Under the pieces are notes generated by a model, which did not search any database, was not told where the DNA came from, and saw only the letters and a program-made list of their open reading frames with translations. From a virus, in IMG/VR virus record IMGVR_UViG_3300035701_000053, positions 1 through 49,336 of that record: a DNA stretch of 49,336 nucleotides, one strand, 5' to 3'. Position numbers and translations under genes: made by a program. Position 1 is the first letter of the stretch. Every line of letters begins with the position of its first letter. This document shows, in pieces, positions 1-49,336 of the stretch.

Positions 1-8
1 GAGGAGAA

Positions 9-239
9 ATGAGCGACAAGAGGAACATAGTGAATCAGCGGCGGAAGAAGTTCCTCTCGAAGGTCTCGGTCGAGCAGATGGCGAACTTCATGTCCGAGCG
101 CGGGTTCGATCTCTCCGAGGTTCTCGCGGAGAAGACCGAGTCAGCGAAGTTCCCCTGGGACAACGTAATCGTAGAAACCACGCGGGCGGAGTTATGGGCT
201 CGCGGTCGGGCTTTTCTTCGGGAGGTGTCTCGTGGCTGA
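9..239 (+). CDS. Small hypothetical protein, 76 aa
   Basis: Not recognised. It begins with ATG right after a GAGGAGAA ribosome site at the window edge and is charged, with a basic N-terminus (RRKKF near residue 11), no membrane segment and no cysteines. It overlaps the next gene by 8 bases, so it belongs to the early rightward operon. Codon use (GTC, GAG, TCG) matches its neighbours, which supports a real gene. If the window is circular, the gene at the right end would stop in an ATGA overlap with this start. Confidence 0.7.
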   Translation: MSDKRNIVNQRRKKFLSKVSVEQMANFMSERGFDLSEVLAEKTESAKFPWDNVIVETTRAELWARGRAFLREVSRG

Positions 240-510
240 TGTCGAGAAAAAAATCGATCGGATTCTCGTCTCGGTGTGGCTACGAAGGTCGAAGGACGTC
301 GTCGCCCACATCTTCGACCCGGAGAAGGGTCGCTCCGCCTGCGGGCTCTCCGCGGACGTCGACGACCTCCGCGAGCCGTATCCCTGCGGTCAGCGCGTTA
401 CGTTCTGCTTACGTTGCGGAGAGGCTCTCGACGACGACTTCGAGGAGCGGGTCTCCGATCTGGAAAGGTTAAACGAGGAACTTTTCGTAAACGAGAGGAC
501 AAAGAAATGA
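232..510 (+). CDS. Small hypothetical protein with cysteine pairs, 92 aa
   Basis: GTG start chosen because GGGAGGTG lies a few bases upstream and the frame overlaps the previous gene by 8 bases. The middle holds four cysteines in the pattern C-G-L, then P-C-G, then C-L-R-C-G (about residues 37-62), and the last of these looks like half of a zinc knuckle. The C-terminus is acidic and helical. It ends in an ATGA overlap with the nuclease gene. Function unknown; a small metal-binding accessory protein is the most one can say. Confidence 0.7.
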   Translation: MADVEKKIDRILVSVWLRRSKDVVAHIFDPEKGRSACGLSADVDDLREPYPCGQRVTFCLRCGEALDDDFEERVSDLERLNEELFVNERTKK

Positions 511-2003
511 GAGTCAGCGCGAGTCAGGTCGAGAAGTTCCTCCTCTGTCGGAGGAAGTGGGCGTTCGAGAAGATCGACGGGCTCCCTCCCGGGACGACGA
601 CCGCGGCAGAGTTCGGGAAGGAGGGACACGAGGCGATTAAGACGTGGCTGACGACCGGGGCGCTCGACCCGACGAAGGTCGCCGCGGACATCCTCGCCAT
701 AATACAGAAGGCGATTAAGCCCGGGGTCTTGCCGACGCCTCGCGGTCCGAACTTCGCGAACCCTCTCCTCGTCGAGAGCGAGTTCGCGTTCGAGGTCGAG
801 CGGGAGAGCGGGGCGAAGCACAAGTTTACGGGGATTTTTGACTGCGTCGTCCCGCCTCCGCTCCCCGAGCCCCGTCCGGTCGTCGTCGACCATAAGTTCC
901 GATCGGACCCTAAGTTCGCGATGGACGAGAGCGGACTCGTCCGGGACGTTCAAGCGATCATCTATTCGTTCGCGGTCCTCCTCATGTATCCGGACTCGGA
1001 GCAGATCGAGAACCGCTGGATCTATTACTTCTCGACCGGGAAGAAGGACGAGCGACCGAAGAAGGCGGCAGGCGTTCGCATGGTTCGGATCTGCCGAACC
1101 CCTGAGGAGGTCGAGGAGCAGATGGGACCGATCCTCTCCGTAGTCGACGAGATGCAAAAGATCGTCGACGAGGGGAAGCCCGCGAAGGAGGTCCCGCCTT
1201 GTCTGACATCTTGCGGAGCGTATGGCGGTTGCCCGTTCGCGGACCTCTGCGAGTCGACCCCCGCGAGTCGGACCGCTGCGCGAGTCCGCCAGTACTCCGA
1301 ACAAGCTGTCGAGGTCGGAAAGATCGATAAACCGCTCCCCGTGCGGGAGCATAAAACGAAGGAGGAAGAGATGACGTTGCTCGACGAGTTGAGGGAGAAG
1401 AGGAAGGCGGCGAGAGCCGCGGAGAGCGTTCCGAAGGCGGAGAAGCCAGAGGAGCGAGAGGCGGAGCCGAAGGAGAAAAAATCGTCGGCTCTGCGGAAGA
1501 TCGAGGAGAGGCGTCGCGAGTCGAAGGACGAGTCGGAAGCCCCGAAGAAGGAGGTCGAGAAGAAGGCGGAGGCGAAGAAGAAGGTCGAGAAGAAGGAGCC
1601 CGAGAAGAAGGAACTCCCCGAGCCGACCTTCGAGGAGCCCGCTCCGACCGCGCATCCGAATTGCCGTTGCGCGAACGTCCCCGAGTCGCTCGGGACCATT
1701 CCGATCGCGGTCCTATACGTGAACTGCGTCCCGCTCCGGAAGACCGTCTCCCGGGTCGAGGACCTCGCGGTCGAGGTCGCGCGGAAGGTTGCGAAGGCGA
1801 ACGGGGTCGAGCATTGGTCGCACGTTGAGTTCGGAGGCGGGAAGGGCGCGCTCGAAGTGGCCTTCGAGGAGTGGCTCGACGGATTGACGATCGACCTAGT
1901 TCGCGGGATCGAGGTCGCGGTCGACTCGAAGTCGTCGGTCGGTTGCGCTCTGCTCGACCTGCTCATTCGGAAGTCGAGGGAGGTGGTCCGTGCCGTCTCT
2001 TAA
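507..2003 (+). CDS. Cas4/RecB-like PD-(D/E)XK nuclease with Fe-S cysteines and an extra C-terminal domain, 498 aa
   Basis: Residues 1-250 form a RecB/Cas4-type exonuclease: G-K-E-G-H near 37-41, an acidic residue in V-E-S-E-F near 90, G-I-F-D (D112), the core V-V-V-D-H-K (D128, K130) and a Q-x3-Y helix near 149-153. One cysteine at 14 and three near the end of the domain (236, 242, 248) match the four-cysteine Fe-S arrangement of Cas4 and AddB. A long Lys/Glu-rich linker (about 285-370) leads to a separate C-terminal domain of unknown function. The longer frame starting at 276 is rejected, since ATG 507 overlaps the previous stop as ATGA. Likely role: 5' or 3' end processing in phage recombination or replication, next to the SF2 helicase. 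Nuclease call is firm; the in vivo role is inferred. Confidence 0.85.
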   Translation: MRVSASQVEKFLLCRRKWAFEKIDGLPPGTTTAAEFGKEGHEAIKTWLTTGALDPTKVAADILAIIQKAIKPGVLPTPRGPNFANPLLVESEFAFEVERESGAKHKFTGIFDCVVPPPLPEPRPVVVDHKFRSDPKFAMDESGLVRDVQAIIYSFAVLLMYPDSEQIENRWIYYFSTGKKDERPKKAAGVRMVRICRTPEEVEEQMGPILSVVDEMQKIVDEGKPAKEVPPCLTSCGAYGGCPFADLCESTPASRTAARVRQYSEQAVEVGKIDKPLPVREHKTKEEEMTLLDELREKRKAARAAESVPKAEKPEEREAEPKEKKSSALRKIEERRRESKDESEAPKKEVEKKAEAKKKVEKKEPEKKELPEPTFEEPAPTAHPNCRCANVPESLGTIPIAVLYVNCVPLRKTVSRVEDLAVEVARKVAKANGVEHWSHVEFGGGKGALEVAFEEWLDGLTIDLVRGIEVAVDSKSSVGCALLDLLIRKSREVVRAVS

Positions 2004-2175
2004 TACGAAGTGGACGAAGGTCGGAGTCGAGTGTCTCGGCTGCGGGTTTTATGTCCTCGTCGCCCGCCTCGAAGAAGCTCCGGACAAGTGTCCGATCTGC
2101 GACGAGAAGCTGACGAACTATCCCGTCGAGGTCGGGTTCGAGGAACCGAAGGAGCGAGATGCGGAGAGCCGCTAG
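1990..2175 (+). CDS. Small zinc-ribbon protein, 61 aa
   Basis: Two CxxC knuckles (C-L-G-C near residue 15 and C-P-I-C near 34) separated by about 16 residues make a classic zinc ribbon. GTG start, with overlaps of 14 bases with the nuclease gene before it and 17 with the helicase gene after it, so it is translated as part of the same tight block. A nucleic-acid or protein adaptor for the nuclease-helicase pair would be a reasonable guess, but no family is recognised. Confidence 0.7.
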   Translation: MPSLNTKWTKVGVECLGCGFYVLVARLEEAPDKCPICDEKLTNYPVEVGFEEPKERDAESR

Positions 2176-3820
2176 ACAGACCGAGCCCGAGGCTCGTCCG
2201 GGACGAGCGGTCCCGAGGACGTCGGAGTTGCTCCGGGTCGCCGCGCTCCCGCGGAGGTCGTGGGAGGGGAGCGCCTCGGAACTTGCGGAGCTTTTGACCG
2301 AGGAGTTGCGGGCTCCCGGAGGGTCGATGCGACTATGGCCCGTGCAAGCGGCCGCACTCGCGGACTGTCACGACTGCGGCGGACTGTTCGCTCCGGTGGC
2401 GGTCGGGAGGGGGAAGGCCCTCGTCTCGCTCCTCGCCCCGGTTGTGATGGGAGCGGAACGCCCCGTCCTATTCGTCCCCGCACAGCTTCGGGAGCAGACC
2501 CGCCTCAAGGTGCTACCTGACATGAGGAGGCATTGGAAGTTACATCCGGACCTCCGGGTCGTCGGTTACTCGGAACTGAGCCTCGCGAGCCGTAAAGACC
2601 TGCTAGATGAGATCCGCCCCGACCTCATCGTCCTCGACGAGGCGCACAACGTGAAGAACGATGCCGCGGCGAGGACCCGTCGCCTCCGGAGATACCTCTC
2701 CGAGAACCCCGGGACGCGGGTCGTCGCGCTCTCCGGGACGATAACGAGGAGGTCCTTGCGGGACTATTGGAGGCTGTTGATGTGGGCTTTAGGACCGATG
2801 AGAGCCCCGCTCCCGAGGCATTGGCGGGAGCTTCAGGATTGGGCGGACGCGATCGACGACGAGGTCGAGGATTGGAAGAGGCTCCGCCCCGGAGCCCTGC
2901 AGGTCCTTGTCGATGCTGGCGAAGACGTCCGATCGGGATACCGTCGGAGGCTCGTCGAGTCTCCCGGGGTCGTCGCGACATCGGAGGAGGAACTCGGGAC
3001 GAGCCTCCGGATTCTGCCGTTCGATCTGCTCCCTCCGCCCGAGGTCCTCTCCGCGCTCTCGGACCTCCGGAAGTTTTGGGAGACCCCGAACGGAGACCCG
3101 ATCGTCGAGGCGGTCGACCTCTGGCGACACGCCCGAGAACTCGCTCTCGGGTTCTGGTATCGTTGGGAGCCGTATCCTCCGAAGAAGTGGCTCGAAGCCC
3201 GGAGGGAGTGGAAGTCGTACGTCCGGGAGACCCTCCGCCATAATCGCCGCGGGCTCGACTCGGAGTTGATGGTCTGGAACGAGTGCGCGGCGGACCCTGA
3301 TAAGTCGTTGGAGTGGAACAGGTGGGCGGAGATCCGCGACACGTTCGAGCCCCGGACCGTCGCGGAGTGGGTCTCGGAGTTCGCCCTCGAAGCGGCGACC
3401 GCGTGGCTCGCGGAGGTTGGCGGGATCTGTTGGGTCGAGCACGTCGAGTTCGGGAAGGAACTCTCCCGCCTCTCCGGGGTTCGATACTTCGGAGGAGGTC
3501 CTCGGGCCTCCGCGGAGATCCTCGACGCGACGGGACCGATCATCGCGTCGATCGTCGCGCACTCGGAGGGGAAGAACCTCCAACGGTATTTTCGGAACCT
3601 CGTCGTGTCCCCTCCGTCGAGCGGGAAGCGATGGGAGCAGATGCTCGGGAGGACGCATCGACCCGGACAGCGGGCGGACGAGGTCGTCGTCGAGGCGTTC
3701 TCCTATACTCCCGAGCAGAGGGAGAGCTTCGCGAGCGCGGTCTCCGAGGCGAGATACATCGAGCAAACGATCGGAGCGCGACAGAAGCTCCTTTATGCTG
3801 ATGTCGCGATAGGAGGTTGA
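2159..3820 (+). CDS. SF2 (SNF2/DEAH-type) helicase, 553 aa
   Basis: ATP-driven DNA translocase or helicase. Visible motifs in order: a Q-like L-W-P-V-Q (59-63), motif I V-G-R-G-K-A (82-87, Lys86 for ATP), motif II D-E-A-H (160-163), motif III L-S-G-T (191-194) and, near the C-terminus, motif VI Q-M-L-G-R-T-H-R-P-G-Q (about 494-504), whose R-x-H-R-x-G-Q form is typical of SNF2 and phage replication helicases. The region between the two RecA lobes is an insertion without recognised domain. It lies directly after the nuclease and zinc-ribbon genes, suggesting a nuclease-helicase module for recombination or fork restart. Family is clear; polarity and substrate are not. Confidence 0.9.
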   Translation: MRRAARQTEPEARPGRAVPRTSELLRVAALPRRSWEGSASELAELLTEELRAPGGSMRLWPVQAAALADCHDCGGLFAPVAVGRGKALVSLLAPVVMGAERPVLFVPAQLREQTRLKVLPDMRRHWKLHPDLRVVGYSELSLASRKDLLDEIRPDLIVLDEAHNVKNDAAARTRRLRRYLSENPGTRVVALSGTITRRSLRDYWRLLMWALGPMRAPLPRHWRELQDWADAIDDEVEDWKRLRPGALQVLVDAGEDVRSGYRRRLVESPGVVATSEEELGTSLRILPFDLLPPPEVLSALSDLRKFWETPNGDPIVEAVDLWRHARELALGFWYRWEPYPPKKWLEARREWKSYVRETLRHNRRGLDSELMVWNECAADPDKSLEWNRWAEIRDTFEPRTVAEWVSEFALEAATAWLAEVGGICWVEHVEFGKELSRLSGVRYFGGGPRASAEILDATGPIIASIVAHSEGKNLQRYFRNLVVSPPSSGKRWEQMLGRTHRPGQRADEVVVEAFSYTPEQRESFASAVSEARYIEQTIGARQKLLYADVAIGG

Positions 3821-3822
3821 CG

Positions 3823-4098
3823 ATGAACGACGAAGGATACTGCGACTGCGGCGGGAAGTGTGCGATCTGCGAAGGCGACCGGAAGCGCGACCTCGCGCTC
3901 GAAAACTCGAACCTGCGTGCGGCTCTTATGGCGATCGTCGCGGAGTGCGGTGGGAAGATATGGGTCTCGGACGAGCAGGTCGCGATGATCCGCCCGACCG
4001 ATCTCCTCCGGGTCTCCCGGGACGAGAAAGCGATGAGAGTGCTCCTGGAGCTTACGGTCTCCGGGATCAACTACTCTAAGGGAGAGGAGGAGCGATGA
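3823..4098 (+). CDS. Hypothetical protein with N-terminal cysteine motif, 91 aa
   Basis: ATG at 3823 sits six bases after AGGAGG (3811-3816); a TTG two codons earlier is less likely. The N-terminus carries C-D-C-G-G-K-C-A-I-C, four cysteines within nine residues, which looks like a compact metal-binding site, followed by a heptad-rich helix. It overlaps the next gene by four bases. Function unknown; position suggests a helper for the helicase module. Confidence 0.7.
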   Translation: MNDEGYCDCGGKCAICEGDRKRDLALENSNLRAALMAIVAECGGKIWVSDEQVAMIRPTDLLRVSRDEKAMRVLLELTVSGINYSKGEEER

Positions 4099-4340
4099 GG
4101 AGAAATCGAACATACGCGCGGGAATCTTCATTTTCTTCGGAGCCTGATTTCGACGAGGACGAGGGAGTCGAGGTCCGACACTTCGGGATTCTCCGGGAGA
4201 CCGAGAAGGCCCTCCTATTCCAGATCGAGCCCGGGCTCCTCGGACGCCGGCAGTGGGTTCCGAAGTCGGTCATCGTCGAGGAGTTCGACCGCTCCGTCGT
4301 CCTCGCGACTTGGTTCGCGGAGAAGGAGAACCTCGGATGA
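4095..4340 (+). CDS. Hypothetical protein, 81 aa
   Basis: Starts in an ATGA overlap with the previous gene and has GGAGAGGAGGAGCG upstream as ribosome site. The sequence is acidic at the N-terminus and contains a compact beta-rich core (V-R-H-F-G-I-L-R-E-T then L-L-F-Q-I) followed by W-V-P-K-S. This pattern, a short strand-rich domain with a W-[IV]-P-K motif, is common among small phage replication-region proteins of unknown function. It is the last gene before a 95-base spacer with hairpins. Confidence 0.65.
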   Translation: MRRNRTYARESSFSSEPDFDEDEGVEVRHFGILRETEKALLFQIEPGLLGRRQWVPKSVIVEEFDRSVVLATWFAEKENLG

Positions 4341-4377
4341 CGCAAGTGATCGATTTTTTGGCGTAGGAAAAAACGCT

Positions 4378-4419
4378 CTCCGCAATTTCGCGGAGGCGAT
4401 TAGTCGCCCGAGAGGGCGA
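4378..4419 (+). other. Two tandem short hairpins in intergenic spacer
   Basis: CTCCGC/GCGGAG (4378-4383 with 4390-4395, six-base loop), followed by TCGCCC/GGGCGA (4404-4409 with 4414-4419, GAGA tetraloop). They sit just ahead of the gene at 4436, with no U-tract behind them, so they look like leader or processing structures rather than a terminator. Confidence 0.5.
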
Positions 4420-4435
4420 GGAAGCAGAGGAAAAA

Positions 4436-4909
4436 ATGGGAATGTATAAGGACTTGGCGAAGAGAGTGGCAGCGGCGAAGCCTTCGAGCGGAGGCGTCTA
4501 TTGGGAGCCCGGGAAATACCTCGTACAGATCGACGTTGTGAAGGTCCACGAGGGACGGAAAGGCGCCGACTTCTTCGTCGTCGAGGGCGACAACCTAGAG
4601 TCGTCGAACCCCGAGCGCCCCGCGGGAGCGCGGTGCTCCTGGGTGTTCAATACCGCGCAGGACGCGGCTCCGGGGAACATCAAGTCGTTCGTCGCCGCGG
4701 CTCTGTCCTGTCCCGCTGACGACGTCGACGACGACGTTATCGAGGAAGTCTTGAGCGCGGAGAACCCGCTGAACGGGAAGATCGTCCGCCTCCAGGTCGT
4801 CTTGACGGAGACGAAGTCGGGCGGAGAGTTCTCGAAGCACAACTGGCAGCCCGTGACCGAGGAGGTGCAGAAGCAGGCGAAGGAACTGCGGAAGAAGGCG
4901 GGCCTCTAA
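4436..4909 (+). CDS. Probable OB-fold single-stranded-DNA-binding-like protein, 157 aa
   Basis: The order of features resembles small phage ssDNA-binding or DUF669-type proteins: an N-terminal G-x-Y-W-E-P-G-K-Y segment, beta-strands (L-V-Q-I-D-V-V-K-V, F-F-V-V-E-G), a long central G-N-I-K-S-F helix and a C-terminal strand V-R-L-Q-V-V-L-T-E-T. It lacks a clear acidic tail and ends in a basic helix. Placement between the helicase block and the polymerase fits a replication role. It has its own leader with hairpins on both sides, consistent with high or separately controlled expression. The function is inferred from pattern and context; a structure-level comparison would decide it. Confidence 0.5.
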   Translation: MGMYKDLAKRVAAAKPSSGGVYWEPGKYLVQIDVVKVHEGRKGADFFVVEGDNLESSNPERPAGARCSWVFNTAQDAAPGNIKSFVAAALSCPADDVDDDVIEEVLSAENPLNGKIVRLQVVLTETKSGGEFSKHNWQPVTEEVQKQAKELRKKAGL

Positions 4910-4919
4910 CCAAAAAAGC

Positions 4920-4965
4920 GACGCGCGACGGTTCGTCCTCCCGGGTCCGACTCCCGGGGCGCGTC
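4920..4965 (+). other. 46-base three-way-junction RNA element, tRNA-like
   Basis: A 7-bp outer stem GACGCGC/GCGCGTC (4920-4926 with 4959-4965) encloses hairpin GACG-GTT-CGTC (4927-4937) and hairpin CCCGGG-TCCGACT-CCCGGG (4940-4958). The last arm resembles a tRNA T-arm: a seven-base loop differing from T-T-C-R-A-N-N only at the second position, joined directly to the outer stem. There is no anticodon arm and no CCA, so it is not a tRNA. It lies just upstream of the ribosome site of the gene at 4983. Confidence 0.5.
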
Positions 4966-4982
4966 CCGAGGAGGAGAAGAAG

Positions 4983-5297
4983 ATGACCGAAAAAAATTAC
5001 GACCCGACGAAGGTCTCGCTCGTCTGCTCGACCTGCGGATACGACGTCGCGCGGATCTGTCCGCTCGGGCAAAGAAATCTAGGAGAAATAACCGCTATCA
5101 ACGGGGAACCGTTCAGCGTGGCGGAATTGACGGACGCGAAGCACGAGTGCTTCAAGCGGCTCGCGGCGAAGATGCACCCGAACACGGTCGCAGATTTGTT
5201 GTGCGAGGTATTTGCGCAGCACATAGATCGACTTCAAATTTCAAACAGAATACGAGAAAGCGCGCGTGAAGCGGTTTTGGGAAAGGACGGTGAGTGA
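4983..5297 (+). CDS. Hypothetical protein with CxxC motif, 104 aa (cassette gene 1)
   Basis: GAGGAGGAG lies six bases before the ATG. Residues 14-30 hold C-S-T-C-G-Y and a further cysteine (R-I-C-P-L-G), suggesting a small zinc site; the rest is helical. It is the first of four consecutive genes (4983-6250) that are less GC-rich and use codons unlike the flanking genes. It ends in K-D-G-E-stop, a tail shared with the next two genes because the junction DNA is repeated. Function unknown. Confidence 0.7.
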   Translation: MTEKNYDPTKVSLVCSTCGYDVARICPLGQRNLGEITAINGEPFSVAELTDAKHECFKRLAAKMHPNTVADLLCEVFAQHIDRLQISNRIRESAREAVLGKDGE

Positions 5298-5298
5298 G

Positions 5299-5589
5299 AT
5301 GGACGAGTTGTGCGCACATCTGTCAATCAAATGGACGACGAAACAAAACGAGGACGGGTCTACTACGGGATGGTGGGAATGCCCCGCGTGCAAACTGAAG
5401 TTCGCTCCTGTTTGCTGGTGCGAAATTATGATGGAAAAACTCCGCGCCGAACTCCTCGACGCGCAGGCGACGGCGCAGACAATGGCAAATGTTGTGAGCC
5501 ATTGTTTACCCTATGAGAAGTTAACACCGAAAGAAGTCGCGGCGCGTGACAAAGCCCTCGCCTACCCGGCGAAGAAGGACGGTGAGTGA
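5299..5589 (+). CDS. Hypothetical protein with zinc-knuckle cysteines, 96 aa (cassette gene 2)
   Basis: ATG 5299 follows the repeated junction GGACGGTGAG and is preferred over the in-frame GTG at 5266. It has W-W-E-C-P-A-C-K-L-K-F, a CxxC knuckle, and a later C-W-C pair, then a helix L-R-A-E-L-L-D-A-Q that is repeated nearly exactly in cassette gene 4. It ends in K-K-D-G-E-stop and overlaps the next gene by one base. Function unknown. Confidence 0.65.
   Translation: MDELCAHLSIKWTTKQNEDGSTTGWWECPACKLKFAPVCWCEIMMEKLRAELLDAQATAQTMANVVSHCLPYEKLTPKEVAARDKALAYPAKKDGE
5440..5462 (+). repeat. 23-base exact direct repeat, copy 1 (copy 2 at 5960-5982)
   Basis: The same 23 bases occur in cassette genes 2 and 4, in frame in both, encoding L-R-A-E-L-L-D. 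Conservation at the DNA level, codon for codon, implies a recent duplication or recombination within the cassette rather than protein-level convergence. Confidence 0.8.
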
Positions 5590-5894
5590 TGGATCAAATG
5601 GATTTGACTAATGTGATTGACAAGGCATTGCTTGAACTGCATGAAACAAATCCTGCTTTGTATGAAGCCGCACGAAATCAGTTATTGTATCTCTGCATTG
5701 CATTCGTCGACGAGCAAGCCGCGCATGAGAAGACGCGGCGGGAGAGGGATGAGGCGATGACTGTTTTGGACGGGTTACAGGCAGCAGTGCGTGTTGCAAT
5801 CCAAAATGGCGAAGCGGACGCGGTGTTTTTTGAAAATGAATTGGCCGAAGCCGACCGGCTGTTTCCGCCCGCGCCCCGAAGGGACGGTGAGTGA
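5589..5894 (+). CDS. Hypothetical helical protein, 101 aa (cassette gene 3)
   Basis: ATG 5589 lies in GGTGAGTGATGG, overlapping the previous stop. Mostly helical, with a heptad-like middle (E-K-T-R-R-E-R-D-E-A-M) that could form a coiled coil, no cysteine motif of note and a proline-rich end leading to R-R-D-G-E-stop. Lower GC and different codon choice than the flanking replication genes. No family recognised. Confidence 0.65.
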   Translation: MDQMDLTNVIDKALLELHETNPALYEAARNQLLYLCIAFVDEQAAHEKTRRERDEAMTVLDGLQAAVRVAIQNGEADAVFFENELAEADRLFPPAPRRDGE

Positions 5895-6250
5895 TGGCTT
5901 GCGATAATTGCCAGATAAAAGACTTTGTAATACGAACGAATGAGCGGGATATTAAACAGCTCCGCGCCGAACTCCTCGACGCACGGCATGTCACGTTTGA
6001 ATTAGCGAAGTGGATTCGAAAGATGAATTTCAGAATCCAAAGACGGTATGTCGGTCCATACAGTTGGGTGGTTTCGACGATTGAAGGAACGGTTGTCGCC
6101 GGAGGAAAGGACAAAAAAGAGGCGACAGCGAACTTCAAGAAATGGACTGAATCCGTTGGAATAAAAGTGGAGGAATTCGACTACGGCGATGTCATCACGC
6201 GCGCCGAGGCCTCTGTTGCATCTCGTTCTAACGCACCTAACGAAACCTAA
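5894..6250 (+). CDS. Hypothetical protein, 118 aa (cassette gene 4)
   Basis: Begins M-A-C-D-N-C, a CxxC at the extreme N-terminus, then the shared L-R-A-E-L-L-D helix, then a strand-rich stretch (R-R-Y-V-G-P-Y-S-W-V-V) with G-G-K-D-K-K-E-A that resembles short double-stranded-RNA-binding or SPOR-like alpha-beta folds, though that is only a visual impression. It closes the cassette; normal high-GC codon use resumes at 6277. Confidence 0.65.
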   Translation: MACDNCQIKDFVIRTNERDIKQLRAELLDARHVTFELAKWIRKMNFRIQRRYVGPYSWVVSTIEGTVVAGGKDKKEATANFKKWTESVGIKVEEFDYGDVITRAEASVASRSNAPNET

Positions 6251-6276
6251 CACACGGAGATGCGGAAGGAGCGGCG

Positions 6277-6990
6277 ATGATCGGACCGAACCATCGGACA
6301 CCCTCGGAGACGCTCGTCGCGCGAGTTCTCCGCGAGTGGGAACGACGCGAGCGTCTATGGAAGACGGGGAACCCGATCCCGCAGGGAGCGATACCGATCG
6401 CGGAGGCGCTCGGGCTCGACCGCGAGGTCGTCGCGAAGATACTCGAAGAAGAGGTCGAGGTCGGGGTCTGCTTCCCGACCGAGCGAAAAAAACAAAGAAC
6501 AAAAAAGGAGGACGAGATGACGACGACGATCGAGAAGTGCAAGCATATTTTGACCCGGGACGAGACCCGCGAGAAGGCGGACTCCCTCGCCCGTAAGATG
6601 GGCGAGATCGACGGGCTCCGCGAGCAGAAAAAGGAGATTTGCTCGCGGATAAAAAGCGACGTGGACCGCCTCGCGAACGAGACGAAGGCGCTCGCGCTCG
6701 CCGTGGTGTCCGGATACGAGTATCGGGACACGGAGTGCGCGGTCGAGATGGACTTCTCGAAGAACGAGGTCAGGGTCGTCCGCCTCGATACGAAGGAGGT
6801 CCTCCGCTCTCGAACCATGACCGCGACGGAGAGGCAGGCGGACCTATCGTTCCAAGAAAAAGCGGAAATCATAAACCACGATAAAGACGAGGAGAAGCGG
6901 AAGATGGTCGACCGCATGACGGGAGCGGGGAAGTCGGTCTCCCTCAAAGGCTCGGGGAAGATGGTCAAGAAGGAGAAGGTCGATGCCTAG
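6277..6990 (+). CDS. Hypothetical coiled-coil protein, 237 aa, with possible internal start
   Basis: Residues 1-80 look like a small helical domain (A-L-G-L-D-R-E-V-V-A-K-I-L resembles a helix-turn-helix), residues 81-150 are a heptad-rich coiled coil and the C-terminus is basic. A strong ribosome site (AAAAAAGGAGGACGAG) lies directly before the internal Met81 (ATG at 6517), so a shorter 157-aa product, or two fused genes, is likely. It overlaps the next gene by eight bases. No known family. Confidence 0.65.
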   Translation: MIGPNHRTPSETLVARVLREWERRERLWKTGNPIPQGAIPIAEALGLDREVVAKILEEEVEVGVCFPTERKKQRTKKEDEMTTTIEKCKHILTRDETREKADSLARKMGEIDGLREQKKEICSRIKSDVDRLANETKALALAVVSGYEYRDTECAVEMDFSKNEVRVVRLDTKEVLRSRTMTATERQADLSFQEKAEIINHDKDEEKRKMVDRMTGAGKSVSLKGSGKMVKKEKVDA

Positions 6991-7213
6991 ATGGTCGAAG
7001 CGGGAGCGGGCGCTCGTCGAGAAGTTCGTCCTCGAACGGTTTACGAAGTATAACCTCAAGCCCTCGAAGGTCCGGGTCGAGAAGAACGGGCGGGATGTTA
7101 CGGTCTGGTGCGACGTCCCGAATGGAGCGCCCGGGAAGAACGGGACGAGGACTTGGGCGGGCGACTTCGACGCCCTCCTCCTTGAAGCGACGCGAGCGGG
7201 GCGGGCGAAGTGA
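6983..7213 (+). CDS. Small basic protein, 76 aa
   Basis: Strongly basic N-terminus (M-P-R-W-S-K-R-E-R) and a beta-hairpin-like centre (V-R-V-E-K-N-G-R-D-V-T-V-W). It overlaps the polymerase start by four bases (GTGA), so it is translationally coupled to the DNA polymerase. A DNA-binding polymerase accessory role is conceivable but not shown by any motif. Confidence 0.65.
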   Translation: MPRWSKRERALVEKFVLERFTKYNLKPSKVRVEKNGRDVTVWCDVPNGAPGKNGTRTWAGDFDALLLEATRAGRAK

Positions 7214-9060
7214 CCGTCCTCGGGCTCGACCTGGAGACCCGCCTCTTCCGACCCGGGAGCATGGCTCCCGTTCCGATCTGCGGGTCCCGGTCTATGCAGG
7301 GAGCGGAGGACGAACTCGTCCGCGGGGATATGGTCCCGATCCTCTTCCCGAAGCTCCTCGAACTCTCCCGCCTCGACGTCTGCTCCCTCGCGTTCCATAA
7401 CGCGGGCTTCGATCTGGCGTGCGTCGAGGAGAACGTCCCGAGCGCCCGGGAGGAGGTCTTCCGAGCCCTCGAAGCGGGGCGCGTCCACTGCACGGAGACC
7501 CGCGAGCGCCTCCTCGACGTCGCCCGAGGAACGGGTCGAGACGACTACTCGCTGAAGGCGCTCGTCCGCGATCGGTTCGACGTCGAGGTCGACAAGTCCT
7601 GGCAGGTTGGCTTCGAGAAGCTCGAAGGGACTCCCGTCGAGGAGTGGCCCTCCGAGGCGGTCTCGTACGCCAAAGATGACGCGAAGTGGGCGAGGCTACT
7701 ATTCGAACGGCAGATCGAGGACGCGAAGGCTCTCAGATATAACGACTTCGAGGGCGAGTCCGCCCGCCAGACCGCGAGCGCGTTCGCCCTCCGAGTAGTC
7801 TCGAACCGAGGCGTCGTCCTCGACGAGCGACGCGTCGAGGTCGAGCTTCGACAGGCACGCACGATGCTGGCGGACGCGGAGACGGAGGTTCGCGCGCATA
7901 ATCTTTTTCATCCCGGGAAGACGACCCGAAACATGAAGGCGGTAAAGGAACTCGTCGAGGCGTCCTTCCCGGGAGACCCTCCTCGAACCTCTCCGAGCGC
8001 GAAGCATCCGCAGGGTCAGATCCGGACCGACGCGGAGGTCGTCGCGGAGTGCGACCATCCCGCGCTTCGAGCATACTCCCGACATCAACTCCTGACGAAG
8101 CTCGTCGGGACGTACCTCGAACCGATAGCGGAGCGCGGAGCGGGACCGATCCACGCGGGCTTCATAACCCTAGTGAACTCGGGGAGGACGTCGAGCTTCA
8201 AGCCGAACCTGCAGAACCTCCCGCGAGTCGGAGGGGTTCGCGAGTGCGTCGTCCCGCGGGAGGGATACGTCTTCGCGTTCGCGGACTTCGACTCGCAGGA
8301 GCTTCGGACGCTCGCCCAGGTCTGCAAGTTCCTCTGCGGGAAGTCCGTCCTCGCGGACCGATACGCGAGCGACCCCGACTTCGACCCTCACACCCTCTTT
8401 GCCTCGCAGGTCCTCCGGATCTCGTACGAGGAGGGGCTCGCGCGGAAGCGGGCGGGCGACCCCGAGTTCGGGAAGGTTCGCCAGAGGTGCAAGGCGGCGA
8501 ACTTCGGGTTCCCCGTCGGCATGGCTCCCGAGACGTTCGTCCGAAAATGTCGGAAGGACGGGCTCGACGTCTCCCTCCGGGACGCCCACGAACTTCGACG
8601 GGGTTGGGAGGTGCAGTGGCCCGAGATGCAAACCTATTTTTCGACGGTTAAGGGCTTAATTAAATCCGGATATGGAACGATCCGGCAACTCGTCTCCGGG
8701 AGGCTCCGAGGAGGATGCGACTTCACGTCCGCCGCGAATACGTTCTTCCAGGGGCTCGCCGCGGACGCCTCGAAGAACGCCCTCTTCCAGGTCGTCAAGA
8801 AGTGCCGGCTCGGGGAGGGCGGGCTCGCAGGCTCGCATGTCGTTTTGTTCCTTCACGACGAGATCGGGATCGAAGCTCCCGTCGAGAGCGCGAACGATGC
8901 CGCGCTCGAACTCGCGTTGACTATGGAAGAGGCGATGGAAGAGGTATGTCCGGACGTCCCCGCACGGTGCTCGCCAATGCTGGCGGATAGGTGGTCGAAG
9001 AAGGCGAAGCCCGTCTTCGACGAAGACGGGAGGCTCGTCCCGTGGAAGGAGGCTGCGTGA
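7210..9060 (+). CDS. Family A DNA polymerase with 3'-5' exonuclease, 616 aa
   Basis: Replicative polymerase of the T7/Pol I type. Exonuclease motifs: D-L-E (D7, E9), H-N-A-G-F-D (D68) and Y-A-K-D-D (Y153, D157). Polymerase motif A is F-A-D-F-D-S-Q-E-L-R (catalytic D359), motif B R-x-R-C-K-A-A-N-F-G (K428, F432) and motif C F-L-H-D-E (H549, D550, E551). All catalytic residues are present, and there is no 5' nuclease domain, as usual for phage enzymes of about 600 residues. GTG start overlaps the previous stop. The following gene encodes a RuvC-like resolvase overlapping by four bases, so both belong to the replication operon. Confidence 0.96.
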   Translation: MTVLGLDLETRLFRPGSMAPVPICGSRSMQGAEDELVRGDMVPILFPKLLELSRLDVCSLAFHNAGFDLACVEENVPSAREEVFRALEAGRVHCTETRERLLDVARGTGRDDYSLKALVRDRFDVEVDKSWQVGFEKLEGTPVEEWPSEAVSYAKDDAKWARLLFERQIEDAKALRYNDFEGESARQTASAFALRVVSNRGVVLDERRVEVELRQARTMLADAETEVRAHNLFHPGKTTRNMKAVKELVEASFPGDPPRTSPSAKHPQGQIRTDAEVVAECDHPALRAYSRHQLLTKLVGTYLEPIAERGAGPIHAGFITLVNSGRTSSFKPNLQNLPRVGGVRECVVPREGYVFAFADFDSQELRTLAQVCKFLCGKSVLADRYASDPDFDPHTLFASQVLRISYEEGLARKRAGDPEFGKVRQRCKAANFGFPVGMAPETFVRKCRKDGLDVSLRDAHELRRGWEVQWPEMQTYFSTVKGLIKSGYGTIRQLVSGRLRGGCDFTSAANTFFQGLAADASKNALFQVVKKCRLGEGGLAGSHVVLFLHDEIGIEAPVESANDAALELALTMEEAMEEVCPDVPARCSPMLADRWSKKAKPVFDEDGRLVPWKEAA

Positions 9061-9608
9061 TAAAGCATAGGAAGAACGTCCTCGCGACACTCGACCGCGT
9101 CGAGGAGGTCGTCGCGTCGGTCGCGGCGACGAGCGAGTGGAAGACGACGACGGGCGACTTCGTCCTCGGGGTCGACCCCGGGAAGTCGGGCTTCGCGTGG
9201 GCCCTCTTCCGGGACGGGAAGCTCGAATCCTGCGGGAGGAACTCCGAGCAGACCATCGGGGCGTTCGCCCGAGCCGCGCTCGCCTTCGGGACCCGCCTCC
9301 GCGTCGTCATCGAGCGCCCTCAAATCTACGTGCAGAGCCGTTGGAAGGGCGACCCGAACGACCTCGTCGACGTCGCGATGACGGTCGGGGCTCTGCGACA
9401 TGCGCTCCGAGAATCGAGGGTCGAACTCGTCCTCCCGAGGGAGTGGAAGGGGACGGTCCCCAAGGACGTCATGGGCGACCGGATTCTCCTCTCGCTCGAC
9501 GTCGCGGAGCGGGAGCGCGTCCACATGCTCGGGCTCTCGAAGAAGTTCCGACTCGACGTCGTCGACGCCATAGGGATCGCCCTCCGAGCCCTCGACCGCC
9601 TGTCCTAG
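9057..9608 (+). CDS. RuvC-like Holliday-junction resolvase, 183 aa
   Basis: RNase H-fold nuclease. The first acidic motif is V-L-G-V-D-P-G-K-S-G (about residues 36-45), the second is V-V-I-E-R-P (about 83-88) and the C-terminal pair is D-V-V-D-A-I-G-I-A near 166-174, matching the four-carboxylate RuvC site. GTG 9057 is chosen over the 8991 start because AAGGAGG precedes it and it overlaps the polymerase stop. Likely resolves branched replication intermediates before packaging. It is followed by an intrinsic terminator, so it ends the first early transcript. Confidence 0.9.
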   Translation: MIKHRKNVLATLDRVEEVVASVAATSEWKTTTGDFVLGVDPGKSGFAWALFRDGKLESCGRNSEQTIGAFARAALAFGTRLRVVIERPQIYVQSRWKGDPNDLVDVAMTVGALRHALRESRVELVLPREWKGTVPKDVMGDRILLSLDVAERERVHMLGLSKKFRLDVVDAIGIALRALDRLS

Positions 9609-9647
9609 AATCAAGGAAAATCTAGTTATTTCAGATAGTTAAAAAAT

Positions 9648-9671
9648 CGTCATGGTATGACGCTTTTTATT
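9648..9671 (+). terminator. Intrinsic terminator after the resolvase gene
   Basis: CGTCAT-GGT-ATGACG hairpin (9648-9662) followed by CTTTTTATT. An A-run precedes the stem, so it may also work weakly in the other direction. It lies in a 113-base AT-rich gap, the first clear transcript end on the + strand. Confidence 0.75.
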
Positions 9672-9683
9672 GGACTAATTAGG

Positions 9684-9697
9684 CATACTGTGATGAG
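9684..9697 (+). promoter_or_regulatory. CATACTGTGATGAG motif shared with 46115
   Basis: Thirteen of fourteen bases are identical to CATGCTGTGATGAG at 46115-46128. Both copies are in AT-rich gaps upstream of + strand transcription units, each with TGGA about 8-9 bases further upstream. Probably part of a phage promoter or an operator; no exact sigma-70 hexamers are evident here. Confidence 0.4.
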
Positions 9698-9721
9698 ATT
9701 TTCTTAAGGAGGAAATCAAAG

Positions 9722-9985
9722 ATGAAAAACGAGAAAATAACGACTTCGAGGGTCCGCTTCTTTTCGAGCTTCTGCAACCGCGTAAATCCTACGTGTTCGC
9801 CCGACGACGAGACGCGTTGGAACGCGATACGCGAGGACGAGCGGAGGAAGCTCTTCCGGAAAGACCGGAGCATGAGGAGCCCCGTTTGGGCCGCGTTAGT
9901 TTATCGGATCTCTATGTGTGATTGGAACTCGCTCTCGAACGTACAGAGAGACGGGATCGCGTATCTGTTTTCCAAGGGCTTTTAA
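9722..9985 (+). CDS. Hypothetical basic protein, 87 aa
   Basis: AAGGAGG lies before the ATG. Rich in Arg and Lys, with C-N-R-V-N-P-T-C and a later single Cys; helical C-terminus (N-V-Q-R-D-G-I-A-Y-L-F). It is the first gene after the terminator at 9648 and may start a second early transcription unit controlled by the motif at 9684. Function unknown. Confidence 0.6.
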   Translation: MKNEKITTSRVRFFSSFCNRVNPTCSPDDETRWNAIREDERRKLFRKDRSMRSPVWAALVYRISMCDWNSLSNVQRDGIAYLFSKGF

Positions 9986-10002
9986 CCAGAAGGAGGATGA
10001 CC

Positions 10003-10047
10003 ATGACGACCAAAAAACGAACGAGCAGAAGAAGGCGGACGCGATAA
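10003..10047 (+). CDS. 14-residue basic leader-like peptide
   Basis: AAGGAGG ends six bases before ATG 10003; the frame reads M-T-T-K-K-R-T-S-R-R-R-R-T-R-stop. The TAA overlaps the ATG of the next gene (TAATG), a translational-coupling arrangement. The strong ribosome site serving such a short frame suggests it is a leader that feeds ribosomes to the gene at 10047. Alternatively an indel separates it from that gene. Confidence 0.4.
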   Translation: MTTKKRTSRRRRTR

Positions 10048-10223
10048 TGACGAAGGCGCTGCAGAAGGCGAGCGCGGTCCTATGGGAGGCGGAGAGCGAC
10101 CTCGCCCTCGCTCGGCAAGAAGAAGTCCGCGCCTCCCTCGAACTCGACGCCATAATCGACGCGGTCGAGGGAAAGCCCGAAGCGAACGAACCCAAAACAG
10201 ACCCCGAAGGGTCGAAGGAGTAA
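10047..10223 (+). CDS. Hypothetical helical protein, 58 aa
   Basis: ATG 10047 is chosen because it overlaps the stop of the tiny upstream frame and the longer start at 9918 lies inside another gene. The product is an amphipathic helix pair (K-A-S-A-V-L-W-E-A-E-S-D-L-A) with an acidic end. No family recognised. Confidence 0.55.
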   Translation: MTKALQKASAVLWEAESDLALARQEEVRASLELDAIIDAVEGKPEANEPKTDPEGSKE

Positions 10224-10227
10224 AGCC

Positions 10228-10446
10228 ATGAACGCCAGAAAAAACGATCACGGTTGCGATTTGAGTGTCTTCCCGAAGACGGTCGCGCTGTCGGACGGAA
10301 GCCAGGGTTTTAATGTCTATATCCTCGACGAGTTCGGGGAGCGGATCGACCTCCACGCGAAAGACGAGCGGAGCGCGCTCGCCCTCGTGAAGATTCTCGA
10401 AGATGCGATCCGGGAGCATACGGTCGACGAACTCGGGATCTTTTGA
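10228..10446 (+). CDS. Hypothetical protein, 72 aa
   Basis: ATG follows GGAGTAAAGCC. The core F-N-V-Y-I-L-D-E-F-G-E-R-I-D-L then S-A-L-A-L-V-K-I-L-E-D-A-I looks like a small beta-beta-alpha fold. It is followed by an 85-base structured spacer. Function unknown. Confidence 0.65.
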   Translation: MNARKNDHGCDLSVFPKTVALSDGSQGFNVYILDEFGERIDLHAKDERSALALVKILEDAIREHTVDELGIF

Positions 10447-10450
10447 TTCT

Positions 10451-10494
10451 CGTGGGGCTCTCGCCCCGCGCTCTGCTCCCGAGATAGTCTCGGG
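10451..10494 (+). other. Two tandem hairpins between small early genes
   Basis: CGTGGGGC-TCTC-GCCCCGCG (10451-10470, one T-G wobble) and CCCGAGA-TAG-TCTCGGG (10478-10494). No U-tract follows. The arrangement resembles the paired hairpins at 4378-4419, again in a spacer ahead of a ribosome site. Confidence 0.5.
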
Positions 10495-10531
10495 GACGGA
10501 GGATGAGGCGAGAAACGAAGGAGGACGGACG

Positions 10532-10772
10532 ATGACGAGGAGAAACGAGGCGAAGTGGCTGAAGAAGCTGACCGCGGCGGAGCGGAAGCATCTCGCGGAG
10601 ACGTGCGAACCGGGGGAAGGCTCCGACGATGCGGTCGTTCTTCGCGAACCGGACCGCGCAATGGGTCGGTCGGATACGCTGTTACGAGTGCGAGTCGATC
10701 GCGCGCAAGATCGGGATGGAGACGCTCGAAGGTCAGAGGCTCGCCTTCGCGGAGAAGGAGGTCGGACGATGA
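10532..10772 (+). CDS. Hypothetical protein split by a +1 frameshift at a G5 run
   Basis: The gene starts at ATG 10532 after GGAGGACGGACG and encodes a typical phage start (K-W-L-K-K-L-T-A-A-E-R-K-H-L). After G5 at 10612-10616 the sensible reading moves one base forward: from 10629 the second frame gives F-F-A-N-R-T-A-Q-W-V-G-R-I-R-C-Y-E-C-E and I-A-R-K-I-G-M-E, and stops at 10772 in an ATGA overlap with the next gene. Removing one G joins the two halves into about 79 residues with good codon use throughout. Either a sequence error, a real mutation or a programmed frameshift. The C-x-x-C suggests a small metal site. Confidence 0.55.
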
Positions 10773-11059
10773 CGAAGCGAACCAAAGAAGGCGGAGTCGT
10801 TCTCGTGTTCCCGCGTCCGGTCGACGGGGCGGAGGCGGCGAGGACGAGGACGCGGGTCGCGGCGAAGGGGAGGAACCACGTCGAGCTTTTTGGATACCGC
10901 GTTAATGCCGGCACCCGCGAGTGGGTTATAACGATGGCGATCGGGGACGGGTCCTGCGGGAAGTATTTCGCGAAGCGGGTCTTCCGCGGAACTCTGGCGA
11001 ACGCGTTCCGGAGCGTCGCCCAATTCCAGAGGGAGATGGAAGGAGGGGCCGGTGCGTGA
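10769..11059 (+). CDS. Hypothetical protein, 96 aa
   Basis: ATG follows AAGGAGGTCGGACG and overlaps the previous stop. The apparent longer frame from 10403 is an accident of sharing this frame. Contains an alpha-beta core (V-E-L-F-G-Y-R-V, E-W-V-I-T-M-A-I-G-D-G-S) and a helical end. Not recognised. Confidence 0.65.
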   Translation: MTKRTKEGGVVLVFPRPVDGAEAARTRTRVAAKGRNHVELFGYRVNAGTREWVITMAIGDGSCGKYFAKRVFRGTLANAFRSVAQFQREMEGGAGA

Positions 11060-11339
11060 GATGAGCGAGAGGGAGTTCCGGAGGTCGCTCGCGAGGAACG
11101 GGTTCGAGCCCGACCTCCTCCCGGGATGGTTCCGGGACGCGACCGGACAGTCGACGTCGAGCTTCGGGGGCGTGTTTTTCGAGGTGTGGAAGCGCGGGGA
11201 GCGCGACCTCGTCTTCGCGCGGAGGGCGACGATCGCCCATCTGCTCCGAGCGAGAGCCCGGAGCGTCGCGAGGTCGGAAGCGAACGAGAAGAAACGAACC
11301 CCGACGAAGGTCGTCGGGAATAACGAAGGAGGACTCTGA
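11052..11339 (+). CDS. Hypothetical protein, 95 aa
   Basis: GTG 11052 lies five bases after AGGAGG, better spaced than ATG 11061. N-terminal helix (E-R-E-F-R-R-S-L-A-R-N-G-F), a short W-F-R-D-A-T and V-F-F-E-V-W-K-R strand pair, then a basic tail. It touches the DUF932 gene (stop and ATG overlap by one base). Function unknown. Confidence 0.65.
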   Translation: MREMSEREFRRSLARNGFEPDLLPGWFRDATGQSTSSFGGVFFEVWKRGERDLVFARRATIAHLLRARARSVARSEANEKKRTPTKVVGNNEGGL

Positions 11340-12442
11340 TGCAAAGCGGTATGATTTCGCACGAATGGGCTACGAGGCCCGAGGATCAACGGTTTTTGTC
11401 GGTCGATGAGCTTCACGACTACAACGTCGCGAAGCAGAACCGATCGCTCGTCTCCGACGCGGCGATCGAGCATCTCCGAGTTCTGCCGAGCGACGAGCAC
11501 GGGATCGTCCTCCGGACTCCGGAGGGGAACGAGGGGAAGCTCTCGAACTGGAGCTTCGGGCAACTCTGCTCCCGCGTCCACGCTCCCGCGGGATACCTCC
11601 GGACGCTCCCGAGCGAGTTGGCGACGATCCCGCTCCAATGGTCGATGGAGAACTTGGCGGAGGATCGGGACGCGAAGCTCCTCGTCCGGAGGCCCGTGAT
11701 GGAGAAGTATGTCGCGGAGAAGGCGACGATCTCCGCGGTCACGTCGCCCTCTTACGGGCGCATTTGGGACGCGGAGATGTCCGGGGCGATCCTCCGGAAC
11801 GTCGACCTCGGGACGTGGAAGGTCCCCGCGTCGTCGTACGCGGCGAAGGACCCGAAGAAGTCTACGACGCTTTACGCCTCGGATCGGGATTGTTTCGTCG
11901 CCCTCGTCGACGACTCGCACCCGATCGAGGTCCCGGGGAATAACGGGAACGAGACCTTGTTCCGGGGCTTCATCGCTAGGAACTCGGAGACCTGCGCGGC
12001 AGCGTTCGACTTCTGGTTCTTTTTGTATCGCTTCATTTATGACAACCGGATCATTTGGGGCCTGCAGAGCGAGAAGCACTTGAAGATCCGCCACACGTCC
12101 GGAGGCCCGATGCGGTTCATGGTCGAGGCGAAGCCCGCGCTCGAACGCTACGTGACCGCGTCGACCGTCGACGACGTCGCGGCGATCCGCTCCGCGCAGG
12201 AGAAGCAGATCGGGGACTCGAAGAAGGACGTCTCCGCGTGGCTCCGCGCTCGCGGATTCACAGCGACGCAATCGACCGCCATCGCGGAGAAGGCGGAGGA
12301 GGAGCCCGGGGACGCGCGCTCCGCATGGAACTTAGTCAACGCCGCGACGAGCCTCGCCCACGAGATAAAGTTCGGGGACGAGCGCGTCGCGTTCGAGCGG
12401 CAGGCGGCGAAGATCCTCGACGTCGTCCCGGTCGCGGCATAG
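11339..12442 (+). CDS. DUF932 family phage/plasmid protein, 367 aa
   Basis: Length and layout match the DUF932 (TIGR03299-like) family widespread in phages and plasmids near replication genes: an early W-S-F-G-Q-L-C segment, R-x-Y-x-R-I-W-D-A-E in the middle, the conserved A-S-D-R-D-C-F-V-A-L block (about 182-191), G-F-I-A-R-N-S-E with a W near F-D-F-W-F-F, then a coiled C-terminal tail. The biochemical role of DUF932 is not established; an association with single-stranded DNA annealing or recombination has been suggested for some members. Flanked by small accessory genes of the early operon. Confidence 0.8.
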   Translation: MQSGMISHEWATRPEDQRFLSVDELHDYNVAKQNRSLVSDAAIEHLRVLPSDEHGIVLRTPEGNEGKLSNWSFGQLCSRVHAPAGYLRTLPSELATIPLQWSMENLAEDRDAKLLVRRPVMEKYVAEKATISAVTSPSYGRIWDAEMSGAILRNVDLGTWKVPASSYAAKDPKKSTTLYASDRDCFVALVDDSHPIEVPGNNGNETLFRGFIARNSETCAAAFDFWFFLYRFIYDNRIIWGLQSEKHLKIRHTSGGPMRFMVEAKPALERYVTASTVDDVAAIRSAQEKQIGDSKKDVSAWLRARGFTATQSTAIAEKAEEEPGDARSAWNLVNAATSLAHEIKFGDERVAFERQAAKILDVVPVAA

Positions 12443-12452
12443 GAGGTAGACC

Positions 12453-12653
12453 GTGACGCTCATGAAGAACCGAGAAGAGGCCCTCGACTCCGTCCGGAAG
12501 GTGATGAAGATGACTTCCGCGGAAGTCGAAGCAGAGATCGCGACGATCGAGTCCGCTATTCGCGACCACTACGACTCGATCGCGATGCACGAAAAGGACT
12601 TGGTCATTTATCTGATTCGACGCGAGGTCGAGTCGCTCTATGCCAGGAGGTAA
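12453..12653 (+). CDS. Hypothetical helical protein, 66 aa
   Basis: GTG start after GGAGGTAGACC. Two predicted amphipathic helices, with heptads in A-E-V-E-A-E-I-A-T-I-E-S-A-I. It lies 3 bases from the next gene's start. No known family. Confidence 0.6.
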   Translation: MTLMKNREEALDSVRKVMKMTSAEVEAEIATIESAIRDHYDSIAMHEKDLVIYLIRREVESLYARR

Positions 12654-12656
12654 ACC

Positions 12657-13286
12657 ATGACGAAGAAGGAACAAAAGAAGTTGGCGACGATCCCTTCCTC
12701 CGCGGAGGTCTCGTCGTTCACAGCGGAGCAGAGTCGCGAGGACGAGGGCCTCGTCGAGCAACTCGACGCGCTCGCGATCCGGAAGGCGACCGACCTCGAC
12801 TTCGCGGCGGGCCTCCTCCGGGAGATCGCCGCGCGGCACGACGCGCTCGACGGGAAGAGGCGGTCCTGGGTGGACCCGCTGAACCGAGTCGTCAAAGACA
12901 TAAACGCGACCTTTAAGCCCCTCCTCGACGCCCTAAAGCGGGCGGAGGCGACCGTGAAGGAGAAGATCGGGAAGTTCCATGTCGAGGCGGAGCGGGAGCG
13001 GTCGAAGATGCTGGCAGAAGCGGGGAGAGCCTCGGAGTCGAACCCCGCGAAGGCGGAGCGGCTCATCGAACGAGCCGAGCTTCTCGACGTCCCGAAGGTC
13101 GACGGGGTCGGGGTCAAGATGGTATGGACGGGCGAGGTCGTCGACGCCTCCCTCATCCCGCGGGAGTTCCTCTCCCCCGACGTCAAGAAGCTCCTCGCCG
13201 TGACCGAGGCGGGCGGGTCCGACCCGAAAATCCCGGGCTGGAGAGCGTGGGAGACCGCGCAAGTCCGGACGCGGAGGTCGTCATGA
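12657..13286 (+). CDS. Conserved phage hypothetical protein, 209 aa
   Basis: Has the pattern of a widespread phage protein found near recombination genes: a helical coiled N-half with K-R-R-S-W-V-D-P-L-N-R-V-V-K-D-I-N and T-F-K-P-L-L-D-A-L, then a C-terminal domain with G-V-G-V-K-M-V-W-T-G-E-V-V-D, I-P-R-E-F-L and the closing I-P-G-W-R-A. Homologues often accompany ssDNA-annealing or exonuclease proteins, but their function is unknown. It overlaps the following regulator gene by four bases. Confidence 0.7.
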   Translation: MTKKEQKKLATIPSSAEVSSFTAEQSREDEGLVEQLDALAIRKATDLDFAAGLLREIAARHDALDGKRRSWVDPLNRVVKDINATFKPLLDALKRAEATVKEKIGKFHVEAERERSKMLAEAGRASESNPAKAERLIERAELLDVPKVDGVGVKMVWTGEVVDASLIPREFLSPDVKKLLAVTEAGGSDPKIPGWRAWETAQVRTRRSS

Positions 13287-13537
13287 TACGCGGTCCGAAA
13301 ATAAAGGAGGATATGCTCCTCCGGATGCGCCTCTCCCTCGCCCAACGTCCGTCGACCCCGGACGAGCTTTCCGTCCTTACGGGGCTCTGCCGTCGGACGG
13401 TGTATCGTTATCTCGACCTGCTCGTTCAGAGAGGATACGACGTCCGCCCCGTCGACTTCCGTCGCCCGACGAAGTACACAATCGAGGGTCCCGGAGCGAC
13501 CCCCGACCCCTCCTCGAAGAAGTCCAAGGTCTGGTAG
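13283..13537 (+). CDS. Winged-helix/HTH DNA-binding protein, 84 aa
   Basis: Residues 20-50 form a helix-turn-helix: T-P-D-E-L-S-V-L-T-G-L-C-R-R-T-V-Y-R-Y-L-D-L-L, followed by a wing-like G-Y-D-V-R-P-V-D and Y-T-I-E, matching DeoR/HTH_11-type winged helices. ATG 13283 overlaps the previous stop as ATGA. As the last gene before a strong terminator and the early/late boundary, it is a good candidate for a phage transcription regulator acting on the non-coding stretch behind it or the control region at 45.5-46.3 kb. Confidence 0.75.
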   Translation: MIRGPKIKEDMLLRMRLSLAQRPSTPDELSVLTGLCRRTVYRYLDLLVQRGYDVRPVDFRRPTKYTIEGPGATPDPSSKKSKVW

Positions 13538-13559
13538 TCCTCGACCGTCCCCCTCCGAA

Positions 13560-13599
13560 CCCTCCCGAGGCTCTCCGAGCGCCCCGGGAGGGGCTTTTC
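13560..13599 (+). terminator. Intrinsic terminator ending the early operon
   Basis: CCCTCCCG pairs with CGGGAGGG (13560-13567 with 13585-13592), with a smaller GCTC/GAGC stem inside, followed by GCTTTTCT. It lies 23 bases after the regulator gene. Confidence 0.8.
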
Positions 13600-13906
13600 T
13601 CGGTCTTCCCCGCACCTTCGACCGTCCCGACCCTCCGGGCCTCTGGCGGGCCTCCTACGCGTCCGGAACCTGTCACGGTTCTGCCGGCAGCAGAAGCCCC
13701 GGGAGCCGACGCGGGGAGGCGGGAGGGTTAGGGTCCCGGGACGGACCCGGGAGACCGTCCTCGGGGCTCCGGGGCGCTTCTGGTAGACAACCGGAGTGGC
13801 TCTCCTGTAGACTATTCCCCGAGGCCCTCCCGACGTCCTCCCTCGTGCTCGCCCCTCGACCGTTCCCCCCGACGGTCTCGGGCTCGCGATATAGTTCTCG
13901 GGAGGG
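13600..13906 (+). other. Non-coding GC-rich spacer before the lysis gene
   Basis: No frame on either strand has a convincing start, ribosome site or codon use. It holds many short GC hairpins and two related AT-containing patches (CTGGTAGACAACC near 13780 and CTGTAGACTATTCC near 13806) plus CGCGATATAGTTCTCG near 13885, any of which could be the core of a promoter for the lytic enzyme gene. I cannot assign a promoter securely. Confidence 0.4.
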
Positions 13907-13925
13907 CCTCTTTCGCAAAAGGAGG
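13907..13925 (+). promoter_or_regulatory. Hairpin covering the ribosome site of the lytic enzyme
   Basis: CCTCTTT (13907-13913) pairs with AAGGAGG (13919-13925; one T-G wobble) around a five-base loop CGCAA. The 3' arm is the Shine-Dalgarno of the gene at 13931, so folding would hide it. Suggests translational control of lysis. Confidence 0.5.
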
Positions 13926-13930
13926 TCAAA

Positions 13931-14494
13931 ATGAGACTGTTTTCGATAGTCCTCGCCGCGGGGCTCCTCGCGGCTTATCCGGGACCCTCGACGGTCCCTC
14001 CGGAGCGCGTCCGCTCTGGCGTGGTAAAGCTCCTCCGGGAAGGCGTTCCGAAGCATGGCATCGGGGCTCGCCCCGCTCATCCTCTGCTCGCGAGCGACGT
14101 CGACCTCGAAGTGTTCGCGAGGGCGGTCTCGGAAGCGGCGGAGGCGAAGGACGTCCCCGCATTCCTCCTCGTCGCCATCGCCTTCCGCGAGGGCTCCCTC
14201 GTCTCCGGAGGCGTCGGAGAACTCGGGGAGGAGACGATGTTTCAACTCGCTCCCGGGACGCTCAAGCTCATGGAAAAGACGGAGCCGAGATGCGACCGCG
14301 CGACGGTCGTCGGGTCCGCGTATTGTGCGGCGACCTGCCTCGCGGCGGAGTTCGGGCGCTGTCGGACCTGGGAGGGAGCCGTCGCCAGATACGCGACCGG
14401 AAGGACCTGTTGGCCTTCGAGCGATCGGGCGAAGTGGGTCGTCAAGGACCGCCTCGGGCTCGTGAGGTGGCTCGACAAAATCTCGCGTCAGTAG
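13931..14494 (+). CDS. Secreted lytic transglycosylase-like endolysin, 187 aa
   Basis: A signal or signal-anchor segment (residues 1-17, M-R-L-F-S-I-V-L-A-A-G-L-L-A-A) leads to a lysozyme-like domain: A-I-A-F-R-E-G-S-L (catalytic Glu87 candidate), G-V-G-E-L-G-E, F-Q-L-A-P-G (104-109), C-A-A-T-C-L and A-V-A-R-Y-A-T-G, the order seen in SLT-type transglycosylases. Its role would be to cut peptidoglycan at the end of infection. Six cysteines after residue 120 suggest disulphides in an exported protein. It is the only + strand gene here and converges with the - strand late genes, overlapping the next by seven bases. Confidence 0.75.
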   Translation: MRLFSIVLAAGLLAAYPGPSTVPPERVRSGVVKLLREGVPKHGIGARPAHPLLASDVDLEVFARAVSEAAEAKDVPAFLLVAIAFREGSLVSGGVGELGEETMFQLAPGTLKLMEKTEPRCDRATVVGSAYCAATCLAAEFGRCRTWEGAVARYATGRTCWPSSDRAKWVVKDRLGLVRWLDKISRQ

Positions 14495-14784
14495 GGGTTC
14501 GGGTCGAGGGGTCTCGGTCCGGTCAGCTTCTCGACGAGGGCGTCCTTCCGCGCGGAGTTCTCCTCCGCCTCGCGGAGCTTCGCCTCGGTCGAGCGGAGCT
14601 TGTCCTCGATGTACGCGCAGTATTTCTTTGCGTCCTCGATGAGCTTGTTTTGTTTTTTTAGGAGCGCCTCTAGGTCGCGCTCGACCTTAGACTTCTCCTT
14701 CTTCCCGTGCGTCCTGGCGTAGACCGCCCACATCGTTTCAAAAACTTTGAAGGCGAGAGTGGCGAACACGTTTCCCATGGTCAT
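14488..14784 (-). CDS. Coiled-coil protein of the lysis/tail end, 98 aa
   Basis: A hydrophobic N-terminal stretch (F-A-T-L-A-F-K-V-F-E-T-M-W-A-V-Y, about 6-21) is followed by a long charged coiled coil (residues 30-90). This one-membrane-segment plus coiled-coil design resembles Rz-type spanins, but the segment is short and mixed. Last gene of the leftward late operon; overlaps the gene upstream by four bases and converges on the endolysin gene. Confidence 0.55.
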   Translation of the reverse strand: MTMGNVFATLAFKVFETMWAVYARTHGKKEKSKVERDLEALLKKQNKLIEDAKKYCAYIEDKLRSTEAKLREAEENSARKDALVEKLTGPRPLDPNPY

Positions 14785-15467
14785 GCCTCCAGCGACAGCT
14801 TGACCTCGGATGAAGTCATGAACGGAAACAAGAAGCGGGTCCCGTTCTTCTCAGCGGCAAGCGCGGCCTTCCATCTCTTCCAGACCGACGACCCCGGACA
14901 CACGATCCAGTCGCCGCCGACGCCACCGATCTTTCGGTCCTCGACATCTTCGGTGCGAAAGCGCACGACGAACGGGTTGGCCGCCGCGCGGCCGGCCGTC
15001 TTGTGTGCGTCTACCCATCCAGAAAAATTCTTGCGACAGAGCTCGTCCCGAAGAATATCCGCGAAGCCGCCATCCGTGCCGGGGCCCACGGTGAGCACGT
15101 TGCCATCGACCACGTCATTTTCCGCCGTAAGACATCCGTAGATGGCTACGTGGAATAGCGGGGCCGGAGTAACGAGCGAGTCCACCAGAATCGGAACCGT
15201 GGCACGCGTGAAGCCGAACTGCATCCCGTCCTGCCAGCCGTGGCAAAAAAACGCCATACCGTCAAGTTGACCGGCCGTTTTCAGATGCTCGGCCACCCGC
15301 GGCCGACGTTTCGCAAAAGGAATATCTACCACCGGTATTGGGAACACGAGTTCATTCGGAATCCCGTGTAGCCGCACGAATCGCTGCGCCTCCGGGATGA
15401 AAGCTCCTTGAGCATCATTCATGCCCGGTGAGTTTTTCGATGAAACGAATACTGCGACGCGTTTCAT
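14781..15467 (-). CDS. Caspase-like (clan CD-type) putative cysteine peptidase, 228 aa
   Basis: Start taken at M-K-R-V-A-V-F-V-S-S (15467), which overlaps the upstream small gene as ATGA; the longer frame to 15692 runs through other genes. The protein has an alternating strand-helix layout with F-F-C-H-G-W (His76-Gly77) after a hydrophobic strand and A-I-Y-G-C (Cys112) at the end of the next, the HG...C arrangement of caspase and CHAT-fold peptidases. A second conserved-looking block is G-W-V-D-A-H-K-T-A-G-R. Located between fibre and lysis genes, so cleavage of a structural or cell-envelope protein is possible. Family assignment is by motif only. Confidence 0.5.
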   Translation of the reverse strand: MKRVAVFVSSKNSPGMNDAQGAFIPEAQRFVRLHGIPNELVFPIPVVDIPFAKRRPRVAEHLKTAGQLDGMAFFCHGWQDGMQFGFTRATVPILVDSLVTPAPLFHVAIYGCLTAENDVVDGNVLTVGPGTDGGFADILRDELCRKNFSGWVDAHKTAGRAAANPFVVRFRTEDVEDRKIGGVGGDWIVCPGSSVWKRWKAALAAEKNGTRFLFPFMTSSEVKLSLEA

Positions 15468-15601
15468 TCGACTCGCTCCTTTCCTATGATGACGAGTTCG
15501 GGGTAGTCCGGCTCGAGTTCGAAGTCGACGTATGCTACCCGTCGAATCTCTCCGTCGAGGTCGCTTGTCGTTTCGATTTCGCCTTCGAGGGAAACGGTCA
15601 T
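15464..15601 (-). CDS. Small acidic protein, 45 aa
   Basis: ATG at 15601 overlaps the upstream stop and its own TGA overlaps the downstream ATG, and GAAAGGAGC inside it is the ribosome site of the next gene. It reads M-T-V-S-L-E-G-E-I-E-T-T-S-D-L-D-G-E-I, i.e. two L-x-G-x-I units ten residues apart like the repeats of the large fibre protein at 16295, followed by an acidic tail. Probably a small fibre-associated or repeat-derived protein. Confidence 0.6.
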   Translation of the reverse strand: MTVSLEGEIETTSDLDGEIRRVAYVDFELEPDYPELVIIGKERVE

Positions 15602-15912
15602 CGGAGATCCCTTCGAACGCGGAGCTCGACCGGCGCTTTATTGGGCAGGGTAGATCGTTTCGCTCCCTGAAAAAATTCGAACTCGGCCTCATGATCTCCA
15701 GTCACGAGGTCACCTACTTCCCACGCTACGAGCCCGCACTCATGGTCATTCGCGTCTACCACAACCGGCCGTGAGAATCTGGCGCCGTCATCGCGCTCGA
15801 CGTTGATGCTGATGGAGTCGTAGTCCGTGAGGTCCAACCCCAGGAAGCGAACTCGCAGGTCCGGGGCCGTGTCGCCGCGAACCAAATACGTGATGTGTTT
15901 TTTCTGGGTCAT
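15598..15912 (-). CDS. Ig-like BppU-N-type structural protein, 104 aa
   Basis: All-beta protein with Y-L-V-R-G-D-T-A-P-D-L near the start, L-D-L-T-D-Y-D-S-I-S-I-N-V and a closing W-E-V-G-D-L-V-T-G-D-H-E-A-E-F, the layout of the N-terminal immunoglobulin-like domain of baseplate upper protein and similar fibre-linked domains. Stands in tandem with a second protein of the same type (15915). Likely a small decoration of fibre or baseplate. Confidence 0.55.
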   Translation of the reverse strand: MTQKKHITYLVRGDTAPDLRVRFLGLDLTDYDSISINVERDDGARFSRPVVVDANDHECGLVAWEVGDLVTGDHEAEFEFFQGAKRSTLPNKAPVELRVRRDLR

Positions 15913-15914
15913 GG

Positions 15915-16298
15915 TCAGTCACCAACCCCGGGCTTGACCGTAAAATTCCCTGCGATGTGCACGAACTCATGGGCCAGGAGATCGATGCGACGGATCTCGA
16001 ACTGCCACTCGAACTCCTCATTCGGGTCGGATAGATCGTCCTCTCCGATCACGAAAACCGTACAGCCGTTCTCAGGGTCGAAGTGGGAACCCGGCCCGTT
16101 CGACTTCTGGAGTTTCACTTGCCCGGAGGAATCCTTCACCGTGAATCGAACGATGTCCGTCGAGATGTCGATCGGCGTTCGGCCGTTGGTCAGGATCGCC
16201 TCGAAAGTTTCTCTCGACCAGCGTTGGATCTCGATGTCTTCGACCGAAGGCGTAAGGTCTACAGTCGGAATTGATATCTGGGCTTTGCCGCAGTTCAT
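15915..16298 (-). CDS. Ig-like structural protein, 127 aa
   Basis: Start at 16298 overlaps the fibre-gene stop as ATGA. Beta-rich with I-D-I-S-T-D-I-V-R-F-T-V-K-D and a closing F-E-W-Q-F-E-I-R-R segment, again like a BppU-N or Ig-like fibre accessory domain, here with an extra N-terminal strand (I-S-I-P-T-V-D-L-T). Tandem with the gene at 15598; the pair may be a divergent duplication. Confidence 0.55.
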   Translation of the reverse strand: MNCGKAQISIPTVDLTPSVEDIEIQRWSRETFEAILTNGRTPIDISTDIVRFTVKDSSGQVKLQKSNGPGSHFDPENGCTVFVIGEDDLSDPNEEFEWQFEIRRIDLLAHEFVHIAGNFTVKPGVGD

Positions 16299-18235
16299 TT
16301 TATAATTCTGCCTTTCCACGAGTTTAGCGCCGAAGCGTGGCCGCTCCAACTGTTTTTCGCAACGATACGCCCCTGGCACCGCACGGACTCAGATTCTCCT
16401 TTTATTTGAAGGTGTCCTTCGACTAGCGAAGCCGAAGAAATACTACCGGCAAGAAGTCGCGCGGTATTCAAGGTCGCGTCTGCGATTTCTCCATGAGCTT
16501 CTATCGAACCCGCGAGCGGAGCTTCGGCCTTCAGCTTCCCGGTTAGCTCAGATTGCCCCGCCAACTCGCCTGATAAAAATACGACGACCTCGAGGGCGGC
16601 TTCGAGACTGGACTCCGCCGCGATTTCGCCGGAGAGAGGCAACGAGGCCGAAAGCGCGCCGGCCAAACTTCCGGCCGACGTCACCGCGCCTAGAAGTGGC
16701 TTCTTGGTTTTCTCCTCGCCTTCGATATCGCTCACGCTCGCGATAGAACCTGCAAGCGGAACCGATGCAGACATGATACCCGTGACCGCGGACTGTGCCG
16801 CCATTTCTCCCGCAAGCGGTACGTCGGCGAGCATCGATCCCTCGAGAGTCGAGGTCGCGTCAATAGTTCCGCGTAAGACAGGGTTCGCCGTGATGTTCCC
16901 ATGAAGGGAAGATTGCGCCGACAGGCTCCCGGCGAGCGCCCATTTTGCACGAGCGGTCGCGTCGAGCGCACTTCGCGCTTCTAGTATTCCTGCAAGCGGC
17001 ACGGCCGCACTTAGACTTCCCGACAGATCCCCGGCCGCTTGAACCGAGCCCGCAAGCGGAACGGTCGCGCTCAAACTTCCGACCAGACCACCTTGCGCCT
17101 GGACCGTACCCGCGAGCGGGACTTGTGCCGACATCGTGCCTTCTACGGCGGACTGCCCGGCAATCGCTCCCGAGATCGGAAGGTTTGCCGACAACGACCC
17201 GGCGAGAAGCGACACAGCCGAAATCGTTCCAACTACTCTTCGCTTAACGCTCAAGGAACCTGCCAAGGTAGACTGAGCTGCGATCACACCTGCAAGCGGC
17301 TCGGAGCCAAAATATTCGAGCGCGCCAGTATTCCACGCGTATCGGGTCTTGCCGTCGTAGTCGGTCGTGAACGTGGCCGATTCGTCTAAACCTGCGCGGT
17401 TGAGGTCGGCCGTCTGTAAGAGGTGGAAGTTTTCGGAATGTAGAGTGAGGTCGACGAACTGATTCGCGCCAGCCTTGTTGATGAGCGCATGCGTGCCGGG
17501 CGCGGTCGCGTCGCTCGTCGTGTTATAGTCCATGACGCCGTTCACGTTGACCGCTTGGTTCGCCCAGTCTACGCCGGAACCCGACCCGCCCGAGTAGATA
17601 TTTTGGTAATCGACGTAGTTGACGTTACCTCCCGAGATACCCGTCGTCTTACAATTCCAGACCGTGCAGTTCGCGCGGAACTTGTGCGTCGCTGCATGTC
17701 CGCCCGTCGCCGAGTAGATGCCGTAACCGGCGTTACTGCCGAGGCCGATGTTGTAAATTTTCAGGTTCCAAAAATAGTCGGGGTCGTTCAGCGAGTACAG
17801 CCCGTACATGATTTTGTTCGCATCTGCGTCGAAGTCATGGAACGAGCAGTCGTAGATTTTCACGTTCGCGTACAGACCGTAGTACGCGTAGTTCGTGACG
17901 GCGGCTTTGTGCGCGGTTGCGGTGAAGTCGAGTCCGTGGATCTTCGTGAAATACGTGGCTTGGATGCACTTATCCACGGCCGCGTTTCCGAGATCAATCG
18001 TGATGCCCGGCACCATACCTTCGAGTTCGAGGAAATTGGCCGCGCTCGCGGCCGACCATCCTGTCGCGAAATCGACGGACTCCTGATAACCAGCCGCCTT
18101 CGGATAGACTTTGAAATGCTGTCTACCTGCGCCTGTAAGATTTCCTGCGGGTGAAAGCGCGGCTTTTGCGGCCGCTACTGCGAGAGCGACTGTCGGGTAA
18201 GTTTTCCCGTCGCCTATTTCCCAATCAGCGGCCAT
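16295..18235 (-). CDS. Tail fibre/tailspike: beta-helix plus about 29 decapeptide repeats, 646 aa
   Basis: Residues 1-310 are rich in G, N, Y and short strands with a pectate-lyase-like beta-helix pattern (Y-Y-G-L-Y-A-N-V-K-I-Y-D-C-S and similar turns), typical of adhesion or tailspike proteins. Residues about 312-613 consist of ten-residue units of the form [LVI]-x-G-[ST]-[LIM]-x-A-x-x-x, about 29-30 in a row, alternating so that every second unit is preceded by V-P or A-P. The C-terminus (G-R-I-I-K) is short. Likely a long rod for host recognition. A Cys lies at the end of the repeat tail. The beta-helix call is by pattern; the repeat is directly visible. Confidence 0.75.
   Translation of the reverse strand: MAADWEIGDGKTYPTVALAVAAAKAALSPAGNLTGAGRQHFKVYPKAAGYQESVDFATGWSAASAANFLELEGMVPGITIDLGNAAVDKCIQATYFTKIHGLDFTATAHKAAVTNYAYYGLYANVKIYDCSFHDFDADANKIMYGLYSLNDPDYFWNLKIYNIGLGSNAGYGIYSATGGHAATHKFRANCTVWNCKTTGISGGNVNYVDYQNIYSGGSGSGVDWANQAVNVNGVMDYNTTSDATAPGTHALINKAGANQFVDLTLHSENFHLLQTADLNRAGLDESATFTTDYDGKTRYAWNTGALEYFGSEPLAGVIAAQSTLAGSLSVKRRVVGTISAVSLLAGSLSANLPISGAIAGQSAVEGTMSAQVPLAGTVQAQGGLVGSLSATVPLAGSVQAAGDLSGSLSAAVPLAGILEARSALDATARAKWALAGSLSAQSSLHGNITANPVLRGTIDATSTLEGSMLADVPLAGEMAAQSAVTGIMSASVPLAGSIASVSDIEGEEKTKKPLLGAVTSAGSLAGALSASLPLSGEIAAESSLEAALEVVVFLSGELAGQSELTGKLKAEAPLAGSIEAHGEIADATLNTARLLAGSISSASLVEGHLQIKGESESVRCQGRIVAKNSWSGHASALNSWKGRIIK
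16397..17302 (-). repeat. 30-base coding tandem repeat array (10-residue units)
   Basis: The array encodes about 30 copies of an L-A-G-S-L-S-A-x-x-x-type unit. DNA copies are diverged, but several share CCNCTCGCGGGTTC-like cores on the coding strand. Periodicity of exactly ten residues persists over 300 residues with few slips (one extra residue near the end). Confidence 0.8.
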
Positions 18236-18260
18236 TAGCGCCCGACCTCATCGGGAGAAA

Positions 18261-18662
18261 TCAGTCGAGCGAAACGTCCAGATCGCCAACCGCGAACTCG
18301 GCGGTATCGCTCGCGTCGATGGTCTTCGAAGCCGATAGAGCACCCCAGCCGAGAATGTTCGTCGTGCCGCTCGCGGCGTCCGACAAGAAGAACCAGCCCA
18401 CGGTGCCCCATGACGCCGCTGCCGTGGCGAACGTGACCGCGGTCTTGTTGTCGACCGTACTTCCCGAACGCTGCCAGTGCGTCGAGCCGCTGGCTTTGCT
18501 CACGCGAGCGTAGTTACTTCCCGGCTCCGTGATGTTCCCCCCCGCGTCTGTCGGCAGAGTCGAGGACAGGCCGACGTAGATCGGGTTCGGCGCGGTGTAG
18601 GACGCGAGGCCGAAGATATGGTCGAGAACGGCTGCTTCGAGATAATCGCAAAAACTTCCCAT
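18261..18662 (-). CDS. Conserved phage structural protein, 133 aa
   Basis: Matches a common small phage protein found among tail fibre genes: an N-terminal helix (L-E-A-A-V-L-D-H-I-F-G), then Y-T-A-P-N-P-I-Y-V-G-L-S-S-T-L-P and N-Y-A-R-V-S, a central W-G-T-V-G-W-F-F-L-S-D strand pair and a final strand with D-T-A-E-F-A-V-G-D-L. Probably a trimeric beta-structured fibre or capsid-associated component. Ribosome site GAAAAGGAG upstream. Confidence 0.65.
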   Translation of the reverse strand: MGSFCDYLEAAVLDHIFGLASYTAPNPIYVGLSSTLPTDAGGNITEPGSNYARVSKASGSTHWQRSGSTVDNKTAVTFATAAASWGTVGWFFLSDAASGTTNILGWGALSASKTIDASDTAEFAVGDLDVSLD

Positions 18663-18698
18663 CGTGGTTTCTCCTTTTCTTCGCCGAGTATCGCCCGG

Positions 18699-19142
18699 CT
18701 ATTCCTGGCAGTCAATGCTTCTGCACGGTTCCTTGTTCTCCTGCAATCGCCCGAGCGTGAGATCGTACAGGCGGTCGTACTCCCGCTCTCGCCTTTCTCG
18801 TTCCTTGATACCTTCGGTAAGACGTCGAGCTTCCTCTCGGGCGACCTGCCGGTTCTGGCCGTCAAGAACTTTCTCCGTGATAGCGGTTACGACCTTCAGC
18901 GTCTTTCTCTGCTCGGATATCGCGGCGCGGTCTTCCTCGTGCATCTTCACGTTATCCTGCCGTAGCGCCTCGATTTTCGGAGAAGCTGCTTTGCACTCCG
19001 AAAAATAATTGACTCCGGCTGCGGTTCCGCCTCCGCCTGCAAGCACGGCCGCTACCGCGCCGATGATGAATTTCCAGTTCAACGTGATTCCCTTTTTCGT
19101 AAGAGCGACAGGCGCTTCACTCATTTGAGCGGCGTGAGTCAT
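18699..19142 (-). CDS. Membrane-anchored coiled-coil protein, spanin-like, 147 aa
   Basis: One clear membrane segment (W-K-F-I-I-G-A-V-A-A-V-L-A-G-G-G-G, about 23-39) is followed by a long charged coiled coil (residues 55-135) with two end cysteines (C-R-S-I-D-C). Starts in an ATGA overlap with the holin gene. A single N-terminal anchor with a periplasmic coiled coil directly beside a holin fits an Rz-like inner-membrane spanin, which would imply a Gram-negative host; no separate outer-membrane partner is identified. Alternative: holin-associated protein of unknown type. Confidence 0.55.
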   Translation of the reverse strand: MTHAAQMSEAPVALTKKGITLNWKFIIGAVAAVLAGGGGTAAGVNYFSECKAASPKIEALRQDNVKMHEEDRAAISEQRKTLKVVTAITEKVLDGQNRQVAREEARRLTEGIKERERREREYDRLYDLTLGRLQENKEPCRSIDCQE

Positions 19143-19639
19143 TTCTGTTTGGCCTCGAGTACCGCGGCTTCGATTTTGGCTGCGATGAGTTTATCGACAG
19201 CCTCGGGCTGTAGCCGGAGGATTTTGCAGAGCTCGTCTGCTCCGGTCTGGCCGAGGTGGCCCTTAACCGCGAGTAGAGTTTCATTCGCAATCGCCTTGCC
19301 TTCCTCCACAGATAACGTCCCGCCGTTCTTAGTCCGTATGGCTTTTACGGTAGTCTGCTCCGCGGCTTTCACGGCGATCTCAACAAGGTCCGAAAGATAC
19401 GAAGCGACATGTCGCACGCTTTCGTTTTTCGTTTTCGTCGCGACCCACTGTTGAAAGCGCCACGTGAGCCAGCCCGCGAGCGCGGTAAGAATCGGCGCCA
19501 GGATTTCCACGAGCGTGCCCCAGGCGTCGGACCTCGAGATAGCAGAGAGGTCGTCGCCTGCGAACGCACGTGCGGCCCACAAGAACATCGCGGCGAGCAT
19601 GATGAGGCAGAACCGGGTTTCGTCTTTCACGTTTCGCAT
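19139..19639 (-). CDS. Holin, LL-H-type, 166 aa
   Basis: Two hydrophobic segments at the N-terminus (C-L-I-M-L-A-A-M-F-L-W-A-A, about 11-23, and L-V-E-I-L-A-P-I-L-T-A-L-A-G-W-L, about 43-58) then a helical tail with A-V-K-A-A-E-Q-T-T, the layout of the LL-H holin family. Holins form lesions in the inner membrane that start lysis and release the endolysin. AGGAGG precedes the ATG. The endolysin itself is 5 kb away on the other strand, so the lysis genes are split. Confidence 0.7.
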   Translation of the reverse strand: MRNVKDETRFCLIMLAAMFLWAARAFAGDDLSAISRSDAWGTLVEILAPILTALAGWLTWRFQQWVATKTKNESVRHVASYLSDLVEIAVKAAEQTTVKAIRTKNGGTLSVEEGKAIANETLLAVKGHLGQTGADELCKILRLQPEAVDKLIAAKIEAAVLEAKQK

Positions 19640-19648
19640 GTCGTCCTC

Positions 19649-20515
19649 CTACGTGTTTTGCTGGATCAAGGTCACGGTCATGTTTGATGTACCGTCTCCG
19701 CCGTGGGACTCGACCACGTAATTGTTATCCTCTTTGTCGGCTTCGAACACGAGTTTGGTATCGAATCCTCCGACCGGAGCCATGTCGAGTATAAATGAGA
19801 AAGCCACGACATGTTCCGATGAGGCGGGAAGGTTGATGAATTTTTCCGCCAGCAAAATCGAACTGGCTTCATCATAAAGTCGCGTCGCTTTGAGATGCAC
19901 AAGCGCGGCTAACGTGGTGCTGACCTGGAAGGAACAGGTGACTAGGTACTTCCCCGACACGGATGCTTTCATTTCTCCCGAGGCCACGGTGATGCTCGTG
20001 CTGTTCGTGACATCGACTGCCGTGTCAGGCGTGATTTTGTGTCCGTCCCCGTCTACCGTGACATCTGAACCGAGCTGCAAGAATGCGAAAGCCATGTTCT
20101 CATTCAAGAGTTTTTGAACGTGTGCGGTCTTGATATACGCGTGATCCCAGTAGTATGCCCCCGTTGCTCCGAGCGAGCTAAGCTTCACGCCGTCACCGGG
20201 AGGAAGCGCGAACACGGTCGTCGTTCCGCCACCGCACGAGAAGCGCATCACGGGATATTTATTTCGCGGCTCCGTAATAACGAACTGATTTTGAGCCTCG
20301 CCTCCGCCTTCGGTCGGGCCGTCTGACATGCGCTCGTTCAGAAAACCGAACCAGAAACCGTAATAGCGTTTCATCCAGTTTTCCCAGGTGCGAGGGGGAA
20401 CTTCCTCGAAGTCCCAACCTTCGCTTTTCTTTGCCTCACTCGGCTCGGCTACGACGCTGCCTTCGCCATCGGCCCAATGAACGCTTTTATCCGGTTTTGA
20501 AAATGTAGCACCCAT
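19649..20515 (-). CDS. Tail fibre/receptor-binding protein, 288 aa
   Basis: The N-terminus W-A-D-G-E-G ... E-P-S-E-A-K-K-S-E-G-W and P-P-R-T-W-E-N-W-M matches the usual attachment domain of phage and prophage tail fibres. The C-terminal 130 residues are all-beta with the look of a C1q/TNF-like trimer head (Y-L-V-T-C-S-F-Q-V and L-V-H-L-K-A-T-R-L-Y). ATG 20515 is preferred over TTG 20518; GGAGG lies upstream. Likely the receptor-binding tip, anchored to the baseplate protein encoded just before. Confidence 0.7.
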   Translation of the reverse strand: MGATFSKPDKSVHWADGEGSVVAEPSEAKKSEGWDFEEVPPRTWENWMKRYYGFWFGFLNERMSDGPTEGGGEAQNQFVITEPRNKYPVMRFSCGGGTTTVFALPPGDGVKLSSLGATGAYYWDHAYIKTAHVQKLLNENMAFAFLQLGSDVTVDGDGHKITPDTAVDVTNSTSITVASGEMKASVSGKYLVTCSFQVSTTLAALVHLKATRLYDEASSILLAEKFINLPASSEHVVAFSFILDMAPVGGFDTKLVFEADKEDNNYVVESHGGDGTSNMTVTLIQQNT

Positions 20516-21057
20516 CAAACAACCTCCGCCCAGTGTCCGATGTCCCAGCCTGGGCCGCTGTCGAAACGAAACGCACCTTCGGTTGTGCTGTAGATAAAGT
20601 CCACGGCTACGCCCGCCGCCTTCGCCTCAAGCAGATATTTTTTTAGGACGGTCGCGGTCCAGGTATCGACTCCGATGATAGTAACCTGAATCCGCGCCGG
20701 AGAAATTTCGGTTAACTCTACATCAAGTCCCGATACGAATTTCAAAAGCTCGAGCAGGTCTTCGATTGTGCCTTCGCTCTTATTGACCATGATGCGGGCT
20801 TTGATCCCGAGTAGATATTCTTCATCCTCGCGAACTCCTCGAGGCTCGCCGACGATGCTTCCTAGTCCGTCGAGCTGCACGCCTTCGGCGGTATCGAGCC
20901 AGCGATCTGAAAGAAGCTGGGCGAACGCATCTTCAAGCGCCTGGATCTGCTCTACCCAGGACTCGAGTACTTCGCCGAAAACCTGCTTGCGCTTGAATTG
21001 CTCGATTCTTCGCGCGAGCGCCTCCTCGACGTGGTTCGTTTTCTTTTCGATGCTCAT
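20515..21057 (-). CDS. DUF2612-type baseplate/tail protein, 180 aa
   Basis: Contains the family block L-D-G-L-G-S-I-V-G-E-P-R-G near residue 65-77, then Y-L-L-G-I-K-A-R-I-M-V-N-K-S-E-G-T and a C-terminal beta domain with W-D-I-G-H-W. DUF2612 proteins follow baseplate J in many contractile phages and act at the baseplate-fibre junction. Start 21057 overlaps the J stop as ATGA. Confidence 0.75.
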   Translation of the reverse strand: MSIEKKTNHVEEALARRIEQFKRKQVFGEVLESWVEQIQALEDAFAQLLSDRWLDTAEGVQLDGLGSIVGEPRGVREDEEYLLGIKARIMVNKSEGTIEDLLELLKFVSGLDVELTEISPARIQVTIIGVDTWTATVLKKYLLEAKAAGVAVDFIYSTTEGAFRFDSGPGWDIGHWAEVV

Positions 21058-22556
21058 GGCGTGATTACTTCCCATTCGATTCGTGACGCATCGAACGTCG
21101 CGATCTGTCTCGCGGTCATTAGAATATTGACCTCGCCTGTCGGCGGATACACGGTGTCAATTTCGAACTCCGTCACGTCGAGGATGCCTGCTATCTGTAG
21201 AGGTTCGGATTCGAACCGAAGTTCGACAACCTCCTGCCCGACTGCTTGCCTTTCTCCGAGCGTGACGAGCGCGGCGACGACAGCGTCGCCCAGTGCGTTC
21301 CTTTCCTCAGCAGTCGTATCAGCTCCTGCTACCCCGGTGAACCAGATGTAAATCGGAACCGGCGTCGGGTGTGAAAAACGGATGTCGTGAGTCCTGCCCA
21401 TCGAGTCCATGACTACCACGAGAACTGACCCGCAGGTTTTGATTCCTGCTGCCTTCGAATTGAAAATCGCCTGGGCGATCGACTCATCCGTCACCGACCC
21501 CGGAGCTTTTACGAGCGCCTCGAAACTGTGCGGTGTAAGCCCGTCGACAGTAGCGTCGGTGTCGTTTATAAGCATCGTGACTTGCTCTACCCCGTCAACA
21601 GAGCGGATCTCCGAGGCGATAGCCTCTACGGTAGCCGACCCGCTGAGTTGCAAAAGTCCCTCGCGCCGGGCTCGGAACTCGACATCCGTCTCCAGGTTGC
21701 GGCCGAGCTCGGCGTCAAGCGCGTTGAACCCCTTCACAAGATCGCCGAAAAATCGAAGATAATAATTCAGGTTCGAAGTGCCTCCGCCAGTCGGCCACGT
21801 GATCTGGACCGAGCTTCCCGTTCCTTCCGTGTCGCTAGTCAAGCGAACGAAACCGTTTTCTGCCGAGAATGTCGCGCCTTCTACTAGGTCATTCAGCGCG
21901 TCGGCCATCTGAGCGGCTGTGTACGTGCCGTCCGCGATGGTAAGAGTCTGCTCGTCGCCTTCATCGATTCGGATTTTTAGTGATGGGTGTCCGCCAGGAG
22001 CCGGAAGAATATAATCGCCTGCGACCGAGCATGTCTCCGCTGCTCTTGCATTCCAACCGGGAACCGGTGTCTTGATCGTGTCTACGGTCAGCGCGATTCC
22101 GACGATCTGCCCAAAATCCTCAGACTCACCGTCGACTTCAAATGTCGCAGCGTAACCGAGCGAGTTCTTCACCTTGGCTTTCGTAACAAAGCGGGCTCCG
22201 ATATCTCCGACGCTCACGACGCTACCTGCCGGAACGTCCGCGCCGTCGTCAAGAAACAGCCGAAGCGCAATTTGGCTTCGGGTTGAATGCAGTCGTACCG
22301 CTCCTGAAATTGCCGCGACTCCCTCGAGGGATTCGTCGTTTGCAGAGTCGGGATAAAACGCTCGGTAGACGGCCTCGGCGAGATCCCACATCTCCCGAAA
22401 CTTGTCTCCGATGATGCCGTTGAGCTGGCCGAGGACGGATGACTGTAGCAGGTTTAACTTTGAGGAGATAAGCGCCCGCTGCGAGGTTTTGATTTCGTCA
22501 AGAAGAACGTCGAGCGACTTCTTGAAAAATCCTTCAGGTGTCAGGCCGTAACTCAT
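21054..22556 (-). CDS. Baseplate J-like wedge protein with inserted domain, 500 aa
   Basis: Start at 22556 after AAAGGAG. N-terminal G-L-T-P-E-G-F and A-E-A-V-Y-R-A-F-Y-P-D-S-A, the central V-P-A-G-S-V-V and the block E-F-R-A-R-R-E with I-R-S-V-D-G-V-E are typical of Mu gp47/T4 gp6-like J proteins, which form the wedge ring. Residues about 185-275 are an insertion, D-E-Q-T-L-T-I-A-D-G-T-Y-T-A-A and S-D-T-E-G-T-G-S-S-V-Q-I, with the hook/flagellin-type beta fold. The same domain occurs in the decoration protein at 33047. Overlaps the W gene by 23 bases. Confidence 0.85.
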   Translation of the reverse strand: MSYGLTPEGFFKKSLDVLLDEIKTSQRALISSKLNLLQSSVLGQLNGIIGDKFREMWDLAEAVYRAFYPDSANDESLEGVAAISGAVRLHSTRSQIALRLFLDDGADVPAGSVVSVGDIGARFVTKAKVKNSLGYAATFEVDGESEDFGQIVGIALTVDTIKTPVPGWNARAAETCSVAGDYILPAPGGHPSLKIRIDEGDEQTLTIADGTYTAAQMADALNDLVEGATFSAENGFVRLTSDTEGTGSSVQITWPTGGGTSNLNYYLRFFGDLVKGFNALDAELGRNLETDVEFRARREGLLQLSGSATVEAIASEIRSVDGVEQVTMLINDTDATVDGLTPHSFEALVKAPGSVTDESIAQAIFNSKAAGIKTCGSVLVVVMDSMGRTHDIRFSHPTPVPIYIWFTGVAGADTTAEERNALGDAVVAALVTLGERQAVGQEVVELRFESEPLQIAGILDVTEFEIDTVYPPTGEVNILMTARQIATFDASRIEWEVITP

Positions 22557-22911
22557 AGCACGAACTCCTTTTGACGTAGTCGAATGGCCCTTCTGTCGAA
22601 AGCGCCCTGAACGAGAGTGTAAGCCGTCTCGTCGGTCTTGCAAACTGAATATCAAAGTCCGTGACACCGACGATTCCCGGTGTCTGTAGCACGGCCTCTC
22701 GAAAGATAGCAGCTACGGCTGGGAGTCTCGGCTTCTCCCCGAGGATTCGCTGATAATAGGGCATGACCACCCGCGTATCGAGGAACCATTCGCCCTGAAA
22801 GAATTTTAGCCTCACGTCGAGGTCTTGCCGAATGGCGTCGATTCCGTCTACGAGCACGAGGTCGTCGTTCTCGATGAGCAGGTCGCCGAAAGGGTCGAGT
22901 TTGAGATCCAT
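22534..22911 (-). CDS. Baseplate W/gp25-like protein, 125 aa
   Basis: Short lysozyme-like-fold wedge protein: D-A-I-R-Q-D-L-D-V-R-L-K-F-F-Q-G-E-W-F-L (about 25-44), a gp25 hallmark, then V-L-Q-T-P-G-I-V-G-V. In contractile systems it triggers sheath assembly at the baseplate. Begins two bases after the spike stop. Confidence 0.8.
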   Translation of the reverse strand: MDLKLDPFGDLLIENDDLVLVDGIDAIRQDLDVRLKFFQGEWFLDTRVVMPYYQRILGEKPRLPAVAAIFREAVLQTPGIVGVTDFDIQFARPTRRLTLSFRALSTEGPFDYVKRSSCYELRPDT

Positions 22912-22912
22912 G

Positions 22913-23590
22913 TCAGTCCGCCTTCAGATTCTTAGATCCGACGCCGGCCGCGGTCATCGTCGGAACAGGAGGTCCAGAAGTTCCGCCGCCGGACGGGCAC
23001 GTATGCGTATGGGAATTGAAGGCGAGCGCGAGCTTGGTCGCAAGCGCCACGAACCCGCCTGTCGATGCCGGAAGTCCTTTCGAAGTGACCTCCACAGTCG
23101 AATCCTTAAATCGAACCTGTGTTCCTTTTTCCTTACCGATCGCGGCGCCGTCTGTCAGAACGTCCGTCAGCGGCTTGGTCACGGGGTAGAAACCGGGAAT
23201 CGCCACGGCGTCGCTCAGGTCATGTAGTCTGAGGTCTACCGGGTCAACTTCCTTGCCTGCCGAGTACATGAATTTTTCGATACTGCGGTCGCAGAACACG
23301 AGTAGGACAGTATCGCCTTTCGCAAGAGGTAGGTGGATAAAAAACTTTCCGGCCCGGGGCATGACGACGGGCACGTTCGGGATCACAGGAAGGGACTCGA
23401 TGATCTCCTCGCCATCGGCCGTGACTGTCGTGTGTTTCAGCCCCGGCTTTACATCCGCCACCCGCTTCGCCGGATCATACGATTGCACGATTCCCGGAGT
23501 CGCTACGAAAACCTGCTCGAGCGCATTCTCTACGAATCGCTCGATGAGTTCGGTTTGCGTCGGTGACTGGCTAGCTCCGTACCGGTTCAT
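22913..23590 (-). CDS. Gp138-N-type baseplate spike, 225 aa
   Basis: N-terminal OB-like Gp138 domain: T-P-G-I-V-Q-S-Y-D, R-V-A-D-V-K-P-G, and P-V-V-M-P-R-A-G-K-F. The C-terminal part contains a beta stretch and N-S-H-T-H-T-C-P-S-G-G near the end, the histidine pair often seen at metal-bound spike tips. Acts as the membrane-piercing spike below the hub; overlaps the hub gene by four bases. Confidence 0.75.
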   Translation of the reverse strand: MNRYGASQSPTQTELIERFVENALEQVFVATPGIVQSYDPAKRVADVKPGLKHTTVTADGEEIIESLPVIPNVPVVMPRAGKFFIHLPLAKGDTVLLVFCDRSIEKFMYSAGKEVDPVDLRLHDLSDAVAIPGFYPVTKPLTDVLTDGAAIGKEKGTQVRFKDSTVEVTSKGLPASTGGFVALATKLALAFNSHTHTCPSGGGTSGPPVPTMTAAGVGSKNLKAD

Positions 23591-24471
23591 TTTTTCTTCT
23601 TTTCCTTCGGTGCTTTCGTCTCAAGGTCAGTGTACCACTCCGACCCCCAAGTGTCACCGCTATGCGTGACTTTCTCGACGACGAAGAACCCGTCAGCCGT
23701 CGAGGATTTTATACCGACTCTTTTACCTGGATGGATCGAGCCTTGAAGAAGACTTTTCGCCTTGAGCACACCGTCTTGCCCCAGCTCTGGCGTCCCGATG
23801 AGTCCCGAGGATGGATTTAGGATCACGACTCCCTCGATGAGCGACGCCTCGCCGGGCTCGAGGACTTGCAGTTGCTCATCCTGGATGGACCACTGGTATC
23901 CTGCCGACGTAAGAAAACGATTCAGAATCTCAGAGCAGCGTCCGTTTACGGCTACGCCTTTTTTGAAAAGCACAAGCCCGCGGCGGTTGGTTGCGATCTT
24001 CGTGAGAGCATTGCCCGGCTTGAGCCCGAACTGTTTCACGACATCGGCGACGACTGCGGCCATCGTGACCGGGCCTTTATAGCTCTTGGTCATGCGAGCC
24101 GTCTTGTAAGAGCGCGCGCCGTCGCCCGCCTCGATTCCGGTCTCCCAGGTCGTGCCGGTTTTCTTCGAGTAAGAATACGTCACGTCGCCTTTGAAAAGTT
24201 GGCTCACGTTTCCGACGTATCCTGCCTCGATGATGATAGGTAAAATCTTCGGCGAAGGTCCGGCGAACGCCTGCTCGAGAATTTTTCGGTGGGCTTCGTT
24301 CAGATTGTAGATGGTGAGCTTCGCAGTATTCGGATCTTTCGAGGAAGTCTTCTCAACCGAGAAAACCACCCGCAGTGTCGGCTTCGATTTATCAAGCGGG
24401 TCGAGCGGACGTGCGGCGATCTTTATCGGCCCGACCGTGATAGAGAAATCGCGATTGAACAGAAGGCTCAC
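23587..24471 (-). CDS. Baseplate hub protein (gp27/Mu gp44-like), 294 aa
   Basis: Beta-barrel start (T-L-R-V-V-F-S-V-E-K-T), the segment T-A-K-L-T-I-Y-N-L-N-E-A-H-R and a later Y-Q-W-S-I-Q-D-E-Q-L-Q-V-L plus I-H-P-G-K-R-V match the hub proteins of short contractile phages. Connects tube to spike. Lys-rich C-terminal tail. Overlaps the plug gene upstream by four bases. Confidence 0.75.
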   Translation of the reverse strand: MSLLFNRDFSITVGPIKIAARPLDPLDKSKPTLRVVFSVEKTSSKDPNTAKLTIYNLNEAHRKILEQAFAGPSPKILPIIIEAGYVGNVSQLFKGDVTYSYSKKTGTTWETGIEAGDGARSYKTARMTKSYKGPVTMAAVVADVVKQFGLKPGNALTKIATNRRGLVLFKKGVAVNGRCSEILNRFLTSAGYQWSIQDEQLQVLEPGEASLIEGVVILNPSSGLIGTPELGQDGVLKAKSLLQGSIHPGKRVGIKSSTADGFFVVEKVTHSGDTWGSEWYTDLETKAPKEKKKK

Positions 24472-24812
24472 GCAAGACTCGCGAGGGTTTCTTGGTCCAC
24501 GTAAGATAGAACGACGTTACCTCCCAAATCATCGAGCCCTGGGTCGGCAGGAATACGCCTTGCGTCCGTCGCTACGAACTCGCCCTTCGGCCGCACGCGA
24601 TCCGCGAGCGTGCTGAGAAGCGGCCAGTTCGCCACGATCTTGACTCCCGACCTGACCGGAGTGCCGTCGATTGTCGACAAGTCCATGTACCAGTGCGAGT
24701 CGCGCTGGTTGAACGAGAAGTTGAGAAAAAAATCCTCGCCGTCGAGCTCCACCCGAAAATAGAAGTTCCCGTCGGTAGCTGCATCGACTATCGGTATCGT
24801 AAAAATACTCAT
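24468..24812 (-). CDS. Pam3 gp18-like baseplate plug, 114 aa
   Basis: Small all-beta protein with F-R-V-E-L-D-G-E-D-F-F, N-Q-R-D-S-H-W-Y-M-D-L and the late G-V-K-I-V-A-N-W-P-L-L. The pattern matches the DUF6983-type baseplate plug described for cyanophage Pam3. Position between the tape measure region and the hub supports it. Confidence 0.7.
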   Translation of the reverse strand: MSIFTIPIVDAATDGNFYFRVELDGEDFFLNFSFNQRDSHWYMDLSTIDGTPVRSGVKIVANWPLLSTLADRVRPKGEFVATDARRIPADPGLDDLGGNVVLSYVDQETLASLA

Positions 24813-25429
24813 CCGAACACGCCTTGCGCCATGCCAACGGCCGCATCCTTAAGTTTGCTAAGAACGCTTGCCGACGTCTCGGCTCCCGGAGGATCGGGCT
24901 GGGTTTTTTTCTGTGTGTTGCCTTTGTTCTTCGACGTTTTGTTCCAGATGTCTTCGGGAGTCGCCATCTCGACCTCAAGCGTCTCGGCCTTGATGATCTT
25001 CTTGAGTGACATCGTGACGTTTAACGAGTTCCCGTTCTGGGCATTTCGCGCGACGCTTAGCGAGGTCAGAATCATATCCGCGTAGAAGCGCAGGGAGGTC
25101 GCCACGGTCACGGCTTCACCGTCTTGCATGATTCTCTGAAGCTCGTCATAGGCCGCGCCTACGCGGTCTGAGGTACGCTTGAGGCTGCCGAGTAGAGGCG
25201 ACTCGGCCTGCAAAGAGGCAAGGAAAATGACAGGCGTGTTCGTAACTACGCCCTGTATATCTAGGCTCGGAGGCAGTCGGCGAACGTGGTCAGCCACGTT
25301 CACACCGGTCTCGACAGGATGCTCGGATACCTCGGCCGTATCGACATGAGTTTCCTCGACCGATGCGTCGAGCTGCACGAGACCGATGCGAGCCTTATCC
25401 TTGTAACCGTAGAGTAACTCCGTAATCAT
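24809..25429 (-). CDS. Dit-like baseplate protein, 206 aa
   Basis: Beta-rich N-terminal part with the run L-P-P-S-L-D-I-Q-G-V-V-T-N-T-P, then helical L-Q-R-I-M-Q-D-G-E-A-V-T-V, as in the Dit-like/tail-baseplate connector of Pam3-type phages. Proline/lysine-rich linker and helical C-terminus. Sits directly after the tape measure, as expected, and overlaps both neighbours by four bases. Confidence 0.65.
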   Translation of the reverse strand: MITELLYGYKDKARIGLVQLDASVEETHVDTAEVSEHPVETGVNVADHVRRLPPSLDIQGVVTNTPVIFLASLQAESPLLGSLKRTSDRVGAAYDELQRIMQDGEAVTVATSLRFYADMILTSLSVARNAQNGNSLNVTMSLKKIIKAETLEVEMATPEDIWNKTSKNKGNTQKKTQPDPPGAETSASVLSKLKDAAVGMAQGVFG

Positions 25430-27186
25430 TTTCCTGCGGTCGCGCCTTTCATCGCGTTTCTACTTCGCCGGTCAATCTCATCACCTGCGGCTTGCGCGGC
25501 GAGCTTCGCGACGGTGAACTCATTCATGCCCGGAGCCGCGTTAATTGTCTGATTCACGGTATTACTGACCGCGCCCGCCGCTGGCGCATAAGCAGGCGTT
25601 CGCCCGAAAGCGAACGGAGGGAATACCTCGCCACCCGGAATCCCGACCTCGGGTTTATTTCCTCTACCGAGTAGAGGTAAATGGTCGATGAGCCACTGGA
25701 CTTTCGCGATGATCCCATTCAGCCAGTCCGGCGTCGTAGCGGCTTTGACCGACGCGACGATACCGTCGATGAGCGTGCCGAGATGGTTGAAAAAGCGCAT
25801 GACGGGGTCCATCCACGGGGCGATGAACTTATCCGCGAGCATCGCGAAGAATTTGTCAGCGGCGGCTTCAGTCCTGTCAAAAACTGCCTTGACCTTGTAG
25901 ATGATACCCCAGCCAATCGCACCGAACTTGTCAATATCGGCGCCCCATATTTCGAGCATATTTTGGCCGAACTCTCTGAACGCCTTCTTCGGCCCGTCCC
26001 AGACATTTTTGATAAGAGTCACCACGGCCGCGAGCGTGCCGATGCGATTTACAAATTCATCTTTCCACCATGTCAGAAAACCTTTCAGCGTATCCCATGC
26101 GCCTTTTACCCAGGCCACGATGTCTATGCCGAGAAGGTCTTTGAAGCCTTTTACGATGTCTCCGGTCAGCGATTTCCCGCCTTTTCTCCACGTCTCAAAA
26201 TCGTCGATGAGAAGCGCGACAAGTACGCCAACGAGAATGAGAACGCCGACTGGTCCTTTCATGATAAGCGCCCCGATCCCGATGATAACTCCTCCGATAA
26301 GCCCCATCTTTTTTTCAAGCGGCGAAAGCTGCTTTACCCAGTCTGTCATGCCGGTCACGATATCGGCTACGAGGCTGGCGATATTCGCGAGGACGCCCGC
26401 GACATTCCCTATTACGAGCCCGAATCCCTGTCGGATAAGAGCGCCGTTCGCCTTCCACCATGCGAGTACTCGGTCGATGATCTTGTTCATCGCCGGCAAA
26501 AGCGTTTTCGCGGCCGTCACCTTCAGACCGAATATTGCCTTCCCGAGCGCCTTGAAATTTCGGCGGTCCTCGGATACGGCGTTAACGACATCCTGCGACA
26601 TGACTCCGCCGAGGTCGTCGAACTCTTTCTCCATGTCCTTGATCTCGGCCGTCGTCTTTTTGAACATCGGCAGGAGCACGGTGCCCCCGCGTCCGAAAAG
26701 CAAAGTTGCCGCTCGCGTCCGCTCGGCATCCGACCCGAGTTTCGCGAAACCATCCCCGAGTTCGGTCATTAGTTCTGAAGCCGGTTTCATCTGGCCGCTC
26801 GAGTCCCGGATATCCACGCCGAGTTTCGAGAATATTTCGACCATACCCTTCGAGCCGTCTGCGGCCATCGCCTGAGCGAGTTGCATTTTTCTCATGCCCA
26901 ACGAGAGATCGTCGAATGACGCACCAGAGAGTTCGGCGACATAGCCGAGCTTCTGTACGTCCTCGACGGCCATACCTGTCATGCGTGAAAATCGGTTGAC
27001 CTGCCGAGCCGCAGCGGAGACCTCGTCGATTGCGCCTTTCGCCCAGCGTATGACCATGAGACTCGCGATCGCTCCCATCGCACCCTTGACGAACTTCACG
27101 AGCCCGCCGATTGAGGCTTGTCCCTGCTCTACTGATTTCTGGTCGGTCTGGATTCCGAGGAGCCCAATGAGTTCGCGAACGACCAT
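25426..27186 (-). CDS. Tape measure protein, 586 aa
   Basis: Start 27186 after GAGGAGAG; the longer frame to 27240 overlaps the chaperone frame. N-terminal I-G-L-L-G-I-Q-T-D, then A-A-R-Q-V-N-R-F-S-R-M-T-G, L-L-F-G-R-G-G, and long helical stretches. Two strong hydrophobic segments lie mid-protein (I-G-G-V-I-I-G-I-G-A-L-I and V-L-I-L-V-G-V-L-V-A-L-L-I), as often in tape measures that help DNA cross the inner membrane. Sets tail length (roughly 586 residues suggests a short tail). Confidence 0.85.
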   Translation of the reverse strand: MVVRELIGLLGIQTDQKSVEQGQASIGGLVKFVKGAMGAIASLMVIRWAKGAIDEVSAAARQVNRFSRMTGMAVEDVQKLGYVAELSGASFDDLSLGMRKMQLAQAMAADGSKGMVEIFSKLGVDIRDSSGQMKPASELMTELGDGFAKLGSDAERTRAATLLFGRGGTVLLPMFKKTTAEIKDMEKEFDDLGGVMSQDVVNAVSEDRRNFKALGKAIFGLKVTAAKTLLPAMNKIIDRVLAWWKANGALIRQGFGLVIGNVAGVLANIASLVADIVTGMTDWVKQLSPLEKKMGLIGGVIIGIGALIMKGPVGVLILVGVLVALLIDDFETWRKGGKSLTGDIVKGFKDLLGIDIVAWVKGAWDTLKGFLTWWKDEFVNRIGTLAAVVTLIKNVWDGPKKAFREFGQNMLEIWGADIDKFGAIGWGIIYKVKAVFDRTEAAADKFFAMLADKFIAPWMDPVMRFFNHLGTLIDGIVASVKAATTPDWLNGIIAKVQWLIDHLPLLGRGNKPEVGIPGGEVFPPFAFGRTPAYAPAAGAVSNTVNQTINAAPGMNEFTVAKLAAQAAGDEIDRRSRNAMKGATAGK

Positions 27187-27187
27187 C

Positions 27188-27789
27188 TCAACTCTCCTCG
27201 CAGGCTCGAGCGTCGGCCTCATCGAGCAGGTCGAGCGCATCGTTCATGTCAAACACGTCAACGAGATCGTAGTATGTCTCGACCTCTTTCAGCGTCGCCG
27301 CTTGCCGTGCTACCAAGCGGAGAATGAACCATCGGCCTTTTATAGCTTCTGGGACTTGAACGCCTCTGCCAGCCCGCCTTGTAGCACGGCGCTTCCCAAG
27401 GCGGTGAAGGATTTTCCCCACTGCACCTTCATCCCGAAGAACAACCACTTGTACATCAGCCCCAGGTTGCCCAGGAACACGATGTCGAAGTTCGTCTTCA
27501 ACGGAACTCCGTCTGCCTCGGAGACATTTTTAAACGCCTCGATGACCCGATTCACGACGACCTTGTCTATTCCGCCAAATAGAGCGGCGGCCGCGCGAGC
27601 AAAAAACTTGGAGTCGATTTCTTCATCGAGTGAATTTGCTTTCGCAACCGCTTCGATAACGGGCCCCAGAGCAGGACCGGCCATCTTGAATACGTCCATG
27701 AAAAGGTCGTTCGATTGCTGCGGCGGTAGCATGTAGAACGTAAAAGAGCGCTCCTCGATCTGTTCGGTCGTGGGTTCGATCTGGCTCAT
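27188..27789 (-). CDS. Tail assembly chaperone fusion by -1 frameshift, about 200 aa
   Basis: Ribosomes that slip back one base at GGGAAAA (27418-27412) join residues 1-126 of the short chaperone to the -1 frame, giving I-L-H-R-L-G-K-R-R ... to E-A-D-A-R-A-C-E-E-S. The -1 frame contains T-L-K-E-V-E-T-Y-Y-D and A-L-D-L-L-D-E, a typical T-domain of the lambda G/GT kind. The frames overlap for over 100 bases with no stop before the slip site. The product would coat the tape measure and recruit tube subunits. Frameshift efficiency is unknown. Confidence 0.8.
27340..27789 (-). CDS. Tail assembly chaperone, short form, 149 aa
   Basis: Helical protein (F-T-F-Y-M-L-P-P then A-L-G-P-V-I-E-A-V-A) in the position between tube and tape measure, as usual for the G-type chaperone. 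Terminates normally in L-A-E-A-F-K-S-Q-K-L. Residues 124-126 (W-G-K) span the slippery codons. It starts one base from the tube stop, in step with neighbouring tail genes. Confidence 0.8.
   Translation of the reverse strand: MSQIEPTTEQIEERSFTFYMLPPQQSNDLFMDVFKMAGPALGPVIEAVAKANSLDEEIDSKFFARAAAALFGGIDKVVVNRVIEAFKNVSEADGVPLKTNFDIVFLGNLGLMYKWLFFGMKVQWGKSFTALGSAVLQGGLAEAFKSQKL
27412..27418 (-). promoter_or_regulatory. -1 ribosomal frameshift site G-GGA-AAA
   Basis: In the zero frame the codons are TGG GGA AAA; the heptamer X-XXY-YYZ is G-GGA-AAA, and slipping one base back gives GGG-AAA then ATC in the -1 frame. It is the classic form used by lambda (GGGAAAG there). Confidence 0.85.
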
Positions 27790-28226
27790 TAGAACGCGCC
27801 GCCGACGTTATTGATGAGTTCGTTGGTCTCGAAAACCCACTCGCGATTCTCGGCCTCGCGAGCGTACGTCGCGGCGGGTATCTTCGTGATCCACGCCTTC
27901 TCGGCGAGATGGAGAGAAGTGCCCGAGTTGTCCTTGATGAGCAGCGGCGCGATCCCGTCTCCGCTCGGAGAGATGATATCGGTCTGGTAGAACGCGGTGA
28001 GAAGCTGGTTCGACCTCGAGGTCTGGAGAAGCGTCAAGGTGATTTTTGCCGAACGGTTATTCGACTTCGCCCGACATGCCTCTCCGTCTGACCCGATGGC
28101 CAGAACGAAAGCGTCTTCATTCTGCTCTACCGAAATGAACGTCCCGTCTGCGAATCCCTCTACGGGAACGCCTGCGAAGATGAAAGACACGCGGTCGGGA
28201 TCGTAATTCGAAACTCGTTGACCCAT
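27789..28226 (-). CDS. Tail tube protein (DUF3277-type), 145 aa
   Basis: Beta-sandwich tube protein: Y-D-P-D-R-V-S-F-I-F-A-G, D-G-T-F-I-S-V-E-Q-N-E-D-A-F, then I-T-L-T-L-L-Q-T-S-R-S-N and E-W-V-F-E-T. This pattern is the DUF3277 contractile-tail tube. It follows the sheath gene by about 20 bases. Confidence 0.85.
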   Translation of the reverse strand: MGQRVSNYDPDRVSFIFAGVPVEGFADGTFISVEQNEDAFVLAIGSDGEACRAKSNNRSAKITLTLLQTSRSNQLLTAFYQTDIISPSGDGIAPLLIKDNSGTSLHLAEKAWITKIPAATYAREAENREWVFETNELINNVGGAF

Positions 28227-28245
28227 GTTCCTTTGCCTCCTGTTA

Positions 28246-29739
28246 TCAGACCGTCACGGTACCGGTGACCTGGACCGCGTGAATGGCGCCCGCGAGTTGC
28301 CCGGCGAATTTTACGTCGGGAAGCAGGCGGTTTGCCTTGTTCGCCTGAGATACGTTTTTGACCAGAGGCACGGTGACTGAAGTCGTGCCTTCGTTGAGAA
28401 CTTCTTTTCCGACGGCTTCGTTGAGCTGCGCTCGAACTTCGGCCTCGACTACTCCGACACCCTTATCCGTGAACGGGATTTTGTTCGCCGCTTTGAGCCG
28501 CGCGAAGATTCGCTCTTTCATGCGAGCGGTCATCCAGTCCACGCCCTGCACGATGTCCATGAACTCGTCGGCTGAGGAGACTCCTTGTTGCCAGATGTCC
28601 TCGCCGTTAACGGTCTGGTAGTGGTTGAAGCTCTTGTTCTCGAGGTTCGTTTCCTCGGTCGTCGTCAGGTAAACGGGGTCGCATCCGACGACGGTCTTGA
28701 ATTTCCATGTGATGCTGCCCGGCTCGGGAGGAAGAACGACGCCGGCCATTCCCGCGGCGATGAACTGCGTGTTCGCCTTGGGATGGTAAACGCCCGATGT
28801 TCGCGCATATCCCGCAGCCGCAAGGACCGCTGCTACGTCGCTTGACGAACCAGCATCCATCGTGGCCGTATTTGGCGAGGCGAGTATGTGAATCCTTCGG
28901 ATCGTCTCGATGTAAGCTGCGGCAGCTTCCTGCACGGTTGGAGACACGTTCGAACAGATGAGACAGTACCACTCGTCATTTTCCTTGCGAACGTTGGCAA
29001 TGTCCTCTGCAATCCCGTGGTCGGTCGTGCCGTTGTTCCCGTACCATTCCGCGTCGAACATTTGCCGGTCGTCCACGTATACCCCGAACGGGTCGCCGAC
29101 CGCGTGCTGGTCCACTTCGAAGTGGGTTGTACCGTCGGTGACTGTCGAGGCGGGTAGTGCCTGGACGTAAGCCCATTTGCAAGTGCCGTCTGTGATGCTG
29201 GAGCCCGTCCCGGTCGGCCCGCCCGACCCTGCGGATGTTCCTGCCTGGGTACAGCGGTAGACCTTTACCGGCGCGGTGTCGTTCTTCACGTATGCCCCCG
29301 CGAGATAGGGACCGGCCGCACCCCAGGCGTCGGGCTGGATCGCCTTGCACAGCGCGGAACAGACCTCCGCCACGGTCGGGCTCGCGTCGGTTGTGATGGG
29401 TAGTCTCATACCGTTGAGCGTGATGCTCATCTCGTACGAGCCGCGGAGCTGGGCCAGGAGCGGTGTGAACCGAACTCCCTGTAGCGCCGTGTTCGCCTCT
29501 CGGCCGAGCACGATTTTCTCGGGCCTGGGGTTCTGCCTGAAAACGGCGGCGGCCGCGAGATAGGCTTGGTCGGTCGCTACGAAGCCATCGGTGAGCATAT
29601 CATCGAGGTTCGTATACTCCCGAGCATGCTCGGACCAGTGTGTGTGGTACGCCATGACGAGAGGGATTCCGAATCCCTGCTGCGTCGGCGTGGACGTTTG
29701 GGTCGAAATATTTATCTGGACGATTGAGTCTAAAGACAT
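28246..29739 (-). CDS. Tail sheath protein (DUF3383-type) with an inserted module, 497 aa
   Basis: N-terminal V-Q-I-N-I-S-T-Q-T and F-G-I-P-L-V-M-A-Y, and a long C-terminal part with W-M-T-A-R-M-K-E-R, G-V-G-V-V-E-A-E-V-R-A-Q-L and D-V-K-F-A-G-Q-L-A-G-A-I-H match DUF3383 contractile sheath. Residues about 138-196 are an insertion (Y-R-C-T-Q-A-G-T-S-A-G, T-G-S-S-I-T-D-G-T-C-K-W) resembling a small carbohydrate-binding-like module that decorates many phage surface proteins. Confidence 0.85.
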   Translation of the reverse strand: MSLDSIVQINISTQTSTPTQQGFGIPLVMAYHTHWSEHAREYTNLDDMLTDGFVATDQAYLAAAAVFRQNPRPEKIVLGREANTALQGVRFTPLLAQLRGSYEMSITLNGMRLPITTDASPTVAEVCSALCKAIQPDAWGAAGPYLAGAYVKNDTAPVKVYRCTQAGTSAGSGGPTGTGSSITDGTCKWAYVQALPASTVTDGTTHFEVDQHAVGDPFGVYVDDRQMFDAEWYGNNGTTDHGIAEDIANVRKENDEWYCLICSNVSPTVQEAAAAYIETIRRIHILASPNTATMDAGSSSDVAAVLAAAGYARTSGVYHPKANTQFIAAGMAGVVLPPEPGSITWKFKTVVGCDPVYLTTTEETNLENKSFNHYQTVNGEDIWQQGVSSADEFMDIVQGVDWMTARMKERIFARLKAANKIPFTDKGVGVVEAEVRAQLNEAVGKEVLNEGTTSVTVPLVKNVSQANKANRLLPDVKFAGQLAGAIHAVQVTGTVTV

Positions 29740-29769
29740 TGCTTTTTCTCCTTTTAGCTTCCGACGACT

Positions 29770-30330
29770 TCATCCACGTCCAGTGACGCGGACTTTCAGT
29801 TCCACACTCTCAATGTACGTCACATAATCCCGCACGGTCAACACGATTCCGAAGACGACCTCCATGCTGGCTCGTGAAACGAAGGTCGTTTCCTCCAGGT
29901 CGGAAATATCGCTCGCGGCTTCGCATGACGCGACGGAGATATTCGTAAGCTCAAATGTATCGCGAACAGACTGTTTCGCCAAACACGCTCGCGCTGAGTT
30001 GAGCAAAGCTACTGCATCGGCTTCATTTTCCATCGCCAACTTTCGCGAGGTAAACGCTTGGCATGATACCGTCATCCGGCACTGGATATATGAAAGTCGC
30101 TCTATCTCCTCGTGTAGTCTGCGCGTGTCGGTTTCTTCGACGACACCCCAGTGAGGAGAAAGCGGGTCGGGACCGCTGATGACCTTCAAGGTAACGAAGG
30201 GATATTCGGGTTGAGGCGCATCCTGGTCGGACCAGATGACCGTCGCAGAATCAGTTCGAAGAGCGTTCGAAACCCAATCGTGGATCGCATCCTTGACCAC
30301 ACGCATATCGATGGGGCGTTCGGGTGTCAT
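29770..30330 (-). CDS. Neck terminator-like protein, 186 aa
   Basis: Layout of the phage neck terminator (LIC_12616-like): N-terminal helix, then I-W-S-D-Q-D-A-P-Q-P-E-Y-P-F-V-T-L-K, an E-R-L-S-Y-I-Q-C-R-M-T-V strand, a helical T-S-R-K-L-A-M-E and a final R-A-S-M-E-V-V-F-G. Caps the tube at the neck. It overlaps the previous gene as ATGA. Confidence 0.7.
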   Translation of the reverse strand: MTPERPIDMRVVKDAIHDWVSNALRTDSATVIWSDQDAPQPEYPFVTLKVISGPDPLSPHWGVVEETDTRRLHEEIERLSYIQCRMTVSCQAFTSRKLAMENEADAVALLNSARACLAKQSVRDTFELTNISVASCEAASDISDLEETTFVSRASMEVVFGIVLTVRDYVTYIESVELKVRVTGRG

Positions 30331-30710
30331 CGGTTAACCTTCGTGGCGATAGCCTTAAAAAATCCGAAGTCGCTCCAGTCTTCTACGGACTGGATCTCAT
30401 ACCTGTCGCCGTGCCAATCGAACGTATCGGCCTTCGAGTTACTCTTAACCGACGAAACGCAAAGCGGACTTTCACAGAATACCAGAACCCCGCCTGTCGT
30501 TCTCACGGCTTCGGGAAGGCGGAGCATATCTTGAGGACGAGCCACTTGAACAACAGCCATAACGGGTATCGTCTCCGTCGGACCATCGGCCCACCTCCCG
30601 TTCTCGTCGTACTCCGCTTTTTTCATGCGTTCGAGGTCGAGAGTTTTCATGAGCGATCTCAGCGCAGAAACTACGCAGCCTCGTCGGCTTCTACTCCTCG
30701 GAGACGGCAT
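30327..30710 (-). CDS. Head-closure/stopper-like neck protein, 127 aa
   Basis: The core M-K-T-L-D-L-E-R-M, D-E-N-G-R-W-A-D-G, V-V-Q-V-A-R-P-Q-D and L-P-E-A-V-R-T plus Y-E-I-Q-S-V-E-D-W resembles the head-closure family. The start is uncertain: ATG 30710 has GCGAGGACC before it and overlaps the next gene by 20 bases, whereas the conserved part begins at ATG 30650, which lacks a good ribosome site. Confidence 0.65.
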   Translation of the reverse strand: MPSPRSRSRRGCVVSALRSLMKTLDLERMKKAEYDENGRWADGPTETIPVMAVVQVARPQDMLRLPEAVRTTGGVLVFCESPLCVSSVKSNSKADTFDWHGDRYEIQSVEDWSDFGFFKAIATKVNR

Positions 30711-31200
30711 GCGGTCCTCGCTCCATCGCTACGCTGAGAGCGTTAATCATGGCACCGGTTCGCTTTAGCGCCAAAGCATTGCCGCCTTTTTCTGCGATAG
30801 TTCTCGGCCGCAACGGAGGCGGGATATTCGAGAATATTTTTTTGATGATGTCCGCGCGAAATTCCTCGCCTAGTAAAAGGAGTTGGCCTTCCGCCGTACC
30901 TCCGCCGCTCGGCTTTTTTCCCGAGAGCATCAGCGCCGCGATCCTGTCGAGTTTCGTTTTGTATTTTCCCTGATTCGCGTCGAAGGTAGAGCGCACGAAT
31001 GACCGCTCTGGAATCTGTTTACTTCTCGTGCCGAACTCATGGATGGACGCGAGGTAGGCGTTCGTCAATCCCTCTTCGCGGACCTCCTGGCCCTTCTCGC
31101 CTTGAACGCCTACCGTCGCCGAGACCTGAACATTTTTCCGTAGTCCTGCGAGGATGGTGTTCAATCCTCGGTCTACGTCTTTAAACGACGGTTTGCCCAT
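30691..31200 (-). CDS. Tail-completion/HK97 gp10-like protein, 169 aa
   Basis: Has V-G-V-Q-G-E-K-G-Q-E, Y-L-A-S-I-H-E-F-G-T, P-E-R-S-F-V-R-S-T-F-D and, after a helical middle, A-L-A-L-K-R-T-G-A-M-I-N-A-L, all hallmarks of gp10-type connector/tail-completion proteins. Overlaps both neighbours slightly. Confidence 0.75.
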   Translation of the reverse strand: MGKPSFKDVDRGLNTILAGLRKNVQVSATVGVQGEKGQEVREEGLTNAYLASIHEFGTRSKQIPERSFVRSTFDANQGKYKTKLDRIAALMLSGKKPSGGGTAEGQLLLLGEEFRADIIKKIFSNIPPPLRPRTIAEKGGNALALKRTGAMINALSVAMERGPHAVSEE

Positions 31201-31670
31201 CAGCGCACTCGGCCGAGAAGTTCATCCGACGTTATCGAGTCCGCCGGTCCTCCAGGAATATCATCCATTCCCTTCGCGAAAGCAGGCTGCACGGCGTCGA
31301 TGTCATCCTTCAGAGTTTCCTTCTCGGATATTTTCAAGCCGCCGAAAGAGGGAAGCACAAGTTCGGTCTTGTTGCCTGTCGTCTCGCCGTTCGGATCGAG
31401 CTCTGTCGCTCGCTGTGCGAAGGCGCGAGCGAGGTCGGAACAGCTCGAGGCCACTCCGCCGACTGTCATGGAAACTTTACGGCTGAATCTAGCGGCGAGA
31501 GCACGGAGAATAAAAGCCGCCGCGAACTCATTCGATGCTGGATATTCGGAGATCGCGAAGGCGACTTCCTCATCGGACACGAGCGGGTCGCTTACGTCAA
31601 CGTCACCGACCAGAAAGCGAACGCGATCGCGCGGAACGTCGATGGGGCGGTTGGTGTAGTTCCAGGTCAT
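31200..31670 (-). CDS. Head-tail connector/adaptor, 156 aa
   Basis: Begins W-N-Y-T-N-R-P-I-D then R-D-R-V-R-F-L-V-G-D-V-D and L-V-S-D-E-E-V-A-F-A-I, the standard opening of gp6/gp15-type adaptor proteins that bind the portal, followed by an all-helical middle (L-R-A-L-A-A-R-F). Its position downstream of the capsid gene supports the call. Confidence 0.75.
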   Translation of the reverse strand: MTWNYTNRPIDVPRDRVRFLVGDVDVSDPLVSDEEVAFAISEYPASNEFAAAFILRALAARFSRKVSMTVGGVASSCSDLARAFAQRATELDPNGETTGNKTELVLPSFGGLKISEKETLKDDIDAVQPAFAKGMDDIPGGPADSITSDELLGRVR

Positions 31671-32020
31671 CTTTTGCGCTTGCCGTTCGACTTTGCCGGC
31701 AGCTTCTTCTTTGGCTTCGGAAGATCCGCGACCTCCTCTTCCTCGATGACGGGTTCCTTCACGAACGTCGCCACGGGAGGAAGAGGGGCTCTTGCTTCTC
31801 GGATAGGAGGAGCGACCGTCGAGCCGACGATCTGCTCGGGTCTAAGCGGGACCGAGGCGGGCGCTTTTGGGGCCTCGTCCTCAACCCACTTTATCAGACC
31901 CTGCCGCTCGTACGCTCGACGGTTCGGCCACTTCTCCGCCTCGGGAACGGGATCTCCGGGCTTCAGGTTCACGTAGCATTTTCCGCGCTGAATCAACTGC
32001 GCTTTTGCCGCGACCCACAT
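31667..32020 (-). CDS. Hypothetical head protein, 117 aa
   Basis: N-terminal 45 residues form a small domain (W-V-A-A-K-A-Q-L-I-Q-R-G-K-C and N-R-R-A-Y-E-R-Q-G-L-I), followed by a proline/alanine/glutamate-rich tail and a lysine-rich end. It lies between capsid and connectors, where small accessory head proteins are usual. AAGGGAGG precedes the ATG. Confidence 0.6.
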   Translation of the reverse strand: MWVAAKAQLIQRGKCYVNLKPGDPVPEAEKWPNRRAYERQGLIKWVEDEAPKAPASVPLRPEQIVGSTVAPPIREARAPLPPVATFVKEPVIEEEEVADLPKPKKKLPAKSNGKRKR

Positions 32021-32065
32021 CCGGGCCTCCCTTCTGTTCTCGACGCGACTCGGAGGGCTCTCTTC

Positions 32066-33013
32066 TTACGCCAGGACGTTATAGAAGAAGTGCCCGAGGT
32101 CGGTCGCCACGACCTTTTGGTCGTAAGCCATCTCACCTTCGATGCGGTCCGAACGGAGTTGATCGATGCGGAAGCGCAAGATCCGGAGTCCGTTCGCGCC
32201 TGCTCCGAGGTAGTTGGCCCAGGAGAAGGTCAACCCCGCGCTCGGGGTCATGAGTCCGGGCCTCGGGGCCGCGTACGCCAGAAGCGCCGCGTCCGTGAAC
32301 ACGTGCGACATGGCGGGCGTGACGCCCTCCTTCGCTGTGTTCTCGACCGCAGCCGCTATCATGACGCGTTCGAGACCGAGGATCGACGCGAGTAGGTCGA
32401 CCGTCACGATCTTGTCTTTCGTGATCGTGATGCGGTCGAGGAAGTCCGCGTTGTCCTGGAGCGCGACCCAGGCGTCCTCCGCGAGGAGGAGCGTGTTCGG
32501 GCGGATCGCGGTCGCCGCTTTGATAGCGGCGATCTTCTCGCGGATCGTCTTGATGGGCGTCGAGCCCGAGGCGTTCCACTTCGTGCCCGGAGTCGACTCG
32601 GTCGACCACACGCCGGTCGTGAAGAACTTCGACGCGAAGTCCTTCTCCCTCTTGAGGAGCAGACCCCGCGTGACGATCTCGGTCGCTTCCGCGTCGAGGT
32701 TCAGCGGCGAGTCCGCGTTCGCGCGGAGTTGGTCGTCGATGTCCTTATGCAGGGCGAAGACGTGCGCGTCGTACGTCGGCGTGTTGTCGACGTCGTATCC
32801 GGTTCCCGCGGATTCCTGGGAGAGCCCGCGCTCCTGCGCGTCGCTCCGGAACCATTGGCCCTTCGGGTAGGTGTAATACCTGTCCGACTGCTTTTGCACG
32901 GGAAGGTTCGGGAAGACCTTGTCGCTCACGAACTCGTTTTGATCCTGCAGATACGCGATCGAAAGGTTCGTCAGCGGTGCGTTCACATGGACGTCTGATG
33001 GTGTCGGGTTCAT
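32066..33013 (-). CDS. Major capsid protein, 315 aa
   Basis: HK97-fold capsid as seen by A-Y-L-Q-D-Q-N-E-F-V-S-D-K-V-F-P, Y-Y-T-Y-P-K-G-Q-W-F-R and A-F/N-T-L-L-L-A-E-D-A-W-V-A-L segments, and the end A-T-D-L-G-H-F-F-Y-N-V. This is the E-type major capsid of many contractile phages with a decoration protein gene immediately upstream. No cleaved N-terminal scaffolding segment is evident, so scaffolding must come from another gene. Confidence 0.85.
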   Translation of the reverse strand: MNPTPSDVHVNAPLTNLSIAYLQDQNEFVSDKVFPNLPVQKQSDRYYTYPKGQWFRSDAQERGLSQESAGTGYDVDNTPTYDAHVFALHKDIDDQLRANADSPLNLDAEATEIVTRGLLLKREKDFASKFFTTGVWSTESTPGTKWNASGSTPIKTIREKIAAIKAATAIRPNTLLLAEDAWVALQDNADFLDRITITKDKIVTVDLLASILGLERVMIAAAVENTAKEGVTPAMSHVFTDAALLAYAAPRPGLMTPSAGLTFSWANYLGAGANGLRILRFRIDQLRSDRIEGEMAYDQKVVATDLGHFFYNVLA

Positions 33014-33046
33014 GTCTTTTTCTCCTTATCCAAAGCGGCGAGCCGC

Positions 33047-34027
33047 TTAGAATTTCCCGGTCGGTGCCAGTAGCATCGACACGATTTGGTCGCCCGCCGT
33101 CGCCGCTTCTCTGGCGGTGCCACGGATCGCGCTGTTTGACGCCTGTCCCTGGATGACCTCGACCGCGAGGCCGAGCTTCGTGAGCGCGGCGCCGGACTTG
33201 AAGTCCAGTTCCGACAACGCGCCTGTCGTGGGCGATTTGATGATGAACGTGCTTCCGACCACGGTCACTTCCGCGATGGAGTCGGCTTCGATGCGCGTCT
33301 TGACTTCGGTCGCGGTCACGGCGTCGATGAAGGCCACGTCGCCAGTTCCGGCCGTCGCCGCTGCCCATGTCAGGGCGGAGGTGCCGCCCGTGATGGCGAT
33401 GCTCGAGCTCGTGCCTTTACGGTCGCTCGTGATACGGCAGTGGGTGGTATCGGCCGCGGCCGATGCACCGATGATCTGCGCGTTGATCTGGGCGATGACA
33501 TGAGCCGCCGTCGTGCAGGTTCCGAACGTGATGGTCTGTTCGGCGCCGCCATCGACCTTGAGTTTGAGCGTGAGGCCGGTCTGGTCGGCCACGGGGTAGG
33601 TCACGCTGTCCACGACATAGCCGGCCGCCGCGTCCCAGGTCACGGTTTCGTTTCCGCCGTTGTCCGTGTCGATGACCGCCGTATCCGCTGCTGCGAGCAC
33701 GAAGGGACCGGTCAGGGCGCTGGATTTCTCTGCCGCGCTTGCGACCGATGCCGCCGTGATGGCTTTGCCGTTGGCGTCGGCCATGAGCTTCGCGCCTTTC
33801 GAGAATCCGGCGCCGGACTTGATTTTCGTCACGCCTCCGTAGGCCACGGTACAGGCTTTTCCCGCCGCATCCGGCTTGTCCTGAAGGACGCCGTCGGCGA
33901 GATAGCCGTTGGTGTTGTTGCGGATGAAGCCCGCCGCGCTATCGCGAACGAACTTATACTGGTCGCTCGACAGGTCCGCGCCCGCCGTCGCCCCGGGGAT
34001 GTTTTGGAGTTGAGCTTCGTATGCCAT
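33047..34027 (-). CDS. Capsid decoration protein with inserted domain, 326 aa
   Basis: The two ends form a small decoration protein of the DUF2190/cement type: D-K-P-D-A-A-G-K-A-C-T-V-A-Y-G-G, G-F-S-K-G-A-K-L-M-A-D-A-N-G-K-A at the start and A-T-A-G-D-Q-I-V-S-M-L-L at the end. Between them (about 105-300) sits an insertion with A-E-Q-T-I-T-F-G-T-C-T-T-A-A and R-I-T-S-D-R-K-G-T-S-S-S-I. Start at 34027; the frame upstream (to 34300) is a shadow of the next gene. Codon use in the inserted part is unlike the flanking head genes. Confidence 0.8.
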   Translation of the reverse strand: MAYEAQLQNIPGATAGADLSSDQYKFVRDSAAGFIRNNTNGYLADGVLQDKPDAAGKACTVAYGGVTKIKSGAGFSKGAKLMADANGKAITAASVASAAEKSSALTGPFVLAAADTAVIDTDNGGNETVTWDAAAGYVVDSVTYPVADQTGLTLKLKVDGGAEQTITFGTCTTAAHVIAQINAQIIGASAAADTTHCRITSDRKGTSSSIAITGGTSALTWAAATAGTGDVAFIDAVTATEVKTRIEADSIAEVTVVGSTFIIKSPTTGALSELDFKSGAALTKLGLAVEVIQGQASNSAIRGTAREAATAGDQIVSMLLAPTGKF

Positions 34028-34058
34028 TTTTTTTTCTCCTTTGTTCCTTCTCCGCGCT

Positions 34059-34970
34059 TTACGCCCTGGGAGCGAACGCGCTGACCTGGGCCGGATTCTC
34101 GGCCAAGTATTTGTTGTACAGTTCTTTGCCGCGCGGGGAGTCGATGACCCTCCGGATCGCGCGCTCTCGCGTGAGGTTGACGTCCGAGGACTTCTCGACG
34201 AGGGCGTCCGCCATCTTGACGATCTCGACCATCGCGGAAGAGGGAGTCGACTCGCCCTTCGCGGCGAGGCCCGCCTCGTGGACCGCGGAGGAAGTCGCAA
34301 TCAGATCGGACGCGGACTTCATCGCCTCGAACTGCTGCTTCGCGACCTCGGGGCTGACGTCGCTTAGGGACTTAAGGATCTTCCCGAGTTCCTCGGAGGA
34401 TTTCCCGGGGAAGTGGGAGAGGGAGGTCTTCGCCTTCTGCGTCCACTCCGCCTCCTCGCGCAAGTCGCGCTCGGTCTTGAGTTGCTTCTCGATGATCTCG
34501 TTCTGTTTTCGGAGCGCGTCGAGCGCGTCGTTCTGTGTGGTCATGGCGTCCTGTACCTCCTTGGGAAGCTCCTTCGACTTCGCGCAGGGCTTCGGTTCCT
34601 CTTTTTCCTTCTGCTTCTCTTGCGGGGACGGGTATCCGTTCCCGGGCTTCGGGTATCCGGCAGCCGACGCCAACTTGTCGAGGGCGTCCGTCGGCAACTC
34701 CTCTTTGAACGCGTTCAGGATGCGGAGCGCAGCCTTGAGAGCGTTCACGGCCTTGTCGGAGAGTCCCGCCTTGTCGATACTCTCGACGAGCTTCGCCTCC
34801 TCGTCGACCTCCGTCTCCAGGACGGCTTTCATGATTTCTTCGTTCATCTGTTGACTCCTTTGTTCTGATTTCCATAGAGGGAACCGCTTCTTGCGGTTCG
34901 CTCCTTTGTCCACGAGCGAGACCTCCATCGTCTGTAGTTCTGTTATTTCCTTTGGATTTTGCTCAGCCAC
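34059..34970 (-). CDS. XkdF-like/scaffold-type head protein, 303 aa
   Basis: GTG start (34970) with AAGGAG eight bases upstream. N-terminal V-S-L-V-D-K-G-A-N-R-K-K-R-F resembles the end of XkdF-type head proteases; the rest is a long charged helical region (E-A-K-L-V-E-S-I-D-K-A-G-L) with a proline-rich linker, as in scaffolding proteins. It follows the protease gene with an eight-base overlap, so scaffold and protease are made together. The main role is likely internal capsid scaffold. Confidence 0.65.
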   Translation of the reverse strand: MAEQNPKEITELQTMEVSLVDKGANRKKRFPLWKSEQRSQQMNEEIMKAVLETEVDEEAKLVESIDKAGLSDKAVNALKAALRILNAFKEELPTDALDKLASAAGYPKPGNGYPSPQEKQKEKEEPKPCAKSKELPKEVQDAMTTQNDALDALRKQNEIIEKQLKTERDLREEAEWTQKAKTSLSHFPGKSSEELGKILKSLSDVSPEVAKQQFEAMKSASDLIATSSAVHEAGLAAKGESTPSSAMVEIVKMADALVEKSSDVNLTRERAIRRVIDSPRGKELYNKYLAENPAQVSAFAPRA

Positions 34971-37900
34971 TCGGGTTCTCCTTCAATTCGATAATCCGGA
35001 CCTTCGGCATAGAGCGGGGAGACAGCGGTCGCTTAATCCCTTGACCTCCAGGCGAGAAGGCGTTGAAAACTCCGTCCTGATAATCCTCCCACTCCTTCGG
35101 TCCGAGTTCGATCCCCATGACCCACGAGCCCGAGTGAAGGACGTCGGAGCCGAAGGGCCTCCGGAAGATCGCGTGGTCCTGCTCGCGCATGGCTCGAAGA
35201 TAGTCGCCCCGGGTCGGATACGGCTCGACCCAAGACTCGACGACGGCAGCGTTCGCCTTCTGCTTATGCTGCAGACCGACGACGCGGGACGTCTTGAGAT
35301 ATTCGTGAGCGGTCTTTTCGACGACCGAGGGCGGAGTCCAATCGTTGTGCGCGTCGGTCTCGGGCGCTCCTCGGTTCCCGTAGGGGTCGAGCACGACGCC
35401 ATAAACGATGCGCTTGATAGGGTCCGCCTTGACAATCTCGACCGATGCATTCTTCTTCTCGACCTCGCGTCCCGTCTTCACATCGAAGAACTTGGGACGC
35501 TCTCCGGGCTTCGCCCAAACTAGGAACCGTTGTCCCTTGCGTCGAAGCTCACCCAATACATCGGTGAGGTCTCGCGTCTCCGCCATCGGTTTTTGGTCGT
35601 CCGGTTTATCTATCAACCATCGACGACGCCCCGCGACGGGAGCGAACATCAGCAAGTATCTCCCCGAGAGGTCCTTGCCGTCAAGAAAAATCTCGACCAT
35701 ATGAAGGCGAGCAACCCCGAGCTTATACGTCCCGCGGTCTCGCTCGAAGAACTTCGAGAACATCTTCGTCGTCGCCCCGACTCCTCCCGGTGGCGAAACA
35801 TAGGGCTTGCCGACTCCGACGTCGAGCCAGTCCTTCGGTTGGAGGAGCTTCGGTCCCGCTTCTATGTTGTCTCCCGGTTTCCAGTCGATGAGCTTGTCGA
35901 GGTTCGGGCCTCTGTTGTCCTTCGTTAGACCGAGGAAAATTGTGAAGCCCCATAGTCCGTCTTTCCCTTCGAGGCGGAGGTCGCCGTGCACGGAGTGATC
36001 GGTCTTCATTAGGTCCGCGTCGTCCGCGCTCGTCTCCTCCTCGGGGAGCCCTCGCCAGTGGTGTTGATAAACGAAGCGACCCTCGCCGCTCGCGGGGAGC
36101 ATATCCTGCCAAGTCGAGTTCCAATTTGCGACCGCCCGCTCCGTCCTCGTCTCCTCCTCCTCGGGTCCCTTCTGCTTCGCGACCTTCTCGATCTCCGCCA
36201 GCATCTCGCGCACTCGCTTTAATTTTCGCCCGACCTCTCCGGAGTCCCCGAAGCGACGCACCGCGGACGGATGCGGGAGGACGACGTCGGCTCGGTCGTC
36301 GAGCGCGGCCTGCGCGGTCTTCCCGAGGGCGACGACGACGAGTGGCTGCGCTCTGTCGAGTTCCATCCTGACCCATTCTCGCCACTCTTTTGTCTCCTCG
36401 ACCGTCGGCTCGCGGACCGTCCCGTCGGAGTTCGCGAGGAACCTCGGGACCGCGTTCGTGAGGAAGACCTCCGAGCGGGAGACACCGAGAGGTTTTAGAT
36501 ATAGCTGATTCAACGTCTCGCCCACGGGACCGATGAACGGCTCGCGACGAGCGACCTCCATCTTCCCGGGAGAGGCTCCGACGAAGGCGACCCTCGCGCG
36601 CTCTGGACCGGACGACGGGACCTCGGGGCGGAGGGACTTCTTGATGTTCGCGGGGAGATACTCGACGACGTTCCCCTTCTCGTCGACCCGCTTCGTCCGG
36701 AGGACGAGGTCCTTCGAGGCTCTGTCGACGACGTCGTCGACCGAGTCGGGATCTCCCTCATAGGTGCCTAGAACTCGCGGGACCCACGCGGTCAGCTTTA
36801 TCCCGTTGGGTCCTAGTTCGTAGTTAACCTGCTCTGCTTCGACGAGGAGCCTGTCCCCTGGCCCGTAGGAGCGCGAGGAAGAGAAGCTCGTCCCGACCGG
36901 GACGAACTTCCCGGGAGTCAGGGCGATAGGCTTCAGCTTCCCGGGGCGAACTCCGTACTCGTAAGTGAAGGCACCGCCCTTCGTTCGCGTACGCGCAGCG
37001 ACGATGCCCCGGAACACGGTGGCGTTATGGAACTTGACCCACAAGTCGGGGGTCGCGACGTCGAGGAGGTAGGGGCTCTCTAGCTGTTTCCCGACGATCC
37101 CCTCCGAGCCCGGAAGTCGACGGACCCGCTCGGTCTGCTCCCGGACCTCCGCGGGAGTTTTCACGACTACAACGGGAGCGGAATTGATTCTCCTCTGGAG
37201 GTCGGGGACCTCCATCGTCCCCTTCCCCGGGATCTTCGCCAGATATTCGAGGCGCTCGCGGAGCGGGCGCTTGTGTAGGTCCTCGCCCCAATACAGTACG
37301 TCGAAGACGTTCGCGACGAGGCTCGAGTCGTCGGGCTCGTCCTTCTTCCCGAGGTATCCGGAGACCGCCTCCCGAGGAAGATGCTCCCCGTCCTCCCACG
37401 CCTCGATCTCAGCATCGAGGACGACCTTCTCCTCGGGGAGCTTCCGGACTTCCTCGACTAGACCCGGGAGGCGGGACGTGTTGTCGTCTCCGTCCTCGGA
37501 TAGGACGAGGACCTTGTCTCCGACTTTGTGGATCTGATGCCTCGCCCCGTCGTATTTTTTTTGAATCGCCGCAGGGAGCCACTTGTCCGCGCGATCCTCG
37601 TATAGCTTCACGAGCGCGTCGACGCTCTGCGGCTCCTCCGGTTGCGCGGGCCTCGTCGGTTTTGGTTGGAAGAAGAACTCGCCCGGAGCGATCTTGTCTT
37701 CCTTCCTCGCGCGCTCCGCTTGCGATCGAAGTTCTGACGAAGCTGCGCTCGCCTCCCTCGACGCGTCCGCCTTCACGACTCGTTCTCGGTCCGCATACTC
37801 GGGAGGTTGCGTCTCGATCTTTACGACCTGCGGCTCCCGCCTTCTCGCGACGAGGTCGAACACGGGGACATAGTCGGTGAACGATCCTGCCGGCGCTCCG

Positions 37901-38559
37901 ATGAGTTGGATCTGCGGTCCGTTCTTATCGGGAGCGAGGAACCTCCGGATCGCGACCCAAAGCGCCGAACCGTCGAGACCATACGACCCGAGCTTCGCGT
38001 CGTAAGGAGCCCGGACGACGACGTCGACGTCATCGGGCTTCTCAGCGACCGCGGCGGAGCCCGCGACCGTCACGAAGTCGCGGACGAGAAGGACCTCGTC
38101 CGGAGCCCGCTCCATTATTTTTTCGAGGTGTCGAGGAAGGACTCCTCGCGTCCCGTTGACCGCCTTCTTCCTCTGCTTCGCGAGGTCTTCGAGTTGCCCG
38201 ACCGCCTCGGTCAATTCGGACTCCGAGACCTCTCGCCCTCTGCTCTCCATCTCCCGCTTCGTCCATAGAGCCGCGTTGACGACGTTCTCGACCGATTGCC
38301 TCCGCCGCTTCGCGTTCGCGAACCACTGCGCGAGGCGGAGCCACACCATCCCGAGTTCTTCGTCCGAGAGCTTCCGGAGCGTCGTCGGGGTTATCTCCTG
38401 GAGGGCGACCTTCTCAAGGAGCGTGGGCTCGTCGACCCGATGCGCGGCTCGACCTCCCGCGACGGGTCGCGCGGAGTTCCGCAGCATAGCGTAAAGCCAA
38501 CCTGGGAGGGTCTTCTTCGCCTGACTCCATAGTTCTTCGAGGTATTCCTTCGACGCCAT
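34963..38559 (-). CDS. Giant fusion: NTase-like + ATP-dependent DNA ligase + UDG-like + LigD-PE-like + prohead protease, 1198 aa
   Basis: Start 38559 has GGAGAGGAGG upstream. Domains by motif: nucleotidyltransferase-like about 155-240 (G-S-A-A at 167, D-D-V-D at 176-179, F-D-L-V at 234); ATP-dependent DNA ligase about 315-600 (K-Y-D-G-A-R, Lys335; L-D-A-E-I-E-A near 381; E-G-I-V-G-K 486-491; L-W-V-K-F, Lys509); uracil-DNA-glycosylase fold about 655-790 (G-A-S-P-G, P-F-I-G-P-V-G, T-N-A-V-P, L-P-H-P-S) with no cysteines, so no Fe-S cluster; LigD phosphoesterase-like about 820-995 (F-V-Y-Q-H, H-G-D-L-R-L-E); prohead protease about 1045-1175 (G-L-Q-H, His1098; V-E-S-W, Ser1109; G-S-W-V-M-G-I-E-L). 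Possibly a self-cleaving polyprotein loading repair enzymes into the head, or free enzymes released by proteolysis; activity of each domain is inferred from motifs. Confidence 0.85.
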   Translation of the reverse strand: MASKEYLEELWSQAKKTLPGWLYAMLRNSARPVAGGRAAHRVDEPTLLEKVALQEITPTTLRKLSDEELGMVWLRLAQWFANAKRRRQSVENVVNAALWTKREMESRGREVSESELTEAVGQLEDLAKQRKKAVNGTRGVLPRHLEKIMERAPDEVLLVRDFVTVAGSAAVAEKPDDVDVVVRAPYDAKLGSYGLDGSALWVAIRRFLAPDKNGPQIQLIGAPAGSFTDYVPVFDLVARRREPQVVKIETQPPEYADRERVVKADASREASAASSELRSQAERARKEDKIAPGEFFFQPKPTRPAQPEEPQSVDALVKLYEDRADKWLPAAIQKKYDGARHQIHKVGDKVLVLSEDGDDNTSRLPGLVEEVRKLPEEKVVLDAEIEAWEDGEHLPREAVSGYLGKKDEPDDSSLVANVFDVLYWGEDLHKRPLRERLEYLAKIPGKGTMEVPDLQRRINSAPVVVVKTPAEVREQTERVRRLPGSEGIVGKQLESPYLLDVATPDLWVKFHNATVFRGIVAARTRTKGGAFTYEYGVRPGKLKPIALTPGKFVPVGTSFSSSRSYGPGDRLLVEAEQVNYELGPNGIKLTAWVPRVLGTYEGDPDSVDDVVDRASKDLVLRTKRVDEKGNVVEYLPANIKKSLRPEVPSSGPERARVAFVGASPGKMEVARREPFIGPVGETLNQLYLKPLGVSRSEVFLTNAVPRFLANSDGTVREPTVEETKEWREWVRMELDRAQPLVVVALGKTAQAALDDRADVVLPHPSAVRRFGDSGEVGRKLKRVREMLAEIEKVAKQKGPEEEETRTERAVANWNSTWQDMLPASGEGRFVYQHHWRGLPEEETSADDADLMKTDHSVHGDLRLEGKDGLWGFTIFLGLTKDNRGPNLDKLIDWKPGDNIEAGPKLLQPKDWLDVGVGKPYVSPPGGVGATTKMFSKFFERDRGTYKLGVARLHMVEIFLDGKDLSGRYLLMFAPVAGRRRWLIDKPDDQKPMAETRDLTDVLGELRRKGQRFLVWAKPGERPKFFDVKTGREVEKKNASVEIVKADPIKRIVYGVVLDPYGNRGAPETDAHNDWTPPSVVEKTAHEYLKTSRVVGLQHKQKANAAVVESWVEPYPTRGDYLRAMREQDHAIFRRPFGSDVLHSGSWVMGIELGPKEWEDYQDGVFNAFSPGGQGIKRPLSPRSMPKVRIIELKENPSG

Positions 38560-38561
38560 CG

Positions 38562-39623
38562 TCAACCCTCCTCTCCTCCCGTCGGAGCTTCCGCTTCGAC
38601 GATCGTCTCGGTGCATCCGCAGTTCGGATGTGCGGGCGGACCCGGGACGGGCTCGTCGAGTTCCGGGCTCTCGTATGCTCCGTTGAGCGGGGCGGTCGTC
38701 CCGTCGAGCGACAAGCAGATCGAGCAGGGTCGGTTCGGGCTCGCGCTCGGAGGCGGAGACATCCAGACCCGTTGAACCGCGGGGAGGACTCCCGCGTCGC
38801 TCGCCGCCTGCCAAGCGGACTTCCTCCCCTCCGACTCCGCATACATCGTCTCAGTACGAGCGATACGCTCGGCTCGAACTCCGCGAAGCTCCTCCCTGTA
38901 TGCGTCGGTTTCCTCGCGGACGTCCTCCGGTTGGAACCCCTTCTCCTCCAGGAGCGCGCGTCGATTCTCCACGGCCTTATACTCGCGAGAGGTCAATCCG
39001 ATGTTCTGCTTTATAGAATCGAAGGCGACGCTCGGATGGAGACCTTTCCCGAACCCGTCCTGGATTATCGACGTGACGACCTCGCGCTGCTGCTTCGAGA
39101 GCCCCTCGCGAACGAGTTGGAGCGCGCGTTCGTCGATCCACTTGAGCGACCTCGGATTCACGGGGACGCTCTCGACCATAATCCGCCCCGAAGGGTGGAT
39201 GTTGACCGCCTTCGTGACGTAGTTAAAGACGACCTTCTTCCCGAACTTCTCCTGGATAGCGTTCGCCGCGACGTCGCTCGTCTCCCTCGCGATCGTGTAG
39301 TATGCGGTCTTAATCCTCGCGAGGAAGTCGGTCCACACGTCGTGCTTCCCGTCCGACTCCGCGAAGAACGGGATCGACGACAGAACCGTGTTGACCGAGT
39401 TACTCCTCCAAGCGGTCTCGAAGTCCCGCCTCTTCTTCTCGTCGAGCAGACCGGAGAGCGCGGCGAGATACGCCTGCGAGAACTTCTTCTCGTTCCTCGC
39501 CGCGACCGCGTACGCGTTCCGCCCCTCCTGCGTCCTCGGAGCGACGTCCTCCCAAGCGGGCCTCGGTCGCCGCTTCGCGCTCCTTTTCCAGATGGCGACT
39601 GACTTGAAATAGGGGACGAGCAT
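38562..39623 (-). CDS. MuF-like minor head protein, 353 aa
   Basis: The C-terminal half contains the MuF signature: R-I-A-R-T-E-T-M-Y-A near 252, a C-S-I-C-L-S-L-D-G-T pair and the closing P-P-A-H-P-N-C-G-C (about 329-337), a metal-binding site. The N-terminal half is helical. Located between portal and protease genes, as in Mu and SPP1-type heads, where it is injected or assists head assembly. Confidence 0.85.
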   Translation of the reverse strand: MLVPYFKSVAIWKRSAKRRPRPAWEDVAPRTQEGRNAYAVAARNEKKFSQAYLAALSGLLDEKKRRDFETAWRSNSVNTVLSSIPFFAESDGKHDVWTDFLARIKTAYYTIARETSDVAANAIQEKFGKKVVFNYVTKAVNIHPSGRIMVESVPVNPRSLKWIDERALQLVREGLSKQQREVVTSIIQDGFGKGLHPSVAFDSIKQNIGLTSREYKAVENRRALLEEKGFQPEDVREETDAYREELRGVRAERIARTETMYAESEGRKSAWQAASDAGVLPAVQRVWMSPPPSASPNRPCSICLSLDGTTAPLNGAYESPELDEPVPGPPAHPNCGCTETIVEAEAPTGGEEG

Positions 39624-39630
39624 CGGAGCC

Positions 39631-41058
39631 TCAAGCTCCGCGCTCTGTTCCGACGCGAGCCGCGCGGACGAGGACCTCCTCGACGGATCGGAACTTCGAC
39701 TTCGCGCGTGGCGGGTCTTTCGCGAACGACTTCCGGAGCCCTCCCATCTTCGGCTCGGACGGGACGGAGGGCGCTCCCTCGACGGTCTCGGGTTGCGGGA
39801 GCTTCCCGATCTCCAGGAGCTTCCGCTTGATCTTCTCGTCGTCCGGGAGCTGTCCCGAGGCGGCGAGGCTCTGCACGTACGCTCCGATCTCCGCGAGCGG
39901 CGGAGTCTCGATGTCCCCGTGAACGACTTCCGGCCAATACTCGGACTCGAACCCGTTGACCTCCATGAGGCGGGCGACCGCGAAGCGATTGAACGTCGCG
40001 GCGATCGAGTCGAGGAACGCCCCGAGCGACATCGAGAATGTGTTCGTCTGCGACGAGGCGAGAGCGTACGACCCGACGTCGTTCATCCCCAACTGTATGA
40101 ATTGCGCCAGCACCGATTGCAGGATGCCGATCTTGTAGTAGTCCTTGACGAGGGTCGTGTTAATTTGCCGCGAGCCTCCGGACGAGAGGAGCTTGAGCTT
40201 GAACCCCGTCGGCTTTCCTTGGTCGTCCTGCTCACAGGGAACGAGGGCGAACTCTCGCTCGTCCCGCTTTAGCTGCGAGAGCATCGTCTCGATCTGCGTC
40301 CGGAGAGCCCGTTGGTCGGAGGTCGCGGAGGTCGACAGGTATTTCATCGGCACTTCCATGACGAGCAGACCCGTCATGTCCCGCTCGATCCCGACCGCTT
40401 CGATCTCGCAAATACGCTTTAAGAAGAACCAGTCGAGGACCGCGTTCCGGAAGATCGACCGACCCTCGGGGTTGTTCTTGTAGACCGATGTCCGGAAGAG
40501 GACCGACTTCTCGATCGGAATGAACGCCCGCTTCCCGGTCGAGGGGTCGCTCTGCCACATACCGCGGAGACCGTTGTCCTCGGAGTCGAACTCCCAACGG
40601 TCGAGCGTGTCCTGCGCGCGGAGGGCGAACTTGCGCCAACCGACTCTCCCGTCGTCATACTTCGACCGTATGCTCGGAGGGTCGGACGACGTCCCGCCCT
40701 TCCGGATTTTATAGACCGTCTCGAAGTAGCTCCAACCGTAAGGGAACATCGAGATGACCTCGGAGAGGAAGTCCTCGAAGGTGTGGCTCATGTCGTAAAG
40801 ACATTCTTCGAGGAACTGAGCCGCGGCGACCGCGGGCTCCTCGGTCGAGACCGCCTCGACGCGCCACTCGACTTGCTTCGTGAGCGTCTCGATTAACCAG
40901 AGGATCGCCCCAATCGCGGACGAGTTGTCCGCCATCTCGCGGTAGACCTTCGGACCGAAGGCTCCGCGGAGCTTCGGATGCCATTCCTCGGAGATGATCC
41001 CGTCCTGCTGCTTGAGTCCCGTGTACCCTAAAACGCCAAGATCGAGTTCGTCGGTCAT
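39631..41058 (-). CDS. Portal protein (Mu gp29/DUF935-like), 475 aa
   Basis: Start 41058 overlaps the terminase stop as ATGA. Contains I-L-W-L-I-E-T-L-T-K-Q-V-E-W, F-P-Y-G-W-S-Y-F-E, A-L-R-A-Q-D and F-L-K-R-I-C-E-I-E plus the stem-like helix L-A-Q-F-I-Q-L-G-M-N-D-V-G. The portal forms the packaging ring at the head vertex. It sits in the canonical terminase-portal-MuF order. Confidence 0.85.
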   Translation of the reverse strand: MTDELDLGVLGYTGLKQQDGIISEEWHPKLRGAFGPKVYREMADNSSAIGAILWLIETLTKQVEWRVEAVSTEEPAVAAAQFLEECLYDMSHTFEDFLSEVISMFPYGWSYFETVYKIRKGGTSSDPPSIRSKYDDGRVGWRKFALRAQDTLDRWEFDSEDNGLRGMWQSDPSTGKRAFIPIEKSVLFRTSVYKNNPEGRSIFRNAVLDWFFLKRICEIEAVGIERDMTGLLVMEVPMKYLSTSATSDQRALRTQIETMLSQLKRDEREFALVPCEQDDQGKPTGFKLKLLSSGGSRQINTTLVKDYYKIGILQSVLAQFIQLGMNDVGSYALASSQTNTFSMSLGAFLDSIAATFNRFAVARLMEVNGFESEYWPEVVHGDIETPPLAEIGAYVQSLAASGQLPDDEKIKRKLLEIGKLPQPETVEGAPSVPSEPKMGGLRKSFAKDPPRAKSKFRSVEEVLVRAARVGTERGA

Positions 41059-42461
41059 CCCTGGATTTCCTTCCACGGGCTCGCCCTGACGCCCACGTTC
41101 GAGAAGTCGATATCCGTCAGTTCGTCGACCCGAGCGCGCGACGACAAGAACCGGAGCGCCATCGTCATCGCGTCGACTTGGTCGTCGTTCGCGCTGTTCG
41201 GGAAAGTTACCACCTCACCCAAGAAGTCGTCAACCCAACTCGCGTCCGGAGGGAGGAAGACGTTCCCCGACTCGACGAGCCCCGAGACCGCGTGAAGTCG
41301 GTTCTCCTTCGACGTCTCGGCTCGGATCGGACGCAGGCCCGGGACGTGACTCCGGAGAGTGTCGAGGATCGCGGCTCCGTTCGCCGCCTCCTCGACGAGG
41401 ACGTCGTTCGCGTCGGTCCACTTCTGGCGAAGGCGGACGACCATCCGGCAGCAGTCGAGGAACGACATCCGATCCCGGACTTGGTCGAGGAGATAGAAGT
41501 TGGGGAAGCTCTCCCGCCAGACCTGCGCGACGACGAAGCTCGACCCCGTCGCCTTGAACGTCGGGTCGAGCGAGATGACCGTCCTCCCGTCGACCGGGAG
41601 CGACTCGGGACGCCAGAACTGAAACCAGTCGCGGTTCAGGACTCCGCCTTCGAGCGGGGCGGGCCTCTGCTGATACAGGCAGGCGAACTTAAACGACCCG
41701 AGCGTCCGTCGGATGACCCCGAGGTCCTCGCTTATGTACCTCTCCGGACACAGCGGGGCGTCCTTCGCGCGACCGAGGGAGTCGCCCTCCTCCGCGAGTG
41801 CGGGAAAGTTCAACCGCGTCCAACGGTCCTCCGAGTTCTGCAGCAGATGACCCGTGAGGTCGTCCTCGTGCCATCTGGTTTGAATGACGACGATCGACGC
41901 CCCGGGCTCGCGGCGAGGATAGATCGTCCCCTCGAACCAGTTCCGGACCTTCTCGCGCGCTGCCGGCGACATCGCCTCCTCCCAGGACTTGTGCGGGTCG
42001 TCGACGACGATGAGGTCGCCTCCAATACCCGTGACAGACCCTCCAACCCCGACCGAGCGCATCCCGCCTCCTGATGCGGTCTGCCAGTCCTTCGCAGCGG
42101 ACTTGTCCGAACGGATGCGCGTACAGGTCTTCTTCTGAGACACGAACTCGTCGCGGACCGCGAGGCCCCACCTCGTCGCGTAGGTGTCCGAGTACGAGGC
42201 GAGGATTACGTTCCGCGCGGGGAACCATTCGAGGAACCAAGCGGGGAGCCAGTGCGAGATCGCCTCGGACTTCCCGTGCCGCGGCGGAGCGTTGACGATT
42301 ATGCGCGCGTCGCCCGCGAGGATCGCCTCCTGGACGATCGCGAGCATGTTTTCAAGCCAGTCATAAGCGACCCACTTCCCATCGCTGACGCGCTCCGCGA
42401 AGTCCGGGACGTTAAGTCGCCAAGCTCGTTCCGTGACCTCGTCGATGCTAATCGCCCGCAT
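41055..42461 (-). CDS. Terminase large subunit, 468 aa
   Basis: ATPase: Walker A N-A-P-P-R-H-G-K-S-E (57-66), Walker B L-I-V-V-D-D (150-155), coupling motif around V-I-Q-T-R-W-H-E-D-D. Nuclease: V-I-S-L-D-P-T-F-K-A-T (RNase H-like strand with Asp) followed by L-V-E-E-A-A-N-G and a C-terminal D-D-Q-V-D-A. Translocates and cuts DNA at the portal. It overlaps the small-subunit gene by 14 bases. Confidence 0.95.
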   Translation of the reverse strand: MRAISIDEVTERAWRLNVPDFAERVSDGKWVAYDWLENMLAIVQEAILAGDARIIVNAPPRHGKSEAISHWLPAWFLEWFPARNVILASYSDTYATRWGLAVRDEFVSQKKTCTRIRSDKSAAKDWQTASGGGMRSVGVGGSVTGIGGDLIVVDDPHKSWEEAMSPAAREKVRNWFEGTIYPRREPGASIVVIQTRWHEDDLTGHLLQNSEDRWTRLNFPALAEEGDSLGRAKDAPLCPERYISEDLGVIRRTLGSFKFACLYQQRPAPLEGGVLNRDWFQFWRPESLPVDGRTVISLDPTFKATGSSFVVAQVWRESFPNFYLLDQVRDRMSFLDCCRMVVRLRQKWTDANDVLVEEAANGAAILDTLRSHVPGLRPIRAETSKENRLHAVSGLVESGNVFLPPDASWVDDFLGEVVTFPNSANDDQVDAMTMALRFLSSRARVDELTDIDFSNVGVRASPWKEIQG

Positions 42462-43086
42462 TGAGCTTCTTCACGAGCGTGCGAGCTGCGGCGAGCGCGT
42501 CCTTATCCGAGAGCAGGGATCGCATCGACTCCCGCTCCTCCTCCGAGGTCAACCTCTGTCGCTCCTCGACGATCGACCCGGGCTCCCCGTGCGCCTCGCG
42601 CTCGACTCGAATCCCGAGGTCGATGAGGCGTTGGACGTCTCCCGGAGAGATCGTGAACTTCTCCTTCCCCTCCGCCTTCGCGAGGAGACGTCGAAGCCCG
42701 ATCCCCCCGAGCCTCTGCATCCCCTTCCCCAATTTCGCATGCCTCTCCCGCATGTCCGCCGCGTCCTTGAGGAGCTTCTTCCTCCGCTCCTTATCGACCG
42801 CGAGGTCCCACGCCTCGACCCGAGCCCGCCAACCGCAGAAGCCCGACCAATCCAGGACCGTATTGTAGTGGCCCTCAGTGTTCGGGATTTGCCGTTGAAC
42901 GGCTATGAGGTCGCTCGCCTTCTTGACGGACCGCTCGTGCGGGTCGAGGTCGCGGAAGACGAGGAACGCGCTCCAGGCGAGTTCCGTCTCCCAGGGCTGT
43001 CGCTCGTAAAGCTCGCGATCCGGAGCATAGGGTCCTTTTAACGTGACTGCGGGGTCTTTCGGTTTTGGTCTTCGTCCTCTCAACAT
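42448..43086 (-). CDS. Terminase small subunit-like, 212 aa
   Basis: Immediately before the large subunit. N-terminal Y-E-R-Q-P-W-E-T-E-L-A-W-S-A-F, then D-W-S-G-F-C-G-W-R-A-R-V-E-A-W-D and a long helical C-terminus; the W-E-T-E-x-A-W-x-A-F and S-x-F-x-W-x-x-R combination is seen in phage small terminases of the TerS-like group. Start 43086 has the promoter-like sequence at 43094-43122 directly upstream, leaving almost no leader. Confidence 0.75.
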   Translation of the reverse strand: MLRGRRPKPKDPAVTLKGPYAPDRELYERQPWETELAWSAFLVFRDLDPHERSVKKASDLIAVQRQIPNTEGHYNTVLDWSGFCGWRARVEAWDLAVDKERRKKLLKDAADMRERHAKLGKGMQRLGGIGLRRLLAKAEGKEKFTISPGDVQRLIDLGIRVEREAHGEPGSIVEERQRLTSEEERESMRSLLSDKDALAAARTLVKKLNAGD

Positions 43087-43093
43087 GCCTCGA

Positions 43094-43122
43094 AGGTAAC
43101 ACGGGGCGAACGCGACCGTCAA
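43094..43122 (-). promoter_or_regulatory. Possible promoter for terminase/head operon
   Basis: On the - strand TTGACG (43117-43122), 17 bases, then TTACCT (43094-43099). The -35 is good, the -10 poor. Transcription would begin within a base or two of the terminase ATG, giving a leaderless message. Weak call. Confidence 0.3.
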
Positions 43123-43187
43123 ACGTGGCGGGAGACCCCGTGTTGTGAATGCTGGCGGAAGCTGGCGAACTTCGAGTCGTCGGGCTT

Positions 43188-43913
43188 CTACTTGACCGCG
43201 AGCCAACCCGCGAAGTTCGCCCATCGCCAGAAGCACTCGACCTTCGAGAAGCCCGCGTTGCGGAGGAAGGAGACGTTAGCCTCCTCGGTCATCGGGACGA
43301 GGACCCCTTCGAGCGAGAGGCGCTTCCGTGCGATCTGCTCGTCCGAGTATCCGTTCGCCTTCTTCGCGTCGACATAGACCTCGGAGAACGTCTCGTCGAT
43401 CTTCGCGTCCGACGAGATAACCTTCTCGACGAGGAGGAACGCTCCGCTGTGCGCGGTATGCTCCGCGACCTTCGCGAGTATCCGAGGGCGATGCTCGATC
43501 GGCGTGAACTGTATCGTCAGGACCCCGAGGGTCAGACAGGCGACGGAGGCGGGATACTCGTGGCGGAGGTCGACGCGACGGACGTCCGCGACCCCGCACT
43601 TGATGTACCCGTCGAACCGAACCCTCGCCGCGGAGAGCATCGGCTCGGAGACGTCGCAAGCGATGTATCGGTTGTACGCCCCGAACTTCCGGATAAACGG
43701 GTCGAGCGCCTCGCCTCGGGCGCAACCGAGGTCGACGACGTCGAGCTTCGGGACGACGAACCGCTTCCCGATCTCGAAGCACAACTCCCGCATGATGTGG
43801 TATTGCGGGATCGACCGTTCGAGCATGTCGTCGAATACGTCCGCGACCGCCCCGTCGAACTTCCACTTCCCCTCGGGCTCGACCTCGTCCCGCGGTCTTT
43901 CGCTCTCGTTCAT
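43188..43913 (-). CDS. cmoA-like: CmoA-like carboxy-SAM synthase homologue, 241 aa
   Basis: Closely follows bacterial CmoA, which converts SAM and prephenate to carboxy-SAM for tRNA wobble uridine. Matches include K-F-D near 18, V-F-D-D-M-L-E-R-S-I-P-Q-Y (26-38), V-D-L-G-C-A-R-G (60-67), A-C-D-V-S-E-P-M-L (85-93), L-T-I-Q-F (132-136), V-E-K-V, D-A-K-K-A-N-G-Y-S (182-190), and I-A-R-K-R (Arg198, in the place of the E. coli Arg199 that I recall binding the carboxylate). Start 43913 overlaps the methyltransferase stop. No CmoB is present, so the donor probably serves the adjacent DNA methyltransferase. High similarity across the full length supports the call; the enzyme's product is inferred. 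Confidence 0.85.
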   Translation of the reverse strand: MNESERPRDEVEPEGKWKFDGAVADVFDDMLERSIPQYHIMRELCFEIGKRFVVPKLDVVDLGCARGEALDPFIRKFGAYNRYIACDVSEPMLSAARVRFDGYIKCGVADVRRVDLRHEYPASVACLTLGVLTIQFTPIEHRPRILAKVAEHTAHSGAFLLVEKVISSDAKIDETFSEVYVDAKKANGYSDEQIARKRLSLEGVLVPMTEEANVSFLRNAGFSKVECFWRWANFAGWLAVK

Positions 43914-44959
43914 TTCGTCCTCCTCTTCTTCCCGTCCCGGAGTGGGACGAGTATCTCGTCGCGGATCGTCTCCGCGAGCCGTTTCATCATGAGCGGCGGG
44001 ACCGCCCGCCCGAGGCGTTCCCACTGCCGTCCATAGTCTCCCGTCAGGACGAAGTCCGCGGGGAACGAGCAGATGCGCTTGAGTTCGTCGATCGAGAGCT
44101 TCCGCTTCTCGACCGGATGCGTCACGGTCGCGGTCCCTCGGTTATGTCCTCCCTCGCAGCAGATGGTCGGGCAAGGTTTAGCAAGGGCGGGCTTGACTAG
44201 GTTAAAAAACTTCTGCGAACTTCGTCCGGGCTGTAGCTTGTCCCACTCCCGCCCGATCGCGTATCTGGCGAACGAGAGCCACTCCCGATCCTCCTCGCTC
44301 GGCTCGACGTCCCGGAGGGCGTCCCGGAGCGAGTATCGGAACGGCAGAGGGCGAGGGAACGCGGGGCGGAGGACGAGGTCGTCCCGGACCCCGACGAAGA
44401 TAATCCTCCTCCGGACCTGCGGGACCCCGCACCATTGCGCGTCGAGGAGCCTCGCCTCGACGTCGTATCCGACGTGCCGCATCTCGCGGAGGATCTGCTT
44501 GAACACGCCCTTCGAGACCCCGGAGACGAGCCCGGAGACGTTCTCCGCGACGAAGACCTTCGGGCGGAGCCCGTCGACGAGGCGGACGAACTCGAAGAAG
44601 AGGTCGTCGACCCTCTGCTTCGTGTCGGAGTATGCGCGGACTTTGCCCCAATCCTGGACGAGGTTGCCGGCAGCGGAGAACGACGCGCAGGGAGGCGACC
44701 CTTCGACGACGTCGACCTCCCCTCGGGCGAGCCCCGTCTTCGCGAGGATCTCCTCGGGCTTGACGAGGCGGACGTCGCGGACGTCGAGGAAGACGTCGGG
44801 ATGGTTCGCACGATACGTTGCCTGCGCTGCCTTTACGAACTCCGACGCCCACAGGACGGAGAAGCCCGCCATCTCGAACCCGAGGCACGACCCGCCGCAG
44901 CCCGAGAAGGTCGAGACGACCTTGAACCCGTTCTTCGGCAGAGCCCGGACCTCGGACAT
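43910..44959 (-). CDS. DNA cytosine-C5 methyltransferase with Arg in motif X, 349 aa
   Basis: Complete C5-MTase motif set: I F-S-G-C-G-G-S-C-L-G (18-27), IV G-S-P-P-C (87-91, catalytic Cys91), VI A-E-N-V (138-141), VIII Q-V-R-R-R-I-I-F-V-G (181-190), IX R-I-C-S-F-P-A-D-F (295-303), X L-G-R-A-V-P-P (316-322). In normal C5-MTases motif X is G-N-[AS]-V-P-P; here Asn is Arg318. In an engineered M.MpeI the same Asn changed to a basic residue allows carboxy-SAM use. The start is uncertain (44959, or a further-upstream frame into ParB). The next gene is CmoA-like, overlapping by four bases. Confidence 0.9.
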   Translation of the reverse strand: MSEVRALPKNGFKVVSTFSGCGGSCLGFEMAGFSVLWASEFVKAAQATYRANHPDVFLDVRDVRLVKPEEILAKTGLARGEVDVVEGSPPCASFSAAGNLVQDWGKVRAYSDTKQRVDDLFFEFVRLVDGLRPKVFVAENVSGLVSGVSKGVFKQILREMRHVGYDVEARLLDAQWCGVPQVRRRIIFVGVRDDLVLRPAFPRPLPFRYSLRDALRDVEPSEEDREWLSFARYAIGREWDKLQPGRSSQKFFNLVKPALAKPCPTICCEGGHNRGTATVTHPVEKRKLSIDELKRICSFPADFVLTGDYGRQWERLGRAVPPLMMKRLAETIRDEILVPLRDGKKRRTK

Positions 44960-44997
44960 CGTCGGCACTCGGAATGGTGGTCGATCAAGCTCTGCTA

Positions 44998-45528
44998 TCA
45001 CGACCACTCGAACCCGCACTTCGGGCATTTGTGCGAGGTCTCGACGTCCTCGTCGAATTTTTCGAACTCCTCCGGGGCCTCCTTGCCCTCGAACGACGGG
45101 AGGTCGTCCGGGGAGAAGCCCGTGAGGTCGAGGTCGTACCCCTCGCCCGAGAGGTCGGAGAGCACGTCCGCCAGCATTTCGTCATCCAGTTCCGAAAGTT
45201 CTCCGATCTGGTTATCCGCGACGAGGTCCGCGAGTTCTGCTTCCTCGGACGGGTAGTCCTGGAAGTCGACGGGGACGAGGTCGAGCCCGAGCTTGCGTGC
45301 GGCGAGGAGTCGCCCGTGTCCGCGGACGACGAACTTCGACCGCTTCGAGACCGTGATCGGCGCTCGCCAACCGTGCGCGCGGATTATCTTCGCGAGGAGT
45401 TCGAGTTGCTTCTCCGGGTGTTTGTTCGGGTTCCGCGGATGCGGGACGAGGGAGTCGAGCGGGACCAACTTCCCGAACGCGCACTCGACCTTCGGGCGTT
45501 CGGTCTGCTTCGTCTGTTTTTTCGGCAT
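44998..45528 (-). CDS. ParB-domain nuclease-like protein, 176 aa
   Basis: Start 45528 (M-P-K-K-Q-T-K-Q) is preferred over 45564. Residues 20-90 contain L-V-P-H-P-R-N-P-N-K-H, L-L-A-K-I-I-R-A-H-G-W and the catalytic-type G-H-G-R (70-73) of the ParB/Srx fold, where some members cut DNA or use CTP. The C-terminus is acidic and ends in a C-P-K-C-G-F zinc knuckle. Phage ParB-like proteins often lie beside DNA methyltransferases, possibly guiding them. It opens the leftward modification and head operon. Confidence 0.8.
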   Translation of the reverse strand: MPKKQTKQTERPKVECAFGKLVPLDSLVPHPRNPNKHPEKQLELLAKIIRAHGWRAPITVSKRSKFVVRGHGRLLAARKLGLDLVPVDFQDYPSEEAELADLVADNQIGELSELDDEMLADVLSDLSGEGYDLDLTGFSPDDLPSFEGKEAPEEFEKFDEDVETSHKCPKCGFEWS

Positions 45529-45646
45529 GCGTCCATATTCGCCCGACGCGTCGAGCGGAGTCAAGCGGGAAAAATCTCGACGACGTCGGGAGCGCCGGCA
45601 GCGTCGACCACGGAGACCACGGCGACGTTGCCTCGGACAACGTTTT

Positions 45647-45658
45647 TAACGTCGACAA
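45647..45658 (+). repeat. TAACGTCGACAA block, copy 1 (copy 2 at 45954-45965)
   Basis: The same 12 bases occur in both copies, followed by TCGCGCG-type sequence. Each sits in a cluster of A-A-C-G-T words and reads TTGTCGACGTTA on the - strand, where the second copy has a TTTTAT box 16 bases on. Possible operator or promoter -35 element. Confidence 0.5.
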
Positions 45659-45681
45659 CGTCGCGCGTACGCGAATATTAG

Positions 45682-45730
45682 CGTCACACTTTTTTGGATT
45701 TTGTGACGCCCTGTGACGGTTTTTGTGACG
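45682..45730 (+). repeat. TGTGACG iterons (one inverted, three direct)
   Basis: CGTCACA at 45682-45688 (inverted) and TGTGACG at 45702-45708, 45712-45718 and 45724-45730. The direct copies are 10 and 12 bases apart, close to one helical turn, so a protein could bind them on one face of the DNA. Confidence 0.65.
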
Positions 45731-45843
45731 TCTCCCGCCTTACTCTCGCGCGGCTCCGAGGGCAATCGGCACAAGATCACAAAATCCCTATATTCTATAC
45801 GCGCGCGAGCAGAGCTTGACCTGTTTCCTTCGTGCGACGAAAT

Positions 45844-45875
45844 AAAAAAAAAAGAGCTTTCCCGCCAGAGGAAAG
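45844..45875 (-). terminator. Leftward intrinsic terminator
   Basis: On the - strand CTTTCC-TCTGGCG-GGAAAG is followed by CTC and ten T. It would end a short leftward transcript starting near 45935 before the ParB operon. With the promoter-like sequence at 45954-45972 it frames a possible small RNA of about 90 bases. Confidence 0.7.
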
Positions 45876-46114
45876 AATAAGACGAAGTCTAAGAAGCGTG
45901 ATATCGGTGTTTCCGTGACGCTCGCCCTAGATAGTACATAAAACGTTAACGTATAACGTCGACAATATCGTCGCGCGGAACGAAGCGTCGCGGGAAGGTT
46001 CTCGTCGAGTTCGTCTTCCTCTGCTTCGCGCTCCGGACGCAAGTCGAGACGAACGACCCCGAGGTCGGGAAGTCGACCACCTCGCCCGCCCTTCTGCCGT
46101 CCTGGAAATCCTGT

Positions 46115-46128
46115 CATGCTGTGATGAG
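46115..46128 (+). promoter_or_regulatory. CATGCTGTGATGAG motif shared with 9684
   Basis: Thirteen of fourteen bases match 9684-9697. It lies 30 bases upstream of the -35 box at 46158. Its reuse ahead of two + strand units suggests an operator or activator site. Confidence 0.45.
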
Positions 46129-46157
46129 TTAAAAAAGAATTTGTTACGTTGATTTTC

Positions 46158-46187
46158 TTTACAAGCGAGAGTTCGAGGGCGTATAAA
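46158..46187 (+). promoter_or_regulatory. Sigma-70-type promoter for primase gene
   Basis: TTTACA (46158-46163), an 18-base spacer, then TATAAA (46182-46187). Both hexamers match five of six consensus bases. Transcription would start near 46194 and run through a terminator before reaching the gene at 46329. Confidence 0.6.
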
Positions 46188-46234
46188 GAGATCGAACTCC
46201 GCCGCACATCACAGAGCGGTTGAACGATTGACGG

Positions 46235-46307
46235 GTCGCCCTCGACGCGTCTCCTCCCCCTTGCGGCGGAGTTCAAGGAGCGCGTCGAGGGTGCCCGACT
46301 TTTTTTT
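46235..46307 (+). terminator. Attenuator-like intrinsic terminator in primase leader
   Basis: CCCTCGACGCG (46239-46249) pairs perfectly with CGCGTCGAGGG (46281-46291), and GTCG (46235-46238) with CGAC (46296-46299) across a four-base bulge, directly followed by eight T (46300-46307). It lies 22 bases before the start codon, so it can stop transcription of the primase unless something prevents folding. Confidence 0.8.
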
Positions 46308-46328
46308 GAAATCCGGGAGCGGTGGCAG

Positions 46329-48779
46329 ATGCGGGACCTGACCTTCGCGATGTATAGAAACCTTGGCGACGTCGACGGGGAGGTCGTCGAGCAGAGTTGG
46401 GAAGAATGGGTCGAGCTTCTGCTCGCCTACGACGTTCGAGGAAGGCCCGAGGACTCGGGCGACGAGCGCGCCCTCGGGCTCGGGAAGGACGGACCCTGCG
46501 TCGTCCTCGGGCGGGTCGAGGGGAAGCGGAAGGCGTCGAGCGTCCGCGAGATCCACGCCCTCGGGCTCGACTTCGACGGAGTTCGCGAGGAGGAACTCGA
46601 CCGAGCCCTCGCCGCGCTCGACCCCTTCGAGCACGTTCTCTACACGACGCACAAGCACGGCTCGAAGGTCGCGGGACCGTTCTCGCGCGTCCGCGTCGTG
46701 CTGCCTCTGCTCGAACCCCTCGCCCCGTCGAAGTTCAAAAGCGCCTGGAAGGTCCTTTGGGAGACGACCGGATCGGTCGCGGACGAGGCGGCGAAGGACG
46801 TCTCCCGGGTCTTCTTCCTCCCGTCCACATTCGACCCGTCGATCTGCTTCGCGGGGCGGAGCGCCCGGGAGCGGTGGATCTCCGAGGCGGACCTCCAAGT
46901 CGCCCGAGCCGTCCCGCTCTCCCCGCTCGACGTCTTCCGACGAGTCCGAAAAAACCACGAGTTGCGAGAGCCGGCAAGAGCGGTCGTCGAGGGGAGGTCC
47001 TTCGCGACCGAGGGAGCCCGACACGACACGTCGCTGCTGCTGACGTGGATGCTAGCTAAAAAGTCGACGAGCTTCTCCGACGACGAGATCCGATCCTCCT
47101 TCCGAGCCTCGGTCGAGCAGATGGAGGGCTTCGACGTCGAGGACGTCGTCGCCTCGTATCGCGGGGCGATCGAGAAGGTCGGGGAAGACTCCGCGGTCGA
47201 GGGAGGCCCCGAGAACCCATACACGGACGCGGAACTCGACGCCATAGCAGAGCGCCAAGGGTGCGCTCGCGAGGACCTCGGGCAACGTTGGGTCATCCAG
47301 AAGAAGGAGACCTATTACGTCCTGTGCGCTGACGGAGCATACGACGGGCCCATCTTCGCTGCGGAGGCGAGGCCCGCGCTCGCGCAAAACCTCGCCCGCG
47401 CTCCCGTCCGCCTGAACGAGCCGACGAAGCGGGGCTTCCGGAGGAGGTCGGTCTCGGAGATCGTCGAGGACCACGGGCAGTGCGCCCGCGAGGTCGTCTT
47501 CGACCTAACCCGGAAGTTCACGTCGTACGACGCCACGGAGCGGGTCCTGTACGACGCGACGAGACCGATCCGGGAGGGGCTCGTCCCGCGGTTCGACGAG
47601 TCCTTCGACGAGTTCCTCCGGGTCTTCTCGGGCGACCTTTACGACCGCCTGTCGGATTGGGTTGCCTGCGCTCCGGACGCCACCAAGCTCTTGTGCGCTC
47701 TGTACCTCTCCGGGCCTCCGGGAGTCGGGAAGAACTTCCTCGTGTCCGGTCTGGCGAAGCTCTGGCACTCGGGCGACGCGACCCCGCTCGACGCGGTCCT
47801 CGGGCAGTTCAACGCGGACCTCGCGCGCTGTCCTCTGGTTATCGCGGACGAGGCGATCCCGCACGAGTGGAAGTGGGGAAACGTGACGACCCGCCTCCGC
47901 GCGATGATCTCCGCATATCAGCATAATTTTTCGGCCAAGTACATGCCCGGGTCGATCCTTCGAGGAGCGATGCGGCTCGTCCTATGCGCGAACAACGACT
48001 CGCTCCTTCGGTCGCCCGAGGTCATAACTCCGGACGACCACGAGGCGATCGGACAACGGTTCCTATACATCGAGATCCTAAGCGAGGCGAAGGACGTCCT
48101 CTCCGGGATGTCGAGCGAGAAGCGGGACGCCCTCTCGGAGCGCGGTATCGCGGAGCATGCTCTATTCCTCGCGCAGTCTCGCGAGGTCGTCCGAGGTCAT
48201 CGCTTTTGGGTCGAAGGAGACCCGAACAAAGCGAGGAAGATGCTGTTGACTGCCGGCGACTTCCACTCGCTCGTCTGTCAGTGGCTCGTCTTGTACCTGA
48301 TGAATCCCGAGCCTATAAACGCGAAGAACGACGGGTTGATCCGGATCGACAAGGAGCGCGGGAAATACCTCGTCAACGTCCAAGCCATAATCGACGGTTG
48401 GACGGTCTACCATCCGACGACGAAGCACGAGCCTGTAATCTCGAAGGTGAACCGCGTCCTCCGCGAGGTCGGGCTCCGCGACCAACGGCAGCTTTGGTTC
48501 CGAGGGCGTCGGATACGATACCGCGAGATCGACGTCGAGCGTCTGTTCGCGTGGTCGGAGCGGAACGATTGGGGCGACCGCGAGACGATGGAGGTGACGC
48601 TCGGGCTGCGGAAGCGGGAGGAGGGAGCCGACTTGACCGAGGACGTGGCGAGCCTGACGACCGTCGGGAAGGGTGCGAAGGAGAAGCTCCGCGAGATGCG
48701 GGAGCAGAAGCGGGATACGAACGCGGACCCCGAGGACCCCGGGCTCGTCGACGAGCGAGGGGACAGGGTGCCGTTTTGA
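46329..48779 (+). CDS. Primase-polymerase/SF3 helicase, 816 aa
   Basis: The N-terminal part (about 60-200) has a primase-polymerase (AEP-like) pattern: G-L-D-F-D-G-V (D81, D83), Y-T-T-H-K-H (105-110), R-V-R-V-V-L-P-L (120-127). The C-terminal part is an SF3 helicase: Walker A G-P-P-G-V-G-K-N (462-469), Walker B P-L-V-I-A-D-E (502-508) and motif C V-L-C-A-N-N-D. This bifunctional D5-type protein would prime and unwind for the family A polymerase. The gene lies just downstream of the attenuator, so its level may set the switch to replication. It is the first gene of the rightward right-end unit. Confidence 0.88.
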   Translation: MRDLTFAMYRNLGDVDGEVVEQSWEEWVELLLAYDVRGRPEDSGDERALGLGKDGPCVVLGRVEGKRKASSVREIHALGLDFDGVREEELDRALAALDPFEHVLYTTHKHGSKVAGPFSRVRVVLPLLEPLAPSKFKSAWKVLWETTGSVADEAAKDVSRVFFLPSTFDPSICFAGRSARERWISEADLQVARAVPLSPLDVFRRVRKNHELREPARAVVEGRSFATEGARHDTSLLLTWMLAKKSTSFSDDEIRSSFRASVEQMEGFDVEDVVASYRGAIEKVGEDSAVEGGPENPYTDAELDAIAERQGCAREDLGQRWVIQKKETYYVLCADGAYDGPIFAAEARPALAQNLARAPVRLNEPTKRGFRRRSVSEIVEDHGQCAREVVFDLTRKFTSYDATERVLYDATRPIREGLVPRFDESFDEFLRVFSGDLYDRLSDWVACAPDATKLLCALYLSGPPGVGKNFLVSGLAKLWHSGDATPLDAVLGQFNADLARCPLVIADEAIPHEWKWGNVTTRLRAMISAYQHNFSAKYMPGSILRGAMRLVLCANNDSLLRSPEVITPDDHEAIGQRFLYIEILSEAKDVLSGMSSEKRDALSERGIAEHALFLAQSREVVRGHRFWVEGDPNKARKMLLTAGDFHSLVCQWLVLYLMNPEPINAKNDGLIRIDKERGKYLVNVQAIIDGWTVYHPTTKHEPVISKVNRVLREVGLRDQRQLWFRGRRIRYREIDVERLFAWSERNDWGDRETMEVTLGLRKREEGADLTEDVASLTTVGKGAKEKLREMREQKRDTNADPEDPGLVDERGDRVPF

Positions 48780-49135
48780 GCGAGCAACTTAAACTAGGAG
48801 GGGTCGACCGAGGCGTCGCTCTGTTCGAGCTTCGCGGGTCGTCGACGTTCGCGATCCGCTACTTCTCAAAGAAATACGGGATACCGATCCTGACGAAGGC
48901 GAGCGAGTTGCCGACGTTCTCGACGATCCTCTTCTCCGCTCATAGCGTCCGCGACGCGCTCGCGATGGCGAGGCTCGCGGAGAAGCGTCCCGCGAAGCAG
49001 GAGTGGATCGTCGGAGGGAGCGCGACCGCGAAAGCAGACATCGGAGATGTGCCACGCATCGAGTTGTTCGCGAGACCACCGGTTGCGATTGGATGGGACG
49101 CCTGGGGAAATGAAATAAAGGAGGACGCAGAATGA
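48776..49135 (+). CDS. Hypothetical protein, 119 aa
   Basis: TTG start (48776) overlaps the primase stop; an ATG would give a much shorter protein. Contains G-V-A-L-F-E-L, then F-A-I-R-Y-F-S-K-K-Y-G-I-P-I-L-T-K, a middle A-L-A-M-A-R-L-A-E and a possible nucleotide-binding-like V-G-G-S-A-T. It may be an alpha-beta domain protein, but no family is recognised. It touches the following gene with a four-base overlap. Confidence 0.6.
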   Translation: MSEQLKLGGVDRGVALFELRGSSTFAIRYFSKKYGIPILTKASELPTFSTILFSAHSVRDALAMARLAEKRPAKQEWIVGGSATAKADIGDVPRIELFARPPVAIGWDAWGNEIKEDAE

Positions 49136-49336
49136 ATGACGAAGAAAAACGCGACGCCATAGAACTGATGCTGTTGAATCTCGCCGATGTCAAATTAGAC
49201 ATTCAGCAGCCAGATGAAGCACGGAGTAATCGTGTTGTTGCCAGGTGGTCGAGGGACGCATGTAGAAATCGGACTTGCGCTTGCATTCGGGCGAGATGTG
49301 ACACTAATCGGTTGTCGCCGCGGCAGGCCAAGCTGC
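49132..49336 (+). CDS. Partial nucleoside-deoxyribosyltransferase-like protein, frames disrupted at window end
   Basis: AAAGGAGG precedes ATG 49132. The first frame reads sensibly to about residue 28 (I-E-L-M-L-L-N-L-A-D-V-K-L), then becomes R- and C-rich. A second frame from ATG 49214 encodes V-I-V-L-L-P-G-G-R-G-T-H-V-E-I-G and L-A-L-A-F-G, the family signature of DUF4406/nucleoside 2-deoxyribosyltransferase-like proteins (LLPGGxGTHxExG). The two frames probably belong to one gene joined by a frameshift or to overlapping genes. The second frame runs to the last base; read across to position 1 it would stop after C-E-E-K in an ATGA overlap with the first gene. Confidence 0.55.
   Translation, partial: MNDEEKRDAIELMLLNLADVKLDIQQPDEARSNRVVARWSRDACRNRTCACIRARCDTNRLSPRQAKL

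Follow-up and report, generated by a model that had tools for sequence, protein, structure and literature searches.

A phage operon very probably encoding CmoA-CmoX carboxymethylation of DNA cytosine

Why does a phage carry a CmoA-like gene that overlaps a gene for a DNA cytosine C5 methyltransferase (C5-MTase)? The 49,336-base sequence analysed comprises one virus record from IMG/VR and is henceforth referred to as the window. A first-pass annotation, made from the sequence alone, had proposed that the phage produces carboxy-SAM (Cx-SAM) with its CmoA-like protein, and that a C5-MTase with Arg in motif X uses this cofactor to place 5-carboxymethylcytosine (5cxmC) in DNA. This scheme is the same as that described for the CmoA-CmoX-CmoY system of Synechococcus phage S-B43 (Yang et al., Nat Commun 2025;17:281, published December 2025; PMC12783734); a natural system of the kind proposed had thus been reported before. 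In S-B43, CmoA (SpCmoA) makes Cx-SAM with a kcat of 2.33 per s, the C5-MTase CmoX (SpCmoX) uses Cx-SAM to form 5cxmC in GC motifs, and CmoX-modified DNA is resistant to HhaI; 5,615 CmoX candidates were listed in the same study, with CmoA, ligase and ParBc neighbours reported (PMC12783734). The core of the proposal is supported for the window because these homologous enzymes have been characterized biochemically and structurally (PMC12783734) and because the window contains the defining residues and gene context. Very probably, the locus is a tailed-phage cassette for carboxymethylation of DNA by CmoA and CmoX.

Operon, CmoA and CmoX

The window encodes a family-A DNA polymerase, an SNF2-like helicase, a PD-(D/E)XK nuclease and a primase-like protein, together with terminases, portal, major head protein, tail and baseplate proteins, and was therefore assigned to a tailed phage. 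End repeats were not detected in the 49,336-base record, so it may be incomplete. The ParB-like, C5-MTase and CmoA genes form one tight operon (45528-43188), and the genes for the terminases and portal come directly downstream (Table 1). Both junctions within the operon are 4-nt overlaps. As the first-pass annotation had described, the cmoA start overlaps the cmoX stop (ATGA, 43913-43910) and the ParB-like gene lies ahead of both; a Shine-Dalgarno-like GAGGAGG precedes the cmoA ATG.

Table 1 Features of the window discussed in the text.
Feature	Position	Strand	Basis and remarks
First operon gene: ParB_N-domain protein (176 aa, start ATG 45528)	44998..45528	-	PHROG/Pfam matches
CmoX, predicted DNA cytosine C5-carboxymethyltransferase, 363 aa from GTG 45001	43910..45001	-	8YF3 best match
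CmoA, predicted carboxy-SAM synthase, 241 aa	43188..43913	-	4gek/1im8, phrog_4752
Terminase small subunit	42448..43236	-	phrog_6299 E=4e-12; exact start not fixed
Terminase large subunit	41055..42461	-	phrog_38 E=5.5e-99
1283-aa frame, ligase-glycosylase-protease fusion	34963..38814	-	Domains given in text

The CmoA assignment is based on full-length matches to the E. coli enzyme (4gek, E=4e-31, covering residues 14-240 of 240) and H. influenzae YecO (1im8, E=1.7e-31), and on a match to phrog_4752 (E=3e-68). Arg198 aligns with Arg199 of E. coli CmoA, which forms a salt bridge with the carboxylate of Cx-SAM (PMC3663124), and the correspondence claimed in the first-pass annotation was thus confirmed by alignment. 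SpCmoA (L003:4443-5138) has Glu in the same alignment column. Since SpCmoA is active, Arg at this position supports the assignment without being a strict marker, and phage CmoA may not strictly depend on the Arg199 equivalent.

The C5-MTase matches Pfam DNA_methylase with E=1.3e-54 and contains the SPPC, ENV and QxRxR motifs. Its motif X reads WERLGRAVPP, with Arg in place of the usual Asn, exactly as had been noted for LGRAVPP. By sequence, the best PDB match is 8YF3, the crystal structure of SpCmoX with Cx-SAM, at E=1.2e-61 (next best 3e-27). An AlphaFold2 model built from 27 relatives (mean pLDDT 89.7, with a low-confidence loop at residues 92-100 next to the catalytic Cys) also has 8YF3 as its top fold match (E=9e-32, rmsd 2.5 Å; next 2e-24). 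The Arg of the window motif GRAVPP aligns with SpCmoX Arg350 (GRMVPP), which replaces the motif X Asn and contacts the carboxylate in 8YF3 (PMC12783734).

The number given earlier to this residue, Arg318, is correct when counting from ATG 44959 (349 aa) but is displaced by the likelier start. The alignment of relatives contains a conserved N-terminal K-P-x-Y-x-V-P-x-M, and its window counterpart, RPPFRVPTM, sits at and upstream of ATG 44959. Because of this upstream motif and the GTGA overlap of GTG 45001 with the ParB stop, GTG 45001 is the likelier cmoX start, making the motif X Arg residue 332.

In the proposed pathway, CmoA would convert host SAM and prephenate to carboxy-SAM. CmoX would flip the target cytosine, the SPPC Cys would attack C6, and the carboxymethyl group would be moved from carboxy-SAM to C5, with the motif X Arg pairing with the carboxylate and so selecting carboxy-SAM over SAM. 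Phage DNA would then carry 5cxmC, and restriction enzymes with the modified base in their site should be blocked. Both enzyme steps are established for homologues; for the window copies, we infer activity, target motif and biological role. The target-recognition region of the window CmoX cannot be aligned with that of SpCmoX, and the GC motif is therefore not transferable. Dinucleotide bias in the window (GpC 0.87, CpG 1.42) was considered as a pointer to the target motif and dropped, as it gave no clear signal against relatives.

Outside the operon, the 1283-aa frame combines ATP-dependent DNA ligase, family-4/UDGX-like uracil-DNA glycosylase (UDG) and XkdF-type prohead protease domains. The fusion is kept in three related contigs (L193, L195, L230) and partly in three others (L194, L198, L204). 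In L230, the interval between the glycosylase and protease domains resembles the LigD 3'-phosphoesterase domain (E=3.7e-5, below cut-off). A literature search found nothing on a ligase-UDG-prohead protease fusion.

Ligase and final DNA base

In S-B43, the ligase CmoY adds glycine, and virion DNA contains the glycyl form (5gcxmdC) with no detectable free 5cxmdC (PMC12783734). No CmoY was found upon tblastn of the window, a possibly incomplete record, with the S-B43, PaBG and TurkishDelight ligases, and the Asn-synthase-like family PF00733 had no window match at E≤1. The 1283-aa frame was ruled out as a CmoY substitute, its ligase portion being a polynucleotide ligase domain (DNA_ligase_A_M, E=5.7e-22) fused to UDG and prohead protease.

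Three proteins served as queries in IMG/VR scans for relatives: CmoX of the window, an MTase of a Flavobacterium phage, and the Aphanizomenon phage CL131 C5-MTase, which is of the Asn type. Phage records were added. Neighbouring genes were identified by profile searches up to 10 kb on each side of the MTase. A ligase was found near 29 of 88 loci with Arg in motif X; among the 27 of these that have 4 kb or more of flanking sequence on each side, the number is 14. Moraxella phage Mcat8, whose genome is complete at 40.7 kb, has a system without a ligase and no PF00733 match, and ligase-free systems also occur in contigs of 102 kb and 65 kb. Clustering of the neighbours of ligase-free loci revealed no other regular gene; only small genes specific to phage groups and genes at the packaging positions stood out. 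A branch without a recognisable ligase therefore exists.

Bare 5cxmC is a possible end product since no CmoY was found in the window or in relatives such as Mcat8; alternatively, the base may be elaborated by a gene that is unrecognised or off the contig. That the ligase-free cassettes of the window and Mcat8 leave bare 5cxmC as the final virion DNA base is put forward tentatively, at somewhat less than an even chance. If true, phage DNA with a free, negatively charged base would represent an end state distinct from the glycyl amide of S-B43. In this branch the finished modification may be the carboxymethyl group itself; Mcat8 shows the gene order of the window in a genome that is complete.

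A full pathway resembling that of S-B43, with a CmoY-type ligase elsewhere in the genome or too diverged for detection and a 5cxmC amide (glycyl or other) as the final base, is possible but rather doubtful. The ligase counts among Arg-type loci, the exclusive recovery of the glycyl form from S-B43 DNA and the lack of end repeats in the window are in its favour. The negative PF00733 and tblastn results, the 4-nt overlaps that leave no room between the three genes before the terminase genes follow, and the ligase-free Mcat8, 102-kb and 65-kb sequences argue against it. Such a ligase would extend the carboxymethylation reading rather than exclude it.

Linkage of the motif X Arg with CmoA

The possibility that the window encodes an ordinary 5-methylcytosine MTase, next to which CmoA lies by coincidence, perhaps as a helper in tRNA modification, is consistent with the conserved C5-MTase fold and catalytic motifs but is highly improbable given the neighbouring genes of its relatives. 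CmoA was found near 85 of 88 Arg-type genes but near none of 17 Asn-type relatives in similar ParB contexts and none of 80 genes with Met in motif X; the Asn and Met totals include a few rows assigned by eye after the script had left them unassigned, and all counts represent related loci from a few scans, not independent events. The Fisher P value for Arg versus Asn (7e-17) overstates independence because the loci are related. In the three Arg loci without CmoA (L008, L067 and L187), the contig either breaks off next to the gene or begins inside it. Equal occurrence of the Arg away from CmoA, which the first-pass annotation held to speak against its proposal, was not found, and the carboxymethylation idea survives. 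The Arg is also invariant in the 27 aligned relatives, and this invariance and the almost perfect linkage to CmoA indicate that it is far from a chance substitution. Biochemistry of the homologue points the same way: SpCmoX works with Cx-SAM but not with SAM, and the R350N mutant works with neither (PMC12783734). Additionally, CmoB was not noticed among the families that general profile searches identified in the window.

More telling than the counts is the tree of these proteins. Two closely related contigs, L188 and L189, are nested within the Arg clade, with L188 beside L007 at a support of 95/95, yet both carry Asn in motif X. L189 aside, the best matches to L188 by sequence are without exception proteins of the Arg type. 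CmoA was not found in either contig (72 and 70 kb). This looks like a natural loss of CmoA accompanied by a return to Asn, although the contigs may be incomplete. The near-perfect linkage of Arg and CmoA, together with this one apparent natural loss of both, constitutes independent support for the published reading of CmoX.

A role for CmoA chiefly in counter-defence by SAM depletion, or in tRNA wobble modification, with DNA modification secondary, is most improbable: SAM depletion was raised as a possibility by Yang et al. (PMC12783734) and Alcaligenes phage Afa-NA1 has a CmoA with no C5-MTase match beside it, but CmoA of the window lineage overlaps CmoX and tracks the motif X Arg, and supply of carboxy-SAM to CmoX has been shown for S-B43 (PMC12783734).

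The ParB-like protein, which the first-pass annotation regarded as an accessory of carboxymethylation, did not prove to be a dedicated partner. It matches Pfam ParB_N at E=2e-4 (below the curated cut-off), PHROG ParB-like families with E down to 4.8e-37 and a PHROG family of ParB-linked DNA MTases with E=6e-41. A ParB gene accompanies 77 of the 88 Arg-type loci but also adjoins Asn-type C5-MTases. Four terminase relatives of the window (L190, L191, L194 and L195; 49-54% identical) still have ParB ahead of the terminase genes, but with neither CmoX nor CmoA, and N6/N4 MTases occupy the ParB-terminase site in two of the four. A role dedicated to carboxymethylation was therefore ruled out, and ParB is regarded as accompanying DNA-modification and packaging loci of phages in general. 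The S-B43 paper gives the role of ParB as unknown (PMC12783734). The window places a CmoX in a lineage of phages where, among the closest relatives by terminase, this site is taken by different modification genes or has none. In one of these relatives, a radical-SAM-like protein (L195:2312-3703, weak Pfam match) is encoded between the ParB and small terminase genes, at the position of CmoX-CmoA in the window.

Several further loci were observed during the survey. The Met-type proteins (L089:2941-4008 and L091-L170) comprise Flavobacterium phage FPSV-S2 and 80 IMG/VR relatives, and form a C5-MTase-like family with GMSVPP in motif X and a CmoX-like SPPC...REKDWGK stretch. Neighbour searches revealed no CmoA and no consistently linked cofactor gene for this family. 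In Yersinia phage fHe-Yen9-02, CmoX (L088:5007-7085) is apparently split by an intein exactly at the catalytic SPPC Cys, and CmoA and a ligase-like gene are about 13 kb from CmoX. Genome assemblies of two actinobacteria, Nonomuraea fuscirosea and N. cavernae (L270 and L271), contain ParB-CmoX-ligase-CmoA clusters, and the next gene begins with a P-loop resembling that of terminases (SGKT); these are probably prophages or remnants.

Comparison with known systems

The window shares CmoA and the Cx-SAM cofactor with the CmoA-CmoB modification of the tRNA wobble position in E. coli, but its predicted acceptor is DNA cytosine and CmoB was not among its noticed families. The fold, catalytic Cys, ENV and QxRxR of the window CmoX are also those of M.HhaI and M.HaeIII, which differ in having the motif X Asn and SAM as cofactor.

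Among phages, the same gene set as in the window is found in PaBG, TurkishDelight and S-B43. Moraxella phage Mcat8 has the order ParB-CmoX-CmoA-TerS-TerL and, like the window, is ligase-free; its CmoX and CmoA are 41% and 20% identical to those of the window, its motif X is GRMVAP and its proteins are annotated as hypothetical. Pseudomonas phage PaBG also has the order ParB-CmoX-CmoA (CmoX 48%, CmoA 44% identical), but in this 258-kb phage the cluster is ParB-CmoX-CmoA-hypothetical-CmoY, with the Asn-synthase-like ligase two genes on.

Compared with S-B43, the window CmoX is 39% and CmoA 27% identical by alignment, the target-recognition region differs, an Asn-synthase-like CmoY is not detectable in the window, and the window genes have 4-nt overlaps and lie directly before the terminase genes. 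Both phages nevertheless carry CmoA together with a C5-MTase homologue that has SPPC and the motif X Arg, and ParB neighbours are reported for the family. The window system is a further member of the published CmoA-CmoX system, and its remaining interest lies in the ligase-free branch and the linkage evidence.
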